Assembly: GCA_019973575.1 (NCBI GenBank)
Contig: BPUI01000001.1
Span: 2,430,342-2,494,341, forward strand
Direction of reading: 5' to 3'
Length of the DNA: 64,000 nucleotides
From: Gemmatimonadetes bacterium T265
GTDB taxonomy: Bacteria > Gemmatimonadota > Gemmatimonadetes > Gemmatimonadales > Gemmatimonadaceae
Positions 1 through 64,000 of the stretch are shown one piece after another; positions within the stretch are counted from its first letter, which is position 1, and each line of letters begins with the position of its first letter. The position numbers and the translations under genes were made by a program. Below the pieces are notes generated by a model. The model had not been told where the DNA came from and searched no databases. It worked only from the letters and a program-made list of their open reading frames with translations.

Positions 1-1561
1 CGAGGTGCGCGACCGACGAGTCGGCCGTGTAGGCGGCCGTGCGCCGGGCGACGCGGGCGAGCTCGCGGAGGAGGCGCGTCAGCCGCGTGTCGCCGCCCCG
101 GATGTCGCCGCCCCGGATGTCGCCCCCGCCCGCATCTGCCGCGCCGAGCAGGAAGGCACGCTTGCGCGCGGCGGGCACCTGGGGGTCGGTGATCCAGCGC
201 GCGACGAGGATCGGCACCTGGAAGTCGGTGTCGACCATGACGTAGTTCTCGCGCGTCCGGCGCGCGTCGGCGAGGACGCGACGCGCGCTGTCCAGGCTCC
301 CGGCCCGCACGAGCCGCGCGTACTGGACGGCCGCCTCGCGCACCGCCTGCTGACCGATCGCCTCCTCGTGGCTCACCGCACCCGCGGGCGAGAGCCCGCG
401 CAGCACGCTCCCGATCACGACTTCCAGCGCGGCGTCGCGCCAGATTGGCCGCATCATGAGCGCGGTCATGAGCTGGTCGCGCCCGAAGTACGTCGCGTAG
501 GTCGGCAGGCCGGCCATGAACTGCTCGCGCGAGGCGAGCAGCTCGACGCCGCGCACCTGCCGTTCGAGCACGCGCGCCTGCAGCCGCACCGAGTCCGTCG
601 CGTCCGGCCGCGCGGCGGCCGCACGCGTGCCGTCGACGAAGGCCAGGAAGTCCGGCGTGAAGATCTCGCCGCGCGCGAGCGGCGTGAGCGTCCGCCCGGT
701 GGTCGTCACCGTTACCGTGAACGGGACGCGTGCCACCGCACCCGCGCCGCCGCTCGCCCCGCGCGACTGAAGCGTGAACGTGTCGCCCTCGCGCGCGATC
801 GTCGCGGCCCCTGCGTCCGCGTGGAACTCGAGCGCGAGCGTGTCACGCCCGTCGAGCGACGACTGGACGACCCGGGCGACGTACGCGCCCGCGCCGGGGC
901 GTGCCGGCGCTCGCAGCGTGAACTGCGGCTGCACGCGCGACCGGAGCGTCGCGAGGTCCGCGGCGCCGAGCAGGGCGAGGTGTTGCCGCTGCGCGGTCGT
1001 GGGGAGCTGCGCGAGCGCGTCGAGGAGAGAGTCGAACTCCGCAACGCGATAGGGTGCGCCGCCGAAGGCGACCTGCTGCCGCTTGAGATCCTGGAACTCG
1101 CGCTCGACCCGCATCGAGTTGAGGACGAACAGGCCGACCCGCACGAGCGGCCCGTCGGCGGCGAGCCGGTACGTGAAGCTCCGCGTCGTGCCCCGTCCAC
1201 CCCGCGGGGTCCGCGTTACGGTCGCCCCCGGGCCCTCCCACCGGAGTGCCGCCGGCCGGCCGGACGCGTCGCGCGCGGTGAACCCGACGCTCTCGTTTTC
1301 GGCGTCGGCCAGCAGGGTCACGACGCGGCCGTCGCGGCCGTTGAAGTACACCTGCACGGTGTTCTCGGCGGCGTCCCGGTACAGGCGCGTCTGATACCCT
1401 GCGTACGCCGCACTGTCGTCCAGCCCCGCTTCGGGGAACGCGAGGACCGGTCGGACCTCGCGCCCGGCCGCGGGCGGCGCGCGCGGCGGAACCGTCGGCG
1501 TCGCGGCGGGCGCGAGGTGCGCGCGTACGGTGAGCAACACGCCTGCGATGAGGCGCGTCAC
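1..1561 (-). CDS. Secreted six-hairpin glycosidase-like protein (GDE/GH63-like), partial at the left edge
   Basis: The minus strand is open from a GTG at 1561 to the window edge, about 520 codons without a stop, so the C-terminus is missing. The N-terminus (MTRLIAGVLLTVRAHLAPAA) looks like a weak export signal. The first 300 or so residues read as a beta-rich region. From about residue 350 comes YATYFGRDQLMTALMM, then LSPAGAVSHEEAIGQQ about 30 residues later. An FGRD element followed by a Gly-rich turn and HEE is typical of (alpha/alpha)6-barrel glycosidases such as the amylo-1,6-glucosidase/GH63 group. Near the edge a short tandem repeat gives GGDIRGGDIRGGDTR. The exact family and substrate cannot be named. 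Its position divergent from a SusC/SusD locus fits glycan breakdown. No ATG gives a better start. Coding status is confident; function is inferred from short motifs. Confidence 0.72.
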   Translation of the reverse strand, partial: MTRLIAGVLLTVRAHLAPAATPTVPPRAPPAAGREVRPVLAFPEAGLDDSAAYAGYQTRLYRDAAENTVQVYFNGRDGRVVTLLADAENESVGFTARDASGRPAALRWEGPGATVTRTPRGGRGTTRSFTYRLAADGPLVRVGLFVLNSMRVEREFQDLKRQQVAFGGAPYRVAEFDSLLDALAQLPTTAQRQHLALLGAADLATLRSRVQPQFTLRAPARPGAGAYVARVVQSSLDGRDTLALEFHADAGAATIAREGDTFTLQSRGASGGAGAVARVPFTVTVTTTGRTLTPLARGEIFTPDFLAFVDGTRAAAARPDATDSVRLQARVLERQVRGVELLASREQFMAGLPTYATYFGRDQLMTALMMRPIWRDAALEVVIGSVLRGLSPAGAVSHEEAIGQQAVREAAVQYARLVRAGSLDSARRVLADARRTRENYVMVDTDFQVPILVARWITDPQVPAARKRAFLLGAADAGGGDIRGGDIRGGDTRLTRLLRELARVARRTAAYTADSSVAHL

Positions 1562-2032
1562 GGCGAAGGAAGGCGGGCGGACATGCCGGGCGAAGGCTGG
1601 TGGCTGGGGTGGGGCACCACGTCGGCGATACCCGGAACCAATCCTATCCGCGCGATCTAGGTGCCGCACGCCGCGCCGCACGCGACGCGCGGCGGCGTTG
1701 GCTGCGTGACGGCGAACCAACTCGCAGGGTCTCCGGTTCGATCGGTAAACCGGATTGCGAGGTTCAACGTGCAGCAGGTGCGGTTTTCGTCCCGTTTGAC
1801 GCGTACGATGCTTGACATCGCGAGGTCAGCAGCGATGTTCCTTGCGGCTGAACGCCTTCAAAGCGGTTCAGGACGCCACGTGTTTGCGCGCCACCGTACC
1901 GAGTCCGGCGCCGCCAGCCTCGCGTCGCGGTAAGCGCGCGACGCGCCATCGCTCGTGTTGTGTTCCCATAGCTCCGCGCCCGCGCCGGGCGGGAGCGCCG
2001 TTCTACTTCGCAGCCTTCTGGAGGGCTGACGC
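1562..2032 (+). promoter_or_regulatory. Divergent intergenic region upstream of the SusC-like gene
   Basis: This is about 470 nt with no convincing gene. It is less GC-skewed than its neighbours and contains the inverted repeat listed separately. A TTGACA hexamer lies at 1812-1817, but the hexamer 17 nt downstream (ATGTTC, 1835-1840) is a poor -10 match. A clear Shine-Dalgarno GGAGGG at 2020-2025 sits 7 nt before the SusC ATG. The promoter assignment is weak; the ribosome binding site is good. Confidence 0.4.
1732..1754. promoter_or_regulatory. Perfect 7-bp inverted repeat, candidate operator upstream of the SusC-like gene
   Basis: TCCGGTT (1732-1738) and AACCGGA (1748-1754) are perfect inverted copies separated by 9 nt. 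They lie about 280 nt before the SusC ATG and about 170 nt before the divergent glycosidase start. The centre-to-centre spacing suits a dimeric regulator, and AACCGGTT-like half sites are common among LacI-type operators. No regulator gene is in the window, so the function is inferred only. Confidence 0.35.
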
Positions 2033-5000
2033 ATGACAGTAGTTCGTGGCTTGTTCGGCGCATCCGTCGTCGGCGGTCTGCTCTGGGCAGCTCCCGCCCT
2101 CGCCCAGACCGGCACGGTCAACGGCCGGATCATCGACTCGACCAGCCAGCAGCCGCTGGCGGCGGTCACCGTCCGGCTCGTCGGGACCGAGCGCGGCGCG
2201 TCGTCGCGCGAGGATGGCACGTTCACCCTGGCCGCGGTTCCGACCGGGGCGCAGTCGCTGCGCGTGAGCCGCGTCGGATACGCGGTGAAGGTCGTCCCCC
2301 TCACGGTGAACGCGGGGACGAACAACGTTTCGATCCAGCTGCGCCAGCTCGCGGCGACGCTGCAGGAGGTCGTCTCGGTCGGCTACGGCACGCAGCGCCG
2401 CAACGCGGTGACCTCCGCGGTGTCGACGGTCAACACGGCCGAGGCGCGCGTGGGCGTGCAGCCGAACGTGAACCAGCTGATTCAGGGGCGGGCGGCCGGC
2501 GTGCAGGTCACGGGGAACGGCGGCGACCCGGGTGCGGGCGCGCAGATCCGTATCCGCGGCGGCTCGTCGATCTCGGCGAGCGACCAGCCGCTCTACGTGA
2601 TCGACGGCGTCCCGATCCTCAACCAGAGCGATCAGCCGGGCGGCCTCGGCTTCGGTAACTCGGCGCCCGTTGGGCGCTCGCCGCTCAATACGCTCAACCC
2701 GGACGACATCGCCGAGATCTCGATCCTCAAGGACGCCTCGGCGACGGCGATCTACGGCTCGCGCGGCGCGAACGGCGTGGTGCTGATCACCACCAAGAAG
2801 GGCGTCGCTGGCACCTCCACGCTCGAGTACAACGGGCAGATCGGGATCGCCAACGCGGCCCGGACCTTCGACGTGCTGAGCGGTGAACAGTACCGCACCT
2901 TCGTTCAGCAGAACGTCACGAATGGTGTCTTCAGCCAGAGCCAGCTCAGCACGCTCGGCAACGCCAACACCGACTGGCAGAACTCGATCCTGCGCACCGC
3001 GCGTATCCAGGACCACAACATCGCGTTTTCCGGCGGCTCGCAGAGCACCCAGTACCGCGCGTCGGTCAACTACTTCGACAACCCCGGCATCGTCGACGGC
3101 AGCTTCCTGACACGCTACCAGGGCCGCATCAACGGCACCTCGCAGCTGCTCAATAGCAAGCTGAATCTCAACCTGAACCTTACGGCCTCGCAGGTCCAGA
3201 ACCGCTACCTCGTCGCGGAGAACACGGGCGGCTTCGCCGGCGGCGTGTTCATCAACGCGATCCAGTTCAACCCGACGGTCCCGGTCACCGACGCCGGCGC
3301 CTCGACCAAGGGCGCGAGCCCGTACACCGAGCTCGCGCCGGGTTCGCAGCAACAGCGCAACCCGGTGGGCCTCGTCAACCAGATCAACGACCGCGGCACC
3401 ACCAACCGCATCCTCGGCAACCTCCAGGGGACGTACTCGATCCTCACCGGCCTGAGCGGGACGGTGAACGTCGGCGTCGACCGCACCAACGGCAACCGCA
3501 ACACCTACGCGCCGACCAACAGCCCGCTCAGCGCCGGCACCGCCGGCGACGCGTACCTCGGCACGGTCACCCTCAACGGCGCGACGATCCAGACGCTGCT
3601 GACCTACGACCGGCCGTTCGAGGCTGGCTTCCTCGGCCGGCAGTCGATAAACGTGGTTGGCGGCTACGAGTACCAGAACTACAGTGCCGGTAACACCAAC
3701 CTCGAGAGCCGCGGCTTCGTCACCGACGCCAACGGGGCGCAGAACATCGGCGTCGGCTCGCAGGTCCAGCAGCCGTCCTCGTACCTCGAGTACCGCAAGC
3801 TGAGCTCGCTCTTCGCCCGCGCCAACTACGGCATCCAGGACCGCTACTTCATCACCGGCGTGGTCCGCCGCGACGGCGCCTCGGTGTTCGGCGCGAACAA
3901 CAAGTACGCGGTGTTCCCGAGTGTCTCGGCCTCGTGGCGCGTCTCGGAGGAGCCGTGGTTCTTCCGCGGCGGCATCATCAACGACCTCAAGCTCCGCGGC
4001 GGCTACGGCACGCAGGGCAACCAGGGCATCGCGCCGTACCAGACCCTCGCGACGCTCGCCGCGGACCCCAACCAGCGCTACCCGTTCGGCAACACGCTGG
4101 TCACCGGCGTGCTGCCGAACCAGAACCCGAACCCGAACCTGCGCTGGGAGACTACCGCTCAGACGGACGTCGCGGTGGACTACGGGATCTTCAAGAACCG
4201 CGTCACCGGCTCGATCGAGTACTACAGCAAGAGCACGCGTGACCTGCTGCTCACGATCAACGTGCCGCAGCCGGCCGTCGTTGCCACGCAGCTGCAGAAC
4301 ATCGGCCGCGTCAAGAACGCCGGCCTTGAGGCGAACGCGGACTTCCAGGTCATCAACACGCCGGGGCGCTCGCTCTCCCTCGGCCTGGTGGCGAGCTCGA
4401 ACCGCAACCGCGTCATCTCGCTCGGCAACAGCATCACGCGGCTCTTCACCGGCGTCGCCAGCGGTCAGGGCTTCTCGGCCGTGCAGTCGCAGATCATCGT
4501 CCCGGGCCAGTCGCTCGGCACCTTCTACGGGCCGGTGTTCGTCCGGCCGGGCACGGCGGCCGACGGGACGAACAACGGCCTCGACCTCTGCAACAGCTAC
4601 AACGCGCAGGGCGGGGTAACGGGCCTGATCAGCTGCAGCGCCGCCAACGCGATCGACCAGGACAAGAAGTTCCTCGGGAACGCCAACCCGAAGTTCGAGG
4701 GCGGATTCCGCGGTCAGGCCAACCTCGGCAAGTTCGACGCGAGCTTCCTCTTCCGGGCCAGCACCGGGTTCAAGGTGTTCAACAATACCGCCGCGGTGTA
4801 CGAGTCGAAGGCGAACGCCACCACGGGCCGCAACTTCCTCGCGTCGGGGCTGACCGACGGCCTGGGGGTGATCACGACCACGGACGCGAAGGGGAACGTG
4901 ACTAAGAGCTACGCGGCGAACTCGTTCTCCTCGCGGTTCGTCGAGGACGGCGACTTCCTGCGGTTGCAGAACGTGACGATCGGCTACACCGCCAACCTGC

Positions 5001-5197
5001 GCGGCCTCACCCGGCGGGCGACCTCGGCACGGTTCTACGTCTCGGGCGATAACCTCTTCCTGACGTCCAAGTACAGCGGGCTCGACCCCGAGGTGTTCAC
5101 CGACGCCAACCTGAACGGCTACGCGGCGCGCGGCATCGACTACCTCTCCTACCCGCGGGCGCGGACCTTCACGTTCGGCACGCGGCTGGGCTTCTGA
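2033..5197 (+). CDS. SusC/RagA-family TonB-dependent outer-membrane receptor
   Basis: A 1054-aa outer-membrane transporter that would import oligosaccharides into the periplasm using TonB energy with its SusD partner. A signal peptide ends at PALAQ (about residue 25). Residues 28-105 form a carboxypeptidase-regulatory-like beta domain (GTVNGRIIDSTSQQPLAAVT). The plug follows with the family marks SVGYGTQRR, DQPLYVIDGVPI and ISILKDASATAIYGSRGANG. The rest is a long beta-barrel ending in GTRLGF, a terminal aromatic residue as expected for barrel proteins. The start is fixed by GGAGGG 7 nt upstream of the ATG. The stop overlaps the SusD start by one base, so the two are co-translated. Length is typical of the family. 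The substrate cannot be read from the sequence; the GH13, trehalase and glycogen genes downstream suggest an alpha-glucan or related sugar. Confidence 0.95.
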   Translation: MTVVRGLFGASVVGGLLWAAPALAQTGTVNGRIIDSTSQQPLAAVTVRLVGTERGASSREDGTFTLAAVPTGAQSLRVSRVGYAVKVVPLTVNAGTNNVSIQLRQLAATLQEVVSVGYGTQRRNAVTSAVSTVNTAEARVGVQPNVNQLIQGRAAGVQVTGNGGDPGAGAQIRIRGGSSISASDQPLYVIDGVPILNQSDQPGGLGFGNSAPVGRSPLNTLNPDDIAEISILKDASATAIYGSRGANGVVLITTKKGVAGTSTLEYNGQIGIANAARTFDVLSGEQYRTFVQQNVTNGVFSQSQLSTLGNANTDWQNSILRTARIQDHNIAFSGGSQSTQYRASVNYFDNPGIVDGSFLTRYQGRINGTSQLLNSKLNLNLNLTASQVQNRYLVAENTGGFAGGVFINAIQFNPTVPVTDAGASTKGASPYTELAPGSQQQRNPVGLVNQINDRGTTNRILGNLQGTYSILTGLSGTVNVGVDRTNGNRNTYAPTNSPLSAGTAGDAYLGTVTLNGATIQTLLTYDRPFEAGFLGRQSINVVGGYEYQNYSAGNTNLESRGFVTDANGAQNIGVGSQVQQPSSYLEYRKLSSLFARANYGIQDRYFITGVVRRDGASVFGANNKYAVFPSVSASWRVSEEPWFFRGGIINDLKLRGGYGTQGNQGIAPYQTLATLAADPNQRYPFGNTLVTGVLPNQNPNPNLRWETTAQTDVAVDYGIFKNRVTGSIEYYSKSTRDLLLTINVPQPAVVATQLQNIGRVKNAGLEANADFQVINTPGRSLSLGLVASSNRNRVISLGNSITRLFTGVASGQGFSAVQSQIIVPGQSLGTFYGPVFVRPGTAADGTNNGLDLCNSYNAQGGVTGLISCSAANAIDQDKKFLGNANPKFEGGFRGQANLGKFDASFLFRASTGFKVFNNTAAVYESKANATTGRNFLASGLTDGLGVITTTDAKGNVTKSYAANSFSSRFVEDGDFLRLQNVTIGYTANLRGLTRRATSARFYVSGDNLFLTSKYSGLDPEVFTDANLNGYAARGIDYLSYPRARTFTFGTRLGF

Positions 5198-6795
5198 TGC
5201 GCCGGCCGAGCTTCACTCCTAACCGACTCCTGACGCCTATGCCGAAGCATGCGGCTTACGGACCCCTCCGCACGGCGGTCGCCGCCGCCGTGCTCGGCGC
5301 GGTCGCGGTCACGTCCTGCACGGACCTCAACGAGAGCCCGCCCAGCCGGATCACCCCGTCGACGTTCTTCCAGAACGATGCGCAGATTCAGGCGGCCCTC
5401 GCGGGCGTCTACAACGGCCTGCGCTCGTCCGAGCCGAACGGCGGCGGCTACTGGGAGATCAGCCAGGTCTCCTCTGACGAAACGATCGTCCCGACCCGCG
5501 GCACGGACTGGGACGACGGTGGCCAGTGGCGCGAGCTGTGGACCCGCAGCTTCGGGCCCGCCTCGGGCGCCGGCACGCAGAACATCAACGGCGCGTACTC
5601 GAGCATCTCGAGCCAGATCGCGAAGGCCAACGCGGTCATCGACGCCCTGGGCACGTCGAAGTCGGCCGCGGCGCAGTCGGGTACCGCGGAGGCGCGCGCG
5701 TTGCGCGCGTGGTTCTATTACACGCTGCAGGACGCGTTTGGTGGGGTGCCGATCATTACCAAGACGGGCGTATCGGGCGTGCCGCGCGCCACGCGCGACT
5801 CGACCATCCGCTTCATCCTGAGCGAGCTGTACGCCGTCCGCAACACGCTCCCCACTAGCTACTCGGGCGGGTACGGCCGGATCACGCAAGGGGCGGTGGA
5901 CGCGATCCTCGCGAACCTGTACCTCAACTACCACGTCTTCACCGGCACGCCGGCCGCGAACGGGATCACGTTCAACACGACGACCCGCTACGACTCGGTG
6001 CTCGCGGTGACGTCCCGGATCATGAACTCCGGGCAGTACACGCTGGCCCCCGATTTCGCGACGTTCCGCGCGAACTTCACGGCTGGAAATTCGGCGTCGA
6101 AGGAGAACATCTTCGTCGTGCGGAACTCGACGACGTCGGGCCTCGGGCTCAACTACGTCCAGCAGATCGCGCACTACAACCACTTCGGGAACCCGGGTGG
6201 GTGGAACGGGTTCTCGGTCCTCTCTGAGCAGCTCAATCAGTACGATCCCGCCGACCAGCGGCGTACGCTCGTGCTGACGGGGCAGCAGTACCAGTTCGAC
6301 AACCCGACCGTCGCGGTCAAGACGCGCGCAGGCGCCCCGCTCATCCTCGGGGACATCCAGTCCCTCACCGCGGCTGCTGAGGGCGACGGGTACCGGGCGT
6401 ACAAGTACCCGCTCGACCCCAACCACAACGCGCAGGACAACGGGAACGACTACGTGATCTTCCGCCTGAGCGGCGTGATGCTCGACCGGGCGGAGGCGCT
6501 GTACAAGACCGGCGACCAGGGGAGCGCGCTGACGATCCTCAACCAGCTCCGATCCCGGGCGGGCGCGCCGTCGGTCACGGGCGCGATCACCGACTCGGTG
6601 ATGCTACGCGAGCGCCTGCTCGAGCTTCTGAACGAGGGCAAGCGTCGGCAGGACCTCATCCGCCTCGGCGGGTGGATGACGCAGAAGCGGTTCCAGGCGA
6701 ACCCCACTCCGCCGTACACGATGCTGTTCCCGATCCCGCTCACGCAGCTCCAGGCCAACCCGGCGCTGACGCAGAACCCGGGGTACACGCAGTAA
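5197..6795 (+). CDS. SusD/RagB-family nutrient-binding outer-membrane lipoprotein
   Basis: A 532-aa surface lipoprotein that binds the glycan and hands it to the SusC-type channel. The lipobox is VAVTSC, with the lipidated Cys about 41 residues after the first ATG. A start at the internal ATG (5239, MPKHAAYGP) would give a more usual signal length of about 27 residues. The upstream ATG at 5197 overlaps the SusC stop, and no Shine-Dalgarno clearly decides between them. The N-terminal helical region includes IQAALAGVYNGLRSSEPNGG. The C-terminal SusD domain shows ERLLELLNEGKRRQDLIRLG and the closing FPIPLTQLQANPALTQNPGY, both characteristic. A structured inverted repeat follows the stop and may limit read-through into the downstream lipoprotein genes. 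Confidence 0.94.
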   Translation: MRRPSFTPNRLLTPMPKHAAYGPLRTAVAAAVLGAVAVTSCTDLNESPPSRITPSTFFQNDAQIQAALAGVYNGLRSSEPNGGGYWEISQVSSDETIVPTRGTDWDDGGQWRELWTRSFGPASGAGTQNINGAYSSISSQIAKANAVIDALGTSKSAAAQSGTAEARALRAWFYYTLQDAFGGVPIITKTGVSGVPRATRDSTIRFILSELYAVRNTLPTSYSGGYGRITQGAVDAILANLYLNYHVFTGTPAANGITFNTTTRYDSVLAVTSRIMNSGQYTLAPDFATFRANFTAGNSASKENIFVVRNSTTSGLGLNYVQQIAHYNHFGNPGGWNGFSVLSEQLNQYDPADQRRTLVLTGQQYQFDNPTVAVKTRAGAPLILGDIQSLTAAAEGDGYRAYKYPLDPNHNAQDNGNDYVIFRLSGVMLDRAEALYKTGDQGSALTILNQLRSRAGAPSVTGAITDSVMLRERLLELLNEGKRRQDLIRLGGWMTQKRFQANPTPPYTMLFPIPLTQLQANPALTQNPGYTQ

Positions 6796-6805
6796 CGAGG
6801 TGCCT

Positions 6806-6902
6806 CGAACGAACGTGGTCGCCGCTCGGGGGTAACCTCCCCGGGCGGCTCCCCAGGACGTCGGAGCCCGCCGCCAGTACCGGAGCGGGCTCCGTTCGTT
6901 CG
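6806..6902 (+). terminator. Nested inverted repeats after the SusD gene, likely terminator or attenuator
   Basis: The outer arms CGAACGAACG (6806-6815) and CGTTCGTTCG (6893-6902) are perfect complements. Inside lie GGAGCCCG (6863-6870) and CGGGCTCC (6886-6893), also perfect, and a small GGGG/CCCC hairpin near 6827-6841. No T-run follows, so a classic intrinsic terminator is not certain. Placement between susCD and the next lipoprotein gene fits partial termination or RNA-end protection. Confidence 0.5.
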
Positions 6903-6993
6903 TCCGGGCGTCCCCGCCTCACTCCCTCCCGACCGCACCAGAGCGCGGCCGCCAGTCGCCGCGCCCTCCGGGCAGGTCCGTCCCCTTCCGTGT

Positions 6994-9900
6994 ATGCCGA
7001 TCCACGTCACGTCGCGGCGCCCGGTGCCACGCGCTTGGACGCTGTTGTGGTCCGCCGTCGCCGGCGCGGTGCTCGCCGCCTGCTCGGGCGCGAGCGGGGC
7101 CACCACGCGCCTTGCCGACGCGCCCAAGCCGGACGGACGCCTGTTCACGCAGATGCCCTCGGCCTACACGGGCGTGACGTTCGTCAACCGGGTCAGCGAC
7201 AGCCAGAAGCAGAACGTCTTCACGTACCGCAACCACTACAACGGGGGCGGCGTCGCGCTCGGCGACCTCACGGGCAAGGGGCTTCCCGACATCGTCTTCA
7301 CCGGCAACGAGAGCGGCCCGCGGCTCTACCTCAACGAGGGCCGCTTCCGCTTCCGCGACGTGACCGAAGAGGCGGGGCTCGCGAACAACGGCGCCTGGAC
7401 GACCGGCGTCACCCTCGCCGACGTGAACGGCGACGGCAAGCTCGACATTTACGTGTGCCACGCCGGCACCGACTCGAGCGTCCGGCGCGCCAACCAGCTC
7501 TTCATCAACCAGGGCACGGACAAGAACGGCGTCCCGCACTTCAAGGAGATGGCGCGCGAGTACGGCGTCGAGGACGGCGGCTACGGCACGCAGGCCGTCT
7601 TCTTCGACTACGACCGCGACGGCTACCTCGACCTGCTCGTGGTCCGCAACTCGCCGCGCCCGGTCACGAGCTTCGGCATGCGCAACACGCGCCACGTGCG
7701 CGACAGCCTGGGCGGCGCGCGGCTCTACCACAGCGAGCCCGGCCCAGACGGCACGCGGCACTTCGTCGACGTCACGGCCAAGGCGGGCATCTTCAGCCCG
7801 GAGAACGCCTTCGGGCTCGGCGTCGGCGTGGCCGACATCGACCGCGACGGCTGGCCCGACATCTACGTCTCCAACGACTTCTTCGAGCGCGACTACCTCT
7901 ACGTCAACAACCACGACGGGACGTTCCGCGAGGTGGCCGACAAGGCCATGCCCTACATGAGCTACTTCTCGATGGGCATGGACATCGCCGACGTGAACAA
8001 CGACGGCTGGCCGGACGTCTACACCACCGACATGCTCCCCGAGCACGAGCGGCGGATCAAGCAGACGTCTGCGGCCGAGGGGTGGGACGTGTACCAGGAG
8101 AAGGTGCAGAACGGGTACCACCACCAGATCATGCGCAACATGCTGCAGCTCAACCGGGGCGTGTGGGACGCGGGTGCCGGGAGCGCCGGTGCGGTGGCGG
8201 CCGGTCCGATCCCCCCCGCTCTCATCCCACACTTCAGCGACGCTGGGCAGCTGGCCGGCGTGGCGCGCACCGACTGGAGCTGGAGCGCGCTCATGGTCGA
8301 CCTCGACCTGGACGGGAACAAGGACATCTACGTGACTAACGGCGTCGCCCGCGACGTCACCGACCAGGACTACATCAGCTCGATCGCCAACCAGCAGGCG
8401 GCCGAGTCGTATGCGCGGGGCGGGCGCGTGGACTTCATGACGCTCGTGCACGCGATGCCGGCGACGCGCATCCCCAACTACGCCTTCCACAACCTCGGGT
8501 CCGACCGCGCGGGCGGCGTGCCGACGTTCGCGAACGAGGCGGCCGCGTGGGGGCTCGCGACGCCCAGCTTCTCGAGCGGCGCGGCGTACGCGGACCTCGA
8601 CGGCGACGGCGCGCCCGACCTGGTCGTGAACAACGTCAACCAGGAAGCCTTCGTCTACCGCAACAACGTCCGCGCGCTCCACCCCGAGGACCACTCGCTG
8701 CAGCTCAAGCTGGAGGGCGAGGGGGGCAACCGCTACGCGGTGGGCGCGAAGGTGACGGTCCGCAGCGACAGCGCCGTATTCTACCAGGAGCTCGAAGCGA
8801 CCCGGGGGTTCGAGTCGAGCAGCGATCACGTGCTCACGTTCGGCGTCGGGCGGCGCGCGGCCGTCGACTCGGTCGCCGTGGAGTGGCCGGACGGGCGGAC
8901 CAGCGTGCTGCGCCACGAGGCGACGAATCAGCGCCTAACGGTGCGCCAGGCCGAGGCCGCGTCGCGCCCCGCGGACGCCGCCCCGCTCGGACGCTTCGCG
9001 CTCGGCGAGGCGCCCGCGCGACCGGCGTTTGCCGACGTCACGGCGCAGGTCGGGCTCGACTGGGCGCACAAGGCGACCAGCTTCGTCGACTTCGACCGTG
9101 ACCGCCTCACGCCCAAGATGCTCTCGACCGAGGGGCCGGGGGTGGCCGTGGCCGACGTGAACGGCGACGGGCTCGACGACCTCTTCGTCGGCGGCGCCAA
9201 GGGGCAGCCGGCCGCGCTCTTCCTGCAGACGCCGGACGGGCACTTCGTCCGGAGCAACGCGGGACTCTTCGAGCCCGACGCCGAGTCGGACGACGTGGGT
9301 GCCGTGTTCTTCGACGCGAACGGAGACGGGCGCCCGGACCTCTACGTGGTGAGCGGCGGGAGCGAGTTCTCCCCCGAGTCGCCGGCGCTCCAGGACCGGC
9401 TCTACCTCAACGACGGCGGGGGGCGGTTCCACAAGGCAACTGCCTCGCTGCCGGCCGAGACCAACAGCGGGTCGCGCGTCGCCGCCGCGGACTACGACGG
9501 CGACGGCGCGGTCGACCTGTTTGTCGGCGGGCGCGTGGTGCCGTGGCAGTACGGCGTGCCGCCGCGCTCGATGCTGCTCCACAACGACGGGCGAGGACAC
9601 TTCACGGACGTCACGGACCGCCTGGCGCCGGGGTTGTCGACGGTCGGGATGGTCACCGACGCCCAGTGGCGCGACGTCGACGGCGATGGGCGGCCCGACC
9701 TGGTGGTCGTGGGCGAGTGGATGCGTCCCACGGTCTTCCATAACGCGGGCGGCGGGCGGCTGGTCAGGGTCAACACGCCGGGCCTCGAGTACGGCAACGG
9801 TTGGTTCAACCGCGTCGTCGCCGGCGACTTTACCGGCCGCGGCCGGACGGACTTCCTGCTCGCCAACCTCGGTCTCAACACGCGGCTGCATGCGAGCCGC

Positions 9901-10548
9901 GCCGAGCCCGCGACGATGCTCGTCAAGGACTTCGCGAAGAGCGGGTACACGATGCAGGTCCTGTCGTGCTACAACGACGGGGTGAGCTACCCGATCACGC
10001 TGCGGGACGACCTGCTCAGGGCGCTGCCGTACCTGCGGGCGAAGTTCCCCAACTACCACAGCTACGCGGGCGCGACGGTCGAGACGATGTTCTCGCCCGA
10101 GGAGCGCGCCGGGGCGGTCGCGGACACCGCGTTCACCTTCGCGACGGCGATCGCGCGCAACGAGGGCGGCGGTCGGTACACGCTCGTGCCGCTGCCGCGC
10201 GAGGCGCAGCTCGCGCCGGTGTACGGCATGCTCGCCGGCGACTTCGACGGCGACGGGCACCCGGACCTGCTGCTCGCCGGCAACTTCGACGGGGTGAAGC
10301 CCGAGATCGGACGGATGGCGGCGAGCTACGGACTCTTCCTGCGCGGCGACGGGCGGGGCGGCTACACGCCCGTCGCGCCGCGCGAGAGCGGCTTCTTCGT
10401 CACCGGCCAGGTGCGCGACATCGTGCGGCTCCGCACGAAGGCCGGCCCGCTCCTGATGGTCGCGCGCTACAACGACGCTCCAGTCTTCTTCCGCGCGACG
10501 CCGCCTGCGGCGCTCGCGTCGCGCCCCGCCCACTCGCACCGGTCATGA
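6994..10548 (+). CDS. VCBS/FG-GAP repeat lipoprotein with ASPIC/UnbV domain (first paralogue)
   Basis: A 1184-aa exported lipoprotein; the lipobox is VLAAC at about residue 30. It carries two sets of calcium-binding FG-GAP/VCBS repeats of the form DxNxDGxxD. The first set (about residues 90-550) includes ADVNGDGKLDIYV and ADIDRDGWPDIYVS. The second set (about 720 onward) includes ADVNGDGLDDLFVGG and DVDGDGRPDLVVVGEW. Between them, at about 580-645, is an ASPIC/UnbV-type domain (YAVGAKVTVRSDS, then VEWPDGR). The expected structure is one or two beta-propellers at the cell surface or in the periplasm. Such proteins often accompany SusCD loci, but their biochemical role is not established. Its stop overlaps the next start as ATGA, so it is coupled to the haloperoxidase-like gene. 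A paralogue of similar length lies at 11919-15425. Confidence 0.9.
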   Translation: MPIHVTSRRPVPRAWTLLWSAVAGAVLAACSGASGATTRLADAPKPDGRLFTQMPSAYTGVTFVNRVSDSQKQNVFTYRNHYNGGGVALGDLTGKGLPDIVFTGNESGPRLYLNEGRFRFRDVTEEAGLANNGAWTTGVTLADVNGDGKLDIYVCHAGTDSSVRRANQLFINQGTDKNGVPHFKEMAREYGVEDGGYGTQAVFFDYDRDGYLDLLVVRNSPRPVTSFGMRNTRHVRDSLGGARLYHSEPGPDGTRHFVDVTAKAGIFSPENAFGLGVGVADIDRDGWPDIYVSNDFFERDYLYVNNHDGTFREVADKAMPYMSYFSMGMDIADVNNDGWPDVYTTDMLPEHERRIKQTSAAEGWDVYQEKVQNGYHHQIMRNMLQLNRGVWDAGAGSAGAVAAGPIPPALIPHFSDAGQLAGVARTDWSWSALMVDLDLDGNKDIYVTNGVARDVTDQDYISSIANQQAAESYARGGRVDFMTLVHAMPATRIPNYAFHNLGSDRAGGVPTFANEAAAWGLATPSFSSGAAYADLDGDGAPDLVVNNVNQEAFVYRNNVRALHPEDHSLQLKLEGEGGNRYAVGAKVTVRSDSAVFYQELEATRGFESSSDHVLTFGVGRRAAVDSVAVEWPDGRTSVLRHEATNQRLTVRQAEAASRPADAAPLGRFALGEAPARPAFADVTAQVGLDWAHKATSFVDFDRDRLTPKMLSTEGPGVAVADVNGDGLDDLFVGGAKGQPAALFLQTPDGHFVRSNAGLFEPDAESDDVGAVFFDANGDGRPDLYVVSGGSEFSPESPALQDRLYLNDGGGRFHKATASLPAETNSGSRVAAADYDGDGAVDLFVGGRVVPWQYGVPPRSMLLHNDGRGHFTDVTDRLAPGLSTVGMVTDAQWRDVDGDGRPDLVVVGEWMRPTVFHNAGGGRLVRVNTPGLEYGNGWFNRVVAGDFTGRGRTDFLLANLGLNTRLHASRAEPATMLVKDFAKSGYTMQVLSCYNDGVSYPITLRDDLLRALPYLRAKFPNYHSYAGATVETMFSPEERAGAVADTAFTFATAIARNEGGGRYTLVPLPREAQLAPVYGMLAGDFDGDGHPDLLLAGNFDGVKPEIGRMAASYGLFLRGDGRGGYTPVAPRESGFFVTGQVRDIVRLRTKAGPLLMVARYNDAPVFFRATPPAALASRPAHSHRS

Positions 10549-11906
10549 CCGCGCGATTTCTTGTCCGCGCCGCGCTGCTCGCGGCCGCCGCCGGCTGCGG
10601 CCGCCTCGGCGCGCTAGACGCCCCCAAGGCGACCGACGCCGACCTCCTGCACCGCGCCGTGCAGGACGTCACCGGCACGATGACGTACGACATCATCAGC
10701 CCCCCGCAGGGCAGTCGCGTGTACGCCTACGCCGCGGTCGCGGCGTACGAGGCGATGCGCCCTGGCTATCCCGGATACCGCACCCTCGCCGGGCAGCTGC
10801 ACGGGCTCGACTCGCTCCCCAAGCCGGGGCCGGGGTCGATCTACTACCCGCTCGCGGGCATCCGCGCGTACCTGACCGTGGGGCGGCAGTTGACCTTCTC
10901 GCGCGCGCGCATGGACTCGCTGCGCGCGGCGATGGACGCGGAGTACCAGCGGCGGCTGCGGAGCGACGAGTTCGCGCGGTCGGTGGCGTACGGGGACACG
11001 ATCGCGGGGCGCGTTCTCAAGTGGGCCGGCGGCGACCGCTTCCTCAAGACCCGCGGCGCGCCCAAGTACTCGGTCACGAGCGAGGCGGGGCGCTGGGCGC
11101 CGACGCCGCCCGCGTACATGGAAGCCGTCGAGCCGCACTGGGGCGAGCTGCGGCCGTTTGTGATCGATACCGGCAGCCAGTTCAAGCCCGAGCCCGCGTA
11201 CCGGTTCGATACCGCGGCCGGCAGCTCGTACATGCGCGACGTGCGCGAGGTGTACTCGGTGGGCAGGGCGCTGACGCCCGCGCAGACGGCGATCGCCGAC
11301 TTCTGGGAGTGCAACCCCTACACGCTGCACGTGCAGGGGCACAGCATGTTCGCCACAAAGAAGCTCTCGCCCGGCGGGCACTGGATCGGCATCACGGGCC
11401 TCGCGACGCGCAAGGCCGGCGTCGACGTGATGCGAACGGCGGCCGTCTACGCGCGGGTGAGCGTCGCGCTCGCCGACGCGTTCATCAGCTCGTGGGACGA
11501 GAAGTTCCGCAGCAACGTGATGCGCCCCGAGACGGTGATCAACCGGTACGTCGACGAGGGGTGGGAGCCGCACCTGCAGACGCCGCCGTTCCCGGAGTAC
11601 ACGAGCGGGCACTCGGTCATCTCGCCCGCCGCGGCGGCGGTGCTGGCCGACGAGTTCGGCGACCGGTTCGCCTTCGCCGACTCGGTCGAGATGCCCTGGG
11701 GGCTGCCGGTGCGCCGGTTCCAGTCGTTCTCGGGCGCGGCGGCGGAGGCGGGGATCAGCCGGCTCTACGGCGGCATTCACTTCCGCCACTCGGTCGAGCA
11801 GGGAAACCTGCAGGGCGCGCGGGTGGGGGCGTGGGTCGTGGGCCATGTGCGGACGCGCGACGTGACGCCGCGCCAGGTGTTGGCGCAGGCCACCCAGGCA
11901 CGTTAG
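10545..11906 (+). CDS. Vanadium-dependent haloperoxidase/PAP2-like lipoprotein
   Basis: A 453-aa exported protein with lipobox AAAAGC near residue 18. It has the vanadate/phosphate-binding signatures of the haloperoxidase/PAP2 acid-phosphatase superfamily: KFRSNVMRP (K-x6-RP), PEYTSGHS (a variant of PSGH) and SRLYGGIHFRHS (SR-x5-H). The Asp that normally follows the last His by four residues is Ser here (HFRHS), which could change or abolish the standard reaction. Possible activities are halide oxidation or phosphate-ester hydrolysis in the periplasm; the sequence does not decide. The start ATG overlaps the preceding stop (ATGA). It lies between two paralogous VCBS/ASPIC lipoproteins, suggesting the three act together. 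Its stop codon lies inside a CGTTAGGC word. Confidence 0.85.
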   Translation: MTARFLVRAALLAAAAGCGRLGALDAPKATDADLLHRAVQDVTGTMTYDIISPPQGSRVYAYAAVAAYEAMRPGYPGYRTLAGQLHGLDSLPKPGPGSIYYPLAGIRAYLTVGRQLTFSRARMDSLRAAMDAEYQRRLRSDEFARSVAYGDTIAGRVLKWAGGDRFLKTRGAPKYSVTSEAGRWAPTPPAYMEAVEPHWGELRPFVIDTGSQFKPEPAYRFDTAAGSSYMRDVREVYSVGRALTPAQTAIADFWECNPYTLHVQGHSMFATKKLSPGGHWIGITGLATRKAGVDVMRTAAVYARVSVALADAFISSWDEKFRSNVMRPETVINRYVDEGWEPHLQTPPFPEYTSGHSVISPAAAAVLADEFGDRFAFADSVEMPWGLPVRRFQSFSGAAAEAGISRLYGGIHFRHSVEQGNLQGARVGAWVVGHVRTRDVTPRQVLAQATQAR

Positions 11907-11918
11907 GCAGGCGGCCGG

Positions 11919-14900
11919 GTGCGGCGCGTCGCGGCGTTCGTCGCCCTCCTCGCGCTCGGCGCCCTCGCCGGCTGCGCCGCGAAGCCCCCGGCCGCCCCGC
12001 CGCTCTTCGACCGCCTCACGCCCACGGCCACCGGCGTGGCGTTCGAGAACACGCTTCCCGAGGCGCCGGACTTCAACATCGTCAACTACCTCTACTACTA
12101 CAACGGCGGCGGCGTCGCGGTGGGGGACGTGAACGGCGACGGACTGCCCGACCTCTATTTCACGTCCAACCTCGGCAAGAACCGGCTGTACCTCAACCGC
12201 GGGAACTACCGCTTCGAGGACGTGACTGACCGCGCGGGCGTGGGCGACTCGGTCGGGTGGAAGACGGGCGTAACGATGGCGGACGTGAACGGGGACGGGA
12301 AGCTTGACCTCTACGTCTCGGGCGTCGACTACCTCGGCGAGCACGGGCGCAACGTGCTCTACGTCAACAACGGCGACGGGACGTTCGCCGACCGCACGAA
12401 GGAGTACGGCCTCGAACACGTCGGCTACGCAACGCAGGCCGTGTTCTTCGACTACGACGGGGACGGCAAGCTCGACGTCTTCCTCGTCACCCACCTGACC
12501 AACTCCGAGCGCGGCATCGGCGGCAACGGCCGCGGCGTCGGCGTCGGGGACGTGATGCACCCGCGCACCGGCGGGCGACTCTTCCACAACGACGGCACGC
12601 CCGGGCACCCGCACTTCACTGACGTGACGGCGAAGGCCGGGATCGTCGGCACCGACGGGTTCGGGCTCGGCGCGGTGGCGACCGACTTCAACGGCGACGG
12701 CTGCCCCGACCTGTACGTGACCGTCGACTTTCAGGGCGACGACCGGCTCTGGCTGAACAACTGCGACGGGACGTTCCGGAACGTCATCCGGACGGCCACG
12801 CGCCACACGAGCCGGTTCTCGATGGGCGTCGACGCGGCCGACGTCGACAACGACGGCCGCCCCGACCTGTTCGTCGGCGACATGTTCCCCGAGCGCGAGG
12901 ACGTGCTCAAGTCGTCGGTCGGCGCGGAGACGTGGAACCTGTTCAACCTGCGGCTGCGCGCGGGCTACCACCCGCAGTACGCGCACAACGCCCTGCAGCT
13001 CAACCAGGGCGCCGCCCGCGATTCGTCAGGCGCGACGGCGGGCTCGGGCGGTGGCGCGCTCGTGCCGCGGTTCAGCGAGGTCTCGTACCAGGCGGGGGTG
13101 AACGCGACGGACTGGAGCTGGACGGGGCTGTTCGCGGACCTCGACAACGACGGGCGCAAGGACCTGTTCGTGACGAACGGGATCTACCGGCGGCCTAACG
13201 ACCTCGACTACATCAACTACGTCGGGAACGAGGCGGTGCAGGCGCGGCTCGCGGCCGGGAACCCGAACGACAACCTCCCGCTGCTGCAGCACATGCCGCG
13301 GATCGCGCTCGCCAACCACGCGTTCTGGAACGTTTCGGGCCCGGACGGCGACGTGCGCTTCGTCGACCGCGCGGCCGAGTGGGGGCTCGGCGACCCCGCG
13401 TTCTCGAACGGGGCGGTGTACGCGGACCTGAACAACAGCGGCGCGCTCGACCTCGTCGTCAACCGCGTGAACGCGCCGGCGGCGATCTACCGCAACCGCG
13501 CGCGCGAGCGCACCGGAAATCACTACCTCGCGGTCGCGTTACGCGGCGACGGCGCGAACACCGGCGGCATCGGCGCGAAGGTGTGGGTGACCGCGAACGG
13601 CGTGACGCAGTTCGTCGAAGAATCGCCGACGCGCGGCTTTCTATCCTCGGTCGACCCGGTGCTGCACTTCGGGCTGTTCCGCGCCGACCGGGTCGATTCG
13701 CTCGTCGTCGTCTGGCCCGACCGCCGGTATCAGGTACTCCGCGACGTCGCCGCCAACCAGCGCCTCGTGGTCGCCCAACGCAACGCGGCGGGGCGCTACG
13801 ACCTGCGCACCGCGCCGGGCTTCGCCCGCCCCGGTCCCGACGCGCCGGTCGGCCAGTCCGCGCACGCCGTCTTCGCCGACGTCACGGCCGCGCACGCCGC
13901 CGACTACCGGCACGCCGAGAACGACGCGAGCGATTTCGACCGCGAGCCGCTCATGACGCACCAGCTCTCGACCGAGGGCCCGGCGCTCGCCGTCGGTGAC
14001 GTCAACGGGGACGGGCTCGACGACGTCTACGCGGGCGGCGCGAAGTGGCAGCCGGGCACGCTGCTCCTGCAGCAGCGCGACGGGTCGTTCCGCGCGAGCC
14101 CGCAGCCGGCGATCCGCGCCGACAGCCTGAGCGAGGACGTCGACGCCGCGTTCTTCGACGCGAACGGGGACGGGCACCCGGACCTCGTCGTCGCGAGCGG
14201 CGGCAACGAGTTCTGGGGCGACGCCGACGCGCTCCGCCCGCGCCTGTACCTGAACGACGGGGCCGGCCACTTCCGCCGCGTCCCCGACGCCTTCCCCGGC
14301 GTGTTCGAGAACGCGTCGTGCGTCGTCCCGGGCGACTTCGACGGCGACGGCAAGGTCGACCTGTTCGTCGGTGCGCGCGTGGAGTCGCGGCAGTACGGCG
14401 TGGGCCCGAAGAGCCACCTGCTGCGGAACGACGGCACCGGACACTTTACCGACGTCACCGCGCAGGTCGCCCCCGGCCTCGCCGACGCGGGGATGGTCAC
14501 CTCGGCGACGTGGGTCGACTACGACCACGACGGGAAGCTGGACCTCGTCGTCGTCGGCGAGTTCACGCCGGTGCGGGTGTTCCACAACGAGGGCGGCCGG
14601 CTCGTCGACCGCACCAAGGAGGCGGGGCTCGCGGGCTCGGAGGGGTGGTGGAACCACGTGCGCGCGGCCGACCTCACGGGGAGCGGGCGCCCGGACCTCG
14701 TGTTAGGCAACCTCGGTCTCAACTCGTACCTCAAGGCCGCGCCCGGCGAGCCGGCGCGCCTCTACGTCGGCGACTTCGGGCACAACGGGACGCTCGAGCA
14801 GCTGCTGACGTTCTACAAGCACGGCGTCGACTATCCAATCGCGGGGCGCGACGAGATCGTCCGGCTCGTTCCCGCGCTCCGCAGCAAGTACCCGTCGTAC

Positions 14901-15425
14901 GCGGCGTTCGGCGCGAGCCGCGTGCAGGACATCTTCCCGGCCGAAGACCTGCGCAGCGCGCGCGTGCTCGAGGCGCGGACGTTCGCGAGCGCGGTCGCGC
15001 GCAACAACGGCGACGGCACGTTCACCCTACGGGCGCTCCCGGCCGCGGCGCAGGTCGCGCCCATCTACGCGTCGCTCGCCGGCGATTTCGACGGCGACGG
15101 CGCCCGCGACCTCCTGCTTGGCGGTAATTTCTGGGGGTTCCAACCGATCATCGGCCGCGCCGACGCGAGCTACGGCGTGCTGTTGCGCGGCGCCGGCGAC
15201 GGCACGTTCACGCCGGTCGGGATGGCCGAAAGCGGGCTCGTGCTCGACGGCCAGGTGCGGCGCATGGCGGCGCTGCGCGGCGCGGACGGCAGCCGGATGA
15301 TCGTCGTCGCGCGCAACAACGATCGCCTGCAGTTCCTCCGCGTGCAGCCCGGCGGCGTCCCCCGCGGCCCCGGGCGCGCGCCCCTCGTCGCGTCGCGATC
15401 CGCCGCGACCCGCCCCACTCCGTAA
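11919..15425 (+). CDS. VCBS/FG-GAP repeat lipoprotein with ASPIC/UnbV domain (second paralogue)
   Basis: A 1168-aa lipoprotein starting at GTG, 12 nt after the haloperoxidase-like stop. The signal peptide ends in LAGC at about residue 19. The layout mirrors the gene at 6994: FG-GAP/VCBS repeats from about residue 65 (GDVNGDGLPDLYF, ADVNGDGKLDLYVSG), an ASPIC/UnbV-type segment at about 540-615 (GIGAKVWVTANG, then VVWPDRRYQVLRD), and a second repeat set (GDVNGDGLDDVYAGG, FDANGDGHPDLVVASGG). The two paralogues share the same order of motifs and even the same linking phrases (QLSTEGP, then VADVNGDGLDD-like), so they arose by duplication. Calcium binding and surface location are expected from the family; a role in polysaccharide handling is inferred from context. 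Confidence 0.9.
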   Translation: MRRVAAFVALLALGALAGCAAKPPAAPPLFDRLTPTATGVAFENTLPEAPDFNIVNYLYYYNGGGVAVGDVNGDGLPDLYFTSNLGKNRLYLNRGNYRFEDVTDRAGVGDSVGWKTGVTMADVNGDGKLDLYVSGVDYLGEHGRNVLYVNNGDGTFADRTKEYGLEHVGYATQAVFFDYDGDGKLDVFLVTHLTNSERGIGGNGRGVGVGDVMHPRTGGRLFHNDGTPGHPHFTDVTAKAGIVGTDGFGLGAVATDFNGDGCPDLYVTVDFQGDDRLWLNNCDGTFRNVIRTATRHTSRFSMGVDAADVDNDGRPDLFVGDMFPEREDVLKSSVGAETWNLFNLRLRAGYHPQYAHNALQLNQGAARDSSGATAGSGGGALVPRFSEVSYQAGVNATDWSWTGLFADLDNDGRKDLFVTNGIYRRPNDLDYINYVGNEAVQARLAAGNPNDNLPLLQHMPRIALANHAFWNVSGPDGDVRFVDRAAEWGLGDPAFSNGAVYADLNNSGALDLVVNRVNAPAAIYRNRARERTGNHYLAVALRGDGANTGGIGAKVWVTANGVTQFVEESPTRGFLSSVDPVLHFGLFRADRVDSLVVVWPDRRYQVLRDVAANQRLVVAQRNAAGRYDLRTAPGFARPGPDAPVGQSAHAVFADVTAAHAADYRHAENDASDFDREPLMTHQLSTEGPALAVGDVNGDGLDDVYAGGAKWQPGTLLLQQRDGSFRASPQPAIRADSLSEDVDAAFFDANGDGHPDLVVASGGNEFWGDADALRPRLYLNDGAGHFRRVPDAFPGVFENASCVVPGDFDGDGKVDLFVGARVESRQYGVGPKSHLLRNDGTGHFTDVTAQVAPGLADAGMVTSATWVDYDHDGKLDLVVVGEFTPVRVFHNEGGRLVDRTKEAGLAGSEGWWNHVRAADLTGSGRPDLVLGNLGLNSYLKAAPGEPARLYVGDFGHNGTLEQLLTFYKHGVDYPIAGRDEIVRLVPALRSKYPSYAAFGASRVQDIFPAEDLRSARVLEARTFASAVARNNGDGTFTLRALPAAAQVAPIYASLAGDFDGDGARDLLLGGNFWGFQPIIGRADASYGVLLRGAGDGTFTPVGMAESGLVLDGQVRRMAALRGADGSRMIVVARNNDRLQFLRVQPGGVPRGPGRAPLVASRSAATRPTP

Positions 15426-15434
15426 CTACGACTC

Positions 15435-16913
15435 ATGTCTCGCACCATCGTCCGACCCGCCGCCGCGGCCGCCCTCGCACTTGCCGGCGCGACCCTCATG
15501 AGCACTCCGGCGGGCGCGCAGCCGAGCGCCGCGCAGCCGAGCGCGGTCCGGGCGGCTACCATCACCCGCGCGGCGAACACGGGTACCCCGGGCGCGGCCG
15601 TCCCTGGCGCGGCCGTCCCGGTCGTCGCGCACCCCGCGTGGTCGCGCCGCGCGGTGGTGTACGAGGTCAACGTCCGCCAGTACACGCCCGAGGGCACCTT
15701 CGCGGCGTTCCAGCGGCACCTTCCGCGGCTCAAGGCGTTAGGCGTCGACGCGCTCTGGATCATGCCCGTGCAGCCGATCGGCGAGAAGAACCGCAAGGGC
15801 CGGCTCGGCAGCCCGTACTCGGTGCGCGACTACCGCGCGGTGAACCCGGAGTTCGGGACGAAGGCCGACTTCGTCCGCCTCGTCGACGCGGCGCACCGCC
15901 AGGGGCTGAAGGTGATCCTCGACTGGGTGCCCAACCACACGGCGTTCGACCACGTCTGGGTCGCGCCGCACCCCGACTGGTACATGCACCACCCGGACGG
16001 CACGATCATGAACGCGCGCGACAACGACGACCACGAGACCGACTGGACCGACGTCGCGGAGCTGAACTACGACAACCCGGCGATGCGCCGCGCGATGATC
16101 GCGGACATGCGCTACTGGCTCGACACGATGAAGGTCGACGGCTTCCGCTGCGACGTCGCGGGCGGGGTGCCCGAGGACTTCTGGCGCGACGCCCGGGCGA
16201 CGTTGGGCGCGGGGCGCCCGGGGTTCTTCATGCTCGCCGAGGCGGAGGGGCCGAAGTACTACGACGCGTTCGACATGACGTACGGCTGGAGCTTCTGGGA
16301 CCAGCTCGCCGTGGTGGCGAAGGGGAAGCGGCCGGTGGCGTCGTTCGACGCGTACTTCGCGCACGCCGACAGCACGCTGCCCGCGGACGGCTACCAGATG
16401 GACTTCACGACGAACCACGACAAGAACTCGTGGGACGGTACGGAGTTCGAGGTGATGGGCGCGGACGCGATGCCGTCGTACGTCCTCGCGGCGACGGTCG
16501 CGCGGTCGGTCCCGATGCTCTACTCCGGGCAGGAGGTGAGCAACAAGAAGCGGCTGCGCTTCTTCGAGCGCGACACGATCGACTGGAAGGGGCAGTCGCT
16601 CGCGCCGTTCTACCGCCGGGTGTTCGACCTCAAGCACTCGCAGGCGGCGCTCGAGAGCGGGGCGGCCGGCGGGCCGCAGCGCAAGCTCGTCACGAGCGAC
16701 AGCGCGCACGTCTACGCGTTCACGCGCACGAAGGGGACGAACACCGTGCTCGTGGCCGTGAACTACGGGGACGCGGACGCGACGGTGAACTACCAGGGGT
16801 TGGACGCCGCGGGCGGGTACACCGACTGGTTCGGGGGGAAGAGGAGCACGTTAGGCGCGAGCGGAACGCTGGACGTGCCGGCGCACGGGTACCGGGTGCT
16901 GGTCCGGCGCTGA
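15435..16913 (+). CDS. Secreted GH13 alpha-amylase-family glycosidase
   Basis: A 492-aa enzyme with a signal peptide ending at PAGAQ (about residue 29). A low-complexity linker with short repeats (AAQPSAAQPS, GAAVPGAAVP) precedes the catalytic (beta/alpha)8 barrel, which starts near VVYEVNVRQYTPEG. The four GH13 regions are visible: DWVPNHTA; VDGFRCDVAG with the nucleophile Asp240; MLAEAEG with the likely acid/base Glu269; and FTTNHDKNS. It should hydrolyse alpha-1,4-glucans or maltodextrins in the periplasm or outside the cell. It follows the VCBS gene by 9 nt, so it probably belongs to the same operon. The C-terminal beta domain includes DTVLVA-like strands and ends in RVLVRR. The GH13 subfamily and exact specificity are not resolved. 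Confidence 0.92.
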   Translation: MSRTIVRPAAAAALALAGATLMSTPAGAQPSAAQPSAVRAATITRAANTGTPGAAVPGAAVPVVAHPAWSRRAVVYEVNVRQYTPEGTFAAFQRHLPRLKALGVDALWIMPVQPIGEKNRKGRLGSPYSVRDYRAVNPEFGTKADFVRLVDAAHRQGLKVILDWVPNHTAFDHVWVAPHPDWYMHHPDGTIMNARDNDDHETDWTDVAELNYDNPAMRRAMIADMRYWLDTMKVDGFRCDVAGGVPEDFWRDARATLGAGRPGFFMLAEAEGPKYYDAFDMTYGWSFWDQLAVVAKGKRPVASFDAYFAHADSTLPADGYQMDFTTNHDKNSWDGTEFEVMGADAMPSYVLAATVARSVPMLYSGQEVSNKKRLRFFERDTIDWKGQSLAPFYRRVFDLKHSQAALESGAAGGPQRKLVTSDSAHVYAFTRTKGTNTVLVAVNYGDADATVNYQGLDAAGGYTDWFGGKRSTLGASGTLDVPAHGYRVLVRR

Positions 16914-16923
16914 GCCCGGGCGC

Positions 16924-16948
16924 GGCGCCGCCGCCGTCGGGCGGCGCC
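16924..16948. terminator. GC-rich hairpin between convergent genes
   Basis: GGCGCCGCC (16924-16932) pairs perfectly with GGCGGCGCC (16940-16948) across a 7-nt loop. It occupies almost the whole gap between the GH13 stop (16913) and the stop of the minus-strand lipoprotein (16950), as expected for a shared bidirectional terminator. No T-run is present. Confidence 0.6.
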
Positions 16949-16949
16949 G

Positions 16950-17354
16950 TCAGCTGGGCGCGTGCCGCCCGCGGAGCGTTCCGCGCCCCTCCGGCCCCTC
17001 CCACGTCCCGCCGACCGAGTCGCCCCGCGTCGGGCGGAGGACGAACCGGTAGTCGGGGCGCCCCTCGCGCCCCGCCCAAACGATGACGAGCGAGTCGCCG
17101 TCGGCGAGCGTCGACCGGGCCTGCCCTGCGGGCCCGTACAGCATGCTGACCTCGAGGTCCTTCCGCGGTCGGTCGAGGCGCATCATCATCTGATTACGCC
17201 CGCTCGACTGGTTGGACGCGAAAACGTAGATCTCGCCGAGAAAGGCCGCGGCCGGGTCCGGGGGCGGGCCCGCCGGCGGCCGCGCGCAGTCGGCGCAGCC
17301 CACCAGCGCCGCGGCCGCGGTGAGCCAGTTCCGCGCGGAGCGCCGGCCCGTCAT
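16950..17354 (-). CDS. Small exported lipoprotein of unknown function
   Basis: A 134-aa protein. The ATG at 17354 overlaps the stop of the upstream SLC45-type transporter as ATGA, so the two are translated together. The N-terminus has a signal sequence with Cys residues at VGCADC; lipidation at the first Cys is likely. The mature part contains IYVFASNQSSGRNQMMMRLD and a beta-strand-rich C-terminus (SVGGTWEGPEGRGTLRG). The VGTW/VGGTWEGP style of motif is shared with small lipocalin-like or calycin-like proteins, but no family is recognised. Co-transcription with a sugar transporter suggests an envelope role. Function unknown. Confidence 0.7.
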   Translation of the reverse strand: MTGRRSARNWLTAAAALVGCADCARPPAGPPPDPAAAFLGEIYVFASNQSSGRNQMMMRLDRPRKDLEVSMLYGPAGQARSTLADGDSLVIVWAGREGRPDYRFVLRPTRGDSVGGTWEGPEGRGTLRGRHAPS

Positions 17355-18739
17355 ACCGCCCCCGCCGTGTCGAGCCGCTCCCGCCCCGGCGCGAGCTTCA
17401 CGAACAGCGTGGCCACCGCCGCGCAGAGGAGCAGCGCGCCCGCGAGCCGGATCACGTTGTCCGGCGTGCCGCCGAGCACGGAGTGGTAGAGCAGCGGCAG
17501 CGTGAAGATCTGGATCATCATCGGGATCACGATAAACATGTTGAAGATCCCCATGTACACGCCGACCCGCTCGGCCGGGATGCTGCCCGCGAGCATCACG
17601 TACGGGTTCCCCATGATGCTCGCCCACGCGAGTCCGACGCCGACCATCGGGACGAAGAGGAGCCCCCGGTCGGTGATCCCGGGCAGCGCGAGCATCGCGA
17701 AGCCCGCGAGCGTGAGGCAGATCGCGTGCATGACCTTCGGGCCGAAGCGGCGCGTGAAGGGGACCATCGCGAACGCGGCGGCGAAGGCGACGAGGTTGTA
17801 GAAGCCGCCGATCTGGCCGTTCACGAGCCCGGCCTCGCGGAAGCCCGCGGAGCCCGCGTCGCGCGTGTGGAAGAGGGTGTAGGCGAGCGAGAGGACCACG
17901 TACTGCCAGTAGCAGAACATCGCGTACCACTGGAAGAGCTTGACGAGCGCGAGCTGCTTCATCGTCGTCGGCATCTCGCGCACCGCCTCCGCCACCTCGC
18001 CCAGCGCCGCCCCGAGGCCGCGGGGGAGCGCCTCGATCCGCGCGCGCTCGTCCTTGCCTAACGGCAGCTCCGGCGTCGTCCGCACCGTCCAGAGGATCGA
18101 GGTGATCGAGAAGACCGAGCCGATCACGAAGGCCCAGACCGTGATCCAGGGGATCCCGCGGCCGTTCACGGCGTCGCGGTTCATGCCGAGCGCGACGAGG
18201 AGCGACGGCGTGACATAAGAGAGCGTCTGGCCGAGTCCCGTGAAGGCGCTCTGCGTGAGGAAGCCGATCGAGTGCTGGCTGGCGTCGAGGCGGTCGGAGA
18301 CGAAGGCGCGGTAGGGCTCCATCGTCACGTTGTTGCCCGTGTCGAGGATCCAGAGCAGGCCGGCCGCGGCCCACAGCGCGGGGCTGAACGGCATCGCGAG
18401 CAGCGCGAGGCTGCAGAGGATCGCGCCGACGAGGAAGTACGGCGTGCGCCGGCCGCGCGGGCTCAGCGTGCGGTCGCTCAGCGCGCCGATGATCGGCTGC
18501 ACGAGGAGTCCGGTCATCGGGCCCGCGAGCCAGAGCAACGGCAGGCTCGCCTCGTCGGCGCCGAGGTAGCGGTAGATCGGGCTCATGTTGCCCTGCTGCA
18601 GACCGAAGCTGTACTGGATTCCAAAGAACCCGAAGTTCATGCTGAGGATCTGCGCGAACGTGAGCTGCGGGCGGAGCGCGATCCGCGCCCAGGGGGCCGC
18701 GGTCGCGGTGCGGGGGAGCGCGGCGGTGGTCGTCGCCAT
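17351..18739 (-). CDS. SLC45-type MFS sugar transporter (first paralogue)
   Basis: About 462 aa from the ATG at 18739 ([12 protein letters not shown]); the frame is open further upstream, but the extra residues are not hydrophobic and look non-coding. It has twelve predicted membrane segments. [20 protein letters not shown] at the first helix and [20 protein letters not shown] after helix 2 are characteristic of the SLC45/sucrose-proton symporter branch of the major facilitator superfamily. Related bacterial proteins take up maltose, sucrose or other disaccharides. A second copy is at 22612-24021. It diverges from the GH100-like gene across a short promoter region and overlaps the downstream small lipoprotein by 4 nt. 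It would move periplasmic disaccharides, released by the amylase or others, into the cytoplasm. The substrate is not determined. Confidence 0.88.
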
Positions 18740-18795
18740 GGGCGGGCGGTGGGAGGCGGAGGCGGCCGACGGGCGGGCGAACCCGTCGTGAGATC

Positions 18796-18814
18796 CGCTG
18801 CATATAATGCGGCG
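18796..18814. promoter_or_regulatory. TATAAT promoter element within an inverted repeat between divergent genes
   Basis: A perfect TATAAT lies at 18803-18808 on the plus strand, 27 nt before the GTG at 18835. It is embedded in CGCTGCAT-ATA-ATGCGGCG, an 8-bp inverted repeat with one mismatch (18796-18814). No good -35 hexamer is seen at the usual distance. An operator overlapping the -10 would let a regulator block the GH100-like operon and perhaps the divergent transporter. AT-rich words are very rare in this window, which strengthens the call. Confidence 0.5.
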
Positions 18815-18834
18815 CGCCCGCGTTCCGCCTGGGC

Positions 18835-20034
18835 GTGCGAGGCGCCGAGCCACCGCCCAACCCCGTGACTACGCCCCCCCTTCCCGCGACCGGTCCGACG
18901 ACCGGGCCTGCGGCCTCCGCCGCCGTAGAACTCCTGCGCGCGCTCAGCGGCCCCGCCGGGATTCACGCGTCGCTCTCCGACACGGCGAACTACCGCGCCG
19001 TGTTCGCGCGCGACGGCGTGATGGCCGGCGTGGCCGGGCTGTTACTCGGAGACGCGGCCGTCACGGCGGGGCTCGTGCGCACGCTCGAACGGCTGCGCGA
19101 CCTGCAGGGGCCGGAGGGGCAGATCGCGTCCAACTACGAGCTGCGGGACGGGGCCGCGCCGCAGGTGAGCTTCGGGACCGTGGTGCCACGCGTCGACTCG
19201 GCGACGTGGTACCTGGTCGGCGTCGCGCTCGCGGCGCGTGCCGGCGCGCTCGACGCCGGCGCGTACCGCGCGTCCGTCGCCGCGGTCGTCCGGCTGCTCG
19301 ACGCGCTCGAGTACAACGGGCGCGACCTCGTCTACGTGCCGGCCGGGGGTAACTGGGCGGACGAGTACCTCACCGAGGGCTACATCCTCTACGACCAGGT
19401 GCTGCGCGCCTGGGGACTCCGGTTGTTAGGCGCCGTGTACGACGAGCCGGCGTGGGCGGCGAAGGCCGCGCGCATCGGCGTGCGCGTGGCCGAACGCTTC
19501 TGGCCGGCGGCGGACGTTGGACGGCGGTACCCGATCGCCTCGTTCACGCCGATCGCCGTGCGCGACGTCTACGACCTCGCGGCCGCCGCGCTGCTCGGCG
19601 TTTCGCGCGCCGCACCGGAGCTCGCCGACCGCGCGCTCGCCTACGCGGCCGACGCCTTCCTTGCGCGCGGCGTTCTCCCGCCCGCCTTCAGCCCGGTCGT
19701 CCACGAGACCGACCCGGACTGGGCGGCGCTCCGGCGCTACCACCTGTACGCGTTCCGCAACCGCCCGCACGAGTACCACAACGGCGGCGTGTGGCCGATC
19801 TGGCTCGGCTGGCTCGCGCTCGCCCTCGCGCGTGCGGGGCGTGGGGACGATCTCGCGCGCTTGCGTGCGCTCGTCGCGGAGCGCCTCGCGGCGCACCCCG
19901 GGTACGCGTTCGAGGAGTACCTGCACGGCGTCACCGCCGAGCCGGGGGGGACGGCGCGCATGGCGTACAGCGCGACGGGCCTCGTCTTCCTGGAGCTCGC
20001 GGACTCGCCCGCGACGGCGGAGCTGTTCGCGTGA
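18835..20034 (+). CDS. GH100/neutral-invertase-like six-hairpin glycosidase, cytoplasmic
   Basis: Up to 399 aa, without a signal peptide. Two GTG starts are possible, 18835 and 18865 (MTTPPLPATGP). The first is close behind the TATAAT; the second removes a Pro-rich leader that looks non-coding. The sequence is an (alpha/alpha)6-barrel glycosidase: YRAVFARDGVMAGVAG, GQIASNYELR, GNWADEYLTEGYILYDQVLR and EYHNGGVWPIWLGWLALAL. The ARDG element and HNGG-WP motif match GH100 neutral/alkaline invertases and related amylo-1,6-glucosidases. A role in cleaving an imported disaccharide or oligosaccharide is likely. The stop overlaps the start of the uridine-kinase-like gene (GTGA), so they are coupled. 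The exact substrate is uncertain; sucrose or a maltodextrin are both possible. Confidence 0.78.
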   Translation: MRGAEPPPNPVTTPPLPATGPTTGPAASAAVELLRALSGPAGIHASLSDTANYRAVFARDGVMAGVAGLLLGDAAVTAGLVRTLERLRDLQGPEGQIASNYELRDGAAPQVSFGTVVPRVDSATWYLVGVALAARAGALDAGAYRASVAAVVRLLDALEYNGRDLVYVPAGGNWADEYLTEGYILYDQVLRAWGLRLLGAVYDEPAWAAKAARIGVRVAERFWPAADVGRRYPIASFTPIAVRDVYDLAAAALLGVSRAAPELADRALAYAADAFLARGVLPPAFSPVVHETDPDWAALRRYHLYAFRNRPHEYHNGGVWPIWLGWLALALARAGRGDDLARLRALVAERLAAHPGYAFEEYLHGVTAEPGGTARMAYSATGLVFLELADSPATAELFA

Positions 20035-20711
20035 CCGCGCGAGACGCCGCGAGCGCGGCGACCGGACGCGACGATCGCGACGCGCGACGCCCGGAGTACC
20101 GCGCCCTCGCGCGCTCGCTCGCGGCCGTGTTGCGGGCTGACTTCGGCGTCCACACGGGCCGGCGCACAATCATCGGCGTGGCGGGGGAGTCGGGGAGCGG
20201 GAAGTCGACGACCGCGACCGCGCTCGCCCGCGAGTTCGCCGACGACGGGCTCCGGACCGAGGTCCTCTATCAGGACGACTACTTCCGCCGTCCGCCGCGC
20301 GCCAACCACGCACACCGGCTCCTCGACCTCGCGCACGTGGGGCCACACGAGGTCGATCTCGACCGGATCGCGACGCACGCCGCGGACTTCCGGGCCGCGC
20401 GCGACGGCGTCGTCGTGCCCGCGGTCGACTACGCGGCCGACGCGTTCCGAACGCGGGTGGTCGACTTCGGGGCGTTGGACGTGCTCGTCGTCGAGGGGAC
20501 GTACGTGCTGACCCTCGCGGATCTCGACGTGCGCGTGTTCCTCGAGGCGACGTACGCGGACACGCGCGCGCGGCGGGTCGCGCGCGCGCGGGACGTGGAC
20601 TCGCCGTTCGTCGAGCGGGTGCTCGCGATCGAGCACGCGATCGTTGCCCGGCAGGGCGCGGTGGCGGACGTCGTGATCGACCGGGCGTTCGCGGTGCGGC
20701 GGCGGCTGTAG
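20031..20711 (+). CDS. Uridine-kinase-like P-loop kinase
   Basis: A 226-aa cytoplasmic protein starting at GTG, overlapping the preceding stop by 4 nt. The Walker A motif is GVAGESGSGKST (about residues 50-61). QDDYFRRPPRANHAHRLL follows, as in the Udk/phosphoribulokinase family where this region binds the nucleoside or sugar. Further along are VLVVEGTYVL (Walker B-like) and RVFLEATYADTRARRVARAR (lid-like). Length fits uridine kinases. Tight coupling to a glycosidase and a nearby trehalase suggests that its substrate may be a released sugar, or that it serves nucleotide-sugar supply. Neither can be shown from the sequence. The fold assignment is confident; the substrate is open. Confidence 0.82.
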   Translation: MTARDAASAATGRDDRDARRPEYRALARSLAAVLRADFGVHTGRRTIIGVAGESGSGKSTTATALAREFADDGLRTEVLYQDDYFRRPPRANHAHRLLDLAHVGPHEVDLDRIATHAADFRAARDGVVVPAVDYAADAFRTRVVDFGALDVLVVEGTYVLTLADLDVRVFLEATYADTRARRVARARDVDSPFVERVLAIEHAIVARQGAVADVVIDRAFAVRRRL

Positions 20712-20739
20712 ATCATCGCGCGTGGTCGCGCCCCATATT

Positions 20740-20766
20740 GTCGTCCCGAGCTGCGCTCGGGACGAC
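20740..20766. terminator. 12-bp perfect hairpin of the GTCGTCCCGAGC repeat type
   Basis: GTCGTCCCGAGC (20740-20751) and GCTCGGGACGAC (20755-20766) are perfect complements around the loop TGC. It lies 28 nt after the uridine-kinase-like stop, where a terminator is expected. The same core occurs at 51752-51778, and a related GTCATCC/GGATGAC pair occurs at 25379-25490, so it also looks like a dispersed REP-like repeat. Confidence 0.65.
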
Positions 20767-20791
20767 ACGTCCGGTCTTCCCCGTTCACACG

Positions 20792-22492
20792 ATGCCTCGT
20801 CGATCACTCCACGCCGCCGGTCGCGTCCTCGTCGCCGCGCTCGCCCTCGCGACCGCGGGCTGCCGCACGGCCGCGCCTAACGCGCCCGCCCCGGCCGCCG
20901 CCCCCGCGCGCGTCGCCTACGACCCCGTGCGCGACCTCGGCCCGCTCTTCGCCGACGTCGAGCTCGGGGGCGTGTTCCCCGACTCGAAGACGTTCGTCGA
21001 CGCGCGCCCGCTCGCCGCGCCCGCCGACGTCGACGCGCGCTACGCGGCCGAGCGTGCCCGCCCGGGGTTCGACCTCCGCGCGTTCGTCGCGCGCGAGTTC
21101 GCGCTGCCGCAGGCGGCCGGCGCGGTGGCCCCGGACAGCGCGCTGACGATGGAGGCGCACATCCGCGCGCTCTGGCCCGTGCTCACGCGCGCCGCGGACG
21201 TGCCGAACCCGCGCTCCTCGCTCATCGCGCTGCCCAACCCGTACGTCGTCCCGGGCGGCCGCTTCCGCGAGGTGTACTACTGGGACTCGTACTTCACGAT
21301 GCTCGGCCTCGTCGAGAGCGGGCGCACGGACCTGATGCGTGACATGCTCGACAACTTCGCGTACGAGGTCCGCACGCTCGGGCACATTCCGAACGGGAAC
21401 CGCAGCTACTACCTGGGGCGCAGCCAGCCGCCGTTCTTCGCGGCGATGGTTGGGCTGTACGCGCAGGCGACCGACACGGGGCAGGCGCTGCGCTACCTGG
21501 ACGCGCTCGAGGCGGAGCACGCGTTCTGGATGGACGGCGCGGACCGACTCGCGCCCGGGAGCGCGCACCGGCGGCTCGTGCGGCTGCGCGACGGGCGGCT
21601 GCTCAACCGCTACTGGGACGACGTGCCCGCGCCGCGGCCGGAGTCGTTCCGCGAGGACTACCGGCTCGGTCAGACGGTGCCCGCCGAGCGACGCGAGGCG
21701 TTTTACCGCAACGCGCGCGCGGGCGCGGAGAGCGGTTGGGATTACTCGAGCCGCTGGATGCGCGACGCGACGGACCTGCGCACGCTGGAAGTGACCGAGC
21801 TCGCGCCGGTGGACCTGAACAGCATCCTCTACCACGCCGAACGCACGATTGCCGCGCTCCGGCGGTTCCGTGGGCGGCCCGGGGACGCGCAGGTGGCGGC
21901 GCGGTTCGCCGACGTCGCGGAGACGCGGCGGCGCGCGCTGCTCTCGGCGGCGTACGACCCCGCGACGGGGTTCTTTTACGACGTGCGCTGGCGCAGCGGG
22001 GAGCGGGTCGCCGACCGGCCGACGCTCGCGGCCGCGGCGCCGCTCTACTTCGGCCTTGCGACGCCGGAGGAGGGGCGTGCGGTCGCCGACCGGCTCGGGC
22101 GCGAGTTCCTGCGCTCGGGCGGGTTCGTGACGACGCTCGTCGCCTCGGGGCAGCAGTGGGACGCGCCTAACGGCTGGCCGCCGCTGCAGTGGCTCGCGAT
22201 GGAGGGCGTGCGGCGCTACGGGCGCGCGGGGCTCGCCGACACGGCGCGCGGGCGGTGGCTCGCGCTCAACCGGCGGACGTACGCGGCGACGGGGAAGATG
22301 ACCGAGAAGTACGACGTCGTCGACGCGGCGCGGCGCGCGGGGGGCGGGGAGTACCCGACGCAGGACGGCTTCGGGTGGACGAACGGCGTCGCGCTCGCGC
22401 TGTCGGCGCAGGAGCGGGCGGCGGGCGTGGCGCCGGCCGCGCCCGCGGCGCCTGGGAAATCGTCGGCACCGTCGGCACCCGCGCCTCGCTGA
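20792..22492 (+). CDS. Periplasmic trehalase (GH37) lipoprotein
   Basis: A 566-aa enzyme splitting trehalose into two glucose molecules. Both GH37 signatures are present: PGGRFREVYYWDSY (about residue 155) and QQWDAPNGWPPLQW (about residue 455). The Arg-rich and HIPNGNRSYYLGRSQPP segments are also typical. The signal peptide carries a lipobox ATAGC (about residue 21), so the enzyme is probably anchored in the periplasm. The ATG at 20792 is chosen because the frame upstream runs through the hairpin at 20740-20766. The C-terminal tail is Ala/Pro-rich. It stands between two SLC45-type transporters, so the glucose it releases can be imported at once. Catalytic Asp and Glu residues should lie in the DYSSRWMRD and EKYDV regions, as in the family. 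Confidence 0.93.
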   Translation: MPRRSLHAAGRVLVAALALATAGCRTAAPNAPAPAAAPARVAYDPVRDLGPLFADVELGGVFPDSKTFVDARPLAAPADVDARYAAERARPGFDLRAFVAREFALPQAAGAVAPDSALTMEAHIRALWPVLTRAADVPNPRSSLIALPNPYVVPGGRFREVYYWDSYFTMLGLVESGRTDLMRDMLDNFAYEVRTLGHIPNGNRSYYLGRSQPPFFAAMVGLYAQATDTGQALRYLDALEAEHAFWMDGADRLAPGSAHRRLVRLRDGRLLNRYWDDVPAPRPESFREDYRLGQTVPAERREAFYRNARAGAESGWDYSSRWMRDATDLRTLEVTELAPVDLNSILYHAERTIAALRRFRGRPGDAQVAARFADVAETRRRALLSAAYDPATGFFYDVRWRSGERVADRPTLAAAAPLYFGLATPEEGRAVADRLGREFLRSGGFVTTLVASGQQWDAPNGWPPLQWLAMEGVRRYGRAGLADTARGRWLALNRRTYAATGKMTEKYDVVDAARRAGGGEYPTQDGFGWTNGVALALSAQERAAGVAPAAPAAPGKSSAPSAPAPR

Positions 22493-22611
22493 CCCCGGCC
22501 CGCGGCACGAATTATTCACAGCGCCCGGTCCGTGGCGCACTTTCCGCCTGCCGCGGCGCGCGACCCGTCCGCCGGGCTCTCCCTCTCCTGCCACTCCCCG
22601 AGGTACCCGGC

Positions 22612-24021
22612 ATGGCCCGGCCGCGCCTGAACTTCCCGCAGTTGTTCAACATGAGCTTCGGGTTCCTTGGCATTCAGTTCGGCTGGGGGCTGCAGCTCGC
22701 CAACATGTCGGCCGTGTACGAGCGGCTCGGCGCGAAGACCGACCAGATCCCGGGCCTCTGGCTCGCCGCGCCGCTCACTGGCCTGCTCGTCCAGCCCGTG
22801 ATCGGCGCGCTGAGCGATCGGACGTGGGGCCCGCTCGGCCGGCGGCGGCCGTACTTCCTGGCCGGCGCGATCCTCGCCTCGATCGGCCTCTTCGTCATGC
22901 CGACGTCGAGCAGCATCTGGATGGCGGCCGCGCTGCTCTGGGTGCTCGACGCGTCGATCAACATCTCGATGGAGCCGTTCCGCGCCTTCGTCGCCGACAA
23001 GCTGGCGCCGGCGCAGCGCACGCAGGGCTTCCTGATGCAGTCGCTGATGATCGGGATCGGGGCGAGCCTCGCCAACGCGCTGCCCTACGTGTTAGGCCGG
23101 CTCGGGGTGACGGGGAACACGCCGAGCGGCATCCCGCTCTCGGTCAAGTACGCGTTCCAGGCGGGCGCGGTCGTCTACCTGCTGGCCGTGATCTGGACCG
23201 TCGTCAGCACGGGCGAGGAGCCGCCCGAGGACCTGGCCGCGTTCGAGCGCGCGAAGCGCGAGCACCGAGGGGTCGGGCCGCTGTTCCGCGAGATCGCGGA
23301 GGCGGTCCGCGAGATGCCCGCGACGATGAAGCAGCTCGCCCTCGTGCAGTTCATCACGTGGATGGGGCTGTTCTGCATGTGGATCTATTTCGGGCCGGCG
23401 GTCGCGCGGCACGTGTTCGGCGCGACGGACCCGAAGTCGGCGCTGTACGCCGAGGGCGCGCAGTGGGCCGGGTTCGTGTTCGCGTTCTACTCGATCACCT
23501 GCTTCGTCGTCGCGCTGGCGCTGCCCAAGGTCGCGGCCGCGACGAGCCGCAAGACGGTGCACGCGGGCGCGCTCGTCTGCGGCGCGCTCGGGCTGCTGAG
23601 CGTCGGCGTGATCCACACCCCGGGGCTGCTCATCCTCTCGATGGTCGGCGTGGGTATCGCGTGGGCGTCGATCCTGTCGATGCCCTACGCGATCCTCACC
23701 ACGGCCCTGCCGCCCGCGCGGCTGGGCGTCTACATGGGCGTGTTCAACTTCTTCATCGTCCTCCCCGAGATCGTCGCGGCGCTGTTCTTCGGGGCGGTGT
23801 CGCGGGCGCTCTTCGGCGAAGGCAACCCGAACGCGCCGTTCTACTTCGTGCTGATCGGTGGCGGCCTGATGCTCGCCGCCGCCGCGGTGTGCGTCGCGAT
23901 CGTGCAGGACGTCGGCGAGCGCGAGGCCTCCGGACGCGCGGTGCTCGCCGGCGACGCGCACGAGCCGCTGACGGTGCAGGGCTCCGTGCAGCCGGTGCCG
24001 AGCACCGGCGCGACGCGGTGA
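22612..24021 (+). CDS. SLC45-type MFS sugar transporter (second paralogue)
   Basis: A 469-aa inner-membrane protein with about twelve hydrophobic segments. The ATG at 22612 has GAGG 8 nt upstream. The family marks FGFLGIQFGWGLQLANMSAV and GALSDRTWGPLGRRRPYFLA match those of the transporter at 17351-18739, so the two are duplicates flanking the trehalase block. The substrate is probably glucose or a disaccharide taken up with protons or sodium. The C-terminal tail is hydrophilic and ends in VQPVPSTGATR. The gene precedes glgC by about 50 nt, which may place sugar import and glucan storage under one transcript. Specificity cannot be assigned from sequence. Confidence 0.88.
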   Translation: MARPRLNFPQLFNMSFGFLGIQFGWGLQLANMSAVYERLGAKTDQIPGLWLAAPLTGLLVQPVIGALSDRTWGPLGRRRPYFLAGAILASIGLFVMPTSSSIWMAAALLWVLDASINISMEPFRAFVADKLAPAQRTQGFLMQSLMIGIGASLANALPYVLGRLGVTGNTPSGIPLSVKYAFQAGAVVYLLAVIWTVVSTGEEPPEDLAAFERAKREHRGVGPLFREIAEAVREMPATMKQLALVQFITWMGLFCMWIYFGPAVARHVFGATDPKSALYAEGAQWAGFVFAFYSITCFVVALALPKVAAATSRKTVHAGALVCGALGLLSVGVIHTPGLLILSMVGVGIAWASILSMPYAILTTALPPARLGVYMGVFNFFIVLPEIVAALFFGAVSRALFGEGNPNAPFYFVLIGGGLMLAAAAVCVAIVQDVGEREASGRAVLAGDAHEPLTVQGSVQPVPSTGATR

Positions 24022-24070
24022 GGATGTTCGTGTGACGGGTTCTTTGATTCTTCCTTCCGCTCCCGCAGCG

Positions 24071-25345
24071 ATGACCAACCGGACGCTCGCCGTCATTCTC
24101 GGGGGCGGCGCGGGGACGCGCCTCTTCCCGCTCACGCGCCACCGCGCCAAGCCGGCCGTGCCGCTCGCCGGCAAGTACCGGCTCGTCGACGTGCCGATCT
24201 CGAACTGCATCAACTCGGGGCTCGACCGGATCTTCGTCGTCACCCAGTTCAACTCGGCGAGCCTCAACAAGCACGTCGCGCGGGCCTACCAGTTCGACCG
24301 CTACCGCGGCGGTTTCGTGACGATCCTCGCGGCGGAGCAGACGCCCAAGTCGGAGCAGTGGTACCAGGGCACGGCCGACGCGGTGCGGCAGTCGATCCAG
24401 CACATGCGGAGCTACCCGCACGAGCGGGTCGTCATCCTCAGCGGCGACCAGCTCTACTCGATGGACTACCGCGAGATGATCGCGCACCACGAGGAGACCG
24501 GGGCCGACATCACGATCGGCGTCACGCCCGTCGTCGCGCAGGAGGCGCCCGGCTTCGGCATCCTCAAGACCGACGACGCGCACCGGATCACCGAGTTCTA
24601 CGAGAAGCCGAAGCTCGACCAGCTCGGCGACAAGGCCAGCCCGGTGTCGCCGGCGCTCGCCGCGGAGGGCCGCACGTACCTCGCGTCGATGGGCATCTAC
24701 GTGTTCGAGGCGAAGATGCTCCAGCGCGTGCTCGACGAGTACCCCGAGGAGCACGACTTCGGCAAGGAGATTATCCCGCGCGCGATCGCGAGCGGGCGCA
24801 ACGTCGTCGCGTACCCCTTCACGGGCTACTGGAACGACATCGGGACGGTGCGCTCCTTTTTCGAGACCAACCTGATGCTCGGGAGCGCGCACCCGGAGTT
24901 CAACCTCTACGACGCGCGGATGCCGCTGTACACGAACGCGCGCGTGCTGCCGCCGGCCAAGGTCACGCGGTCGCGCATCGAGAACACGCTGCTGAGTGAG
25001 GGGAGCGTGATCATCGACAGCGACATCCAGGACTCGGTGATCGGCATCCGCTCGTACGTCGGGGCGCGGGCGTGGATCCGGCGCACGGTGATGATGGGCG
25101 CGGACTACTACCGTTGGGCGGACGCGGAGGACCCGAGCCGGGTACAGGGGCCGGCCCGCCCGGGGATCGGCGAGGACACGCGGATCGAGAACGCGATCAT
25201 CGACAAGAACGTCTCGATCGGGGACAACTGCCGGATCACCAACTCGGCGAAGGTCGAGGAGGGCGAGGGGCCGGGGTTCTACATCCGGGACGGGATCATC
25301 GTGCTGGTGAAGGGCGCGGAGATCGCGCCGGGGACGGTGGTGTGA
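24071..25345 (+). CDS. glgC: Glucose-1-phosphate adenylyltransferase
   Basis: A 424-aa enzyme making ADP-glucose from glucose-1-phosphate and ATP, the committed step of bacterial glycogen synthesis. The nucleotide-binding motif GGGAGTRLFPLTRHRAKPAV begins near residue 9. KYRLVDVPISNCINSG, EQWYQGTADAV, ILSGDQLYSMDY and EFYEKPK are all classical GlgC motifs. The C-terminal left-handed beta-helix repeats include NTLLSEGSVI and NAIIDKNVSIGDNC. The ATG at 24071 matches the usual N-terminus; the frame opens 13 codons earlier at a GTG without family similarity. Allosteric regulation by sugar phosphates is known for the family. glgA follows after a repeat-containing spacer. Confidence 0.96.
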   Translation: MTNRTLAVILGGGAGTRLFPLTRHRAKPAVPLAGKYRLVDVPISNCINSGLDRIFVVTQFNSASLNKHVARAYQFDRYRGGFVTILAAEQTPKSEQWYQGTADAVRQSIQHMRSYPHERVVILSGDQLYSMDYREMIAHHEETGADITIGVTPVVAQEAPGFGILKTDDAHRITEFYEKPKLDQLGDKASPVSPALAAEGRTYLASMGIYVFEAKMLQRVLDEYPEEHDFGKEIIPRAIASGRNVVAYPFTGYWNDIGTVRSFFETNLMLGSAHPEFNLYDARMPLYTNARVLPPAKVTRSRIENTLLSEGSVIIDSDIQDSVIGIRSYVGARAWIRRTVMMGADYYRWADAEDPSRVQGPARPGIGEDTRIENAIIDKNVSIGDNCRITNSAKVEEGEGPGFYIRDGIIVLVKGAEIAPGTVV

Positions 25346-25378
25346 GGGGGCGCGCGCGTGATGACGCTGCCATGGCGG

Positions 25379-25490
25379 TGTCATCCTGCGTGCAGCGAAG
25401 GATCGCCGCCCTCGGGTGAACGCGCCGGGAACCCGGCGTCGCGGGACGGTCGCCTCGGACGGCGATCCTTCGCTGCGCTCGGGATGACGG
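25379..25490. repeat. Inverted pair of REP-like elements between glgC and glgA
   Basis: TGTCATCCTGCGTGCAGCGA continues as AGGATCGCC (25379-25407). The reverse complement of 25461-25490 reads CCGTCATCCCGAGCGCAGCG and then the same AAGGATCGCC. The arms are about 28 nt with a few mismatches and are separated by about 53 nt. This is the layout of a bacterial interspersed mosaic element. It could protect the glgC mRNA end or reduce read-through into glgA. Confidence 0.75.
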
Positions 25491-25541
25491 CCCGGCCGTC
25501 CTCACACGTTCCCTCCCCCAACCTCACGGCGTTAGACCCTC

Positions 25542-26768
25542 ATGCGCATCGCGCTCTTCACCAACGAGTACCCGCCTAACGTCTACGGCGGCGCCGGCGT
25601 CCACGTCGACTACCTCTCGCGCGAGCTCGCCCGCGCCGACGGGGGCGCGAACCGCGTCGACGTGCACTGCTTCGGCGACCAGCACGAGGACCGCGGCAAC
25701 CTGCGGGTCCGCGGCGTCGCGCCGGTCTCGCTCCCGGTGCAGGACCCGCGGCACGCGCGCCTGCTCGACGCGTTCGCGCGCGACCTCGCGATGGCCGGCG
25801 CCGCGGACGCGCCCGACGTCGTCCACTGCCACACGTGGTACGCGGCGCTCGCCGGCCTCGTCGCGAAGCCGCTCGCCGGCGCGAAGCTCGTGCTGACGAC
25901 GCACTCGCTCGAGCCGCACCGGCCGTGGAAGGTCGAGCAGTTAGGCTCCGCGTACCACGCGTCGGTGTGGGTCGAGCGGACCGCGTACGAGAACGCCGAC
26001 GGCGTGGTCGCGGTCTCGGAGTCGATGAAGGCGGACGTGCAGGCGCTCTACGGCGTCGCGCCCGAGCGCGTGCGCGTGATCCACAACGGCATCGACCCGG
26101 ACGAGTACCGTCCGAGCCCGTCCCCCGACACGCTCCGGCGGCTCGGCGTCGACCCCGACGTGCCGTTCGTGCTGTTCGTCGGGCGGATCACGCGGCAGAA
26201 GGGGATCCTGCATCTCGTGCGCGCCGTCCGCGACTTCGACGTGGGCCCGGCGGGGCTGCAGGTCGTGCTCTGCGCGGGCGCGCCCGACACGCCGGAGATC
26301 GCCGACGAGATGACCGCGCTCGTCGCGGAGGTGCGGCGCGAGGCGGCCGCCGAGATCATCTGGATCCCCGCGATGCTCCCCAAGCCCGACGTGATCGCGC
26401 TCTACACGGGGGCGGCCGTGTTCGTCTGCCCGTCGGTGTACGAGCCTTTCGGGATCATCAACCTCGAGGCGATGGCGTGCGAGACGCCGGTCGTCGCGTC
26501 GGCGGTGGGCGGGATCCCTGAGATCGTCGTCCCGGGCGAGACGGGGCTGCTCGTGCCCTTCGAGGCGGAAGGGGGCGACTCGCCCGAGCCGCGCGACCCG
26601 GCCGCGTTCTCGCGCGCGCTGGCCGACGCGGTGAACGCGCTCATGGCCGAGCCGGCGCGGCGCGCGGCGATGGGACGCGCCGCGCGGGAGCGGGTGCTCG
26701 TGCAGTTCAGCTGGGCGAGCATCGCGCAGCAGACGCTGGCGTTCTACCGGGAGTTGGTCGGGCGTTAG
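25542..26768 (+). CDS. glgA: Short GT4-type glycogen synthase / maltose-1-phosphate synthase-like (GlgA/GlgM)
   Basis: A 408-aa GT-B glycosyltransferase. The N-terminal domain starts RIALFTNEYPPNVYGGAGVH; the C-terminal donor domain has FVGRITRQKGILHL and VCPSVYEPFGIINLEAMAC with the conserved E-x7-E. This is shorter than the classical GT5 GlgA (about 480 aa) and resembles the actinobacterial glycogen synthase family, whose members use ADP-glucose to elongate glucan or to make maltose-1-phosphate (GlgM). With glgC upstream, ADP-glucose is the expected donor. No branching enzyme, GlgE or TreS is in the window, so the two possible products cannot be separated here. The TAG stop lies inside a CGTTAGGC word. 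Confidence 0.9.
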   Translation: MRIALFTNEYPPNVYGGAGVHVDYLSRELARADGGANRVDVHCFGDQHEDRGNLRVRGVAPVSLPVQDPRHARLLDAFARDLAMAGAADAPDVVHCHTWYAALAGLVAKPLAGAKLVLTTHSLEPHRPWKVEQLGSAYHASVWVERTAYENADGVVAVSESMKADVQALYGVAPERVRVIHNGIDPDEYRPSPSPDTLRRLGVDPDVPFVLFVGRITRQKGILHLVRAVRDFDVGPAGLQVVLCAGAPDTPEIADEMTALVAEVRREAAAEIIWIPAMLPKPDVIALYTGAAVFVCPSVYEPFGIINLEAMACETPVVASAVGGIPEIVVPGETGLLVPFEAEGGDSPEPRDPAAFSRALADAVNALMAEPARRAAMGRAARERVLVQFSWASIAQQTLAFYRELVGR

Positions 26769-26813
26769 GCACACCGCGCGGGCGGCCGTCCCGCGCCGCG
26801 TGCCCTGTTGCGC

Positions 26814-27098
26814 CTACCGCGTCGCGGCGGCCGGGTCGCGCCGCGGCGGGGCGGCCGCGCCGCGCTCGGCCGCGTCGAATTCCGCGCGCACGTTGTCGCG
26901 CCGCGCGAGGAACAGGAACAGCAACCCGGTCACGAGCATCACGACGCCCCACCACAGGTTGATGTTCAGCCCCCCGGACGGGATGTACTGCGCCGTGTTG
27001 CTCGCGGTCGCGATCCCGTAACCTGCGAGGAGCACGCCGAGGATCACAAAGAGGCCGCCGATCGGCAGGCGGAGGTCCAGACTTCCTGCTGTGCTCAT
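26814..27098 (-). CDS. Small two-helix membrane protein downstream of the symporter
   Basis: A 94-aa protein with two hydrophobic segments (GGLFVILGVLLAGYGIATA and WWGVVMLVTGLLFLFLAR) and a charged, Pro/Ala-rich C-terminal tail. It starts 12 nt after the symporter stop, so it is likely its partner in the same transcript. Small two-helix proteins next to transporters are often accessory subunits, as in the DUF485-type proteins beside ActP-family symporters, but I do not recognise a family motif here. Function unknown. Confidence 0.72.
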   Translation of the reverse strand: MSTAGSLDLRLPIGGLFVILGVLLAGYGIATASNTAQYIPSGGLNINLWWGVVMLVTGLLFLFLARRDNVRAEFDAAERGAAAPPRRDPAAATR

Positions 27099-27110
27099 CG
27101 AAGACTCTCC

Positions 27111-28862
27111 TTAGCGGAACACGAGGTTGAGCACGAGCGTGAGCGCGAGCACGAAGCCGGCGAACGTCGCGGGACGCTGCGCCCACGAGAGCGCGGCGTC
27201 CTTGGGGCGCTCGGTGAGCGCGTAGACGAGGCCGCGGAGTTCGGCCTCGACCCGCGGCGTCGTGACGAGGCTCACGACGACGCTCACGACGATGCAGGTG
27301 ACGAACGCCGTGATCGCCGTCCAGAACGTCTGGGCGAGCTCGCTCGGGTAGGTGTGCAGCACACCGAAGTAGCCGCCCTTGAGGCCGGGCGTCGAGCCGA
27401 CCGGGAGCGTGAGCCCGTGGTGGACCGCGGCGCCGATCGTGCCCGAGAGCAGCCCCCAGAACGCGCCGTTAGGCGTCGTGCGGCGCCAGAACATGCCGAG
27501 CGCGAAGGTCGCGAACAGCGGCGCGTTCACGAAGGCGAAGACGAGCTGCAGCAGGTCCATGATGTTGTTGAACGCGCTCGCGACGTAGGCGGCGGCGATC
27601 GAGAGCAGCACGCCGACGACGGTCGCGACCCGGCCCATCCACAGGTAGTGGTCGTCGGACGCGTTCTTGCGGATGTGGCTCTGATACAGGTCGTACGTCC
27701 ACACGGTGTTGAACGCGGTCACGTTACCCGCCATCCCCGACATGAACGAGGCGAGGAGCGCCGTGAGGCCGAGGCCGAGCATGCCCGCCGGGAAGAGCTT
27801 GATGAGCAGCATCGGCGTGGCGAGGTCGTAGTCGAGCACCACGCGACCCGCGGAGTCCATGAGCGGCGCGCCGGCCGCGGTGAGCTTGGCCGGGATCGTC
27901 CCCGCGCCCTGCGAGCCGCCGAGCGCGAGGGCGATCATCCCGGGAATGATGACGAGGAAGGGGAAGAACATCTTCGGCACCGCGGCGATGAGCGGTGTGC
28001 GGCGCGCCGCGGTCATCGAGTCGGCGGCCATCGCGCGCTGCACGACGAGGAAGTCGGTGCACCAGTAGCCGAAGGAGAGCACGAAGCCGAGCCCCGCGAC
28101 GAGGCCGAACGCCTCGACGCCGATCGGGTTCGTGGCCGCGTTGCCCATCCCCTGCCAGACGTGGGTGAGCGCGCCGGGCGCCAGCCCGCGCGTGGCCGCC
28201 TGCTCGCTGAGGCGCGCGGTGAGCCCGCCCCAGCCGCCGACCGACCGCAGCCCGAGCCAGACGAGCGGCGCGAAGCCAAACGCGATCATGAAGAACTGCA
28301 GCACCTCGTTGTAGATCGCGCTCGTCAGGCCGCCGGCAAACACGTAGCCGAGCACGATCGCCGCCGAGACCCAGACCGAGACGTCGAAGCTCCAGCCGAG
28401 GAGCAGGTTGAAGAGCTTCCCCATCGCGTACATCGAGATCCCCGACGAGAGGATCGTCATGACCGCGAAGGTGCCCGCGTTGAGCGTGCGCGTCTTCTCG
28501 TCGAAGCGGAGCTTGAGGTACTCGGGGACGGAGCGCGCGCGCGAGCCGTAGTAGAACGGCATCATGAAGAGCGCGACGAAGACCATCGCCGGGATCGCGC
28601 CGATCCAGTAGAAGTGTGCGGTCGCGATGCCGTACTTGGCGCCCGAGGCGCCCATGCCGATGACCTCCTGCGCGCCGAGGTTGGCGGAGAGGAAGGCGAG
28701 TCCGGTCACCCACGGCGGCAGCGAGCGACCGGAGATGAGGAAGTCGGTGCTCGTCTTCGCGGTGCGGCGCAGGGCGAAGCCGATGCCGAGCACGACGGCG
28801 AAGTACGCCGCCATGATGACGTAGTCGATGAACGCCAGGTTCGCGATCGGGGCGTGGTTCAC
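27111..28862 (-). CDS. Sodium:solute symporter (SSS family)
   Basis: A 583-aa inner-membrane symporter with about 13-14 hydrophobic segments. The GTG at 28862 has GGAGC 6 nt upstream. The first helix is YVIMAAYFAVVLGIGFALRR, followed by KTSTDFLISGRSLPPWVTGL and ANLGAQEVIGMGASGAKYGI, which match the sodium-binding core of SSS transporters. Later marks are MPFYYGSRARSVPEYLKLRF and ATFALGMFWRRTTPNGAFWG. SSS proteins take up sugars, amino acids or other organic solutes with sodium. It ends 12 nt before a small membrane protein and lies just downstream of iadA in the same direction, so it may import an amino acid or peptide for the cyanophycin-related genes. A sugar is equally possible given the upstream glycan genes. 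Confidence 0.92.
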   Translation of the reverse strand: MNHAPIANLAFIDYVIMAAYFAVVLGIGFALRRTAKTSTDFLISGRSLPPWVTGLAFLSANLGAQEVIGMGASGAKYGIATAHFYWIGAIPAMVFVALFMMPFYYGSRARSVPEYLKLRFDEKTRTLNAGTFAVMTILSSGISMYAMGKLFNLLLGWSFDVSVWVSAAIVLGYVFAGGLTSAIYNEVLQFFMIAFGFAPLVWLGLRSVGGWGGLTARLSEQAATRGLAPGALTHVWQGMGNAATNPIGVEAFGLVAGLGFVLSFGYWCTDFLVVQRAMAADSMTAARRTPLIAAVPKMFFPFLVIIPGMIALALGGSQGAGTIPAKLTAAGAPLMDSAGRVVLDYDLATPMLLIKLFPAGMLGLGLTALLASFMSGMAGNVTAFNTVWTYDLYQSHIRKNASDDHYLWMGRVATVVGVLLSIAAAYVASAFNNIMDLLQLVFAFVNAPLFATFALGMFWRRTTPNGAFWGLLSGTIGAAVHHGLTLPVGSTPGLKGGYFGVLHTYPSELAQTFWTAITAFVTCIVVSVVVSLVTTPRVEAELRGLVYALTERPKDAALSWAQRPATFAGFVLALTLVLNLVFR

Positions 28863-28978
28863 GAGGGCTCCGAAGGGGCGCGGCGGCGGACGCGGCCGCG
28901 GGGTGGGGGCGGGGCTGCCGCAGGGGGCGCGGTGCTCGGCAACATAATGACGGGGCACCGCGGGCGCGGTCGCCGCCG

Positions 28979-30142
28979 CTAGCCCTCGAACGTCCCCCGG
29001 CGGACGGCCGCGCCGCCGCGCACGTGCCACACCCCGCGGGCCATCACGTCGCGCACCCCCCCGGCCGGGTCGAGCACGACGAGGTCGGCGTCGCCCCCCA
29101 CGGCGACGGCGCCCTTGCCCGGCAGGCGGAGCAGCGCCGCCGCGTTGGAGGTGATCGGCTCGAGCGCGCGGCCTAACGGCACGCCGCGCGCGAGCAGCGC
29201 GCGCAGCACGCCCGCCGCCGCGGCGACGTCGCCCACGCCCATCCGCGTCATCTGTCCCTGGGCGTCGAACACCGGGAGGCTGCCGCCGCCGTCCGAGCTG
29301 ACGGTCACGCGGTCGGCCGGCGCGCCGCTCGCCCAGTAGCGCACGAGCGCCTCGTCCGCCGCGTACTCGTCGCCCTCGCGGGGCGCGGGGAACGCCGTGA
29401 CGTCGATGGTGCAGCCGCGGCGCGCGAGCGCGACGGCCTCGTCGAACAGCGGGCGGCGGCGGTTGACGTGCGTCGGGTGGAACACGCGCGCGGGGAGCTC
29501 GCTCCGGTCGAGCGCCTCGCGCACGAGCGCGAGCCCGCGCGCGCCGTCGCCGACGTGCAGGTGCACGACCCCCGCCTTGCGCGTCATCAGCCCCGCGACG
29601 TGCGCCTCGGCCGCGAGCTTCACCAGCTCGTCGTAGGTCGGCTGGCTGGAGCGGTGGTCGGAGATCGCGACCTCGCCGACGCCGATCACGCGGTCGACGT
29701 TGACCATGTCGCCGCGCACGCTCCCCGTGATCGTCGCCGGCGGGACGTGGTACCCGCCCGTCCAGCACCACGCAGACAGCCCCTCGTCGACGAGCCCGCG
29801 CGCGGCCGCGACGAGGCCGACGGGGCCGCGCGTGTAGTCGTCGGTGCCGAGCAGGCCGACGGCGGTCGTCACGCCGCCGCGCGTGAAGTGCGAGAGCGGG
29901 ATCGGAGGAACGCGCGTCTGCGGTCCGGCCTCGCCGCCGCCGCCCGTCAGGTGCACGTGGCCGTCGATGAATCCGGGTACGAGCCGCGCGCCGTGCAGGT
30001 CGATCTCGTCGGCCCCGAGCTCGGCGGGGAGCGCGGCGAGGTCCGCGCCCATCCACACGACGCGCTCGCCCGCGACGAGTACGTGGTGTCGCCCGAGCGG
30101 GGCAGGCGCGTAGACGTCCGCGTTGCGGAGCAGGGTGAGCAT
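28979..30142 (-). CDS. iadA: Isoaspartyl dipeptidase
   Basis: A 387-aa amidohydrolase that cleaves beta-aspartyl dipeptides such as beta-Asp-Arg, the product of cyanophycinase. The binuclear metal site motif is PGFIDGHVHLTGGG (about residue 55). GGVTTAVGLLGTD, RVFHPTHVNR, TIDVTAFP and SSDGGGSLPVFD (metal and substrate ligands) are IadA signatures, and NAAALLRLPGKGAVAVGGDA closes the barrel. Length matches the family (about 390 aa). It is transcribed away from cphB, sharing a 149-nt intergenic region. No Shine-Dalgarno is visible; a TAGCAT hexamer lies only 7 nt upstream of the ATG, suggesting a leaderless message. It supplies the last step from polymer to free Asp and Arg. Confidence 0.93.
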   Translation of the reverse strand: MLTLLRNADVYAPAPLGRHHVLVAGERVVWMGADLAALPAELGADEIDLHGARLVPGFIDGHVHLTGGGGEAGPQTRVPPIPLSHFTRGGVTTAVGLLGTDDYTRGPVGLVAAARGLVDEGLSAWCWTGGYHVPPATITGSVRGDMVNVDRVIGVGEVAISDHRSSQPTYDELVKLAAEAHVAGLMTRKAGVVHLHVGDGARGLALVREALDRSELPARVFHPTHVNRRRPLFDEAVALARRGCTIDVTAFPAPREGDEYAADEALVRYWASGAPADRVTVSSDGGGSLPVFDAQGQMTRMGVGDVAAAAGVLRALLARGVPLGRALEPITSNAAALLRLPGKGAVAVGGDADLVVLDPAGGVRDVMARGVWHVRGGAAVRRGTFEG

Positions 30143-30291
30143 GGCGCAATGCTAACCGGCAGCGCGGGCGCCGGCGCGGCCGCCCGAGACCGCGCCCGAG
30201 ACCGCGCCCGACGAGCCGTGTCGACGGCCGCGCGGGGCGACGGACGGGCGCCGTCCCGAGGGGTTCCCGGGCGCGCTAGCGTTCGCCGGGT
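30143..30291. promoter_or_regulatory. Divergent iadA-cphB control region with a 12-bp tandem repeat
   Basis: On the minus strand TAGCAT (complement of 30150-30155) resembles a -10 element immediately before iadA. A tandem repeat of CGCCCGAGACCG fills 30181-30211 (2.6 copies). On the plus side TAGCGT lies about 12 nt before the cphB ATG. The repeat could bind a regulator that controls both directions. All element calls are by eye and tentative. Confidence 0.35.
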
Positions 30292-31176
30292 ATGACGGCT
30301 CCGTCCTTTCAGCCCGCGGCCGCCCGCGGCTGGCTCGTCCCGATCGGGGGCGGGCTCGCCGACCCGGCGATCTTCGAGCGGTTCGTCGCGCTGTGCGGTG
30401 GGCCCGGCGCGCGGATCGTCGTCGTGCCGGTCGCGTCGAGCCTGCCGCGCACGGGGCACGAATACGCCGACGCGCTCCGCCGTCACGGCGCGAGCGACGT
30501 CGCCGTGCTCGACGTGCGCACGCGCATCGACAGCGAGAACCCCGACGCGCTCGCCGCGCTCGGGCGGGCGGACGGCGTCTTCTTCACCGGAGGCGACCAA
30601 GTCCGGCTCGCGGAGGTGCTCGGCGGGACCCCGATCGCGCGCGTGCTGCGGCGCCGGTGGGCGGAAGACGAGCTGCCCGTCGCGGGGACCAGTGCGGGCG
30701 CGTCGTACCTGAGCGAGCGGATGATCGCGCGCGGGTGGTCGGGCCCGCGCCCGCGCCCGGGGATGGTCACGCTGATCACGGGGCTCGGCCTCGCGACCGA
30801 CCTCGTCATCGACCAGCACTTCCGCGAACGACGCCGGCAGGGACGCCTGCTCACCGCGGTGTCGCTCGAGCCCGACTGCGCGGGCGTCGGGGTCGACGAG
30901 AACACCGCCGCGTTCATCGCGCCGGACGGCGAGGCGACGGTGGTCGGGGCCGGCGGGATCACGGTGATCGACGCCTACAACGCGCGCCCCGTCCCGCCGG
31001 CAGCGCCCGCCCTCGTCGGGGCAGCGGCGCCCGCGGCCCAGCGGCGCCGAAACCCGCGGCGCCCGGTCGCGCAGCCGCGCGTCGACGTGCGCACGCTGCG
31101 CGTCCGCACCGTCGTGGCGGGCGGTCGGGTCCTGCTCGGCGCGCCCGCCGCGCTCCCCGCGGCCAGTCCGGTCTAG
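30292..31176 (+). CDS. cphB: Cyanophycinase
   Basis: A 294-aa serine exopeptidase (peptidase family S51) that releases beta-Asp-Arg dipeptides from cyanophycin. The nucleophile motif is AGTSAGASYLSERM with Ser134. Other family marks are GWLVPIGGG at the start, FFTGGDQVRLAEVL (about residue 98) and DQHFRERRRQGRL, which carries the conserved His/Arg region. GVGVDENTAAFI near the end is also conserved. The last 50 residues (AAPAAQRRRNPRRPVAQPRV) form a basic tail, longer than in many homologues. There is no signal peptide, so it is an intracellular enzyme, consistent with cytoplasmic granules. It precedes cphA by 35 nt in the same direction. Confidence 0.94.
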   Translation: MTAPSFQPAAARGWLVPIGGGLADPAIFERFVALCGGPGARIVVVPVASSLPRTGHEYADALRRHGASDVAVLDVRTRIDSENPDALAALGRADGVFFTGGDQVRLAEVLGGTPIARVLRRRWAEDELPVAGTSAGASYLSERMIARGWSGPRPRPGMVTLITGLGLATDLVIDQHFRERRRQGRLLTAVSLEPDCAGVGVDENTAAFIAPDGEATVVGAGGITVIDAYNARPVPPAAPALVGAAAPAAQRRRNPRRPVAQPRVDVRTLRVRTVVAGGRVLLGAPAALPAASPV

Positions 31177-31211
31177 CCGCGCGCTCCCTCCCCCGCCGCG
31201 CCCCTCCCACC

Positions 31212-34109
31212 ATGCGCGTCCTCGAGCAGTCCGTCTACGTGGGGCCTAACCATTACGCCCACTTCCCGGTCATCCGCCTCGCGCTCGACCTCGGCGCGTT
31301 CGAGGCGTGGCCGTCCGCGCGGCTCGGTCCCGCGTTCACCGACGCCCTGCTGGCCGCGGTCCCGACGCTCGCCGAGCACGGGTGCTCGTACGGCGTGCCG
31401 GGCGGGTTCGTGCGGCGGCTCACCGAGGACGAGGGGACGTGGATGGGGCACGTGCTGGAGCACGTCGCGATCGAGCTGCAGAACCTCGCGGGCGAGCAGG
31501 TGACGTTCGGCAAGACGCGCGCGATCGCCGGGCAGGACGGCGTGTACGACGTCGTCTACGAATACGAGCAGCGCGACGTCGGCCTCGCGGCGGGGACGCT
31601 CGCGCTCGACCTGCTGCACGCGCTCGCGGCGCCGCTCCTCCCCGAGGCCGAGCGGCCGCCCGAGGCGGCGGAGGCGGCGGCCGGGTTCGACTGGGCCGAG
31701 CGGCGCGACGCGTTCATCCGCTACGCGCAGCGGCGCGCGTTAGGCCCGAGCACCGCCGCGATCGTGCACGCGGCCGAGCGGCGCGGGATCCCCTCGATCC
31801 GGCTCAACGGGCAGTCGCTCGTGCAACTCGGCTACGGGCGGCACCAGCAGCGGATCCAGGCGACGGTCACCGGGCGCACGCCGCACATCGCGGTCGAGAT
31901 CGCGAGCGACAAGGAGGAGACGAACACCCTGCTCGCGAACCTCGGGCTGCCGGTGCCCAAGCAGGCGCTCGTCTACGACGCGGACGAGGCGGCGGAGGAG
32001 GCGGAGGGCATCGGCTACCCGGTCGTGGTGAAGCCGTACGACGGCAACCACGGCCGCGGCGTGAGCGTCGGCCTCACGACGCCGGAGGGAGTGCGGGCGG
32101 CGTTCGCGCTCGCGGCGGAGCACTCGGACGCGGTGCTCGTCGAGACGTTCATCGCCGGGCACGACCACCGGATGCTCGTCGTCGACGGCGAGCTCGTCGC
32201 GGTGAGCAAGCGCGTGCCCGGGCACGTCGTCGGCGACGGGGTGCGCACGGTCGCCGAGCTGGTCGCGGCGCTCAACGCCGACCCGCGGCGCGGGATCGGG
32301 CACGAGAAGGTGCTGACGCAGATCCGGCTCGACGAGCAGGCGTTAGGCCTGCTCGCCGCGCGCGGGTGGACGCCGGACACGGTGCCCCCCGCCGGCGAGG
32401 AGGTGATGCTCCGCCGTACCGCCAACCTCTCGACCGGCGGGACGGCGGAGGACGTGACCGACGTCGTCCACCCCGACAACGCGGAGATGGCGGTGCGCGC
32501 GATCCAGGCGGTCGGGCTCGACGTCGGCGGCGTCGACTTCCTCACGCCGGACATCACCTGCTCGTACAAGGACGCGGGCGGCGCGATCTGCGAGGTGAAC
32601 GCGGCGCCCGGGTTCCGCATGCACATGGCGCCGAGCGCGGGGCGGCCGCGCGACGTCGCGGCGCGCGTGGTCGACATGCTCTTCCCGCCGAGCAAGCCGG
32701 CGACGGTGCCGATCGCGGCGGTCACGGGGACCAACGGCAAGACGACGACCGCGCGCATGCTCGCGCACATCCACAAGCTCGCCGGGCGGCGCGTCGGGCT
32801 CACGACGACCGACGGCGTCTACATCGACGGGCAGCGCACGGTCGAGGGAGACATGACCGGGCCGACGTCGGCGCGGATCGTGTTGGGCGACCCGAGCGTG
32901 GACGTCGCGGTGCTCGAGACCGCGCGCGGCGGGCTGCTCCGCGCCGGAATGGCGATGCGGACCGTCGACGTCGGCGCCGTGCTCAACGTCCAGCCCGACC
33001 ACCTCGGCCAGCGCGGCATCGAGACCGTCGAGCAGCTCGCGCTCGTCAAGCGGACTGTCGTCGAGATCGCGACCGACACCGCGGTGCTGAACGCGGACGA
33101 CCCGCTCACGGTGCGGATGGCCGCGCACACCGAGGCCAAGCACGTCTGCTACGTGACGATGGACCCCGGGAACGCGCTCGTCGGCGAGCACATCCGCGCG
33201 GGCGGGCGCGCGGTCGCGCTCGAGACGGGGGTGAACGGGCAGATGATCACCATTTATGACCGGGGCGCGCACATCCCGCTGCTCTGGACGCACCTGATCC
33301 CGGCGGCGCTCGACGGGCGGGCGACGTTCAACGTGCAGAACGCGATGTTCGCCGCGGCGATGGCGTTCTCGATGGGCGTGCGGCTCGAGGACATCCGGCA
33401 CGGGCTGCGCACCTTCGACAGCACCTTCTTTCAGGCGCCGGGGCGGCTCAACGTCTACGACGGGCACCCGTTCCGCGTGCTCTTCGACTACGCGCACAAC
33501 GCGAACGCGGTCGCCGCGCTCGTCGACACGGCGACGCGGCTGGACGTCGCGGGACGACGGATCATGGTGCTCGCCGCGCCGGGTGACCGCCGCGACGAGG
33601 ACATCCGCGCCACGGCGCGCGCGGCCGCGGCCGGGCGCTTCGAGCACTACATCTGCCGCCGCGACGACAACCCGCGCGGCCGCGGGGGGGACGAGGTGCC
33701 GCGGATGATGGCCGACGCGATCGTCTCCGACGGCGTGGCGGCCGAGCGGGTCGAGATCGTGCTCTCGGAGGTCGGCGCGATCGACGCGGCGCTGCGGATG
33801 GCGCGCAAGGGCGACCTGGTCATCATCTGCGCCGACGTGCTCGACCGCGGGTGGCAGCAGATCGTCGACTTTGGCGGGCGCGAGCGGCAGCACGGCGCCG
33901 GCGGGACGGCGTCGGCCGACGGGATGCCGCCCGCGCTGGCGGTGACGGCGCCGCGTGCGGCGCCGCACGACCTCGCGCCCGCGGACGACGCGGCGCCGCC
34001 GGTCCACCCGATGCTCCCCGTCTCGCCGGCGCGGGGGGACGACGCGCCGTCCGCGGGCTTCCTGCGCGACGCACGCGGCGTGATGGTCGCGCGCGAGCCC
34101 AACGACTGA
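31212..34109 (+). CDS. cphA: Cyanophycin synthetase
   Basis: A 965-aa enzyme building multi-L-arginyl-poly-L-aspartate from Asp, Arg and ATP. The N domain (about 1-160) starts LEQSVYVGPNHYAHFP and contains HVLEHVAIELQ with an H-x-x-E-H pattern at 80-84. The ATP-grasp domain (about 195-490) adds Asp to the backbone: NGQSLVQLGYGRHQQRIQ, VVKPYDGNHGRGVSVG and CEVNAAPGFRMH. The Mur-ligase-like domain (from about 500) adds Arg: VTGTNGKTTTAR with the P-loop at 506-512, ETARGGLLRAGMA, QPDHLGQRG and FDYAHNANAV. The last 80 residues are a Pro/Ala-rich tail. The ATG at 31212 matches family starts. Both active domains look intact. It is followed by a small protein and a Mur-only paralogue in one direction. 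Confidence 0.96.
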   Translation: MRVLEQSVYVGPNHYAHFPVIRLALDLGAFEAWPSARLGPAFTDALLAAVPTLAEHGCSYGVPGGFVRRLTEDEGTWMGHVLEHVAIELQNLAGEQVTFGKTRAIAGQDGVYDVVYEYEQRDVGLAAGTLALDLLHALAAPLLPEAERPPEAAEAAAGFDWAERRDAFIRYAQRRALGPSTAAIVHAAERRGIPSIRLNGQSLVQLGYGRHQQRIQATVTGRTPHIAVEIASDKEETNTLLANLGLPVPKQALVYDADEAAEEAEGIGYPVVVKPYDGNHGRGVSVGLTTPEGVRAAFALAAEHSDAVLVETFIAGHDHRMLVVDGELVAVSKRVPGHVVGDGVRTVAELVAALNADPRRGIGHEKVLTQIRLDEQALGLLAARGWTPDTVPPAGEEVMLRRTANLSTGGTAEDVTDVVHPDNAEMAVRAIQAVGLDVGGVDFLTPDITCSYKDAGGAICEVNAAPGFRMHMAPSAGRPRDVAARVVDMLFPPSKPATVPIAAVTGTNGKTTTARMLAHIHKLAGRRVGLTTTDGVYIDGQRTVEGDMTGPTSARIVLGDPSVDVAVLETARGGLLRAGMAMRTVDVGAVLNVQPDHLGQRGIETVEQLALVKRTVVEIATDTAVLNADDPLTVRMAAHTEAKHVCYVTMDPGNALVGEHIRAGGRAVALETGVNGQMITIYDRGAHIPLLWTHLIPAALDGRATFNVQNAMFAAAMAFSMGVRLEDIRHGLRTFDSTFFQAPGRLNVYDGHPFRVLFDYAHNANAVAALVDTATRLDVAGRRIMVLAAPGDRRDEDIRATARAAAAGRFEHYICRRDDNPRGRGGDEVPRMMADAIVSDGVAAERVEIVLSEVGAIDAALRMARKGDLVIICADVLDRGWQQIVDFGGRERQHGAGGTASADGMPPALAVTAPRAAPHDLAPADDAAPPVHPMLPVSPARGDDAPSAGFLRDARGVMVAREPND

Positions 34110-34132
34110 CCCGGGCCTCGCCTAACGCGCCG

Positions 34133-34564
34133 ATGCCCACCCCGTACGAGAGCGCCCGGCTCAACCTGCAGCTCTACGACCTCCGCCGCGAGCCCGTGCT
34201 CCGCGAGGCGCGCGCGTGGTTCCTCGCCGAGTTCCACCCCGACACGTTCGAGGAGCTGGTCGCGCTCGTGAGCGGGCCGCGGAACGGCGCGTTCCGCATG
34301 GTGGCCGGCTACTGGGACATGGCGGCGTCGCTCGTCACCTCGGGGGCGGTCGACGCGCCGTCGTTCCTGGCCGCGCACGGCGAGATCGTGGCGGCGTTCG
34401 CGCTCGTCCACCCGTTCGTCGCGCAGCTGCGGGCCGCGACCGGCGAGCCGGCGTTCCTGTGCCACGTCGAGCAGGTGATCGCGACGATGCCCGATGCGGA
34501 GGCGACACTTGCGCGCCGCCGGGCGGTCGCGCTGGCCGTGGCCGCGGCACGCCGCGCAACCTGA
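34133..34564 (+). CDS. 143-aa protein of unknown function within the cyanophycin gene cluster
   Basis: Lies 23 nt after cphA and 7 nt before the Mur-only paralogue, so it is very likely co-transcribed with both. It is mainly alpha-helical, soluble and without a signal peptide: PYESARLNLQLYDLRREP, EARAWFLAEFHPDTFEEL, YWDMAASLVTSGAVD and FVAQLRAATGEPAFLCHVEQ. The central WDMAASLV segment and the pattern of helices resemble DUF4760-like small proteins, but I cannot place it in a family with confidence. A role as a granule protein, regulator or partner of the paralogue is inferred from position only. Codon use is like that of its neighbours. Confidence 0.82.
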   Translation: MPTPYESARLNLQLYDLRREPVLREARAWFLAEFHPDTFEELVALVSGPRNGAFRMVAGYWDMAASLVTSGAVDAPSFLAAHGEIVAAFALVHPFVAQLRAATGEPAFLCHVEQVIATMPDAEATLARRRAVALAVAAARRAT

Positions 34565-34571
34565 CGCGCGT

Positions 34572-36413
34572 GTGACGCCGACGCCGGAGCCGCCGACGCC
34601 CGAGGCGCGGCGCGTCCCGGGCCCCAACCTGTACGCCGCCGTACCCGGCGCGGTGGTCGAGGCGACGTGGCCGGCCGACACCGCGCGCGAAGTGCTCGAC
34701 CGGCACGTCGGCGCGTGGCGGCGCGAGGCGTTCCGCCTGCGCGACGGCCTCGGCTGGCGGGCGTCGACGGCGGTCGAACGGGCGAGCGTCGGCGCGTCCG
34801 GCGTCCACCTCGCGCTCTTCCTCGCCGCGCCGCCCGACCAACTCGATGCGGCGGTCCTCGTCGTCGAGGCGGCGTGGGCGGCCGCGGTCGCGGGCGCCCC
34901 GACCGACGCGGCCGCGGCGCTCGACGCGGCGGCCGCGGCCGAGCGCGAGCCGCGGCTGGTCGCGCTCGTCGACGCGGCGGAGGCGCGCGGGCTGGTCGCG
35001 ACGGTCGACGACGACGGCGTGAGCGTCGGCGCGGGGGCGCGGTCGCGCACGTGGGCGCGGGACGCGCTGCCGGACGTCGGCGACGCCGGGTGCGCGACGT
35101 TAGGCAACGTCCCGGTCGGCCTCGTCACCGGCTCGAACGGCAAGACGACGGTGACGCGCGCCGCGGCGGCGATCCTGCGCGCGGCGGGGCACACGGTCGG
35201 CGTGAGCACGACCGACGGCGTGCGCGTCGACGGCCCCGGCGAGGGGGACGACGCCGCACACGAGGCGCTGGAAGCGGGCGACTGGGCCGGCCCCGGCGGC
35301 GCGCGGCGCGTGTTGCGCGACCGGCGCGTGACGGCGGCCGTGCTCGAAACCGCGCGCGGCGGAATCCTGCGCCGCGGCCTCGCGGTCCGCCGGGCGAGCG
35401 CCGCCGTCGTTACCAACGTCGCCGCGGACCACCTCGGCGAGTACGGGATCGACGACCTCGACGCGGTCGCGGAGGTGAAGCTCGTCGTCGCCCGCGCGCT
35501 CCGCGGGGCGGACGCGACGCTCGTCGTCGCCGCGGACGACGCCGCGCTCGTGCGGCGCGTCGCGAAGCTCGCGCGGGAGGCGCCGTTCCAGGTTTGCTGG
35601 ACGAGCGCCGACGCGGGGGCCGACGCCGCGGCGCGGACGGCCGCCGCGCTCGCCCGTGGTGACCGCGCGTGCGTGGTGCGCGCGTCCGACGCGGGCGAGG
35701 TCCTCGCCTACCACGACGGCGCGGCGTGGCACGCGCTCGCCCGCGTCAACGAGGTGCCGATCGCGGCCGGGGGCGCGGCGCGGCACAACGTCGCGAACGC
35801 GGCGTCCGCGGCCGCGCTCGCGCTCGCGTTAGGCACGCCGCTCGCGGCGGTGCGGGCGGGCCTCCGCGCGTTCGGCGCCGGCGCGCGCGACAACCCCGGC
35901 CGGCTGGAGCGCTTCGCCGCGGGCGGCGTGACCGTGGTCGTCGACTACGCGCACAACCCCGACGGGCTCGCGGCCCTCCACGCCGCGACGCGCGCGTGGC
36001 CGGCGGAACGCCGGCTGCTGCTCCTCGGCCAGGCCGGCGACCGCGACGACGCGGCGCTCGACGCGCTCGCCGCGGCGGCGTGGGGCGGGGGACGCGTCGA
36101 CCGCGTCGTGCTCAAGGAGCTCCCGACGATGTGGCGCGGCCGCGCGCCGGGCGAGGTGCCGGCGCGGCTCCGCGAGGCGCTGCGTCGCGCGGGCGCGCCC
36201 GACGACGCGGTGGCCGACGCGCCGTCCGAGGTCGACGGCGTGCGCGCCGCGCTCGCCTGGGCGCGGGCGGGCGACCTGCTCCTGCTGCCGTTGCACGAGT
36301 CGCGGGAGGCCGTGGTGCGCTGGCTCGAAGCGCTCGCGCGCGCCGGATGGCGTGCGGGCGAGCCACTTCCGAACGGGCCCCTCGCGGACGGGCCCGGTGC
36401 CGAACCCGGATGA
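34572..36413 (+). CDS. CphA paralogue with N domain and Mur ligase domain but no ATP-grasp domain
   Basis: A 613-aa protein from a GTG at 34572. The N-terminal 100 residues echo the CphA N domain: VPGPNLYAAVPG aligns with VGPNHYAHFP, and VHLALFLAAPPDQLDAAVLV aligns with the VYDVVYEYEQRDVGLAAGTL region. The H-x-x-E-H motif is absent. From residue 185 it is a Mur ligase: VTGSNGKTTVTR (P-loop 187-193), ETARGGILRRGLAVRR, NVAADHLGEYGIDD, ARHNVANAASAAALA, DYAHNPDGLAAL and GQAGDRDDAALDAL, all matching the CphA Mur half. In CphA about 300 residues of ATP-grasp lie between these parts; here they are missing. The ATP-binding residues are kept, so ligase activity is likely, perhaps adding Arg or another amino acid. 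It is the last gene of the cyanophycin cluster. Confidence 0.88.
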   Translation: MTPTPEPPTPEARRVPGPNLYAAVPGAVVEATWPADTAREVLDRHVGAWRREAFRLRDGLGWRASTAVERASVGASGVHLALFLAAPPDQLDAAVLVVEAAWAAAVAGAPTDAAAALDAAAAAEREPRLVALVDAAEARGLVATVDDDGVSVGAGARSRTWARDALPDVGDAGCATLGNVPVGLVTGSNGKTTVTRAAAAILRAAGHTVGVSTTDGVRVDGPGEGDDAAHEALEAGDWAGPGGARRVLRDRRVTAAVLETARGGILRRGLAVRRASAAVVTNVAADHLGEYGIDDLDAVAEVKLVVARALRGADATLVVAADDAALVRRVAKLAREAPFQVCWTSADAGADAAARTAAALARGDRACVVRASDAGEVLAYHDGAAWHALARVNEVPIAAGGAARHNVANAASAAALALALGTPLAAVRAGLRAFGAGARDNPGRLERFAAGGVTVVVDYAHNPDGLAALHAATRAWPAERRLLLLGQAGDRDDAALDALAAAAWGGGRVDRVVLKELPTMWRGRAPGEVPARLREALRRAGAPDDAVADAPSEVDGVRAALAWARAGDLLLLPLHESREAVVRWLEALARAGWRAGEPLPNGPLADGPGAEPG

Positions 36414-36495
36414 CGCTGCACGCGTCTTGCCGATGGGGCTGACCGACCTCGTCGTCCCACCCGACCGCGCCGCCCCGGCGCAGGAGCCCACACGC

Positions 36496-36885
36496 ATGCC
36501 CGCACTTTCGCGCGTTGCCGTTCCCGTCCGCCGCGCCGCCCTCGCGGCCGCCGTCGCGCTCGCCGCCTGCGGGCGCGGCGACAACCAGGCCGCCGACCGC
36601 AACGGCGCCGACACGACGAGCGCCGACCGGTCCACGCTCGGCGCGCCCGTCGGTTCGATGAAGCCGCAGATGGACAGCGGCATCGCGGCCGGGAAGCAGA
36701 CCCTCGATTCGCTGCACAAGGCCGGCGTGGGCGTGAAGAACGGCCTCGACAGCGTCGGGAGCAAGGTGCAGGCGACGACCGCGAACGAGCCGGGCCACGA
36801 CACGTCGCACATCAACAACCGCGCGACGCCGGGCGCGGGACCCGCGGCGCCCGCGGGCACCCCGCCGGGTTCGAAGCGCCCGTAA
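36496..36885 (+). CDS. Small hydrophilic lipoprotein of unknown function
   Basis: A 129-aa lipoprotein; the signal peptide ends in ALAAC (about residue 24). The mature part is polar and low-complexity, with a helical stretch (MDSGIAAGKQTLDSLHKAGV, then NGLDSVGSKVQATTANEPG) that looks like a short amphipathic helix pair. No family is recognised. The gene lies 82 nt beyond the Mur-only paralogue and may be a separate unit. Composition is like that of the other small lipoproteins of this window (59314, 60036). Confidence 0.7.
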   Translation: MPALSRVAVPVRRAALAAAVALAACGRGDNQAADRNGADTTSADRSTLGAPVGSMKPQMDSGIAAGKQTLDSLHKAGVGVKNGLDSVGSKVQATTANEPGHDTSHINNRATPGAGPAAPAGTPPGSKRP

Positions 36886-36989
36886 ACGACGCGTTTCGCG
36901 GGCGCACACTGGGGCGTCGACGGCGGTCCGCGCGGGCCGTGGGCCGTTAACTTGTCCGGCCCGCTTCCCGTCGTCCCGTCCCCCTCCCC

Positions 36990-38252
36990 ATGTCGTCCGC
37001 GTCACCCCGTCGCTCCCGTCTGTCGCTCGCCGCCGCGCTCGCGCTCCTCACCGGCCTCACGGCGGGGGCGGCCGTCGCCTGCGCCCGCGAGGCCACCCAG
37101 CAAGGCACCGCGACCTCCGCCGCCCCCGTCTCGACCGGCGGCGCCGTCGCCGCCACCGACTCCGCCACCGCGAGCGTGGACTCGGCGCCGCGCACGGCGG
37201 TCGCCACCGCGGCGCGCGACACCGCGACGGGCAACGCGGCCGGCGCCGCCGGCCCGACGCTGCCCATGAAGGGCCTGCCGACGCCCGCACCGGTCGCGGG
37301 GGCGAACAGCGCGGCGGCGATCCCCGTCGCCCCGGTCGGGCCGAACGGCCCGCAGCTGCAGGCGGGGCGCGGGCGGCAGGACGTCGAGTCGTTCGGGGCG
37401 ACGATCCGCACCGGGACCAAGCAGCTCGCCGCGTGGCCCAAGGGGCCCGCGCCGGTGCCCGGCTCCCTCCTGCCCAACAAGCGCATCGTTGCCTTCTACG
37501 GCAACCCGCACTCGAAGAAGATGGGCGTGCTCGGCGAGTACCCGAGCGACCAGATGCTCGCGATGCTCGACCGCGAGGTCGCGCGCTGGAAGGCCGCGGA
37601 CCCGAAGACGCCCGTGCAGCCCGCGCTGCATCTCGTGACGGTCGTCGCGCAGGGCGCCCCGGGCACCGACGGCGGCTGGCGCCGCCGCGAGGACTCGGCC
37701 CAGATCGAGAAGGTCTACCAGTGGGCGAAGAGCCGGAACGGCATCCTCTTCCTCGACATCCAGGCCGGCCACAGCACGCTACAGGCCGAGCTGCCGCACC
37801 TTCTACCCTGGCTCGCCCGCCCCGACGTGCACCTCGGCATCGACCCCGAGTTCTACATGCACTACGACAAGGAGGGCGTGCGGCCGAGCGCGAAAATCGG
37901 CACGATGATGGCCTCCGACGTCAACTACGTCGTGCGCACGCTCGACAAGCTCGTCGCGGAGAAGGGGATCCCGCCGAAGGTGCTGATCGTGCACCGCTTC
38001 ACGAAGCGGATGGTGCCGGACGCCGAGAACATCCGGCCGACGTCGCGCGTGCAGGTCGTCATGCACATGGACGGCTGGGGGCCGCCATGGCTCAAGTTCG
38101 ACTCGTACCGCGACTATGTCGTGTCGCACCCGGTGCAGTACACGGGGTTCAAGCTCTTCTTCCACAACGACACGAAAAAGGGCGACGCGCTCATCACGCC
38201 GAAGGAGCTGATCCAGCTGCGGCCGACGCTGTCGTACATCCAGTACCAGTAG
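36990..38252 (+). CDS. Exported protein of unknown function with a TIM-barrel-like core
   Basis: A 420-aa protein. The N-terminus (SLAAALALLTGLTAGAAVAC) is a signal peptide with a possible lipobox. Residues 30-150 are an Ala/Thr/Pro-rich linker. The folded part begins near RIVAFYGNPHSKKMGVLGEY and contains LHLVTVVAQGAPGTDGGWRR, ILFLDIQAGHSTLQAELPHL, VHLGIDPEFYMHY and VLIVHRFTKRMVPDAENI. Alternating strands and helices with conserved D-x-E/H positions suggest a barrel hydrolase-like fold. I do not recognise the family by name. It ends with IQYQ and is followed by a strong hairpin terminator. Function unknown. Confidence 0.85.
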   Translation: MSSASPRRSRLSLAAALALLTGLTAGAAVACAREATQQGTATSAAPVSTGGAVAATDSATASVDSAPRTAVATAARDTATGNAAGAAGPTLPMKGLPTPAPVAGANSAAAIPVAPVGPNGPQLQAGRGRQDVESFGATIRTGTKQLAAWPKGPAPVPGSLLPNKRIVAFYGNPHSKKMGVLGEYPSDQMLAMLDREVARWKAADPKTPVQPALHLVTVVAQGAPGTDGGWRRREDSAQIEKVYQWAKSRNGILFLDIQAGHSTLQAELPHLLPWLARPDVHLGIDPEFYMHYDKEGVRPSAKIGTMMASDVNYVVRTLDKLVAEKGIPPKVLIVHRFTKRMVPDAENIRPTSRVQVVMHMDGWGPPWLKFDSYRDYVVSHPVQYTGFKLFFHNDTKKGDALITPKELIQLRPTLSYIQYQ

Positions 38253-38262
38253 GGCGGATGTC

Positions 38263-38291
38263 AGCGGGGCGGTCCGACGGGCCGCCCCGCT
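38263..38291 (+). terminator. Hairpin terminator after the 420-aa exported protein
   Basis: AGCGGGGCGG (38263-38272) pairs perfectly with CCGCCCCGCT (38282-38291) across a 9-nt loop, starting 11 nt after the stop codon. There is no clear T-run. Position and stability support a terminator that separates this gene from the toxin-antitoxin-like pair. Confidence 0.65.
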
Positions 38292-38308
38292 CCGGCGCGT
38301 AAACTGAC

Positions 38309-38578
38309 ATGCCGAACGAACCGGAGAACACCGAGGTCGACGCGCTGCCGTGGCCGGTGTTGGACCCGTGGCCGGCGGGGTGGTTGGACGACACGCCGGC
38401 CGAGTCCGTACGACGCCTCCGGCGGCGCACGGCTGCGGAACGCTGGGCGGCGATCTTCCGGTTGCGCGCGACGGCCTGGACGTGGACTGAGGCCGGAGAA
38501 CGCATGCGACACCCGGACCTCGACGACGCGGCCATCGCGGCGCGCGTGCGCGCGCGGTTGGCGGGGCCCGCGTCGTGA
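38309..38578 (+). CDS. Small protein paired with a nucleotidyltransferase, antitoxin-like
   Basis: An 89-aa protein: an acidic, Trp/Pro-rich N-terminus (DALPWPVLDPWPAGWLDD) followed by a basic helical C-terminal half (SVRRLRRRTAAERWAAIFRL, then EAGERMRHPDLDDAAIAARV). Its stop overlaps the next start by 4 nt (GTGA). A short gene with a charged helical region directly before a stand-alone nucleotidyltransferase is the usual layout of NTase toxin-antitoxin or antitoxin-like pairs. The C-terminal half has a possible helix-turn-helix spacing, but this is weak. Function inferred from layout only. Confidence 0.65.
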   Translation: MPNEPENTEVDALPWPVLDPWPAGWLDDTPAESVRRLRRRTAAERWAAIFRLRATAWTWTEAGERMRHPDLDDAAIAARVRARLAGPAS

Positions 38579-39159
38579 CCGCGCACCCGGTCGACGCCGC
38601 GGGCCCGCTGCTCGACGCGCTCGATGCCGCCGCGATCCAGTACATGATCGCTGGGAGCGTCGCGGGCATGCTCTACGGCGAGGTGCGGTTCACCGAAGAC
38701 CTCGACGTCATCGTCGCGCTCGATCCGCGCGGGGCCCGACGGCTGCACGCGGCGTTCGACGAACAGCGGTTCTACGTCCCGCCGCTTGAGGTGCTCCACG
38801 AAGAGGCGGGACGGGCCCGCCACGGACACTTCAACATCTACGACAACGAGACGGGGTTCCGCGCGGACGTGTACCTCGTCGGTTCGAACGAGCTCGAGCA
38901 GTGGGCACTGGAGCACCGGCGCGCGGTCGACGTCGGGACGCGGCGCGTGTGGGTTTCGCCGCCGGAGTACCTCATCGCGCACAAGCTCACGTACCTCCGC
39001 GACAGCGGATCGCCCAAGCACGTGCGCGACGTGCGGGCGATCCTCGCCGTGAGCGGCGACCTGCTCGACCGCCGACTCCTGGCCGACTTCGTCGCCCGGC
39101 TCGGCGTGCGCGCGCAGTGGGACGAGGTCGTCGGCGACGCGCGCGGACCCGCGCGTTAG
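38575..39159 (+). CDS. Stand-alone nucleotidyltransferase-fold protein (AbiEii/DUF6036-like)
   Basis: A 194-aa protein starting at GTG. It carries the nucleotidyltransferase core MIAGSVAGMLYGEVRFTEDL with DVIVAL after it: GS followed by D-x-D (EDLDV). RADVYLVGSNE may hold the third acidic residue. VSPPEYLIAHKLTYLRDSGS and KHVRDVRAIL are seen in the AbiEii/AbiGii-type and related families. It forms a 4-nt overlapping pair with the small gene upstream. Such proteins can act as toxins that modify tRNA or other targets, but many are uncharacterised. The TAG stop lies in a CGTTAGG sequence. Confidence 0.78.
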   Translation: MTAHPVDAAGPLLDALDAAAIQYMIAGSVAGMLYGEVRFTEDLDVIVALDPRGARRLHAAFDEQRFYVPPLEVLHEEAGRARHGHFNIYDNETGFRADVYLVGSNELEQWALEHRRAVDVGTRRVWVSPPEYLIAHKLTYLRDSGSPKHVRDVRAILAVSGDLLDRRLLADFVARLGVRAQWDEVVGDARGPAR

Positions 39160-39168
39160 GTTGGGCGC

Positions 39169-40194
39169 ATGACCATCCCCGCCCCGGCCACCGGCTTCCC
39201 CTACTCGCGCGTCCTCGTCACCGGCGGCGCGGGGTTCATCGGCTCCGCGCTCGTCTGGGCGCTCAACCGCCGGGGCGTCGAGCGGATCGTCGTCGCCGAC
39301 CGGCTCGGCACCGACGCGAAGTGGCGCAACCTCGCCCCGCTCGCCTTCGAGGACTACCTCGAGGCCGACGACCTGCTGCCGCGCCTCGAGCGCCACGCGT
39401 TAGGCCGCTTCGACTGCGTGCTGCACATGGGCGCGTGCTCCGCGACGACCGAGCGCGACGCGTCGTACCTCGCCCGCAACAACTTCGAGTTCACGAAGTC
39501 GCTCGGCGAGTGGGCGCTCGGCCGCGGCGCGCGCTTCGTCTACGCGTCGAGCGCGGCGACCTACGGCGACGGCGCCGGCGGGATGGAGGACTTCGACGAC
39601 GAGGCCGACGCGCTGCAGCGGCTGCGGCCGCTCAACGCGTACGGCTATAGCAAGCAGCTCACCGACCTCTGGGCCGCGCGCAAGGGCGTGCTCGACCGGA
39701 TCGTCGGCTGCAAGTTCTTCAACGTCTTCGGGCCCAACGAGGACCACAAGGGGGACATGCGCTCGCTCGTGAACAAGGCCTACGGCCAGGTGCTCGAGAC
39801 GGGGCGCGTGCGGCTGTTCCGCTCGCACCGCCCCGACTACCGCGACGGCGAGCAGCGGCGCGACTTCCTCTACGTGAAGGACTGCGTCGAGATGACGCTC
39901 TTTCTCGCGGCGCACCCGCGGGCGGCCGGGCTCTACAACCTCGGCTCCGGCGTGGCGAGCACCTGGCTCGAACTCGCCGACGCCCTCTTCGCGGCGATGG
40001 GGCGGACGCCCGAGGTCGAGTTCGTCGACATGCCCGCGGCAATCCGCGACAAGTACCAGTACTACACCCGGGCGGACGTCGGGAAGCTGCGCGAGGCGGG
40101 GTACGCAGCGCCCGCCACGCCGCTCCGCGACGCGGTGCGGGACTACGTCGCGCACTACCTCGCGCACGACCGCCGGCTCGGCGACGAGGGCTGA
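39169..40194 (+). CDS. hldD: ADP-L-glycero-D-manno-heptose 6-epimerase
   Basis: A 341-aa short-chain dehydrogenase/reductase-type epimerase of the lipopolysaccharide core heptose pathway. The Rossmann motif is VLVTGGAGFIGSALVWALNR. HMGACSATTERDASYLARNN is the characteristic HldD segment. The catalytic Tyr-x3-Lys is in AYGYSKQLTDLW, and FFNVFGPNEDHKGDM, DFLYVKDCVEM and KYQYYTRADVGKLREAGY complete the family pattern. Its presence agrees with an outer membrane containing heptose-based lipopolysaccharide. The ATG follows the NTase stop by 9 nt, but the genes are probably functionally unrelated. It converges on the frameshifted Uma2-family gene. Confidence 0.94.
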   Translation: MTIPAPATGFPYSRVLVTGGAGFIGSALVWALNRRGVERIVVADRLGTDAKWRNLAPLAFEDYLEADDLLPRLERHALGRFDCVLHMGACSATTERDASYLARNNFEFTKSLGEWALGRGARFVYASSAATYGDGAGGMEDFDDEADALQRLRPLNAYGYSKQLTDLWAARKGVLDRIVGCKFFNVFGPNEDHKGDMRSLVNKAYGQVLETGRVRLFRSHRPDYRDGEQRRDFLYVKDCVEMTLFLAAHPRAAGLYNLGSGVASTWLELADALFAAMGRTPEVEFVDMPAAIRDKYQYYTRADVGKLREAGYAAPATPLRDAVRDYVAHYLAHDRRLGDEG

Positions 40195-40221
40195 GGGGGC
40201 ACGCCGCGCCGAACGCGCGGG

Positions 40222-40834
40222 TCAGCCGTCCGCGGCGACGTCCTCGAACAAGTCGTCGACGGAGATCGAGAAGCCGGGCACGACGTCGCCGCCGTCGAGC
40301 GTGTCGCCCGTGCGGAACCAGCGCGTAGGGGAATCGGCGGCGTAGACGGCGACGATGCGCTTGTCGGGGTCGATCACCCACAGGAGCGGGGTCCCGGCGG
40401 CGCGGAAGTCGTCGAGTTTTTCGTTGGTGTCCGACGTCGTCTCGTCGGGCGAAAGCACTTCGGCTGCGAAATCGGGCGCCAGCGGCACCCAGCCGCGACC
40501 GAACCCACCCGGGGGAATCCGGTCACGGCGAACGAACGCGACGTCGGGGGAGCGCACGGTGTCGCGTGGCTCTCCGTCCGGACTCCGGCGCTGCAACTCC
40601 GACGGAAGCGGGAGTAAGAATCCGACGTTGTCGGGGAGCGCGCGGCCCAGCCGTCGGGCGCGCACGTACGGACCGAGTCGGTCGAGGAGATCCGCTCCGA
40701 CGACGCCGTGGCGTCCACCGGCAGGACTCATCGAGCGCACCTGTGCCGCGCACGAGTTCGAGTTTCGCTTGATCGGTGTTGGCGACGGCCACGAACTCAT
40801 CGGCGGTCAGCAGAGCGGGTAGGACGACGTGCAT
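40222..40834 (-). pseudogene. Uma2-family (DUF820) putative endonuclease, frameshifted
   Basis: The N-terminal part is read from the ATG at 40834 (MHVVLPALLTADEFVAVANT, then LELVRGT). The remainder, typical of Uma2 proteins, is in another frame (SMSPAGGRHGVVGADLLDRL, later SPDVAFVRRDRIPPGG, LAPDFAAEVLSPDETTSD and LWVIDPDKRIVAVY). The break is at about 40740-40741, where one extra base joins VRGT to VRSMSPAGG. Removing it restores a continuous protein of about 203 aa. Uma2 proteins have a PD-(D/E)XK nuclease-like fold and are often found in many copies in cyanobacteria and soil bacteria. The frameshift may be a real mutation, programmed slippage or a sequencing error. Confidence 0.8.
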
Positions 40835-40884
40835 GTGGGCGCCTCGCGCTCGGACTCGGGGCGGTGAAGATAGGCTCGCGCAGC

Positions 40885-41931
40885 TCACCGCGCTCGGTCG
40901 TTCCGCCAATCCTCGATCAGCCGCCGCGAGATGGACAGCCGCGGCGGGATCCAGATGCTCCCGTCCGCGAGCGCCGCGTCCAACGCCGCGCGCGTGAACC
41001 AGCGCGCGTCGCGGAGCTCCGTCCCGTCCACGCGCGTCGTGCGGTCGCGCGCGCGGGCCGTGAAGCCGAGCATGAGCGACTGCGGGAACGGCCAGGGCTG
41101 CGAGGAGCCGTAGCGCACGTCGTCCACGCGCACGCCGGCCTCCTCGTAGATCTCGCGCCGCACGGTATCCTCGAGCGACTCGCCCGGCTCGACGAAGCCG
41201 GCGAGCGTCGAGTACATCCGCTCGGGCCAGCCGGGCGCGCTGCCTAACAAGCACGCCTCGTCGGCGGCGCCCGCGTCGTCGGGGCGGTGCGCGACGAGGA
41301 CGATCACCGCGGGGTCGGTGCGCGGGAAGTGGCGCGCCGCGCAGCGCGGGCACGCGCGCACGTGGCCGGCCTCCTCGACCGCGGTCGCCGCGCCGCAGAC
41401 GCCGCAGTAGCCGTGGCGGCCGTGCCACCAGACCATCGCCCGCGCGTAGGCGACGAGCGCGGCCTCGCCCTCCGGCAGCGCGAGCGCGGCGGGGCGGAGT
41501 TCGCTCCAGGCCGCGCCGTCGCCGGCGCGCGCGAGCACCGCGTCGCCGTCGGAGGCGGGGACGTCGACGGCGACGTACGCCGTCGCGCCGCCGACGCCGA
41601 GCAGGACCGTCGTCCACGCGCCGGCGTCGCCGGTCGCCTCGGCCAACGGGCCGAACGTCGCGACCGAGAGCGCGCGGGCGCGCGTCGACGCGCCGTCCGT
41701 CGCGGTCGCAGCCGCACCGCGCCCGTCCTCGACGGTCGTGACGAGGACGCGCCCGTCGCACACCGGCACGACGCGCGTGGCCGGGTGCGCGTACGTGGCG
41801 GCGACCCACGCGGCGTCGGTGCGGCGTTCGGCGACGCGGTCGAGCGGGACGCCGCTCAGCAGGTTGGGGGCGGGTTCGTCGGACAAGGAGAACGCGGGAC
41901 GGGGAGGGCTGTGGCACTCACGCCCCCCCAC
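40885..41931 (-). CDS. nudC: NAD(H) pyrophosphatase, NudC-like Nudix hydrolase
   Basis: Up to 348 aa; the listed GTG start at 41931 overlaps the permease gene's stop, and a TTG at 41886 (MSDEPAPNLLSG) is a plausible alternative. The zinc ribbon is HGYCGVCGAATAVEEAGHVR followed by ACPRCAARHFPRTDPAVIVL, with four Cys. The Nudix box is GFVEPGESLEDTVRREIYEE followed by AGV. SSQPWPFPQSLMLGF is the SQPWPFPxS motif that marks NADH pyrophosphatases and, in recent work, NAD-capped RNA decapping enzymes. The N-terminal domain is less conserved. It lies at the end of a run of minus-strand genes. Confidence 0.93.
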   Translation of the reverse strand: MGGRECHSPPRPAFSLSDEPAPNLLSGVPLDRVAERRTDAAWVAATYAHPATRVVPVCDGRVLVTTVEDGRGAAATATDGASTRARALSVATFGPLAEATGDAGAWTTVLLGVGGATAYVAVDVPASDGDAVLARAGDGAAWSELRPAALALPEGEAALVAYARAMVWWHGRHGYCGVCGAATAVEEAGHVRACPRCAARHFPRTDPAVIVLVAHRPDDAGAADEACLLGSAPGWPERMYSTLAGFVEPGESLEDTVRREIYEEAGVRVDDVRYGSSQPWPFPQSLMLGFTARARDRTTRVDGTELRDARWFTRAALDAALADGSIWIPPRLSISRRLIEDWRNDRAR

Positions 41932-43903
41932 CCGCGATTGTCGCGCCGCCGGTGTACTCCTCGCCCGGCAGGTACCACGGCGCGCTGACGACCACCGTGT
42001 TGGGCACCCCGCGGTCCAGCAGCAGCTCCCGGAGGAGCAGCGCGCGCTGCCCGTTGAGCAGCCGGTCGTACCAGCGGCGTTCGACGACCTCGACGACGAG
42101 CACCGCGACCGTCCGCGACGGGTGCGCGAGGGCGAGGTCCCGGACGTGCCGCACGATCGGGGCGAAGCGCTCGCGGTACGCCGAGGGGAGCGAGACCAGG
42201 CGCGGCGCGGGGACGCCGGCCGCGGCCGCCGGACGCGCGACGAGCGCCTCCCAGTCCGGCCGCAGATCGCTCGTGTCCGGGCCGTCCTCGGCCAGCACCT
42301 GCACGACCTCGACGTCCGGCGACAGCGCGGCCGCGAGCTGCACGCCGCGGTGCGCGAGGCGGTTGAGCCGGCGCACGGGGAGAACGACGAGCGGCGGCGC
42401 GCCGCGCGCGCCGCCGGTGCCTAACGATCCGGCCGCCGGCGCGCCGAAGTCGACCGGCCCCGCCACGGCGAGCGCGGCGTCGACGCGCTCCTGGTGCCGT
42501 CGCACGCCGCGCAGCAGCGCGAGCAACGCCGGGATCACGAGGGCGGTGAACCACGCGCCCTCGGTGAACTTCGAGACGAGCACCACGAGCACGGTCGCGC
42601 CTGTGGCGAGGGCGCCCGCGCCGTTCATCACCGCCTTCCACGCCCACCCGCTGGGCGCCGGCGTGCCGGGCGCCCGCGCGGCGCCCGCGCGCAGCCGCCG
42701 CCAGTGCGCCACCATCCCGGCCTGCGACATGGTGAACGCCAGGAACGCGCCCACGGCGAAGAGCGGGATGAGCCGGTCTGTGACGCCCCCGAACGCGACG
42801 AGCAGCCCGGCCGAAAGCAGCGCAAGCGCGAGGATGCCCTGGTTGAACACGAGACGCCGCCCCCGATGCGCGAAGCCCGCCGGCAGGTACGCGTCGAGCG
42901 CCAGCAACCGGCAGAGGCGCGGGAAGTCGGCGAAGCTGGTGTTGGCAGAGAGGCAGAGCACCGTCACCACCGCCGCCATCGTCACGCCGTAGAACACCCC
43001 GCGCCCGGCGACGGCGGCGACGAGGATCGACAGCACGCTCTGGTAGCCGGGCGCGCCGGGGACGGTCGCCGTGACGTGGTAGGCGCGCGCGAGCCACACG
43101 ATGCCGGCCAGCAGCGCGGCGAGGATCGCGACGATGCCGGTGAGCGTGCGCCGGGCGTTGGTCACCGCGGGCGCGCGGAAGAGCGGGACGCCGTTGCTCA
43201 CCGCCTCGACGCCGGTGAGCGCCGTGCACCCGCTCGCGAACGCGCGGAGCAGGAGCCAGAGCGTGACCGCGCCGCTCGCCGCCACGGGCGCCGGCGGCGC
43301 GGTCACCGGCGCGGGGTGCCCGCCCGCGCCCATGACGCGCGCCGCGCCGATCGCGATCGTTACGGCGAGCGTGCCGACGAACAGGTACGTCGGGAGGAGG
43401 AACAGGGCGCCGGCCTCGCGCACACCGCGCAGGTTGACGAACGTGAGCAGGGCGAGGACGCCCAGGCAGAGGGCGAGCGTGTGCGGCAGCAGGGCCGGAA
43501 CCGCCGACACGATCGCGCCGACCCCCGCCGAGATCGCGACGGCGACGTTGAGCACGTAATCGACGGCGAGCGCGCTCGCCGCGAGGAGACCGGCGTTCGC
43601 CCCGAGGTTCTCCTTCGCGACGGTGTACGAGCCGCCGCCGTTGGGATACGCCGGGATCGTCTGTTGGTACGACAGGAAAACCGTCGCGAGCAGCGCGAGG
43701 ATGACCGCGGTGATCGGCACGACGTACCGTCCCGCCGCGGCGCCGAGCACGAGCAGGACGGTGAGGGCCGCCTCGGGCCCGTACGCGGCCGAGGCGAGCG
43801 CGTCGAGGCCGAGGACGGGGATGCCGGCGAGCGGCCCGATCGTTTCGGCGGCCTCGTCGACCGACCGCAGGGGGCGGCCGAACAGCCGGGTGCGGAGCGA
43901 CAC
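41918..43903 (-). CDS. APC-family permease, KimA-like potassium importer (first paralogue)
   Basis: A 661-aa membrane protein with about twelve hydrophobic segments and a C-terminal soluble domain of about 190 aa. GLDALASAAYGPEAALTVLL, YPNGGGSYTVAKENLG, FASGCTALTGVEAVSNGVPL and SANTSFADFPRLCRLLALDA follow the pattern of KimA-type APC transporters, which import potassium in Gram-positives and are inhibited by c-di-AMP through the cytoplasmic domain. The GTG at 43903 gives the usual N-terminus (SLRTRLFGRPL). A second, closer KimA-like gene lies within the Kdp locus at 47811. An amino acid substrate cannot be excluded. It follows a small two-helix membrane protein by 17 nt. Confidence 0.83.
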   Translation of the reverse strand: MSLRTRLFGRPLRSVDEAAETIGPLAGIPVLGLDALASAAYGPEAALTVLLVLGAAAGRYVVPITAVILALLATVFLSYQQTIPAYPNGGGSYTVAKENLGANAGLLAASALAVDYVLNVAVAISAGVGAIVSAVPALLPHTLALCLGVLALLTFVNLRGVREAGALFLLPTYLFVGTLAVTIAIGAARVMGAGGHPAPVTAPPAPVAASGAVTLWLLLRAFASGCTALTGVEAVSNGVPLFRAPAVTNARRTLTGIVAILAALLAGIVWLARAYHVTATVPGAPGYQSVLSILVAAVAGRGVFYGVTMAAVVTVLCLSANTSFADFPRLCRLLALDAYLPAGFAHRGRRLVFNQGILALALLSAGLLVAFGGVTDRLIPLFAVGAFLAFTMSQAGMVAHWRRLRAGAARAPGTPAPSGWAWKAVMNGAGALATGATVLVVLVSKFTEGAWFTALVIPALLALLRGVRRHQERVDAALAVAGPVDFGAPAAGSLGTGGARGAPPLVVLPVRRLNRLAHRGVQLAAALSPDVEVVQVLAEDGPDTSDLRPDWEALVARPAAAAGVPAPRLVSLPSAYRERFAPIVRHVRDLALAHPSRTVAVLVVEVVERRWYDRLLNGQRALLLRELLLDRGVPNTVVVSAPWYLPGEEYTGGATIAGGGA

Positions 43904-43920
43904 GGGGTCAGCGTGAGGCG

Positions 43921-44418
43921 TCAGCGACTCGCGTGCCGCCACGTGACGATGGCCGAGACGAGGGCCAGCACCGAGGCCGCGGACACGAAGACTGGTCCGC
44001 CGCGCGCCCCGTGCGCGTCGAGCGTGACGCCGCACGCCACGAACGCCAGCGCGAGCAGGGCGGGGAGCAGGGCGATCGCGAGCCACGCGGTCCGTTCGCG
44101 CGCACTGCGCGCGCCGACGAAGCGCGGACGCACGTCCGGCTCGGCGGACGCGAGGTGCCGGTGCGCCCATGCGCGCACCATGTCTCGCTGGTGTCGCGTC
44201 AGCCCGCTCTGGCGCGCGCCGTCGTAGTAGGCGACGAGGCGGCCCCCGCCGACCTCGTCCAGGCGCACGCCGCAGAGTCGGTAGTGGTGCGCGTCGAGAT
44301 CGTGCAGGTGGGCCGCGGCCTGCACGTCGCTTCCCAAGTCGAGCACGTGCGTCCCGTGCGGCCAGAGGTGGCGTCGCGTGTCAGTCGGATCCGCCCACCC
44401 GAAGTCGTCCGTGCTCAC
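43921..44418 (-). CDS. Protein of unknown function with two C-terminal membrane helices
   Basis: A 165-aa protein starting at GTG, overlapping the preceding stop (GTGA). The N-terminal 100 residues are soluble and rich in His and Asp: DDFGWADPTDTRRHLWPHGT, AHLHDLDAHHYRLCGVRLDE. The C-terminal part has two hydrophobic segments (LAIALLPALLALAFVACGVT and FVSAASVLALVSAIVTW). No family recognised. Position between an exported lipoprotein and a KimA-like permease suggests a role at the inner membrane. Function unknown. Confidence 0.68.
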   Translation of the reverse strand: MSTDDFGWADPTDTRRHLWPHGTHVLDLGSDVQAAAHLHDLDAHHYRLCGVRLDEVGGGRLVAYYDGARQSGLTRHQRDMVRAWAHRHLASAEPDVRPRFVGARSARERTAWLAIALLPALLALAFVACGVTLDAHGARGGPVFVSAASVLALVSAIVTWRHASR

Positions 44419-45047
44419 GGTGCGCGCGCGGCGAGCCCCGCGCGCGGCGCGGGAGTGCTCGCCGCGCGCCCGGCCGCCGGCGCGACGAGGACGAAGTGCC
44501 CGACGGCCGTCGGCCCGCCGCGTCCCGCACTCTGGAGGTGCCACGTGCCCACCACCGAGTCGCCGCGCACGGTACCCGCCAGTAGCACCTGCGCGCGGTC
44601 GTTGGACGGACTGAGGAGGAGCGTGACCGAGTCGGCTGCCGCGCCGCCCGCCGCCGACGGCCCGCCTGGGGCGACGCCCACGACGTCCGGCACGCGATCG
44701 CCGTTGCGCGGGTCGAACCCGAACGGCCGAAAGTCGACGTCGTACGTGCCGTACAGCGTCGGGGCCGCAGGGAGGCCCACCCCGGTCGCGACGGACGCTG
44801 GGAGGTAGTGATTGGGCATGAACGCGAACCGCCCGCGCACGCGCCCCTGCGCGGCCTGCCGCAGGGCCGCGCTGTCGTAGCCGAGCGGCGGCACGTCGAG
44901 CGAAAACGTCGCATCCCAGACGCCCGCGAGCAGCGGCGGCGAGCCGGCGGGACGCGCGGCCCGCGCCGGGCGGCCGTCCCGCCCGCAGGCGGCGACCGTG
45001 CCGGCGGCCGCGAGCGCGACCACGGCGAGTGCGGCGGCGCGCGGCAC
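44415..45047 (-). CDS. Exported lipoprotein of unknown function
   Basis: A 210-aa lipoprotein starting at GTG (MPRAAALAVVALAAAGTVAA, Cys next). The mature part holds LLAGVWDATFSLDVPPLGYD, GRFAFMPNHYLPASVATGVG and GTVRGDSVVGTWHLQ. The pairs of GVWDATF and VVGTW motifs suggest a small beta-barrel fold, in the style of calycins. The middle section (YDVDFRPFGFDPRNGDRVPD) is polar. It is coupled to the next gene by a GTGA overlap and follows a 72-aa protein by one base. Function unknown. Confidence 0.68.
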   Translation of the reverse strand: MPRAAALAVVALAAAGTVAACGRDGRPARAARPAGSPPLLAGVWDATFSLDVPPLGYDSAALRQAAQGRVRGRFAFMPNHYLPASVATGVGLPAAPTLYGTYDVDFRPFGFDPRNGDRVPDVVGVAPGGPSAAGGAAADSVTLLLSPSNDRAQVLLAGTVRGDSVVGTWHLQSAGRGGPTAVGHFVLVAPAAGRAASTPAPRAGLAARAP

Positions 45048-45048
45048 G

Positions 45049-45267
45049 TCAGTAATCCCGGCCGCCGTCGCCCCACGTGCCGGCGTGATACGCCGCGGCG
45101 ACGTCGGGCCCGCGTACGCCCGCGGCGTGCGCGACCTCCGCGCCGTCCCGCGTCGGCTCTCCGTCGGCGGCGCGGCGAACGCGTACGCGCTCGCCGCCTG
45201 CTTCGAGCACCACCTCACCGGTCCCGGTACTCCGGTCGAACCACACTACCACGCCCGCTGTGCGCAT
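45049..45267 (-). CDS. Small cold-shock-domain-like protein
   Basis: A 72-aa protein. Its N-terminal half, TAGVVVWFDRSTGTGEVVLE followed by AGGERVRV, follows the spacing of the cold-shock domain start (G-x-V-x-W-F-x-x-x-x-G-x-G). The second RNA-binding motif (VFVH) is not present, so it may be a degenerate or truncated form. The C-terminal half is polar (YHAGTWGDGGRDY). A TAGCAT hexamer about 90 nt upstream may be a -10. Coding status is moderately supported by the operon position and the lack of gaps. Confidence 0.5.
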   Translation of the reverse strand: MRTAGVVVWFDRSTGTGEVVLEAGGERVRVRRAADGEPTRDGAEVAHAAGVRGPDVAAAYHAGTWGDGGRDY

Positions 45268-45352
45268 GGGTCCACGGCCCTCCGCGGCCGCACGGGCGGG
45301 CGGGGCCGTTAGGCACCCGGCCCACGCCGGGGCAACGACCGCGCGCCGCCAC

Positions 45353-45369
45353 GCCCCTATGCTAGGGGC
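45353..45369. terminator. Small perfect hairpin in the gap between two minus-strand gene groups
   Basis: GCCCCTA (45353-45359) and TAGGGGC (45363-45369) pair around the loop TGC. It lies between the degenerate histidine kinase stop (45529) and the start of the 72-aa gene (45267). On the minus strand the centre also reads TAGCAT, so it might instead be a promoter with dyad symmetry. Nothing else convincing was seen in 45268-45528. Confidence 0.4.
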
Positions 45370-45528
45370 CGCCGCGTGAACGCCGCACAAAGGGCGCGAC
45401 GGCGGCCATGAAGAACGCGTTAACGCGGGCCGCGTCCGGGGCCGAGGGTGGGCGGCGGGGAAGAACGGAAGAGCGAGCACGAGCACCTCGCGCGGCCGCC
45501 GGCGCCGCGCCCGCGGCCGTGTAACCGC

Positions 45529-46512
45529 CTAACTGCGCGGCAGGGTGAGTCGGAGCGCGCCGTCGGCCACGTCGACGCGCGCGCCCTGTACCTCGAGCAG
45601 CCGCCGCGCGAGCACGGCGTCGTCCCCCGCGGGCGCCGGCGCGACCGAGACCCACACGCCCGCCGCGTCCGCGCCCGTCGCGATCGCCTGCTCGGACCCG
45701 TCCGCCAGCTCCGCGGCGGCGTCGCCCAACAACAGCGCGAGCGCGGCCGTGAGGCGCGTGCGGTCGCCCACGGTGCGCGGCAGCGCGGGCTCGAGCGCGG
45801 TGCGGACGCGGCCGCCGCGCCGCCGTGCTTGCGCCTGCACGGCCGGCAGCACCGCGTGGACGACCTCGTCCACGCTCACCCACTCGCGCCGCAGCTCGAT
45901 CGCCCCGCGGTCGACGTCGGCCAGCGCGCGTAGTCGCCGCACCGCCTCGAACGCCTGTTCGGCGGCGTCGCGCGCGTCGGCGAGCAGCTCCTCCTGGTTG
46001 GGCGTCAGCTCGCCGAACTGCGTGTCGAGCAGGATGTGCAGTGGCAGGCGCGCCTCGTCCATCCGGCGCATCGCGGCCGCGCTCACGGCCGCGAGCAGCG
46101 TCGCCTGTTCCACGAGCTTCGCCTCCGTCTCGGCCGCCGTCCGCGCCCGCTCGGCCTCGCTCGCGGAGAGTGCGGTGCCGAGCCGGTCGACGGTCTGCTC
46201 GATTCGGTCGAACTCGTCGGTGCCGCCGTGTCCCGCGCCCGCGCGCGGGCTCGCCGTCAGGCCCGCGAGCCGCTCGATGCGCGACGCCAGGTAGCGCGTG
46301 TTCCGCCAGGTGACGACGACCGAGACCACCGCGAGCGCCCCCGCCGCCCAGACGAGCGTGAGCGGCGCCTGCCGGTCGATCTGCCCGTAGTACGAGAGCG
46401 CGACGACGAGCACCACCGCGAGCAGCGAGGGCGCGAGCGCGAGGAAGAGCCGCTGCCCGACGCGCAGCGAGGTGCGGCGGACCAGGCTCGTGCCCCCGGC
46501 GGGTGGTGTCAC
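45529..46512 (-). CDS. Degenerate sensor histidine kinase-like protein
   Basis: A 327-aa inner-membrane protein with two N-terminal hydrophobic segments (FLALAPSLLAVVLVVALSYY and LTLVWAAGALAVVSVVVTW). A HAMP-like linker follows, then a helical region with LPLHILLDTQFGELTPNQEE. This looks like a dimerisation helix, and the His could be a phospho-acceptor. The C-terminal part (TRLTAALALLLGDAAAELA onward) has the shape of an ATPase domain but lacks the N box Asn, the DxGxG box and the second Gly box. It is therefore probably not an active kinase. It lies at the end of the potassium locus, 58 nt after the KdpD N-terminal half, and might act with it as a membrane partner. Confidence 0.7.
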   Translation of the reverse strand: MTPPAGGTSLVRRTSLRVGQRLFLALAPSLLAVVLVVALSYYGQIDRQAPLTLVWAAGALAVVSVVVTWRNTRYLASRIERLAGLTASPRAGAGHGGTDEFDRIEQTVDRLGTALSASEAERARTAAETEAKLVEQATLLAAVSAAAMRRMDEARLPLHILLDTQFGELTPNQEELLADARDAAEQAFEAVRRLRALADVDRGAIELRREWVSVDEVVHAVLPAVQAQARRRGGRVRTALEPALPRTVGDRTRLTAALALLLGDAAAELADGSEQAIATGADAAGVWVSVAPAPAGDDAVLARRLLEVQGARVDVADGALRLTLPRS

Positions 46513-46570
46513 GGGGGCGGCGTCATGGGGGGCGCCGCGGGCGGCGCGGCCGGCGGCAGCGTGGGCGCGC

Positions 46571-47800
46571 TCATCCGTCGAGCCCTGCCGTGCCCAACGA
46601 CGCGTCGCGCCGCGCGTCGCGGTGGTCGGCGTCTTCTGCGACGCTCACGACCAGCACGTCGAGCCCCGAACGCGCGGCGAGCAGCCGCTCGGCCACCGAG
46701 CCTCGCCGGAATCGGTACCAGCGCGAGCGCCGCGTCGCGCCGACGACGGCCAGCGTGACGCCGCGCTCCGCGGCGAACCGCGCCAGCGCGACGGCCACGT
46801 CCTCCCCCTCGAGCTTCGTGACCTCGGCGCCCATCGACTGCGCGAGCTGGATGTTGTCGACCAGCCTCCGCTGCACGGCGGTGTCGATGCGGTCGGCGCG
46901 CTCGGCCGGCGTCTGCACGTACACGCAGTGCCAGTCGGTGTTGAGACGCCCCGCGATGCGGCTCGCCTTGCGCAAGAGCACGCGCGAGAGCGGGGGGTCG
47001 CTGGACAGGCACACCATCAGGCGGTCGACCGTCTTGGCCGCGGTCGGCGCGCGCGCCGCGCCGGCGTCGGCCGGACGCGCGCTCAACTCGCGCGTCCGGT
47101 CGACGGAGCTCGCGACCTCGCGGAGCGCGAGCTCGCGGAGCGTCGAAAGGTTCTCGTCGGTAAAGAAGTTGGCGAGCGCGGAGTCGATCTTGTCGGCCCG
47201 GTAGATCTTGCCCTCGCGCAGGCGCTGGCGGAGGTCGTCCGCCGCGAGGTCGAGGTTCACCACCTGGTCCGCCTGCGCGACCACCCAGTCGGGCACCGTC
47301 TCCCGCACCGTGACGCCGAGCTCGCGCTCGACCACGTCGTTGAGCGACTCGAGGTGCTGCACGTTGACGGCGGAGATCACGTTGATCCCCTCGTCGAGCA
47401 GGAGCATCACGTCCTGCCAGCGCTTCGCGTCGCGGCTGCCGGGCACGTTCGTGTGCGCGAGCTCGTCGACGAGCGCGATCTGCGGGCGGCGCGCGATGAC
47501 GGCGTCGACGTCCATCTCCTCGAGCACCACGCCGCGGTACTCGATGCGCCGCCGCGGCACGACCTCGAGGTCGCCGAGCTGCGCGTCGGTGTCAGCCCGG
47601 CCGTGCGTCTCGACGTAGCCGACGACCACGTCGACGTCGCGGCTGCGGAGGTCGTGCGCTTCCTGCAGCATGCGGTAGGTCTTCCCCACGCCGGCCGCCA
47701 TGCCGACGTAGAGCTTGAGCTTCCCGCGCTCGCGCCGCGTGACGAGCTCGAGGAAGCTCGGCGCGGCGGCGGCGGCCGGCGCGCGGGCGGGGGGCGCCAT
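46571..47800 (-). CDS. kdpD: KdpD N-terminal sensor half (KdpD P-loop domain plus USP domain), separate gene
   Basis: A 409-aa soluble protein equal to the N-terminal half of a standard KdpD. The KdpD domain (about 25-235) begins GKLKLYVGMAAGVGKTYRML (Walker A) and includes VVVGYVETHGRADT, DVDAVIARRPQIALVDELAH (Walker B) with TNVPGSRDAKRWQD, and LLDEGINVISAVNVQHLESL. The universal-stress-protein-like domain (about 255-385) contains RLMVCLSSDPPLSRVLLRKA and TLAVVGATRRSRWYRFRRGS followed by VAERLL. No membrane or kinase part follows. The rest of KdpD is encoded at 56087-57700. In the known family this N-terminal half senses ionic state and, in some species, binds c-di-AMP through the USP domain. 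It lies directly after a KimA-like permease. Confidence 0.93.
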   Translation of the reverse strand: MAPPARAPAAAAAPSFLELVTRRERGKLKLYVGMAAGVGKTYRMLQEAHDLRSRDVDVVVGYVETHGRADTDAQLGDLEVVPRRRIEYRGVVLEEMDVDAVIARRPQIALVDELAHTNVPGSRDAKRWQDVMLLLDEGINVISAVNVQHLESLNDVVERELGVTVRETVPDWVVAQADQVVNLDLAADDLRQRLREGKIYRADKIDSALANFFTDENLSTLRELALREVASSVDRTRELSARPADAGAARAPTAAKTVDRLMVCLSSDPPLSRVLLRKASRIAGRLNTDWHCVYVQTPAERADRIDTAVQRRLVDNIQLAQSMGAEVTKLEGEDVAVALARFAAERGVTLAVVGATRRSRWYRFRRGSVAERLLAARSGLDVLVVSVAEDADHRDARRDASLGTAGLDG

Positions 47801-47810
47801 CGCGAAGTAC

Positions 47811-49838
47811 CTAACGCGCCGGGGCGGCGGCCGGGGCGGCGGCGACCGGGACAGTCCCCGCCGCGGCGCCGCTGCCGACGCCGTTGCCGCCCGCGTGCTC
47901 GACGTCCAGCTCCGACTCGCGCGCCAGCACGTCCCGGAGCCGCCCCGCGCGCCCCATCTGGTACGGCACGCTCGTGACCACCACGTCCGAGCGGAACAGG
48001 AACCCGGCCTTGAGGAAGAGCGCCGTCTGGTTGTGGAGTAGGTTCTCCCACCACTGGGACGGGATGACCTCGGGGACCACGACCGTGACCAGGTCGGCCT
48101 CGGGCTCCGCCGCGCCCGGGGCCTGCGCGAGGAGCGCCTTGACGTACTGCACCAGCGGGCGCACGACCGACCGGAAGGGCGACGGCAGGACCACGAGGCC
48201 GACCCCCGTGCCCCACGCGGGCCACCACGCGCGGAGACTCTCCGCCGCGTCGGCGTCGACGGTGACGTACGCGGCCCGCACGCGTTCAGGCGGCGCGATG
48301 GTCGTCGCGTACACCAGCGCCCCGGCCGACGGCTTCGTGACGCCGCCGACGGCGACGACGACCGTGTGCCGCAGCGCCGGGCGCGGGACCCGCCCCGTGA
48401 AGGCGATCTCGCGCGTGAACGTCGTGTAGTAGCGGTGGATGCCGACGAGCATCCAGATGATGAGCGGGATGAGCACGACCACGATCCACCCGCCCGAGGT
48501 GAACTTCGTGACGATCTCGATCACCGCGACGACGCCCGTGGCGCCCGCGCCCAGGCCGTTGAGCGCCGCCCGCCACCGCCACCCGGGCTCGCGCGTCTTG
48601 CGCCAGTGCTGCACCATCCCGGCCTGCGACAGCGTGAAGCAGACGAACACGCCTAACGCGTAGAGGGGGACGAGCGCGTTCGTGTCCCCCTTGAAGAGGA
48701 AGACGAGCAGCGCCGCGACCGCCGACAGGAGGATGATGCCGTTCGAGAACGCGAGCCGGTCGCCCCGCGCCGCCAGGCGTCGCGGCAGGTACTGGTCGTG
48801 GGCGAGGATGCTGCCGAGCCGCGGGAAGTCGGCGAACGCGGTGTTGGCCGCGAGCACCAGCACGGCGAACGTGCTGTACTGCAGCAGGTAGTAGAAGAAG
48901 CCGCCGCCGAACACGTGCCGGCCCAGGATCGAGAGCACCGTCTGGTCCGTCGTCGGCATCACCCGGTAGTGCTGCGCGAGGAAGCTGACGCCGAGAAAGA
49001 ACGCCGCCAGGATGCCGACCATCCAGCCGAGCGTGGTGGCCGCGTTCTTCTGGGCGGGGTTCCTGAACGCCATCACGCCGTTCGAGATCGCCTCGGTGCC
49101 GGTCATCGCGGCGCACCCCTCGGCGAACCCGCGGACCAGCAAATAGCCTAACGCGAGTCCCGTGACCGGGCTGAGCGGGTGCGCGGGCGCCGCCGTGGTC
49201 GGGTCGACCTTGAGCGGCGCCGCGAGCGGCGCGAGCTCGTGCCCGGTCGCGAGCCGGTAGAGGCCCGTGCCGATCAGGAGGCACATCGCGGCGATGAAGA
49301 CGTAGGTCGGCACCGAGAACGCCGCCCCGCTGTCGCGCACGCCGCGCAGGTTGACGACGCCTAACACGAGGATGCTCAGCAGGCAGAGCAGCACCGCGTG
49401 CGGTACGAGCGCCGGGTAGGCCGACGTGATTGCCGCCACGCCGCTCGAGATCGAGACGGCCACGGTGAGGATGTAGTCGGTGAGGAGGGCCGCCGCGGCG
49501 ACGAGGCCGGAGCCCGTCCCCAGGTTCTCCCGGGCGACCGTGTACGACCCGCCCCCGTTGGGGTAGGCGAAGACGGTCTGCCGGTACGAGAGCCCGACGA
49601 GGACGAGCAGCCCGACGATGACGGCCGAGATCGGGACCACGTATGCCACGGCCGCGGCGCCGATCGCGCCGCCCAACACGAAGAGAATCTGGTCGGTCGC
49701 GTAGGCCACCGACGAGATCGCGTCCGACGAGAGGACGGCGAGCGCCGTGCGCTTGTTCAGCCGCTCGTTCTCGAGCCGGTCGCTCGGCAGCGGCTGCCCG
49801 ACGAGGGCGCGCTTGGCGCGGGTGAAGGCGGTCGGCAT
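47811..49838 (-). CDS. APC-family permease, KimA-like potassium importer (second paralogue)
   Basis: A 675-aa membrane protein. The N-terminus (ERLNKRTALAVLSSDAISSV, then AYATDQILFVL), YPNGGGSYTVARENLGTGSG, VRGFAEGCAAMTGTEAISNG, AANTAFADFPRLGSILAHDQ and GDRLAFSNGIILL closely follow the KimA family of high-affinity potassium importers. The C-terminal cytoplasmic domain of about 200 aa (HTVVVAVGGVTKPSAGALVY) is USP-like, as in KimA where it binds c-di-AMP. Its place between the porin and the KdpD N-terminal half supports a potassium role. The ATG at 49838 is clear. The protein ends in an Ala/Pro tail. Confidence 0.88.
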   Translation of the reverse strand: MPTAFTRAKRALVGQPLPSDRLENERLNKRTALAVLSSDAISSVAYATDQILFVLGGAIGAAAVAYVVPISAVIVGLLVLVGLSYRQTVFAYPNGGGSYTVARENLGTGSGLVAAAALLTDYILTVAVSISSGVAAITSAYPALVPHAVLLCLLSILVLGVVNLRGVRDSGAAFSVPTYVFIAAMCLLIGTGLYRLATGHELAPLAAPLKVDPTTAAPAHPLSPVTGLALGYLLVRGFAEGCAAMTGTEAISNGVMAFRNPAQKNAATTLGWMVGILAAFFLGVSFLAQHYRVMPTTDQTVLSILGRHVFGGGFFYYLLQYSTFAVLVLAANTAFADFPRLGSILAHDQYLPRRLAARGDRLAFSNGIILLSAVAALLVFLFKGDTNALVPLYALGVFVCFTLSQAGMVQHWRKTREPGWRWRAALNGLGAGATGVVAVIEIVTKFTSGGWIVVVLIPLIIWMLVGIHRYYTTFTREIAFTGRVPRPALRHTVVVAVGGVTKPSAGALVYATTIAPPERVRAAYVTVDADAAESLRAWWPAWGTGVGLVVLPSPFRSVVRPLVQYVKALLAQAPGAAEPEADLVTVVVPEVIPSQWWENLLHNQTALFLKAGFLFRSDVVVTSVPYQMGRAGRLRDVLARESELDVEHAGGNGVGSGAAAGTVPVAAAPAAAPAR

Positions 49839-49854
49839 CGGCGGGGGTCGGGGC

Positions 49855-51114
49855 TCAGAACGTGAGGGCCAGGGACGCGACCGCGAACCCGTCCGCCTTG
49901 CGCGGGTCGGGATTGGTGTGGTCGGGGAACACCGCGTCCCGGTTGCGGAAGCCGCGCAGCTCGGTGCGGAAGAGCACGCGCGAGACCGGCTGCACGTCGA
50001 CACCGATCGAGGCGCCGTCGCCGCGGAACGCGGGGTTCGCGACCGCGACCGTCGCGCCGGCGCCGTCGGTGGTGGGGACCTGCACGTTGCGCGTGCCGGT
50101 CGACAGGATCACCTGGTCGCCGTCCGCGTAGCGTTCCACGCGTCCGACCACGGCGACGGCCGGCGCGACCTGCACGCGCGCGATGCCTAACAGTCCGTAC
50201 CACGACGAGGTCCCGCTCGCCCCGACCGGGCGCGCCTGCGTCCCGACGTCGGCCTGCCCCTCGAGCGTCAGCTTCCCGCTCGTCACCTTCGCCCCCACGC
50301 CGTTGAACGTGCGGAGCCGCGTCCCGGCCTCGTCGGTGAACAGGTTGTAGTAGCTCAGCGTCGCGTTCGCGTTGGGCGCGTAGTCGAGGCGCACGCCCGC
50401 GCCCTTGCCGGAGTTGTTCTCCGAAATGTTCTGCCACCCGTTCACGACGTCGAGCCGCGCCGTCAGCTTCGAGCTGACGGTGTAGATGGCCCGCACGCCC
50501 GCCGAGTAGTACGGCGAGTAGTCGGAGACGAGCGCGCGCGAGTAGGTGAGCTGGTCGCGCGAGATGAAGCCCTCCATCCCGACGTTCGAGAAGAAGATTC
50601 CGCCGTCGATCCAGAGATTCTTGCCCAACTTGTAGCCGGCGAACGCCTCCTGCAGGTACTGCTGCACGCTCGGCCCCGAGATCTGCCCGACGCGCGGCTC
50701 GCCGAGGTAGTTGCTCTGCACGCTCGTCCCGAACTGCAGCGCGAGGCGCCCGTGGTACTTGGGCGCGTCCAGCTTCGCCTCGGCGTAGGCGAGGTTGACG
50801 TTGAATTCGTTGTGGCGCGCGGGCTGCGTCGTGAACACGGCCCCGCCGGCGAACGAGCGATCGATCGTCGGCGGCCGGCCGAAGTCGTACGCGTAGTAGC
50901 CGTCGACGAACGCGCCGAACGTGATCTTGGGCGTCGTGTCGGGCGCGCCCGCGGCGGCCACGGTGTGCACCGGGCCCGAATCGGGCTTCGTGGAGGAATC
51001 GGCGCGCGCGGGGGTGGGCGGGCTGGTCGGCTGCTGCGCGCGGGCCGCGGGGGCGAAGAGGCAGGCGGCGGGCAGGCACAGGGCCGCCGCGGTCGTGCGG
51101 GAGGTTGGTCGCAT
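49855..51114 (-). CDS. Outer-membrane beta-barrel porin-like protein (BBP2 type)
   Basis: A 419-aa protein. The signal peptide ends at PAARAQ (about residue 27). A short Ser/Pro/Thr-rich linker precedes a barrel: ITFGAFVDGYYAYDFGRPPT, FNVNLAYAEAKLDAPKYHGR, LQFGTSVQSNYLGE, YSPYYSAGVRAIYTVSSKLT and a final strand FAVASLALTF ending in Phe. The opening with DGYYAYDFxRP and the late VGRVERYADGDQ match the BBP2 / putative OmpL-like porin family commonly found near Kdp genes. It starts 10 nt after kdpC and could increase outer-membrane permeability for potassium or another ion. The ligand is not known. Confidence 0.88.
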   Translation of the reverse strand: MRPTSRTTAAALCLPAACLFAPAARAQQPTSPPTPARADSSTKPDSGPVHTVAAAGAPDTTPKITFGAFVDGYYAYDFGRPPTIDRSFAGGAVFTTQPARHNEFNVNLAYAEAKLDAPKYHGRLALQFGTSVQSNYLGEPRVGQISGPSVQQYLQEAFAGYKLGKNLWIDGGIFFSNVGMEGFISRDQLTYSRALVSDYSPYYSAGVRAIYTVSSKLTARLDVVNGWQNISENNSGKGAGVRLDYAPNANATLSYYNLFTDEAGTRLRTFNGVGAKVTSGKLTLEGQADVGTQARPVGASGTSSWYGLLGIARVQVAPAVAVVGRVERYADGDQVILSTGTRNVQVPTTDGAGATVAVANPAFRGDGASIGVDVQPVSRVLFRTELRGFRNRDAVFPDHTNPDPRKADGFAVASLALTF

Positions 51115-51124
51115 GGAGACGGAA

Positions 51125-51721
51125 TCAGCGCGCCGGGGCGCGCGGCGGGAACGCCGAGTCGACGGCGATGTTGAGCAGCAGCACGTTCACGTGCGGCTCG
51201 CCGAGCAGGCCGAACTGGCGCCCTTCGGTGTGGGCGTCGAGCACGCGGCGCACGGCGTCGGGGTTCGCGCCGCGGGCCCGCGCGACGCGGGCGAGCTGCA
51301 GCCGCGCGTTGGCCGGCGAGATGTCGGGGTCGAGGCCGGACGCGGAGCTGGTCGCCATGTCCGCGGGCACGCGGCCGCGCACCGCGCCGTCCTGCGCGAC
51401 GGCCGAGTCGACGGCCTGCGCGACGAGCGTGTCGGCGAGCTTGCGGTCGGTCGGGCCCTTGTTGGTCCCCGACGACAGCGTGTCGTCGTAGCCGCCGCCG
51501 GCCGCGGAGGGGCGCGGGTGGAAGTACTCGGGGCGCGTGAAGGGCTGGCCGATCAGCGCCGACCCGACCACGCGGCCGTTGACGCTGACGAGCGAGCCGT
51601 TCGCCTGGCGCGGGAACAGCAGCTGCGCGAGGCCGGTGACGACGCCCGGGTAGACGAGGCCCGTGAGGACGCAGAGCAACAACGTCATCACGATCGCGGG
51701 GCGGAACTGGTTCTTGAGCAT
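51125..51721 (-). CDS. kdpC: Potassium-transporting ATPase subunit C
   Basis: A 198-aa subunit with one N-terminal membrane helix (FRPAIVMTLLLCVLTGLVYP). KdpC motifs follow: LFPRQANGSLVS, GSALIGQPFTRPEYFHPRPS, SSGTNKGPTDRKL, TSSASGLDPDISPANARLQL and LGEPHVNVLLLNIAVD. It stabilises KdpFABC and assists ATP binding in KdpB. Length is normal. It is separated from kdpB by about 80 nt that contain a REP-like hairpin, which could lower its expression relative to kdpA and kdpB. Confidence 0.95.
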   Translation of the reverse strand: MLKNQFRPAIVMTLLLCVLTGLVYPGVVTGLAQLLFPRQANGSLVSVNGRVVGSALIGQPFTRPEYFHPRPSAAGGGYDDTLSSGTNKGPTDRKLADTLVAQAVDSAVAQDGAVRGRVPADMATSSASGLDPDISPANARLQLARVARARGANPDAVRRVLDAHTEGRQFGLLGEPHVNVLLLNIAVDSAFPPRAPAR

Positions 51722-51751
51722 GGGGTTCAGGAAGCGCGTTGAGGTCAGGAT

Positions 51752-51778
51752 GTCGTCCCTCGCTCCGCTCGGGACGAC
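51752..51778. repeat. REP-like hairpin between kdpB and kdpC
   Basis: GTCGTCCC (51752-51759) and GGGACGAC (51771-51778) are perfect complements with an 11-nt GC-rich centre that can pair partly. The core GTCGTCCC-GAGCG-like sequence also occurs at 20740-20766, and a related unit occurs between glgC and glgA. It sits inside an otherwise tight operon. Confidence 0.6.
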
Positions 51779-51801
51779 AGGGGAGCGCGTCACGCGACGC
51801 C

Positions 51802-54015
51802 TCACACCAGCCGCAGCCCGACGAGCAGCAGGTCGATGAGCTTGATCCCGACGAACGGCACGATCAGCCCGCCCACGCCGTACACGAGCAGGTTGCGCCG
51901 CAGGATCGCCCCCGCCGGCGCGGGCCGGTACGCCACGCCCCGCAGCGCGAGCGGGATCAGCGCGACGATGATCAGCGCGTTGAAGATGATGCTCGCCAGG
52001 ATCGCGCTCTCCGGCGAGTGCAGCCGCATCAGGTTGAGCGGGCCTAACGCGTTCCGCGCGCCGTACACCGCGACGAAGATCGCCGGCAGGATCGCGAAGT
52101 ACTTGGCCACGTCGTTCGCGATCGAGAACGTGGTCAGCGACCCGCGCGTCATCAGCAGCTGCTTCCCGATCTCGACCACCTCGATCAGCTTGGTCGGGTT
52201 GGAGTCGAGGTCGACCATGTTCCCGGCCTCCTTGGCCGCCTGCGTGCCGCTGTTCATCGCCACGCCGACGTCGGCCTGCGCGAGCGCGGGCGCGTCGTTC
52301 GTCCCGTCGCCGGTCATCGCGACCAGCTTGCCGCCCTGCTGCTCGCGCCGGATGAGCGCCATCTTGTCCTCCGGCTTCGCCTCGGCCAGGAAGTCGTCCA
52401 CGCCGGCCTCGCGCGCGATCGCCGCGGCGGTGAGCGGGTTGTCGCCGGTGATCATCACCGTGCGGATCCCCATCGCGCGCAGCCGGTCGAAGCGCTCGCG
52501 CATGCCGCCCTTGACGATGTCCTTGAGGTAGATCACGCCTAACGCGCGCCCGCGCCCGCCGTCGACCTCGGCCACCACGAGCGGCGTGCCGCCCTCGCGC
52601 GCCACGCGCTCCACGGTGGCCGCCATCTCGGGCGGCGCGGCCGTGCCGTGCTCGGCGAGCCAGCGCGCCACCGAGTCGCCCGCGCCCTTGCGCACCTCGA
52701 GCCGGCGCGGGCCCGCGCCCACGTTCACCCCGCTCATGCGCGTCTGCGCGGTGAACGGGACGAACTCCGTCTCCCCCTCGCCGACGCCGTCCGCGCCCAC
52801 GTCGCGGCCGCGGAGCCCGTACTGCTCCTTGGCCAGCACGACGATGCTGCGCCCCTCGGGCGTCTCGTCCGCGAGCGACGAGAGCTGCGCGCGGTCGGCG
52901 AGGTACGCGTCGTCCACGCCCGGCATCGCGTAGAACGCCGCCGCCTGGCGGTTGCCTAACGTGATCGTCCCGGTCTTGTCGAGCAGCAGCGTGTTCACGT
53001 CGCCGGCCGCCTCGACCGCGCGGCCGCTCGTCGCGATCACGTTCTGCTGGATCATGCGGTCCATCCCCGCGATCCCGATGGCCGACAGCAGGCCGCCGAT
53101 CGTCGTCGGGATAAGGCAGACGAGCAGCGCGATCAGCACCGGCACGCTCACCGGCGCGCCCGCGTAGACCGCGAACGGCGCGAGCGTCGCCACCGCGAGC
53201 ACGAAGATGATCGTCAGCCCCGAGAGCAGGATCGTCAGCGCGATCTCGTTCGGCGTCTTCTGCCGGCTCGCGCCCTCGACGAGCGCGATCATGCGGTCGA
53301 TGAACGTCGCGCCCGGGTTGGCCGCGATGCGCACGACGAGCCAGTCGGAGAGCACCTTCGTCCCGCCCGTGACCGCCGAGCGGTCGCCGCCGCTCTCGCG
53401 CACCACCGGCGCGCTCTCGCCCGTGATCGCACTCTCGTCGACCGACGCGACGCCCTCGACCACCTCGCCGTCGCTCGGGATCACGTCGCCCGGCAGCAGG
53501 GCCACGAGGTCGCCCTTGCGGAGCGTCTCGGCCCCGACGAGGGTCGTGTGCGCGCGGTCGTAGGGCCCGTTGGCGGCCGCGCCGACGAGCTTGCGCGCCT
53601 GCGTCTGGGTGCGGCTCTTCCTGAGCGTGTCCGCCTGCGCCTTGCCGCGCCCCTCCGCCATCGCCTCGGCGAAGTTCGCGAAGAGCACGGTGAACCACAG
53701 CCACACGGTCAGCTGCAGCAGAAAGCCCGTGCCCGGCCGCCCGCCAACCAGGTCGCGGACGAGGGCGACGGTCGTGTAGGCGGAGCCGATGAGCACGACG
53801 AACATTACCGGGTTCCGCACCATGTGCCGCGGGTCGAGCTTTCGGACCGCGTCGCCTAATGCGCGGCGCACGATCGGCCCGTCGAAGAGCGGGCGCGGCC
53901 CGCCCTCGGGCTGGCGCGCCCGCCCGGGCGCCGGCCCGGAGCGCGGCGCGGGCGGCGGTGCGTTCGCGGGCGTCGCGGGGCGCGGGGGGGCGGGCGGGAG
54001 CTGGGTGGTGGGCAT
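51802..54015 (-). CDS. kdpB: Potassium-transporting ATPase subunit B (P-type ATPase)
   Basis: A 737-aa catalytic subunit that hydrolyses ATP to drive potassium uptake. The phosphorylation motif is [14 protein letters not shown] with the Asp at about residue 346. The actuator motif is [11 protein letters not shown], the nucleotide-binding domain includes [11 protein letters not shown] and [11 protein letters not shown], and the hinge is [20 protein letters not shown] followed by [19 protein letters not shown]. The membrane region has [20 protein letters not shown]. It carries an unusual Pro/Ala/Arg-rich N-terminal extension of about 40 residues before the family start near [15 protein letters not shown]. 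It follows kdpA by 20 nt. Confidence 0.96.
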
Positions 54016-54035
54016 GGGTCGCGTATCGGTTCCGG

Positions 54036-55760
54036 TCAGAACAGCGTGCCCGCGCCCATCAGGAACTGCTCGACCACCGGGCCGAGCGCGAGGGCGGGGA
54101 AGAAAGTCAGCGCGCCCACGATGAGCACCACGCCCACGAGCAGCGTCGCGAACAGCGGCGTGGTCACGGGGAACGTGCCCGCGCTCTCCGGCGCGACCTT
54201 ACGCTCGGCGAGGAAGCCCGCGAGCGCGAGCATCGGGACGATCAGCGCGAAGCGGCCGACCAGCGTCGCCGCGCCTAACATCGTGTTGTAGTAGTACGTC
54301 GACCCGGTAAGCCCGGCGAACGCGGAGCCGTTGTTCCCCACCGTCGACGAGAACGCGTAGAGGATCTCCGAGAGCCCGTGCGGCCCGGCGTTGTTGAGCC
54401 CCGCGAGCCCGGGTTTGACCGAGACCGAAACGGCCGAGAAGACCAGCATCGCGCCGCCCGAGATGAGGATGTAGAGCATCGCCATCTGGACCTCGCGCGC
54501 CTGAATCTTCTTGCCCAGGTACTCGGGCGTGCGCCCGACCATCAGCCCGGCGATGAACACGGTCAACACCACGAAGATCAGCATCCCGTAGAGCCCCGCG
54601 CCCACCCCGCCGAACACCACCTCGCCCAGCTGGATGTTGAGCATCGGGACGAGGCCGCCGAGCGGCGTGAAGCTGTCGTGCATCGCGTTCACCGCGCCGC
54701 ACGACGCGTCGGTGGTGATCGTCGCGAACAGGGCCGAGTTGGCGACGCCGAAGCGCACCTCCTTGCCCTCCATGTTCCCGCCCGGGTTGGTCGCGCTCGC
54801 CACCACGTCGACGCCGCGCGCCGCGTGGATCGGGTTGCCGCGCGCCTCCGCCCAGTACGCCGTCGTCACGCCCGCGAAGAAGAGCGCGAACATCGCGCCC
54901 CACACCGCCCAGCCGTGCCGCTGCCGCCCGACCATCCGCCCCAGCAGCCACGTGAGCGCCGACGGAACGGCGAAGATGAGCACCATCTGCCACCAATTTG
55001 TCCACGCCGTCGGGTTCTCGAACGGGTGCGCCGAGTTGGCATTGAAGAAGCCGCCGCCGTTGGTCCCGAACTGCTTGATCAGCTCCTGGCTCGCGACCGG
55101 ACCCATCGCGAGCACCTGCCGCCCGCCTTCGAGCGTCGTGAGCGTGACGTACGGCCTGAAGTTCTGGATCACGCCCTGCTGCACGAACAGCAGCGCGAGC
55201 ACGACGCACACGGGCAGCAGCACGTACAGCGTGCCGCGCACGAGGTCCGCCCAGAAGTTGCCGATGCGCCCGCGCGCCTCCTCGCCACGCCGCGCGATCC
55301 CGCGCACGAGCCCGACCGCCACCGCCATCCCCACCGCCGCCGAGGCGTAGTTGTGGAAGGCGAGCTGCGTCATCTGCGAGAAGTACGACATCGTCGTCTC
55401 CCCGGAGTAGCTCTGCCAGTTGGTGTTGGTCGTGAAGCTCGCCGCCGTCTCGAACGCCTGCCGGTCAGGCACGGCGCTCAGGTGCTGCGGGTTGAAGGGG
55501 AGCAGGTGTTGGAGGCGCAGCACGAGGTACGTCAGCAGCATCGACGCGGCGCTGAAGAACAGCATCGCCGCGGCGTACCGCGTCCAGTGTTGGTCCTCTT
55601 CCGGGTCAATGCCCGCGGCCGCGTAGAGCGCGCGCTCCACCGGCCGGAGCCAGCGCACGCGCCCCTCGTAGACGGCCACGAGGTAGGCGCCGAGCGGGCG
55701 CGCGACGAGGAACGTCGCGGCGCAGAAGATCAGGATCTGCATCCAACCGTTGACGGTCAT
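54036..55760 (-). CDS. kdpA: Potassium-transporting ATPase subunit A (potassium channel-like subunit)
   Basis: A 574-aa membrane subunit that selects and conducts potassium. The four selectivity-filter repeats are visible: [35 protein letters not shown], a repeat near [20 protein letters not shown], and [15 protein letters not shown]. About ten hydrophobic segments are present, and [20 protein letters not shown] is a conserved loop. Length and motifs are normal for KdpA. It is preceded by kdpF with a 12-nt gap and followed by kdpB. Expected to be induced under potassium limitation by the linked KdpDE system. Confidence 0.96.
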
Positions 55761-55772
55761 CGCGTCGGGTCC

Positions 55773-55862
55773 TCAGAACTGTTCGGGGCGGAGCAGCGTG
55801 TACGACAGGTACACGAGCAGCGCGAGCGCGATGAGCGCGGCGACCACGCTCTCAGCGTTCAT
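55773..55862 (-). CDS. kdpF: Potassium-transporting ATPase subunit F
   Basis: A 29-aa single-helix peptide: ESVVAALIALALLVYLSYTL then LRPEQF. The ending YTLLRPEQF is typical of KdpF, which stabilises the complex in the membrane. It overlaps the end of the 38-aa gene by 11 nt and precedes kdpA by 12 nt. Too short for routine ORF calling but well supported by sequence and position. Confidence 0.93.
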   Translation of the reverse strand: MNAESVVAALIALALLVYLSYTLLRPEQF

Positions 55863-55968
55863 CGCCGTGCTCCTCTTGGGTCGCGCCGAGGCGCGCACAG
55901 CCGGACACGTAGGCCAGCATGAGGGCGAAGAAGCCGACCGAGCCGGCCACGTAGAGCACGTCGAGCAT
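55852..55968 (-). CDS. 38-aa membrane peptide at the head of the kdp operon
   Basis: Reads MLDVLYVAGSVGFFALMLAY followed by VSGCARLGATQEEHGDER. It has one hydrophobic helix, then a Cys and a charged tail. The stop overlaps the kdpF start by 11 nt, in another frame, so the two are translationally coupled. Peptides of this kind are often seen just before kdpF in Kdp operons of diverse soil bacteria but have no assigned function. It might be an extra structural subunit or a small regulator. The first gene after a 118-nt gap that should hold the kdp promoter. Confidence 0.78.
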   Translation of the reverse strand: MLDVLYVAGSVGFFALMLAYVSGCARLGATQEEHGDER

Positions 55969-56086
55969 CGCACCAGGACGGAGGACGCGCGGCGGGCGGT
56001 CGTGCGGGATGCACGGGCGCTGTTCGCCGCGACGGTACGCTACGCCTGGGCTCGTAAAGGCCGCGTGTACGCCGGATCGACGCGCC

Positions 56087-57700
56087 TTAAGATTCCGTAA
56101 ACACGCCCTCCGCGGCCGGAACGCTCAGCGTGAACACGCTGCCGCCGCCCTCCCGCGCCGCGTACGCGAGCGCTCCGCCCTGCGCCTCGGCGAGCTGCCG
56201 CGCGATCGCCAGACCGAGCCCCGCGCCGTGCACGTCCGCGCGCGCCCCCGGCGCCCGGTAGAACGGTTCGAAGATCCGCTCGCGCTCCGCCGCCGGCACG
56301 CCCGGGCCGCGGTCGCGCACCGCGATGCGCAGCCACGCCCGCCCGTCCGCGTCGCGCGCCTCGTCCACGGCGAGCTCGACGCGCGTGCCCGGCGGCGCGT
56401 ACTTGTGCGCGTTCTCGACGAGGTTGACGACCACGCGCGCGCTCGCCGCCAGGTCGAAGCGCCCGAGCATCAGCGGCGCCCCGGGCGGGAGCGTGACGTC
56501 GAGCGCGCGCCCGGCGAGCGCGCCGGTGACGCGCTGCTGCACGACGTCGAGCAGGTCGTCCGCCGCGTTGATCTCCACGGCGAGCGGCATCGCGCCGCCG
56601 GCGAGGCGCGAGAAGTCGAGCAGGTCGCCGACGAGGCGCGCGAGGCGGTCGGCCTCCTGCTGGATGGTCGCGGCGCGCTCGGCGGCGTCGGCGTCCGGCG
56701 CGGTAGCGCCTAACGTGTGCGCGAGCGCCTTGATCGTCGTGAGCGGCGTGCGCAGGTCGTGCGACACGGCCGCCATCAGCGCGTCTTTGAGCCGCCCGGC
56801 CTCGGCGAGCACCGCGGCGCGCTCGTCCGCGCCGGCGAGGCGCACCCGGTCGGCCGCGAGGGCGGCGTAGTACGCGAGCGCGTCGAGGTAGCGCCACCCC
56901 GCCTCGGGGAGCACGAGGCCGTCCGCGCGCTCGAGCCGCAGCACCGCGACGACGCGCGCCCCGGCCGCCTCGCCGACGGCGAGCGGGACGACGAGCGCGC
57001 GCAGTTCCGCCGGGTCCAGCCCGCCGAGCGCGGCGCGCACCGACCCGGTCGCGGCGTTGAACGCGACCGCCGCCGACGCGTCGCTCACCGGCAACAGGGC
57101 ACGCGCAACGTGCACCGTGCCGTCCTGCCGCTCGGCGACGACCGCCCGTGATTCGGCCGCGAGGACGACGGTCGTCGGGAGCGCGACGCCGGCGTCGGGC
57201 GCGAGCGCTGCCTCCGGCCACGCGGTGCAGCCGTCGAGCCCGAGCGTCGAGCGTACCGCGTCGGCGACGCCGGCGAGCGCGGCCTCGGCACGCCCCGCGG
57301 TGAGGGCGCGCGCGCCGAGTGCGGCGAGGCGGTCGACCTCCGCGGCGCGCGCCCGGGCGGCCTCCGCCTCGCGGCGCGCGCGGTCGAGCAGCTGCGCGGC
57401 GACGACGCTCGTCACGAGGAACGCAACCAGGACGAGCCAGTCCAGCGGGTCGGTGACGCTGAGCGCGCCGAACGGCGGCAGGAAGAACCAGTCGAACAGC
57501 AGGAACGCGGCGCCCGCGACGCCGAGCCCGAGCGCGCGCCCGCCACTCGCGCTCGCGCCGAGGACGACGAGGAGGAAGACCAGCGTGACGTGCGCCTTGT
57601 CGAGCCGCGCACGCACGGGCAGCATCGCCGCGGCCGTGCCCGCGGTCGCGCCGAGCCAGAGCGCCGCGCGTGCCACCCGCGTGAGACGTCGCGCGCTCAC
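56087..57700 (-). CDS. kdpD: KdpD C-terminal sensor half: DUF4118 membrane domain, GAF-like region and histidine kinase
   Basis: A 537-aa sensor kinase starting at GTG, 10 nt after kdpE. It opens with four membrane helices of the KdpD DUF4118 domain (LVFLLVVLGASASGGRALGL, AAFLLFDWFFLPPFGALSVT, DPLDWLVLVAFLVTSVVAAQ). A GAF-like region follows (about 170-300). HisKA has AAVSHDLRTPLTTIKALAHT with His314; the ATPase domain has NLVENAHKYAPPG, VRDRGPGVP, RIFEPFYRAPG and GAGLGLAIARQLAEAQGG. All catalytic boxes are intact. The KdpD N-terminal P-loop and USP domains that normally precede the helices are missing here and occur as a separate gene at 46571-47800. It should phosphorylate KdpE. Confidence 0.93.
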   Translation of the reverse strand: MSARRLTRVARAALWLGATAGTAAAMLPVRARLDKAHVTLVFLLVVLGASASGGRALGLGVAGAAFLLFDWFFLPPFGALSVTDPLDWLVLVAFLVTSVVAAQLLDRARREAEAARARAAEVDRLAALGARALTAGRAEAALAGVADAVRSTLGLDGCTAWPEAALAPDAGVALPTTVVLAAESRAVVAERQDGTVHVARALLPVSDASAAVAFNAATGSVRAALGGLDPAELRALVVPLAVGEAAGARVVAVLRLERADGLVLPEAGWRYLDALAYYAALAADRVRLAGADERAAVLAEAGRLKDALMAAVSHDLRTPLTTIKALAHTLGATAPDADAAERAATIQQEADRLARLVGDLLDFSRLAGGAMPLAVEINAADDLLDVVQQRVTGALAGRALDVTLPPGAPLMLGRFDLAASARVVVNLVENAHKYAPPGTRVELAVDEARDADGRAWLRIAVRDRGPGVPAAERERIFEPFYRAPGARADVHGAGLGLAIARQLAEAQGGALAYAAREGGGSVFTLSVPAAEGVFTES

Positions 57701-57710
57701 CGAACGCCCA

Positions 57711-58475
57711 TCAGGGGACGAACCGGTAGCCGACCCCCGACTCGGTGCGCAGGTGTTGGGGCCGTACAGGGTCCGCCTCGAGCTTCCGGCGCAGGTGGGC
57801 GACGTGCACGCGCAGGTACGCCTGCGCGTCGCCATAGGCGCGCCCCGGCCACACCGCCGCGAAGAGCTGCCGGTGCGTGAGCGGCCGGTCGGCGTGCGTG
57901 ACGAGCGTCGTCAGCAGCGCCCACTCGATCGGCGTCAGGTGCACGGCCTCGCCCGCGCGCTCGACGACGCGCCGCTCGAAGTCGATGACGAGCGCGCCGG
58001 CCGCGATGCGGGTGGACGGCGCGTCCCCGGCCGCGGCGCGGGCCGCGCGCCGCAGCAGCGCCCGCACCCGCGCCTGGAGCTCGATGACCGAGAACGGCTT
58101 CGTGAGGTAGTCGTCCGCGCCGGCGTCGAGGAGTTCGGCCTTCTCGGTGTCGGCGTGGCGTGCGGAGAGGACGAGCACGGGCACGAGCGACCACGCGCGC
58201 AACTCGCGCAGAACGTCGCGCCCGTCCAGGTCGGGGAGCCCGAGGTCGAGCACGACGAGCGCGGGCCGCTCCGCGGCCGCCTGCGCGAGCGCGGCGTCGC
58301 CCGTCGCGGCCTCCGCGACCCGCGTCGCGATCGGCGGGTCGCCCTCGGTGAGCGCGTGCCGAACGGCACGCCGGATCGGCGCCTCGTCGTCGGCGACGAG
58401 GACCGTGAGCGGCGGGCCGTTCGCCCGCGCGGCGCTCGCGGGCGTGCCCGCGGGAGCGTGCGCCGGGTCGGTCAG
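57711..58475 (-). CDS. kdpE: KdpE-type response regulator with an apparent CTG start
   Basis: A 254-aa OmpR-family regulator. Receiver motifs: TVLVADDEAPIRRAVRHALT, the phospho-acceptor Asp77 in VVLDLGLPDLDGRDVL, VLVLSARHADTEKAELLDAG and ADDYLTKPF. The winged-helix domain has HLTPIEWALLTTLVTHADRP, LTHRQLFAAVWP and HVAHLRRKLEADPVRPQHLR followed by TESGVGYRF, typical of KdpE. No ATG, GTG or TTG exists in frame before the receiver core. The only near-canonical codon is CTG at 58475, which forms a CTGA overlap with the preceding stop, exactly like the ATGA and GTGA overlaps elsewhere in this window. This adds about 24 residues to the usual N-terminus. Frame and family are certain; the start is inferred. 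Confidence 0.9.
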   Translation of the reverse strand: MTDPAHAPAGTPASAARANGPPLTVLVADDEAPIRRAVRHALTEGDPPIATRVAEAATGDAALAQAAAERPALVVLDLGLPDLDGRDVLRELRAWSLVPVLVLSARHADTEKAELLDAGADDYLTKPFSVIELQARVRALLRRAARAAAGDAPSTRIAAGALVIDFERRVVERAGEAVHLTPIEWALLTTLVTHADRPLTHRQLFAAVWPGRAYGDAQAYLRVHVAHLRRKLEADPVRPQHLRTESGVGYRFVP

Positions 58476-58678
58476 CTGTTGCCGAGCGACGGGTTCTTGT
58501 TGCGGCCGCCGATCGCGTCTTCGTCGGGCTCGCCGTCGCTCACGCGCAGCGGCACCTCGGTCGAATCGGGCGAGGTCATCCCCTTGCTCATCCCGCCGTG
58601 CTTGTCGGCGAGCTCCTTGAGGCGCTCGGCGTTCGGACCGGTCAGGTCGTGGTGCTTGTCGTCGGGCTGGTCGGCCAT
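58472..58678 (-). CDS. Small hydrophilic protein upstream of kdpE
   Basis: A 68-aa charged protein (ADQPDDKHHDLTGPNAERLK, then ELADKHGGMSKG, and DSTEVPLRVSDGEPDEDAIG) without membrane or signal sequences; probably disordered. The stop overlaps the kdpE start (CTGA). A GAGG lies inside a 12-bp palindrome just upstream. No family recognised. It may be the first gene of the kdpE-sensor operon. Function unknown. Confidence 0.7.
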   Translation of the reverse strand: MADQPDDKHHDLTGPNAERLKELADKHGGMSKGMTSPDSTEVPLRVSDGEPDEDAIGGRNKNPSLGNS

Positions 58679-58680
58679 TG

Positions 58681-58692
58681 GAGGACGTCCTC
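58681..58692. promoter_or_regulatory. 12-bp perfect palindrome just upstream of the small gene before kdpE
   Basis: GAGGACGTCCTC is self-complementary and lies 3-14 nt upstream of the ATG at 58678. It overlaps the only purine-rich ribosome-binding candidate, so it could be an operator or a structure that hides the binding site. Confidence 0.4.
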
Positions 58693-59313
58693 GGAATCAG
58701 ATGAGTCGGACCGGGTCAGCGATCGCGCGCTCGTCGCGCGTCGCGCCACCGTCGCGGAGGTGCACGCGCCGTGCCTTCTGCACGTCCACGCCCCGCCGGG
58801 CACGGCGAGGAACCCTGCACGGCGTCACACGGCCGTACGAGCATCGATCCCGACGAGCGCCCGCCGCTCGACGGACGCAGCCGGCACGAAGCCGGCGCGG
58901 GTGGTTCACCCCGGCGCCGACCCGGACGAGAATCCCGGGACCCTCCGCCGCGATCTCACCGGCCACGGCAGACGACGTTAGGCGGCGGGGGCGGCGCCCG
59001 TCTCCGCGCTGTCACCGCCGGCCGAGCCGTCGGCGGCGGGATCATCCGAGTGCACGTGACGCCGCGCACGAGGCGAGCGCATCCCCGTCGCCCCGCTCGT
59101 GTACACGTCGCTGGGCCGCCCCGGTGCACGGAAATTGCCCGACGGGGTGTTGCCGACGCGGCCGTTCGCACGACGCGAGCGCGACCGCGCGCCGCTCACT
59201 GGATGCGCCGCGCCGCGGTCAATACACGAGACCGCCACGCGGGCCCGGTACGAGCGCAAGATCAGCGTAGGATCAGCGCAGGCTCACCGAATTCTTCACG
59301 AGGTAGAACGAAC
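58693..59313. other. Intergenic region of about 620 nt, mostly without a convincing gene
   Basis: A minus-strand reading frame at 58978-59259 (up to 93 aa, ending DGSAGGDSAETGAAPAA) has mixed third-base composition and may be a small disordered protein from an internal start, but support is weak. A tandem 11-mer occurs at 59260-59281 (GATCAGCGTAG, GATCAGCGCAG; one mismatch), close to the DUF4142 gene start. GAGGT at 59300-59304, 9 nt before the ATG at 59314, is a good ribosome binding site. The rest should contain divergent promoters for the kdpE operon and the DUF4142 gene. Confidence 0.4.
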
Positions 59314-60039
59314 ATGCGAAACGCGACGCGATTGGGTGTGGTGGTCGCGCTGGGCACCAGCACGGTGCTGGCAGCGTGTGGTGGAAAGGGCGACAACGCG
59401 TCGACCGACACGGCGGCCGCGGCCGCGGCGAGCGCGCCGGCCGGCACGACGGCGAGCGCGGGCACGAACGGCACGGCCCCGGCCGGCGCAGGCGGACCGA
59501 CGACCCCGGCCGACTCGGTCAAGGGTCCGGCGAGCCCGGTCCCGACGAGCACGGGCAAGATGACGGATCCGGAGATCGTCTCACTCACGCAGGCGGCGGA
59601 CGAGGGTGAGATCATGACGTCCAAGGTCGCGCTGACGAAGGCGACCAACCCCGACGTGCGGAAGTTCGCGCAGCAGATGATCGCCGACCACACGCAGATG
59701 ATCTCGCAGCGCAACGCGCTCGGGAAGGCGCAGAACCTCAAGCCGGCCGCGGGCGCGAAGGACTCGATCGGCGACGCGGGCAAGAAGATGACGGCGGCGC
59801 TACAGGCCGCGCCGAAGGGGATGGCCTTCGACACCGCGTACGTCAACGGCCAAGTGATGGCCCACACGAACACCCTCGCGATGGTGCAGAAGGCCGAGGG
59901 CGAGGCGCAGAACGCGGCGCTGAAGGGGATGCTGACCAAGGCCGCGCCGATCGTCCAGAAGCACCTCGACGCGGCGAAGTCGCTCCAGAGCAAGCTCGCG
60001 GGCTCGGGCGCGACGGCGTCGACGGGGGCCGCGAAGTGA
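59314..60039 (+). CDS. DUF4142-family lipoprotein
   Basis: A 241-aa exported protein with lipobox VLAAC (about residue 22). A long Ala/Thr/Gly-rich linker (about 25-85) leads to a helical domain of the DUF4142 type: EIVSLTQAADEGEIMTSKVA, NPDVRKFAQQMIADHTQMIS, FDTAYVNGQVMAHTNTLAMV and AAPIVQKHLDAAKSLQSKLA. The four-helix bundle resembles ferritin-like proteins, with His and Glu at bundle positions. Known members are periplasmic and of unclear function, often stress-linked. It is translated together with the next gene through a GTGA overlap. Confidence 0.92.
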   Translation: MRNATRLGVVVALGTSTVLAACGGKGDNASTDTAAAAAASAPAGTTASAGTNGTAPAGAGGPTTPADSVKGPASPVPTSTGKMTDPEIVSLTQAADEGEIMTSKVALTKATNPDVRKFAQQMIADHTQMISQRNALGKAQNLKPAAGAKDSIGDAGKKMTAALQAAPKGMAFDTAYVNGQVMAHTNTLAMVQKAEGEAQNAALKGMLTKAAPIVQKHLDAAKSLQSKLAGSGATASTGAAK

Positions 60040-60431
60040 GGCAGGGCCGCGCCGCGGCGGCCCTCGCGGCCGCCGTCGCCGCGGGACTCGCCGCCGCGGC
60101 CTGCGGCGGCGACGTCAACACGCAGAAGGGCGCGATGAAAACGCCGTACGCGAACAACGCCGACAGCGGCGCGTCCGCGCCGGCGACCCAGCAGTCGCTC
60201 AGCCCCAACCCGTCGATGGGCGACAGCACCGTCGGGGTCTCGCGCGGCACCGGCGTCGCCAATGCCGCCGGCGACACGGCGGGCGCGCACGGCAAGGCCG
60301 CCGGCGCGCACGGCGCAGTGCCGGGCAAGCCCACCTCGGGCCCGTCGGGCTCGGGCGTGCAGAACGCGACCGGCGCTCCGCGATCGTCGACGCCGGCGCA
60401 GCCGCACGCGGGCACGCCCAAGGCGCCGTAA
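60036..60431 (+). CDS. Small low-complexity lipoprotein
   Basis: A 131-aa protein from a GTG overlapping the preceding stop. The signal peptide ends in LAAAAC (about residue 23). The mature part is disordered and rich in Gly, Ala, Ser, Thr and Pro (NADSGASAPATQQSLSPNPS, then SGSGVQNATGAPRSSTPAQP). No family recognised. It is followed directly by a 16-bp hairpin terminator. Confidence 0.72.
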   Translation: MRQGRAAAALAAAVAAGLAAAACGGDVNTQKGAMKTPYANNADSGASAPATQQSLSPNPSMGDSTVGVSRGTGVANAAGDTAGAHGKAAGAHGAVPGKPTSGPSGSGVQNATGAPRSSTPAQPHAGTPKAP

Positions 60432-60438
60432 CGGGGAC

Positions 60439-60478
60439 GGCGGGCAGCGCCGTCGCGACCTGGACGGCGCTGCCCGCC
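60439..60478. terminator. Strong bidirectional hairpin between convergent genes
   Basis: GGCGGGCAGCGCCGTC (60439-60454) and GACGGCGCTGCCCGCC (60463-60478) are perfect 16-bp complements around an 8-nt loop. It fills the gap between the lipoprotein stop (60431) and the stop of the minus-strand gene (60481). Confidence 0.8.
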
Positions 60479-60480
60479 CG

Positions 60481-61329
60481 TCAGTTCGACGTCGGCGATC
60501 CTCCCGCCTTGAACGCGGCGGCCTGCGCACGGGTACTGCAACAGCCGCCCCCGCACCGGACCCAGAGGCCGTCGCCGCCTTGCACCGCCGCGGCGAGCGC
60601 GTCCGATGTACGCGACCGTTTCCCGCCCCGCACGCCCTCGGCGCGGAACAGATCGGCGGATAGCACCTCGAATCGCCCGCGGAGGTAGAATCGGGCCGCC
60701 GCCGGTACGACGTGGCCGGGGTGCGGCTGCCGATCGTCCATGCGGAACGTCGTGTAGCGCCCGTCGTCCGCGAACAGCCGCATCGACCAGCGCTCACCGT
60801 CGTTGAAGCGGCGCGGGACGGCAGTGTCGCCAGCTTCGCCGTTGTACTCGAGCGTGAGGCAATAGCGACGCTCGGCACCTATGTCGACCCGCGGCGGCTC
60901 GATCTCCACCTGCCGCGGACCTGCGAAGCGCACGTACGCGACCGCGCGTTGCACGCTGCCGGGCGGCCCATTCCCTCGCGCGAATTCGCCGTCGGTGAGA
61001 CGCTCGACGTCTTCACGCGCGACGATGTGTGCGACCGCATTTACACGCAGGACGGCCGGGTAGCGCGAGCTGATGCCGCCCGACCGGCCCGGCGACGCAA
61101 ACACGTACGAGTTGCCGGCCCAGTCGGCGGGAACGGTGTCCCTGCGCGCCGCGTCGCCGAGTCGACACGACGCCGGCGCGGCGACGCCTCTCGTCCACGC
61201 ACGGTTATCGGCGTGCCCCCGCGGCTGCGCGCCGGCCGCGGTCGGGTGGGCGCCGGTCGCGGCGCCGATCAGCATCGCGAGCGCCGTTCGGCAAGGGCGG
61301 AGTGAGCGGTGGGGCTGCGCCTGGGACAT
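60481..61329 (-). CDS. Exported protein of unknown function
   Basis: About 282 aa from the ATG at 61329, with GGAG 10 nt upstream; the frame is open further upstream but without a good start. The signal peptide ends at TAAGAQ (about residue 33). The mature part contains SRYPAVLRVNAVAHIVARED, GPRQVEIEPPRVDIGAERRY, FNDGERWSMRLFADDGRYTT and a Cys-rich ending (WVRCGGGCCSTRAQAAAFKA). The last section could bind a metal or form disulphides. No family recognised. It lies downstream of the protein kinase gene with a 28-nt gap and may be co-transcribed with it. Confidence 0.7.
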   Translation of the reverse strand: MSQAQPHRSLRPCRTALAMLIGAATGAHPTAAGAQPRGHADNRAWTRGVAAPASCRLGDAARRDTVPADWAGNSYVFASPGRSGGISSRYPAVLRVNAVAHIVAREDVERLTDGEFARGNGPPGSVQRAVAYVRFAGPRQVEIEPPRVDIGAERRYCLTLEYNGEAGDTAVPRRFNDGERWSMRLFADDGRYTTFRMDDRQPHPGHVVPAAARFYLRGRFEVLSADLFRAEGVRGGKRSRTSDALAAAVQGGDGLWVRCGGGCCSTRAQAAAFKAGGSPTSN

Positions 61330-61357
61330 GGAGGTCTCCGGTCGAGAGGGGGAGTGC

Positions 61358-64000
61358 CTAACCGCGTTCGGGCGCTCTGCGCGCCGCGGCGAGCACGCGC
61401 ATGCGCTCGACCGTCGGCCGCAGGGCAGGGTCAGCATGACGCCATAAGGTCAATACGTCCAGAGCCGCCGCGCGCGCGCGACTCGTGTCGCCCGCCCGCG
61501 CCGCCAGTTCCGCGCGCAGCGCGAGGCAGCGCCCGAGCGCCGCGGCACGCGGGACGCCTTCGATCAAACGATCGCTCGCGCCCGCGAGCCCGTCGAGCGC
61601 GAACGCCAGACGCGAGCTCGCGCCCGCGCTGTCGCCGATCGCGAGCCGCAACCAGGTCTCCTGGTACAATACGTCCAGTGTCATGTCCGCCGGCGTCAGC
61701 GAGCCTCGCGCGGAATCCAGGCGCGCGAAGCGCCGCGCGGCGCCGGTACGGTCGCCGCGCGCGACGTCGCGTTGGATCTCGACGAGGTAGTCCCCGCGCA
61801 TCGTCAGGTCGCGGAGTGCGTCGCCGCCAAGCGTCGGAAATGCAAACGGCATCGCGGGGCCGAGCAGCGCGTCGAACGCGGCGGGCGTCCGTGCGGCTGG
61901 AACGCCCGCGCGCACCGCGGACGACACAAAGGCGCGCAGCGCGAAGATGCTATCGTTCGGTCCGCCGGCGGCCGCATACGCGACGAGTGCGCGCGCGGCG
62001 CCGCGCGCGGCCGGCGGTACGAGGGCCGCCTCCGGGAGTGCCGGCTCGGCCGTCGCCGCGCGCAGCACGGCCGCCGCGTACTGGGTACGCCCGGTGAGCG
62101 CTGCGAGCGACGCGCGTGCGTCGGCGTCGCCCGCCCCGGGTGCGGCAAGGAGCGTGTCAGCGAGTGCTGTCGCGCGCGCGACCTCGTGCAGCTTCAGAAG
62201 GATCCGCACCTCCGCGCGCCCGAGTTCGGCGACGGCGGGCCCCGCGGGCGTGAGCAGTCGCGCCCGGCGCGTCGCGTCGAGCGCGCCCGGCCCGCCGTCG
62301 GCAGCGTGGAGCAACTCGCCCGAGCCCTCGCGCGCGACGGCGAGCACGCCTAACACGTCGGAACTGCGCGGGAACGCGTTCGCCCATCGCGTCGCCACGT
62401 CCAGCAGCACCGCGCGGTTCCGGGCGACCGCGGCGTGCGTAGTGGCCGGGATGCCGCCCGCGCCGACGACGTCGGGCGGGTACGGAACGAACGCGAGCGT
62501 GTCGCCGGCGAGCGTCGGGAACGCAACCATCCGCGTCGTTCTCGCGCCGTCGGTCGCCAAACCCGGCCGGAGCTGGTTGTAGTTGGCAACAAGCAGGCGC
62601 GGCAGTATGCTCGCGGCGTTACCACGGAACGCCAGATGCACCGACGGCAGGAGCACGAAGACGCGCTGGTACGCCGCGATCGCGCCGCTGTAGCTCGACC
62701 GAAACCGCCACCCACTCGGGCTCTGCGCGTCGCGGACGACCACCGAATCCTTCGCCTGGCAGTCGCCGAGTCCGTACCACGCCGCGAGGTCCATCGAATC
62801 GCGCCTAACGATCGCGCGGTAGAGGCGACACGCGTCGGGGTACCGGTCGTCGGCCAGCGCAGAGAGCGCCTGCGCCGCCTCGGCGTCCGCGGGTGGCAGG
62901 TGCCCCGCCAGCGCCACCGCCCGCGTGGCCGCGCGGCGCCAATCCGCCGACGGCGCGTGCACCATCCACGCGTAGGCCTGCGCCTGCCACCGGTACGCGA
63001 GCGCGTAGTCCGGGTCGAGCTGCGCCGCCTCGCCGAACGCCTGCGCGGCCCCGTCGAGGTCCCAGCGCGCGAGCGCGTCGTGCCCGCGGTCGTAGGCGCG
63101 CCAGGCGTTCCACGACGCCGTGCCGAACGCCCCCGCGACCGAGACGCGGCTCCGCGCCGTGCCGAGTAGGAGCGTGTCGGCGAGCGTCCCGAACTGCCGG
63201 CCGAGGTCCGCGAGCACCGGCGTCGGGTAAATCGTGTGCTCCCGCCGCGTGCTGTCCGGGTGGGCGACGTCGTACAGCGCCGCGCGCACCGCGACCGCCC
63301 CCGTCCCGGACACCGCCCGCGGCGGGCGCGCGATCGTGCCCCACGCCAGCCGCCCCGCGCCGAGCTCGCGCGCGATCGCCAGCGCCTCGTCGAGCGTGCG
63401 CGGGGCCGCGACGCCGCGCCGCGTGAGCGCGTCGTGCACCCGCGTCGCGTTAACGAGCCGCAGGCCCGTCCACCGACTCATCGCGTCGAGCAGCAACTGC
63501 TCCGCGTCGTGCCCGTCGACGCCCGCCGCCGCGTCGCGCCCTGCACCCGCGCCCGTGTCGCCGCTTGGCGCGCGCTCGTCCGCGAAGGGCAGCACGACGA
63601 CGAGCGCCGGGTCCGCGGCCGCGCCCGTGTGCTGGCCCCGAACCCAGAGCCCGACGGCGCCCGCGACGGCGAGCCCCGCCGCGAGCGCGGCGATCCTGCG
63701 CGGGCTTCGCCTGCGGCGCACGGCACCGGTCCCGGCGAGCGCCGCCTGCGCGGCGCGCACGTCGTCGGCGAACGCGTCCGCGCTCGCGTACCGCTGCGCC
63801 GGGTCCGGCGCGAGCGCGCGTGCGACGATCGCGTCCACCAGACGCGTCGTCTCCGGCGGGAGTCCCGGCCGCGTGCCGACGACCGGCGCCGGCCCGGTCA
63901 GCCGGCGCCGCATCGCCTCGAGCGGCGACGTGACGTCCGCGTGCGGCGGCACGCCGGTCAGCATCTCGTAGAGGAGCACGCCGAGCGACCAGACGTCGGA
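61358..64000 (-). CDS. Serine/threonine protein kinase with membrane helix and TPR-like periplasmic domain, partial
   Basis: At least 881 codons, open at the right edge, so the N-terminal kinase lobe is missing. It begins within the kinase C-lobe: SDVWSLGVLLYEMLTGVPPH, RALAPDPAQRYASADAFADD. One membrane helix follows (IAALAAGLAVAGAVGLWV). Next is a TolB/FlgO-like segment (ALVVVLPFADERAP, then LLLDAMSRWTGLRLVNATRV). Helical TPR-like repeats extend to the end (WDLDGAAQAFGEAAQLDPDY, LAAWYGLGDCQAKDS). This is the layout of the many membrane-bound Hanks-type kinases of Acidobacteria and Gemmatimonadota, which sense signals outside and phosphorylate proteins inside. The TAG stop lies inside a GTTAGGC word. 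Confidence 0.88.
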   Translation of the reverse strand, partial: SDVWSLGVLLYEMLTGVPPHADVTSPLEAMRRRLTGPAPVVGTRPGLPPETTRLVDAIVARALAPDPAQRYASADAFADDVRAAQAALAGTGAVRRRRSPRRIAALAAGLAVAGAVGLWVRGQHTGAAADPALVVVLPFADERAPSGDTGAGAGRDAAAGVDGHDAEQLLLDAMSRWTGLRLVNATRVHDALTRRGVAAPRTLDEALAIARELGAGRLAWGTIARPPRAVSGTGAVAVRAALYDVAHPDSTRREHTIYPTPVLADLGRQFGTLADTLLLGTARSRVSVAGAFGTASWNAWRAYDRGHDALARWDLDGAAQAFGEAAQLDPDYALAYRWQAQAYAWMVHAPSADWRRAATRAVALAGHLPPADAEAAQALSALADDRYPDACRLYRAIVRRDSMDLAAWYGLGDCQAKDSVVVRDAQSPSGWRFRSSYSGAIAAYQRVFVLLPSVHLAFRGNAASILPRLLVANYNQLRPGLATDGARTTRMVAFPTLAGDTLAFVPYPPDVVGAGGIPATTHAAVARNRAVLLDVATRWANAFPRSSDVLGVLAVAREGSGELLHAADGGPGALDATRRARLLTPAGPAVAELGRAEVRILLKLHEVARATALADTLLAAPGAGDADARASLAALTGRTQYAAAVLRAATAEPALPEAALVPPAARGAARALVAYAAAGGPNDSIFALRAFVSSAVRAGVPAARTPAAFDALLGPAMPFAFPTLGGDALRDLTMRGDYLVEIQRDVARGDRTGAARRFARLDSARGSLTPADMTLDVLYQETWLRLAIGDSAGASSRLAFALDGLAGASDRLIEGVPRAAALGRCLALRAELAARAGDTSRARAAALDVLTLWRHADPALRPTVERMRVLAAARRAPERG

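Follow-up and report, generated by a model that had tools for sequence, protein, structure and literature searches.

A short Mur ligase encoded beside cyanophycin synthetase is paired with an aspartate-ended tail of CphA1

The Cyanophycin Cluster of the Window

The window, i.e., the whole stretch of 64,000 nucleotides of Gemmatimonadetes bacterium T265 analysed here, carries a cyanophycin cluster made up of iadA, cphB, cphA1, a small DUF4760 ORF and the gene of a short ligase. The ligase ORF (34572-36413, plus strand) has a GTG start and encodes 613 amino acids, an ATG at 34494, upstream of the GTG, being likewise open. The features considered below are the following:

28979..30142, minus strand: iadA, isoaspartyl dipeptidase (beta-aspartyl-peptidase); TIGR01975, 403 bits, cut-off 331
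30292..31176, plus strand: cphB, cyanophycinase; TIGR02069, 201 bits, cut-off 127
31212..34109, plus strand: cphA1, encoding a complete cyanophycin synthetase (domains N, G and M; CxHxxEH present, by motif check); TIGR02068, 1102 bits, cut-off 850
33876..34106, plus strand: C-terminal extension of CphA1, exclusive to CphA1s with a short ligase in the genome; from the CphA1 comparison
34059..34106, plus strand: terminal motif of CphA1, FLRDARGVMVAREPND, Asp last; family motif RDERGVRLAREx-D
34133..34564, plus strand: small DUF4760 ORF between cphA1 and the ligase gene; PF15956, 1.7e-17
34572..36413, plus strand: short ligase gene, N-type domain and Mur ligase, without ATP-grasp
34572..35105, plus strand: N part of the short ligase, residues 1-178, CphA-type N-domain fold by prediction, without HxxEH
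35106..36341, plus strand: Mur ligase core and lid, residues 179-590; PF08245, PF02875, BLAST to the CphA M domain, model
35127..35150, plus strand: P-loop TGSNGKTT, residues 186-193; columns invariant
35346..35363, plus strand: ETARGG, residues 259-264, with the Mg ligand Glu259; invariant or nearly so
35427..35432, plus strand: Asp286-His287, equivalent of SuCphA1 D585-H586; invariant (PMC9262961)
35943..35957, plus strand: DYAHN, residues 458-462; invariant or nearly so

The DUF4760 ORF that separates cphA1 from the ligase gene is absent at the other loci examined and is no part of the ligase system in other genomes.

A Mur Ligase Half Without ATP-Grasp

The initial annotation had described the short ligase as a cyanophycin synthetase paralogue that aligns with both ends of CphA, the ATP-grasp domain between them being absent. 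The loss is borne out by profile searches, in which neither Pfam nor TIGR02068 detects an ATP-grasp, a cryptic copy included: the only Pfam matches are Mur_ligase_M and Mur_ligase_C (PF08245, 2.1e-17; PF02875, 1.4e-15; both above the gathering cut-offs), and TIGR02068 covers model positions 477-857 alone, i.e., the Mur half, with 294 bits against a cut-off of 850. The likeness to the C-terminal end of CphA also stands, BLAST aligning residues 179-572 with CphA 499-873 (38% identity over 395 residues). The central P-loop ATPase domain and the C-terminal lid of the Mur superfamily are both present, by fold as well as by profile.

In a comparison of 30 members of the short ligase family with 72 M domains of CphA, conservation proved equal in both sets for the P-loop, for the Thr and Glu that bind Mg, for Asp286-His287, for the Lys and for the lid residues, the columns concerned being K191/T192, T214, E259, R262, D286, H287, K303, N409, R444, D458, H461, N462, R491 and R522. 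This Lys is the one that is carbamylated in Mur ligases. The Asp-His pair is required for the activity of the M domain of SuCphA1, in which mutating D585-H586 inactivates M (PMC9262961). An active ligase had been predicted from the P-loop, ETARGG, DHLG and DYAHN motifs, and the alignment agrees, these columns being conserved across the family and the catalytic residues intact in the 30 members. ATP binding and formation of an acyl phosphate are expected of the short ligase.

A further set of residues (R268, E290-Y291, D440-N441, D464-G465 and K515) is invariant or nearly so within the family and differs from CphA. They lie within or adjoining the catalytic motifs, and recognition of the donor or of the acceptor would therefore be altered in some way. 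The loss of the DD[N/D]xRGR loop was considered as a sign of another amino acid and dropped: the loop is also missing in genuine CphA1s, reading QEKYLRGR in Bacteroidota and DQCQRGR in Burkholderiales, and since the DD is absent from the Bacteroidota enzymes too, its change is not diagnostic of the amino acid used. Arg is the simplest guess for the donor.

A Diverged N Domain

The claimed alignment with the N end of CphA does not hold at the level of sequence. BLAST against CphA leaves the first ~178-180 residues unaligned, Pfam finds no match to PF18921 (the CphA N domain), and a profile-profile comparison of the N part with CphA (hhalign) was negative. The argument from sequence for N-domain homology was accordingly discarded, and the support comes from the predicted fold. 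AlphaFold2, given 29 homologues, produced a confident model (mean pLDDT 90, pTM 0.91) that superposes over residues 7..591 on CphA1 chains from 1 to 872 (7lgq: Z 31.6, 551 residues, rmsd 4.0). Modelled by itself, the N part reaches a pLDDT of 91, and in a Foldseek search with this isolated model the chains of CphA1 and CphA2 were the sole matches below E 0.02. On the strength of the models, the most fitting reading of the N part is an N domain of CphA type that has diverged strongly. Residues 108-178 also have a weak in-register likeness to the first part of the G domain of CphA.

Structural prediction, proposed by the initial annotation as a check, thus returns a CphA-like overall fold, N domain included, in which the HxxEH motif is missing. 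In SuCphA1 this zinc site is the primer maker (PMC9262961); the metallopeptidase motif is kept by the CphA1 of the window and is absent from every member of the short ligase family.

As a separate observation, untailed-type CphA loci of Gemmatimonadota frequently have a stand-alone CphA N domain ORF (PF18921) of ~380-440 amino acids adjoining cphA (L017, L018, L019, L020, L021, L162, L165, L175, L176, L178, L180, L181), with HxxEH kept in those that were read.

Distribution, Operons and Age of the Family

The short ligase family is widespread in Gemmatimonadota and in alpha-, beta- and gammaproteobacteria. Full-length relatives were found by genome scan and several surveys in Gemmatimonadota, Lysobacterales, Steroidobacteraceae, and Rubrivivax and its kin, and on plasmids of Rhizobiaceae and Roseobacteraceae, where the copies are named only “Mur ligase family protein” in RefSeq. 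A divergent, AT-rich subgroup occurs in small betaproteobacterial and gammaproteobacterial genomes. We found no paper on the short ligase, and an earlier survey of cph genes may mention short homologues.

A database search for the same architecture beside cphA, another suggested check, yielded cphB-cphA-ligase operons at dozens of loci in several classes, alphaproteobacterial plasmids included. The typical same-strand order is [iadA]-cphB-cphA-ligase, and that of the divergent subgroup is cphA-ligase-cphB; besides cphB and cphA, the only conserved neighbours found were iadA or iaaA. In the tree, the whole family, including the divergent subgroup, groups as one lineage to the exclusion of every CphA M domain (SH-aLRT 83); it is therefore an old paralogue, and no recent broken copy of the neighbouring gene. 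Its branches are longer than those of CphA1, i.e., it evolves faster.

Several variants of these genes deserve to be recorded. Divergent-subgroup genomes (L124, L126, L130, L131) encode the short ligase once more at an unlinked site with no cphA nearby. In six Lysobacterales-type homologues (L043, L051, L055, L057, L063, L066), the ligase gene contains, in its linker after ligase residue ~110, an in-frame DUF559 (PF04480) endonuclease-like ORF of ~165 amino acids, flanked by the repeat-like peptides FSHREKVAEGRMREG ... PSSALRAPSPxGRR. In a 985-residue ORF of genome G150 (L133:7172-10126), beside cphB, an M domain of CphA is joined directly to an entire short ligase. Genome G009 encodes, away from cphA, a 635-residue Mur ligase protein with a CphA-like M half (L174:5359-7263) and no match to an N or G domain. 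Finally, the plasmid cphA of “Roseateles sp. XES5” (record marked UNVERIFIED_ORG) and the cphA of Shinella zoogloeoides (loci L169 and L166) are almost identical, a hint that the organism was wrongly labelled or that the gene was transferred recently.

An Asp-Ended Tail That Tracks the Ligase

The CphA1s of genomes with the ligase have a C-terminus longer by ~45-80 residues, in which W-K-Q-I-x-x-F is followed by a variable linker, a conserved end of about [IVL]-R-D-E-R-G-[VIL]-x-x-A-R-E-x-x-D, and the stop codon. Asp is the last residue in 68/68 distinct complete tails. Ligase-less CphA1s have no such motif and end in mixed residues. The CphA1 of the window, ending in FLRDARGVMVAREPND, has the tail expected of a partner of the family, and in a motif search of its own genome it was the sole match (E 7.6e-10; next best 0.39). 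An overlap with a following start codon could have produced the terminal Asp artificially; this was rejected, since the residue is encoded by GAC or GAT before TGA, TAA or TAG, with varied sequence downstream.

This pairing of CphA1 tail and ligase is a new observation. It recurred when 398 Pseudomonadota genomes were surveyed afterwards: the tail ended in Asp in all four of the newly found ligase-bearing genomes (4/4) and was present at none of the eight readable CphA1 loci without the ligase (0/8). Moreover, the tail tracks whether a genome has the ligase, not whether the two genes adjoin: it is still found where ligase and CphA1 lie on separate contigs, as in G382 (L137/L138) and in G150 (L133/L170), whose full CphA1 with an Asp-ending tail is on contig L170. 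In G541, which has two CphAs, the tail is confined to the copy adjoining the ligase.

The tailed CphA1s form one clade (100/100 in one tree, 97/99 in another), and tail and ligase have a single origin on the same branch, from which it follows that their association comes without independent replicates. Two candidates that might have changed this picture were dropped. The nearest outgroup, G529, has neither tail nor ligase and was considered as a joint loss; its position immediately beyond the tailed clade makes it probable that it never had either. The end ...SHD of a Deinococcus CphA1 was considered as a second tail; it overlaps a downstream ATG, and other Deinococcus CphA1s differ. For the CphA1s of Tatumella morbirosei and Acinetobacter, the closest relatives in the tree are tailed CphA1s; that of T. 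morbirosei (TmCphA1) carries the first part of a similar tail, ITQGERGV, and lacks the zinc site.

The Tail as a Possible Built-In Primer

The chemistry of CphA1 is established: its M domain activates the side chain of a C-terminal Asp by phosphorylating the carboxylate and then links Arg there, the G domain next adds Asp at the main-chain C-terminus, growth being C-terminal, no primer smaller than (beta-Asp-Arg)-Asp serves, and some CphA1s, e.g., that of T. morbirosei, depend strictly on a primer in vitro (PMC9262961). With an invariant Asp ending the tail beside the ligase, CphA1 itself is the likely docking partner or acceptor, and the pairing suggests a ligase that initiates or directs the polymer from the tail. 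The choice of CphA1 as acceptor is favoured because the tails end in Asp, and a C-terminal Asp is where M-type ligases work.

We propose that the short ligase would be the dedicated partner of one CphA1 clade, with a reduced N domain, an intact Arg-type Mur ligase and no remaining ATP-grasp. It would recognise the motif of the flexible tail and attach an amino acid, most simply Arg, to the terminal Asp, after which the domains of CphA1 would extend the modified tail; the tail would then be a genetically encoded primer and the polymer would begin on the enzyme. That the partner ligase modifies the terminal Asp of CphA1 and thereby creates a built-in primer is the reading that we prefer, tentatively and at less than even chances; the tail as acceptor, Arg as donor and a primer as product are parts of it that we infer. 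More tentative still is the proposition that cyanophycin may be protein-primed in these bacteria, an amino acid being attached to the ribosomally encoded Asp and the polymer growing from the synthetase's own tail by a logic resembling that of glycogenin for glycogen.

Priming is favoured by the intact catalytic residues, the shared operon, the strict pairing with the tail, the invariant terminal Asp and the known chemistry of M domains. Against it count the single origin of tail and ligase and the fact that a docking motif equally predicts a conserved C-terminal residue. The CxHxxEH primer-making site is kept in 29/31 tailed CphA1s checked, and a further source of primers may therefore be needless. 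That priming is a necessity is also argued against by recombinant TmCphA1, which forms polymer in E. coli, where the ligase is absent (PMC9262961), and the faster evolution of the ligase relative to its CphA1 counts on the same side.

The main rival, a serious though doubtful possibility, is that the tail is a docking peptide that holds the ligase at CphA1, where it would act on the growing polymer. Quicker addition of Arg, addition of another residue such as Lys, capping of chain ends or repair of unmodified Asp may then be its task, and the terminal Asp may be conserved since its carboxylates belong to the binding motif. The strict pairing fits this equally, and a conserved motif at the extreme end of a variable linker is typical of short linear docking motifs; the reduced N domain, as modelled, could bind polymer or tail, and family-specific invariants (R268, E290-Y291, D440-N441, D464-G465) sit in or beside the active-site motifs. 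However, a ligase acting on the polymer is hypothetical, and the loop change that hinted at another amino acid is not diagnostic.

The initial annotation had favoured a free ligase, adding Arg or another residue, that decorates cyanophycin or recharges polyaspartate. Descent from the Arg-adding M half, with its catalytic residues intact, and the place of the gene within the cyanophycin operon agree with it, yet the tail and its invariant Asp, which would have no role, are left unexplained and point to CphA1 as dock or acceptor; CphA1 already supplies Arg at each step, and the operon shows no enzyme for removing Arg from the backbone. We consider it possible and unlikely. Slightly less probable again is a small-molecule ligase for priming or salvage, which would join Asp or beta-Asp-Arg with Arg into beta-Asp-Arg or short oligomers for CphA1: primer supply is a recognised bottleneck (PMC9262961) and the N domain, which binds long chains, is reduced, but beta-Asp-Arg by itself is no primer (PMC9262961) and the tail again remains unexplained. 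A regulatory or degenerating paralogue devoid of ligase activity, for which the long branches and the six in-frame DUF559 inserts tolerated in the linker could be invoked, is very improbable given that the residues of the ATP and acyl-phosphate sites do not vary between the two phyla or among the three proteobacterial classes compared.

How cyanophycin chains are initiated is an open question, and primer supply restricts production in heterologous hosts (PMC9262961). A ligase confined to genomes with Asp-tailed CphA1s is a concrete candidate answer to how the chain starts, and its putative role in this beginning is testable and possibly important. Even if the tail merely docks, Gemmatimonadota and many proteobacteria would use a two-enzyme synthesis of cyanophycin, the second enzyme having escaped notice in the annotation of genomes as well as in biotechnology, where CphA1 is expressed alone.

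Comparison With Known Systems

CphA1 (TIGR02068; 7LG5, 7LGQ, 7LGM, 7LGN, 7WAE) has an M half homologous to the short ligase, which keeps all its catalytic residues, and the two are alike in the fold of the N part and in the overall arrangement, besides sharing an operon. In contrast, the short ligase has no G domain, an N domain unrecognisable by sequence and an M domain that is a separate old branch. Set against the definition of CphA1, it retains the intact M half and the N fold and lacks the ATP-grasp and the HxxEH zinc site, the CxHxxEH form of which is found in most, not all, CphA1s.

MurE and other Mur ligases share with the short ligase the superfamily, the P-loop, the position of the carbamylated Lys and the Asp/His pair. 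However, MurE and MurC align mostly from residue ~145 on, and the short ligase has no UDP-MurNAc domain; its model gives structural Z values of 20-24 with Mur ligases and of 28-36 with CphA1.

A further parallel exists in Deinococcus, where a “Mur ligase family protein” (e.g., WP_012695043.1) likewise has the ATP-grasp deleted or decayed and the Mur half intact. Unlike the short ligase, it shows a CphA N domain plainly by Pfam and lies apart from cphA or is frameshifted, and the CphA1 of its genome has no RDERG...D tail; these paralogues are an independent instance of the same domain loss. Such copies occur on Deinococcus plasmids (L168:5023-7197, L184:2939-5455, L183:10475-12974): that of D. 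deserti has 724 residues with the ATP-grasp deleted, that of D. taeanensis 838 residues with the ATP-grasp decayed, the Mur half being intact in both, and that of strain KNUC1210 is frameshifted.

CphA2 is, as the short ligase, a CphA paralogue that has lost one ligase function and the N-domain motif. It keeps G and has lost the P-loop and lid of M, whereas the short ligase is the reverse (PMC9427784); the latter has no working ATP-grasp, and its M half has both P-loop and lid, so that the initial description of the two as architectural opposites, G lost and M kept, stands. In Burkholderiales, tandem CphA loci with an M-less shorter copy were observed (L153, L157-L161, L196, L205). There, a CphA' of 730-770 amino acids lies beside a CphA of 865-900, likewise as a second CphA-like gene near cphA; it retains N and G, with an undetectable M half, and is the mirror image of the short ligase.
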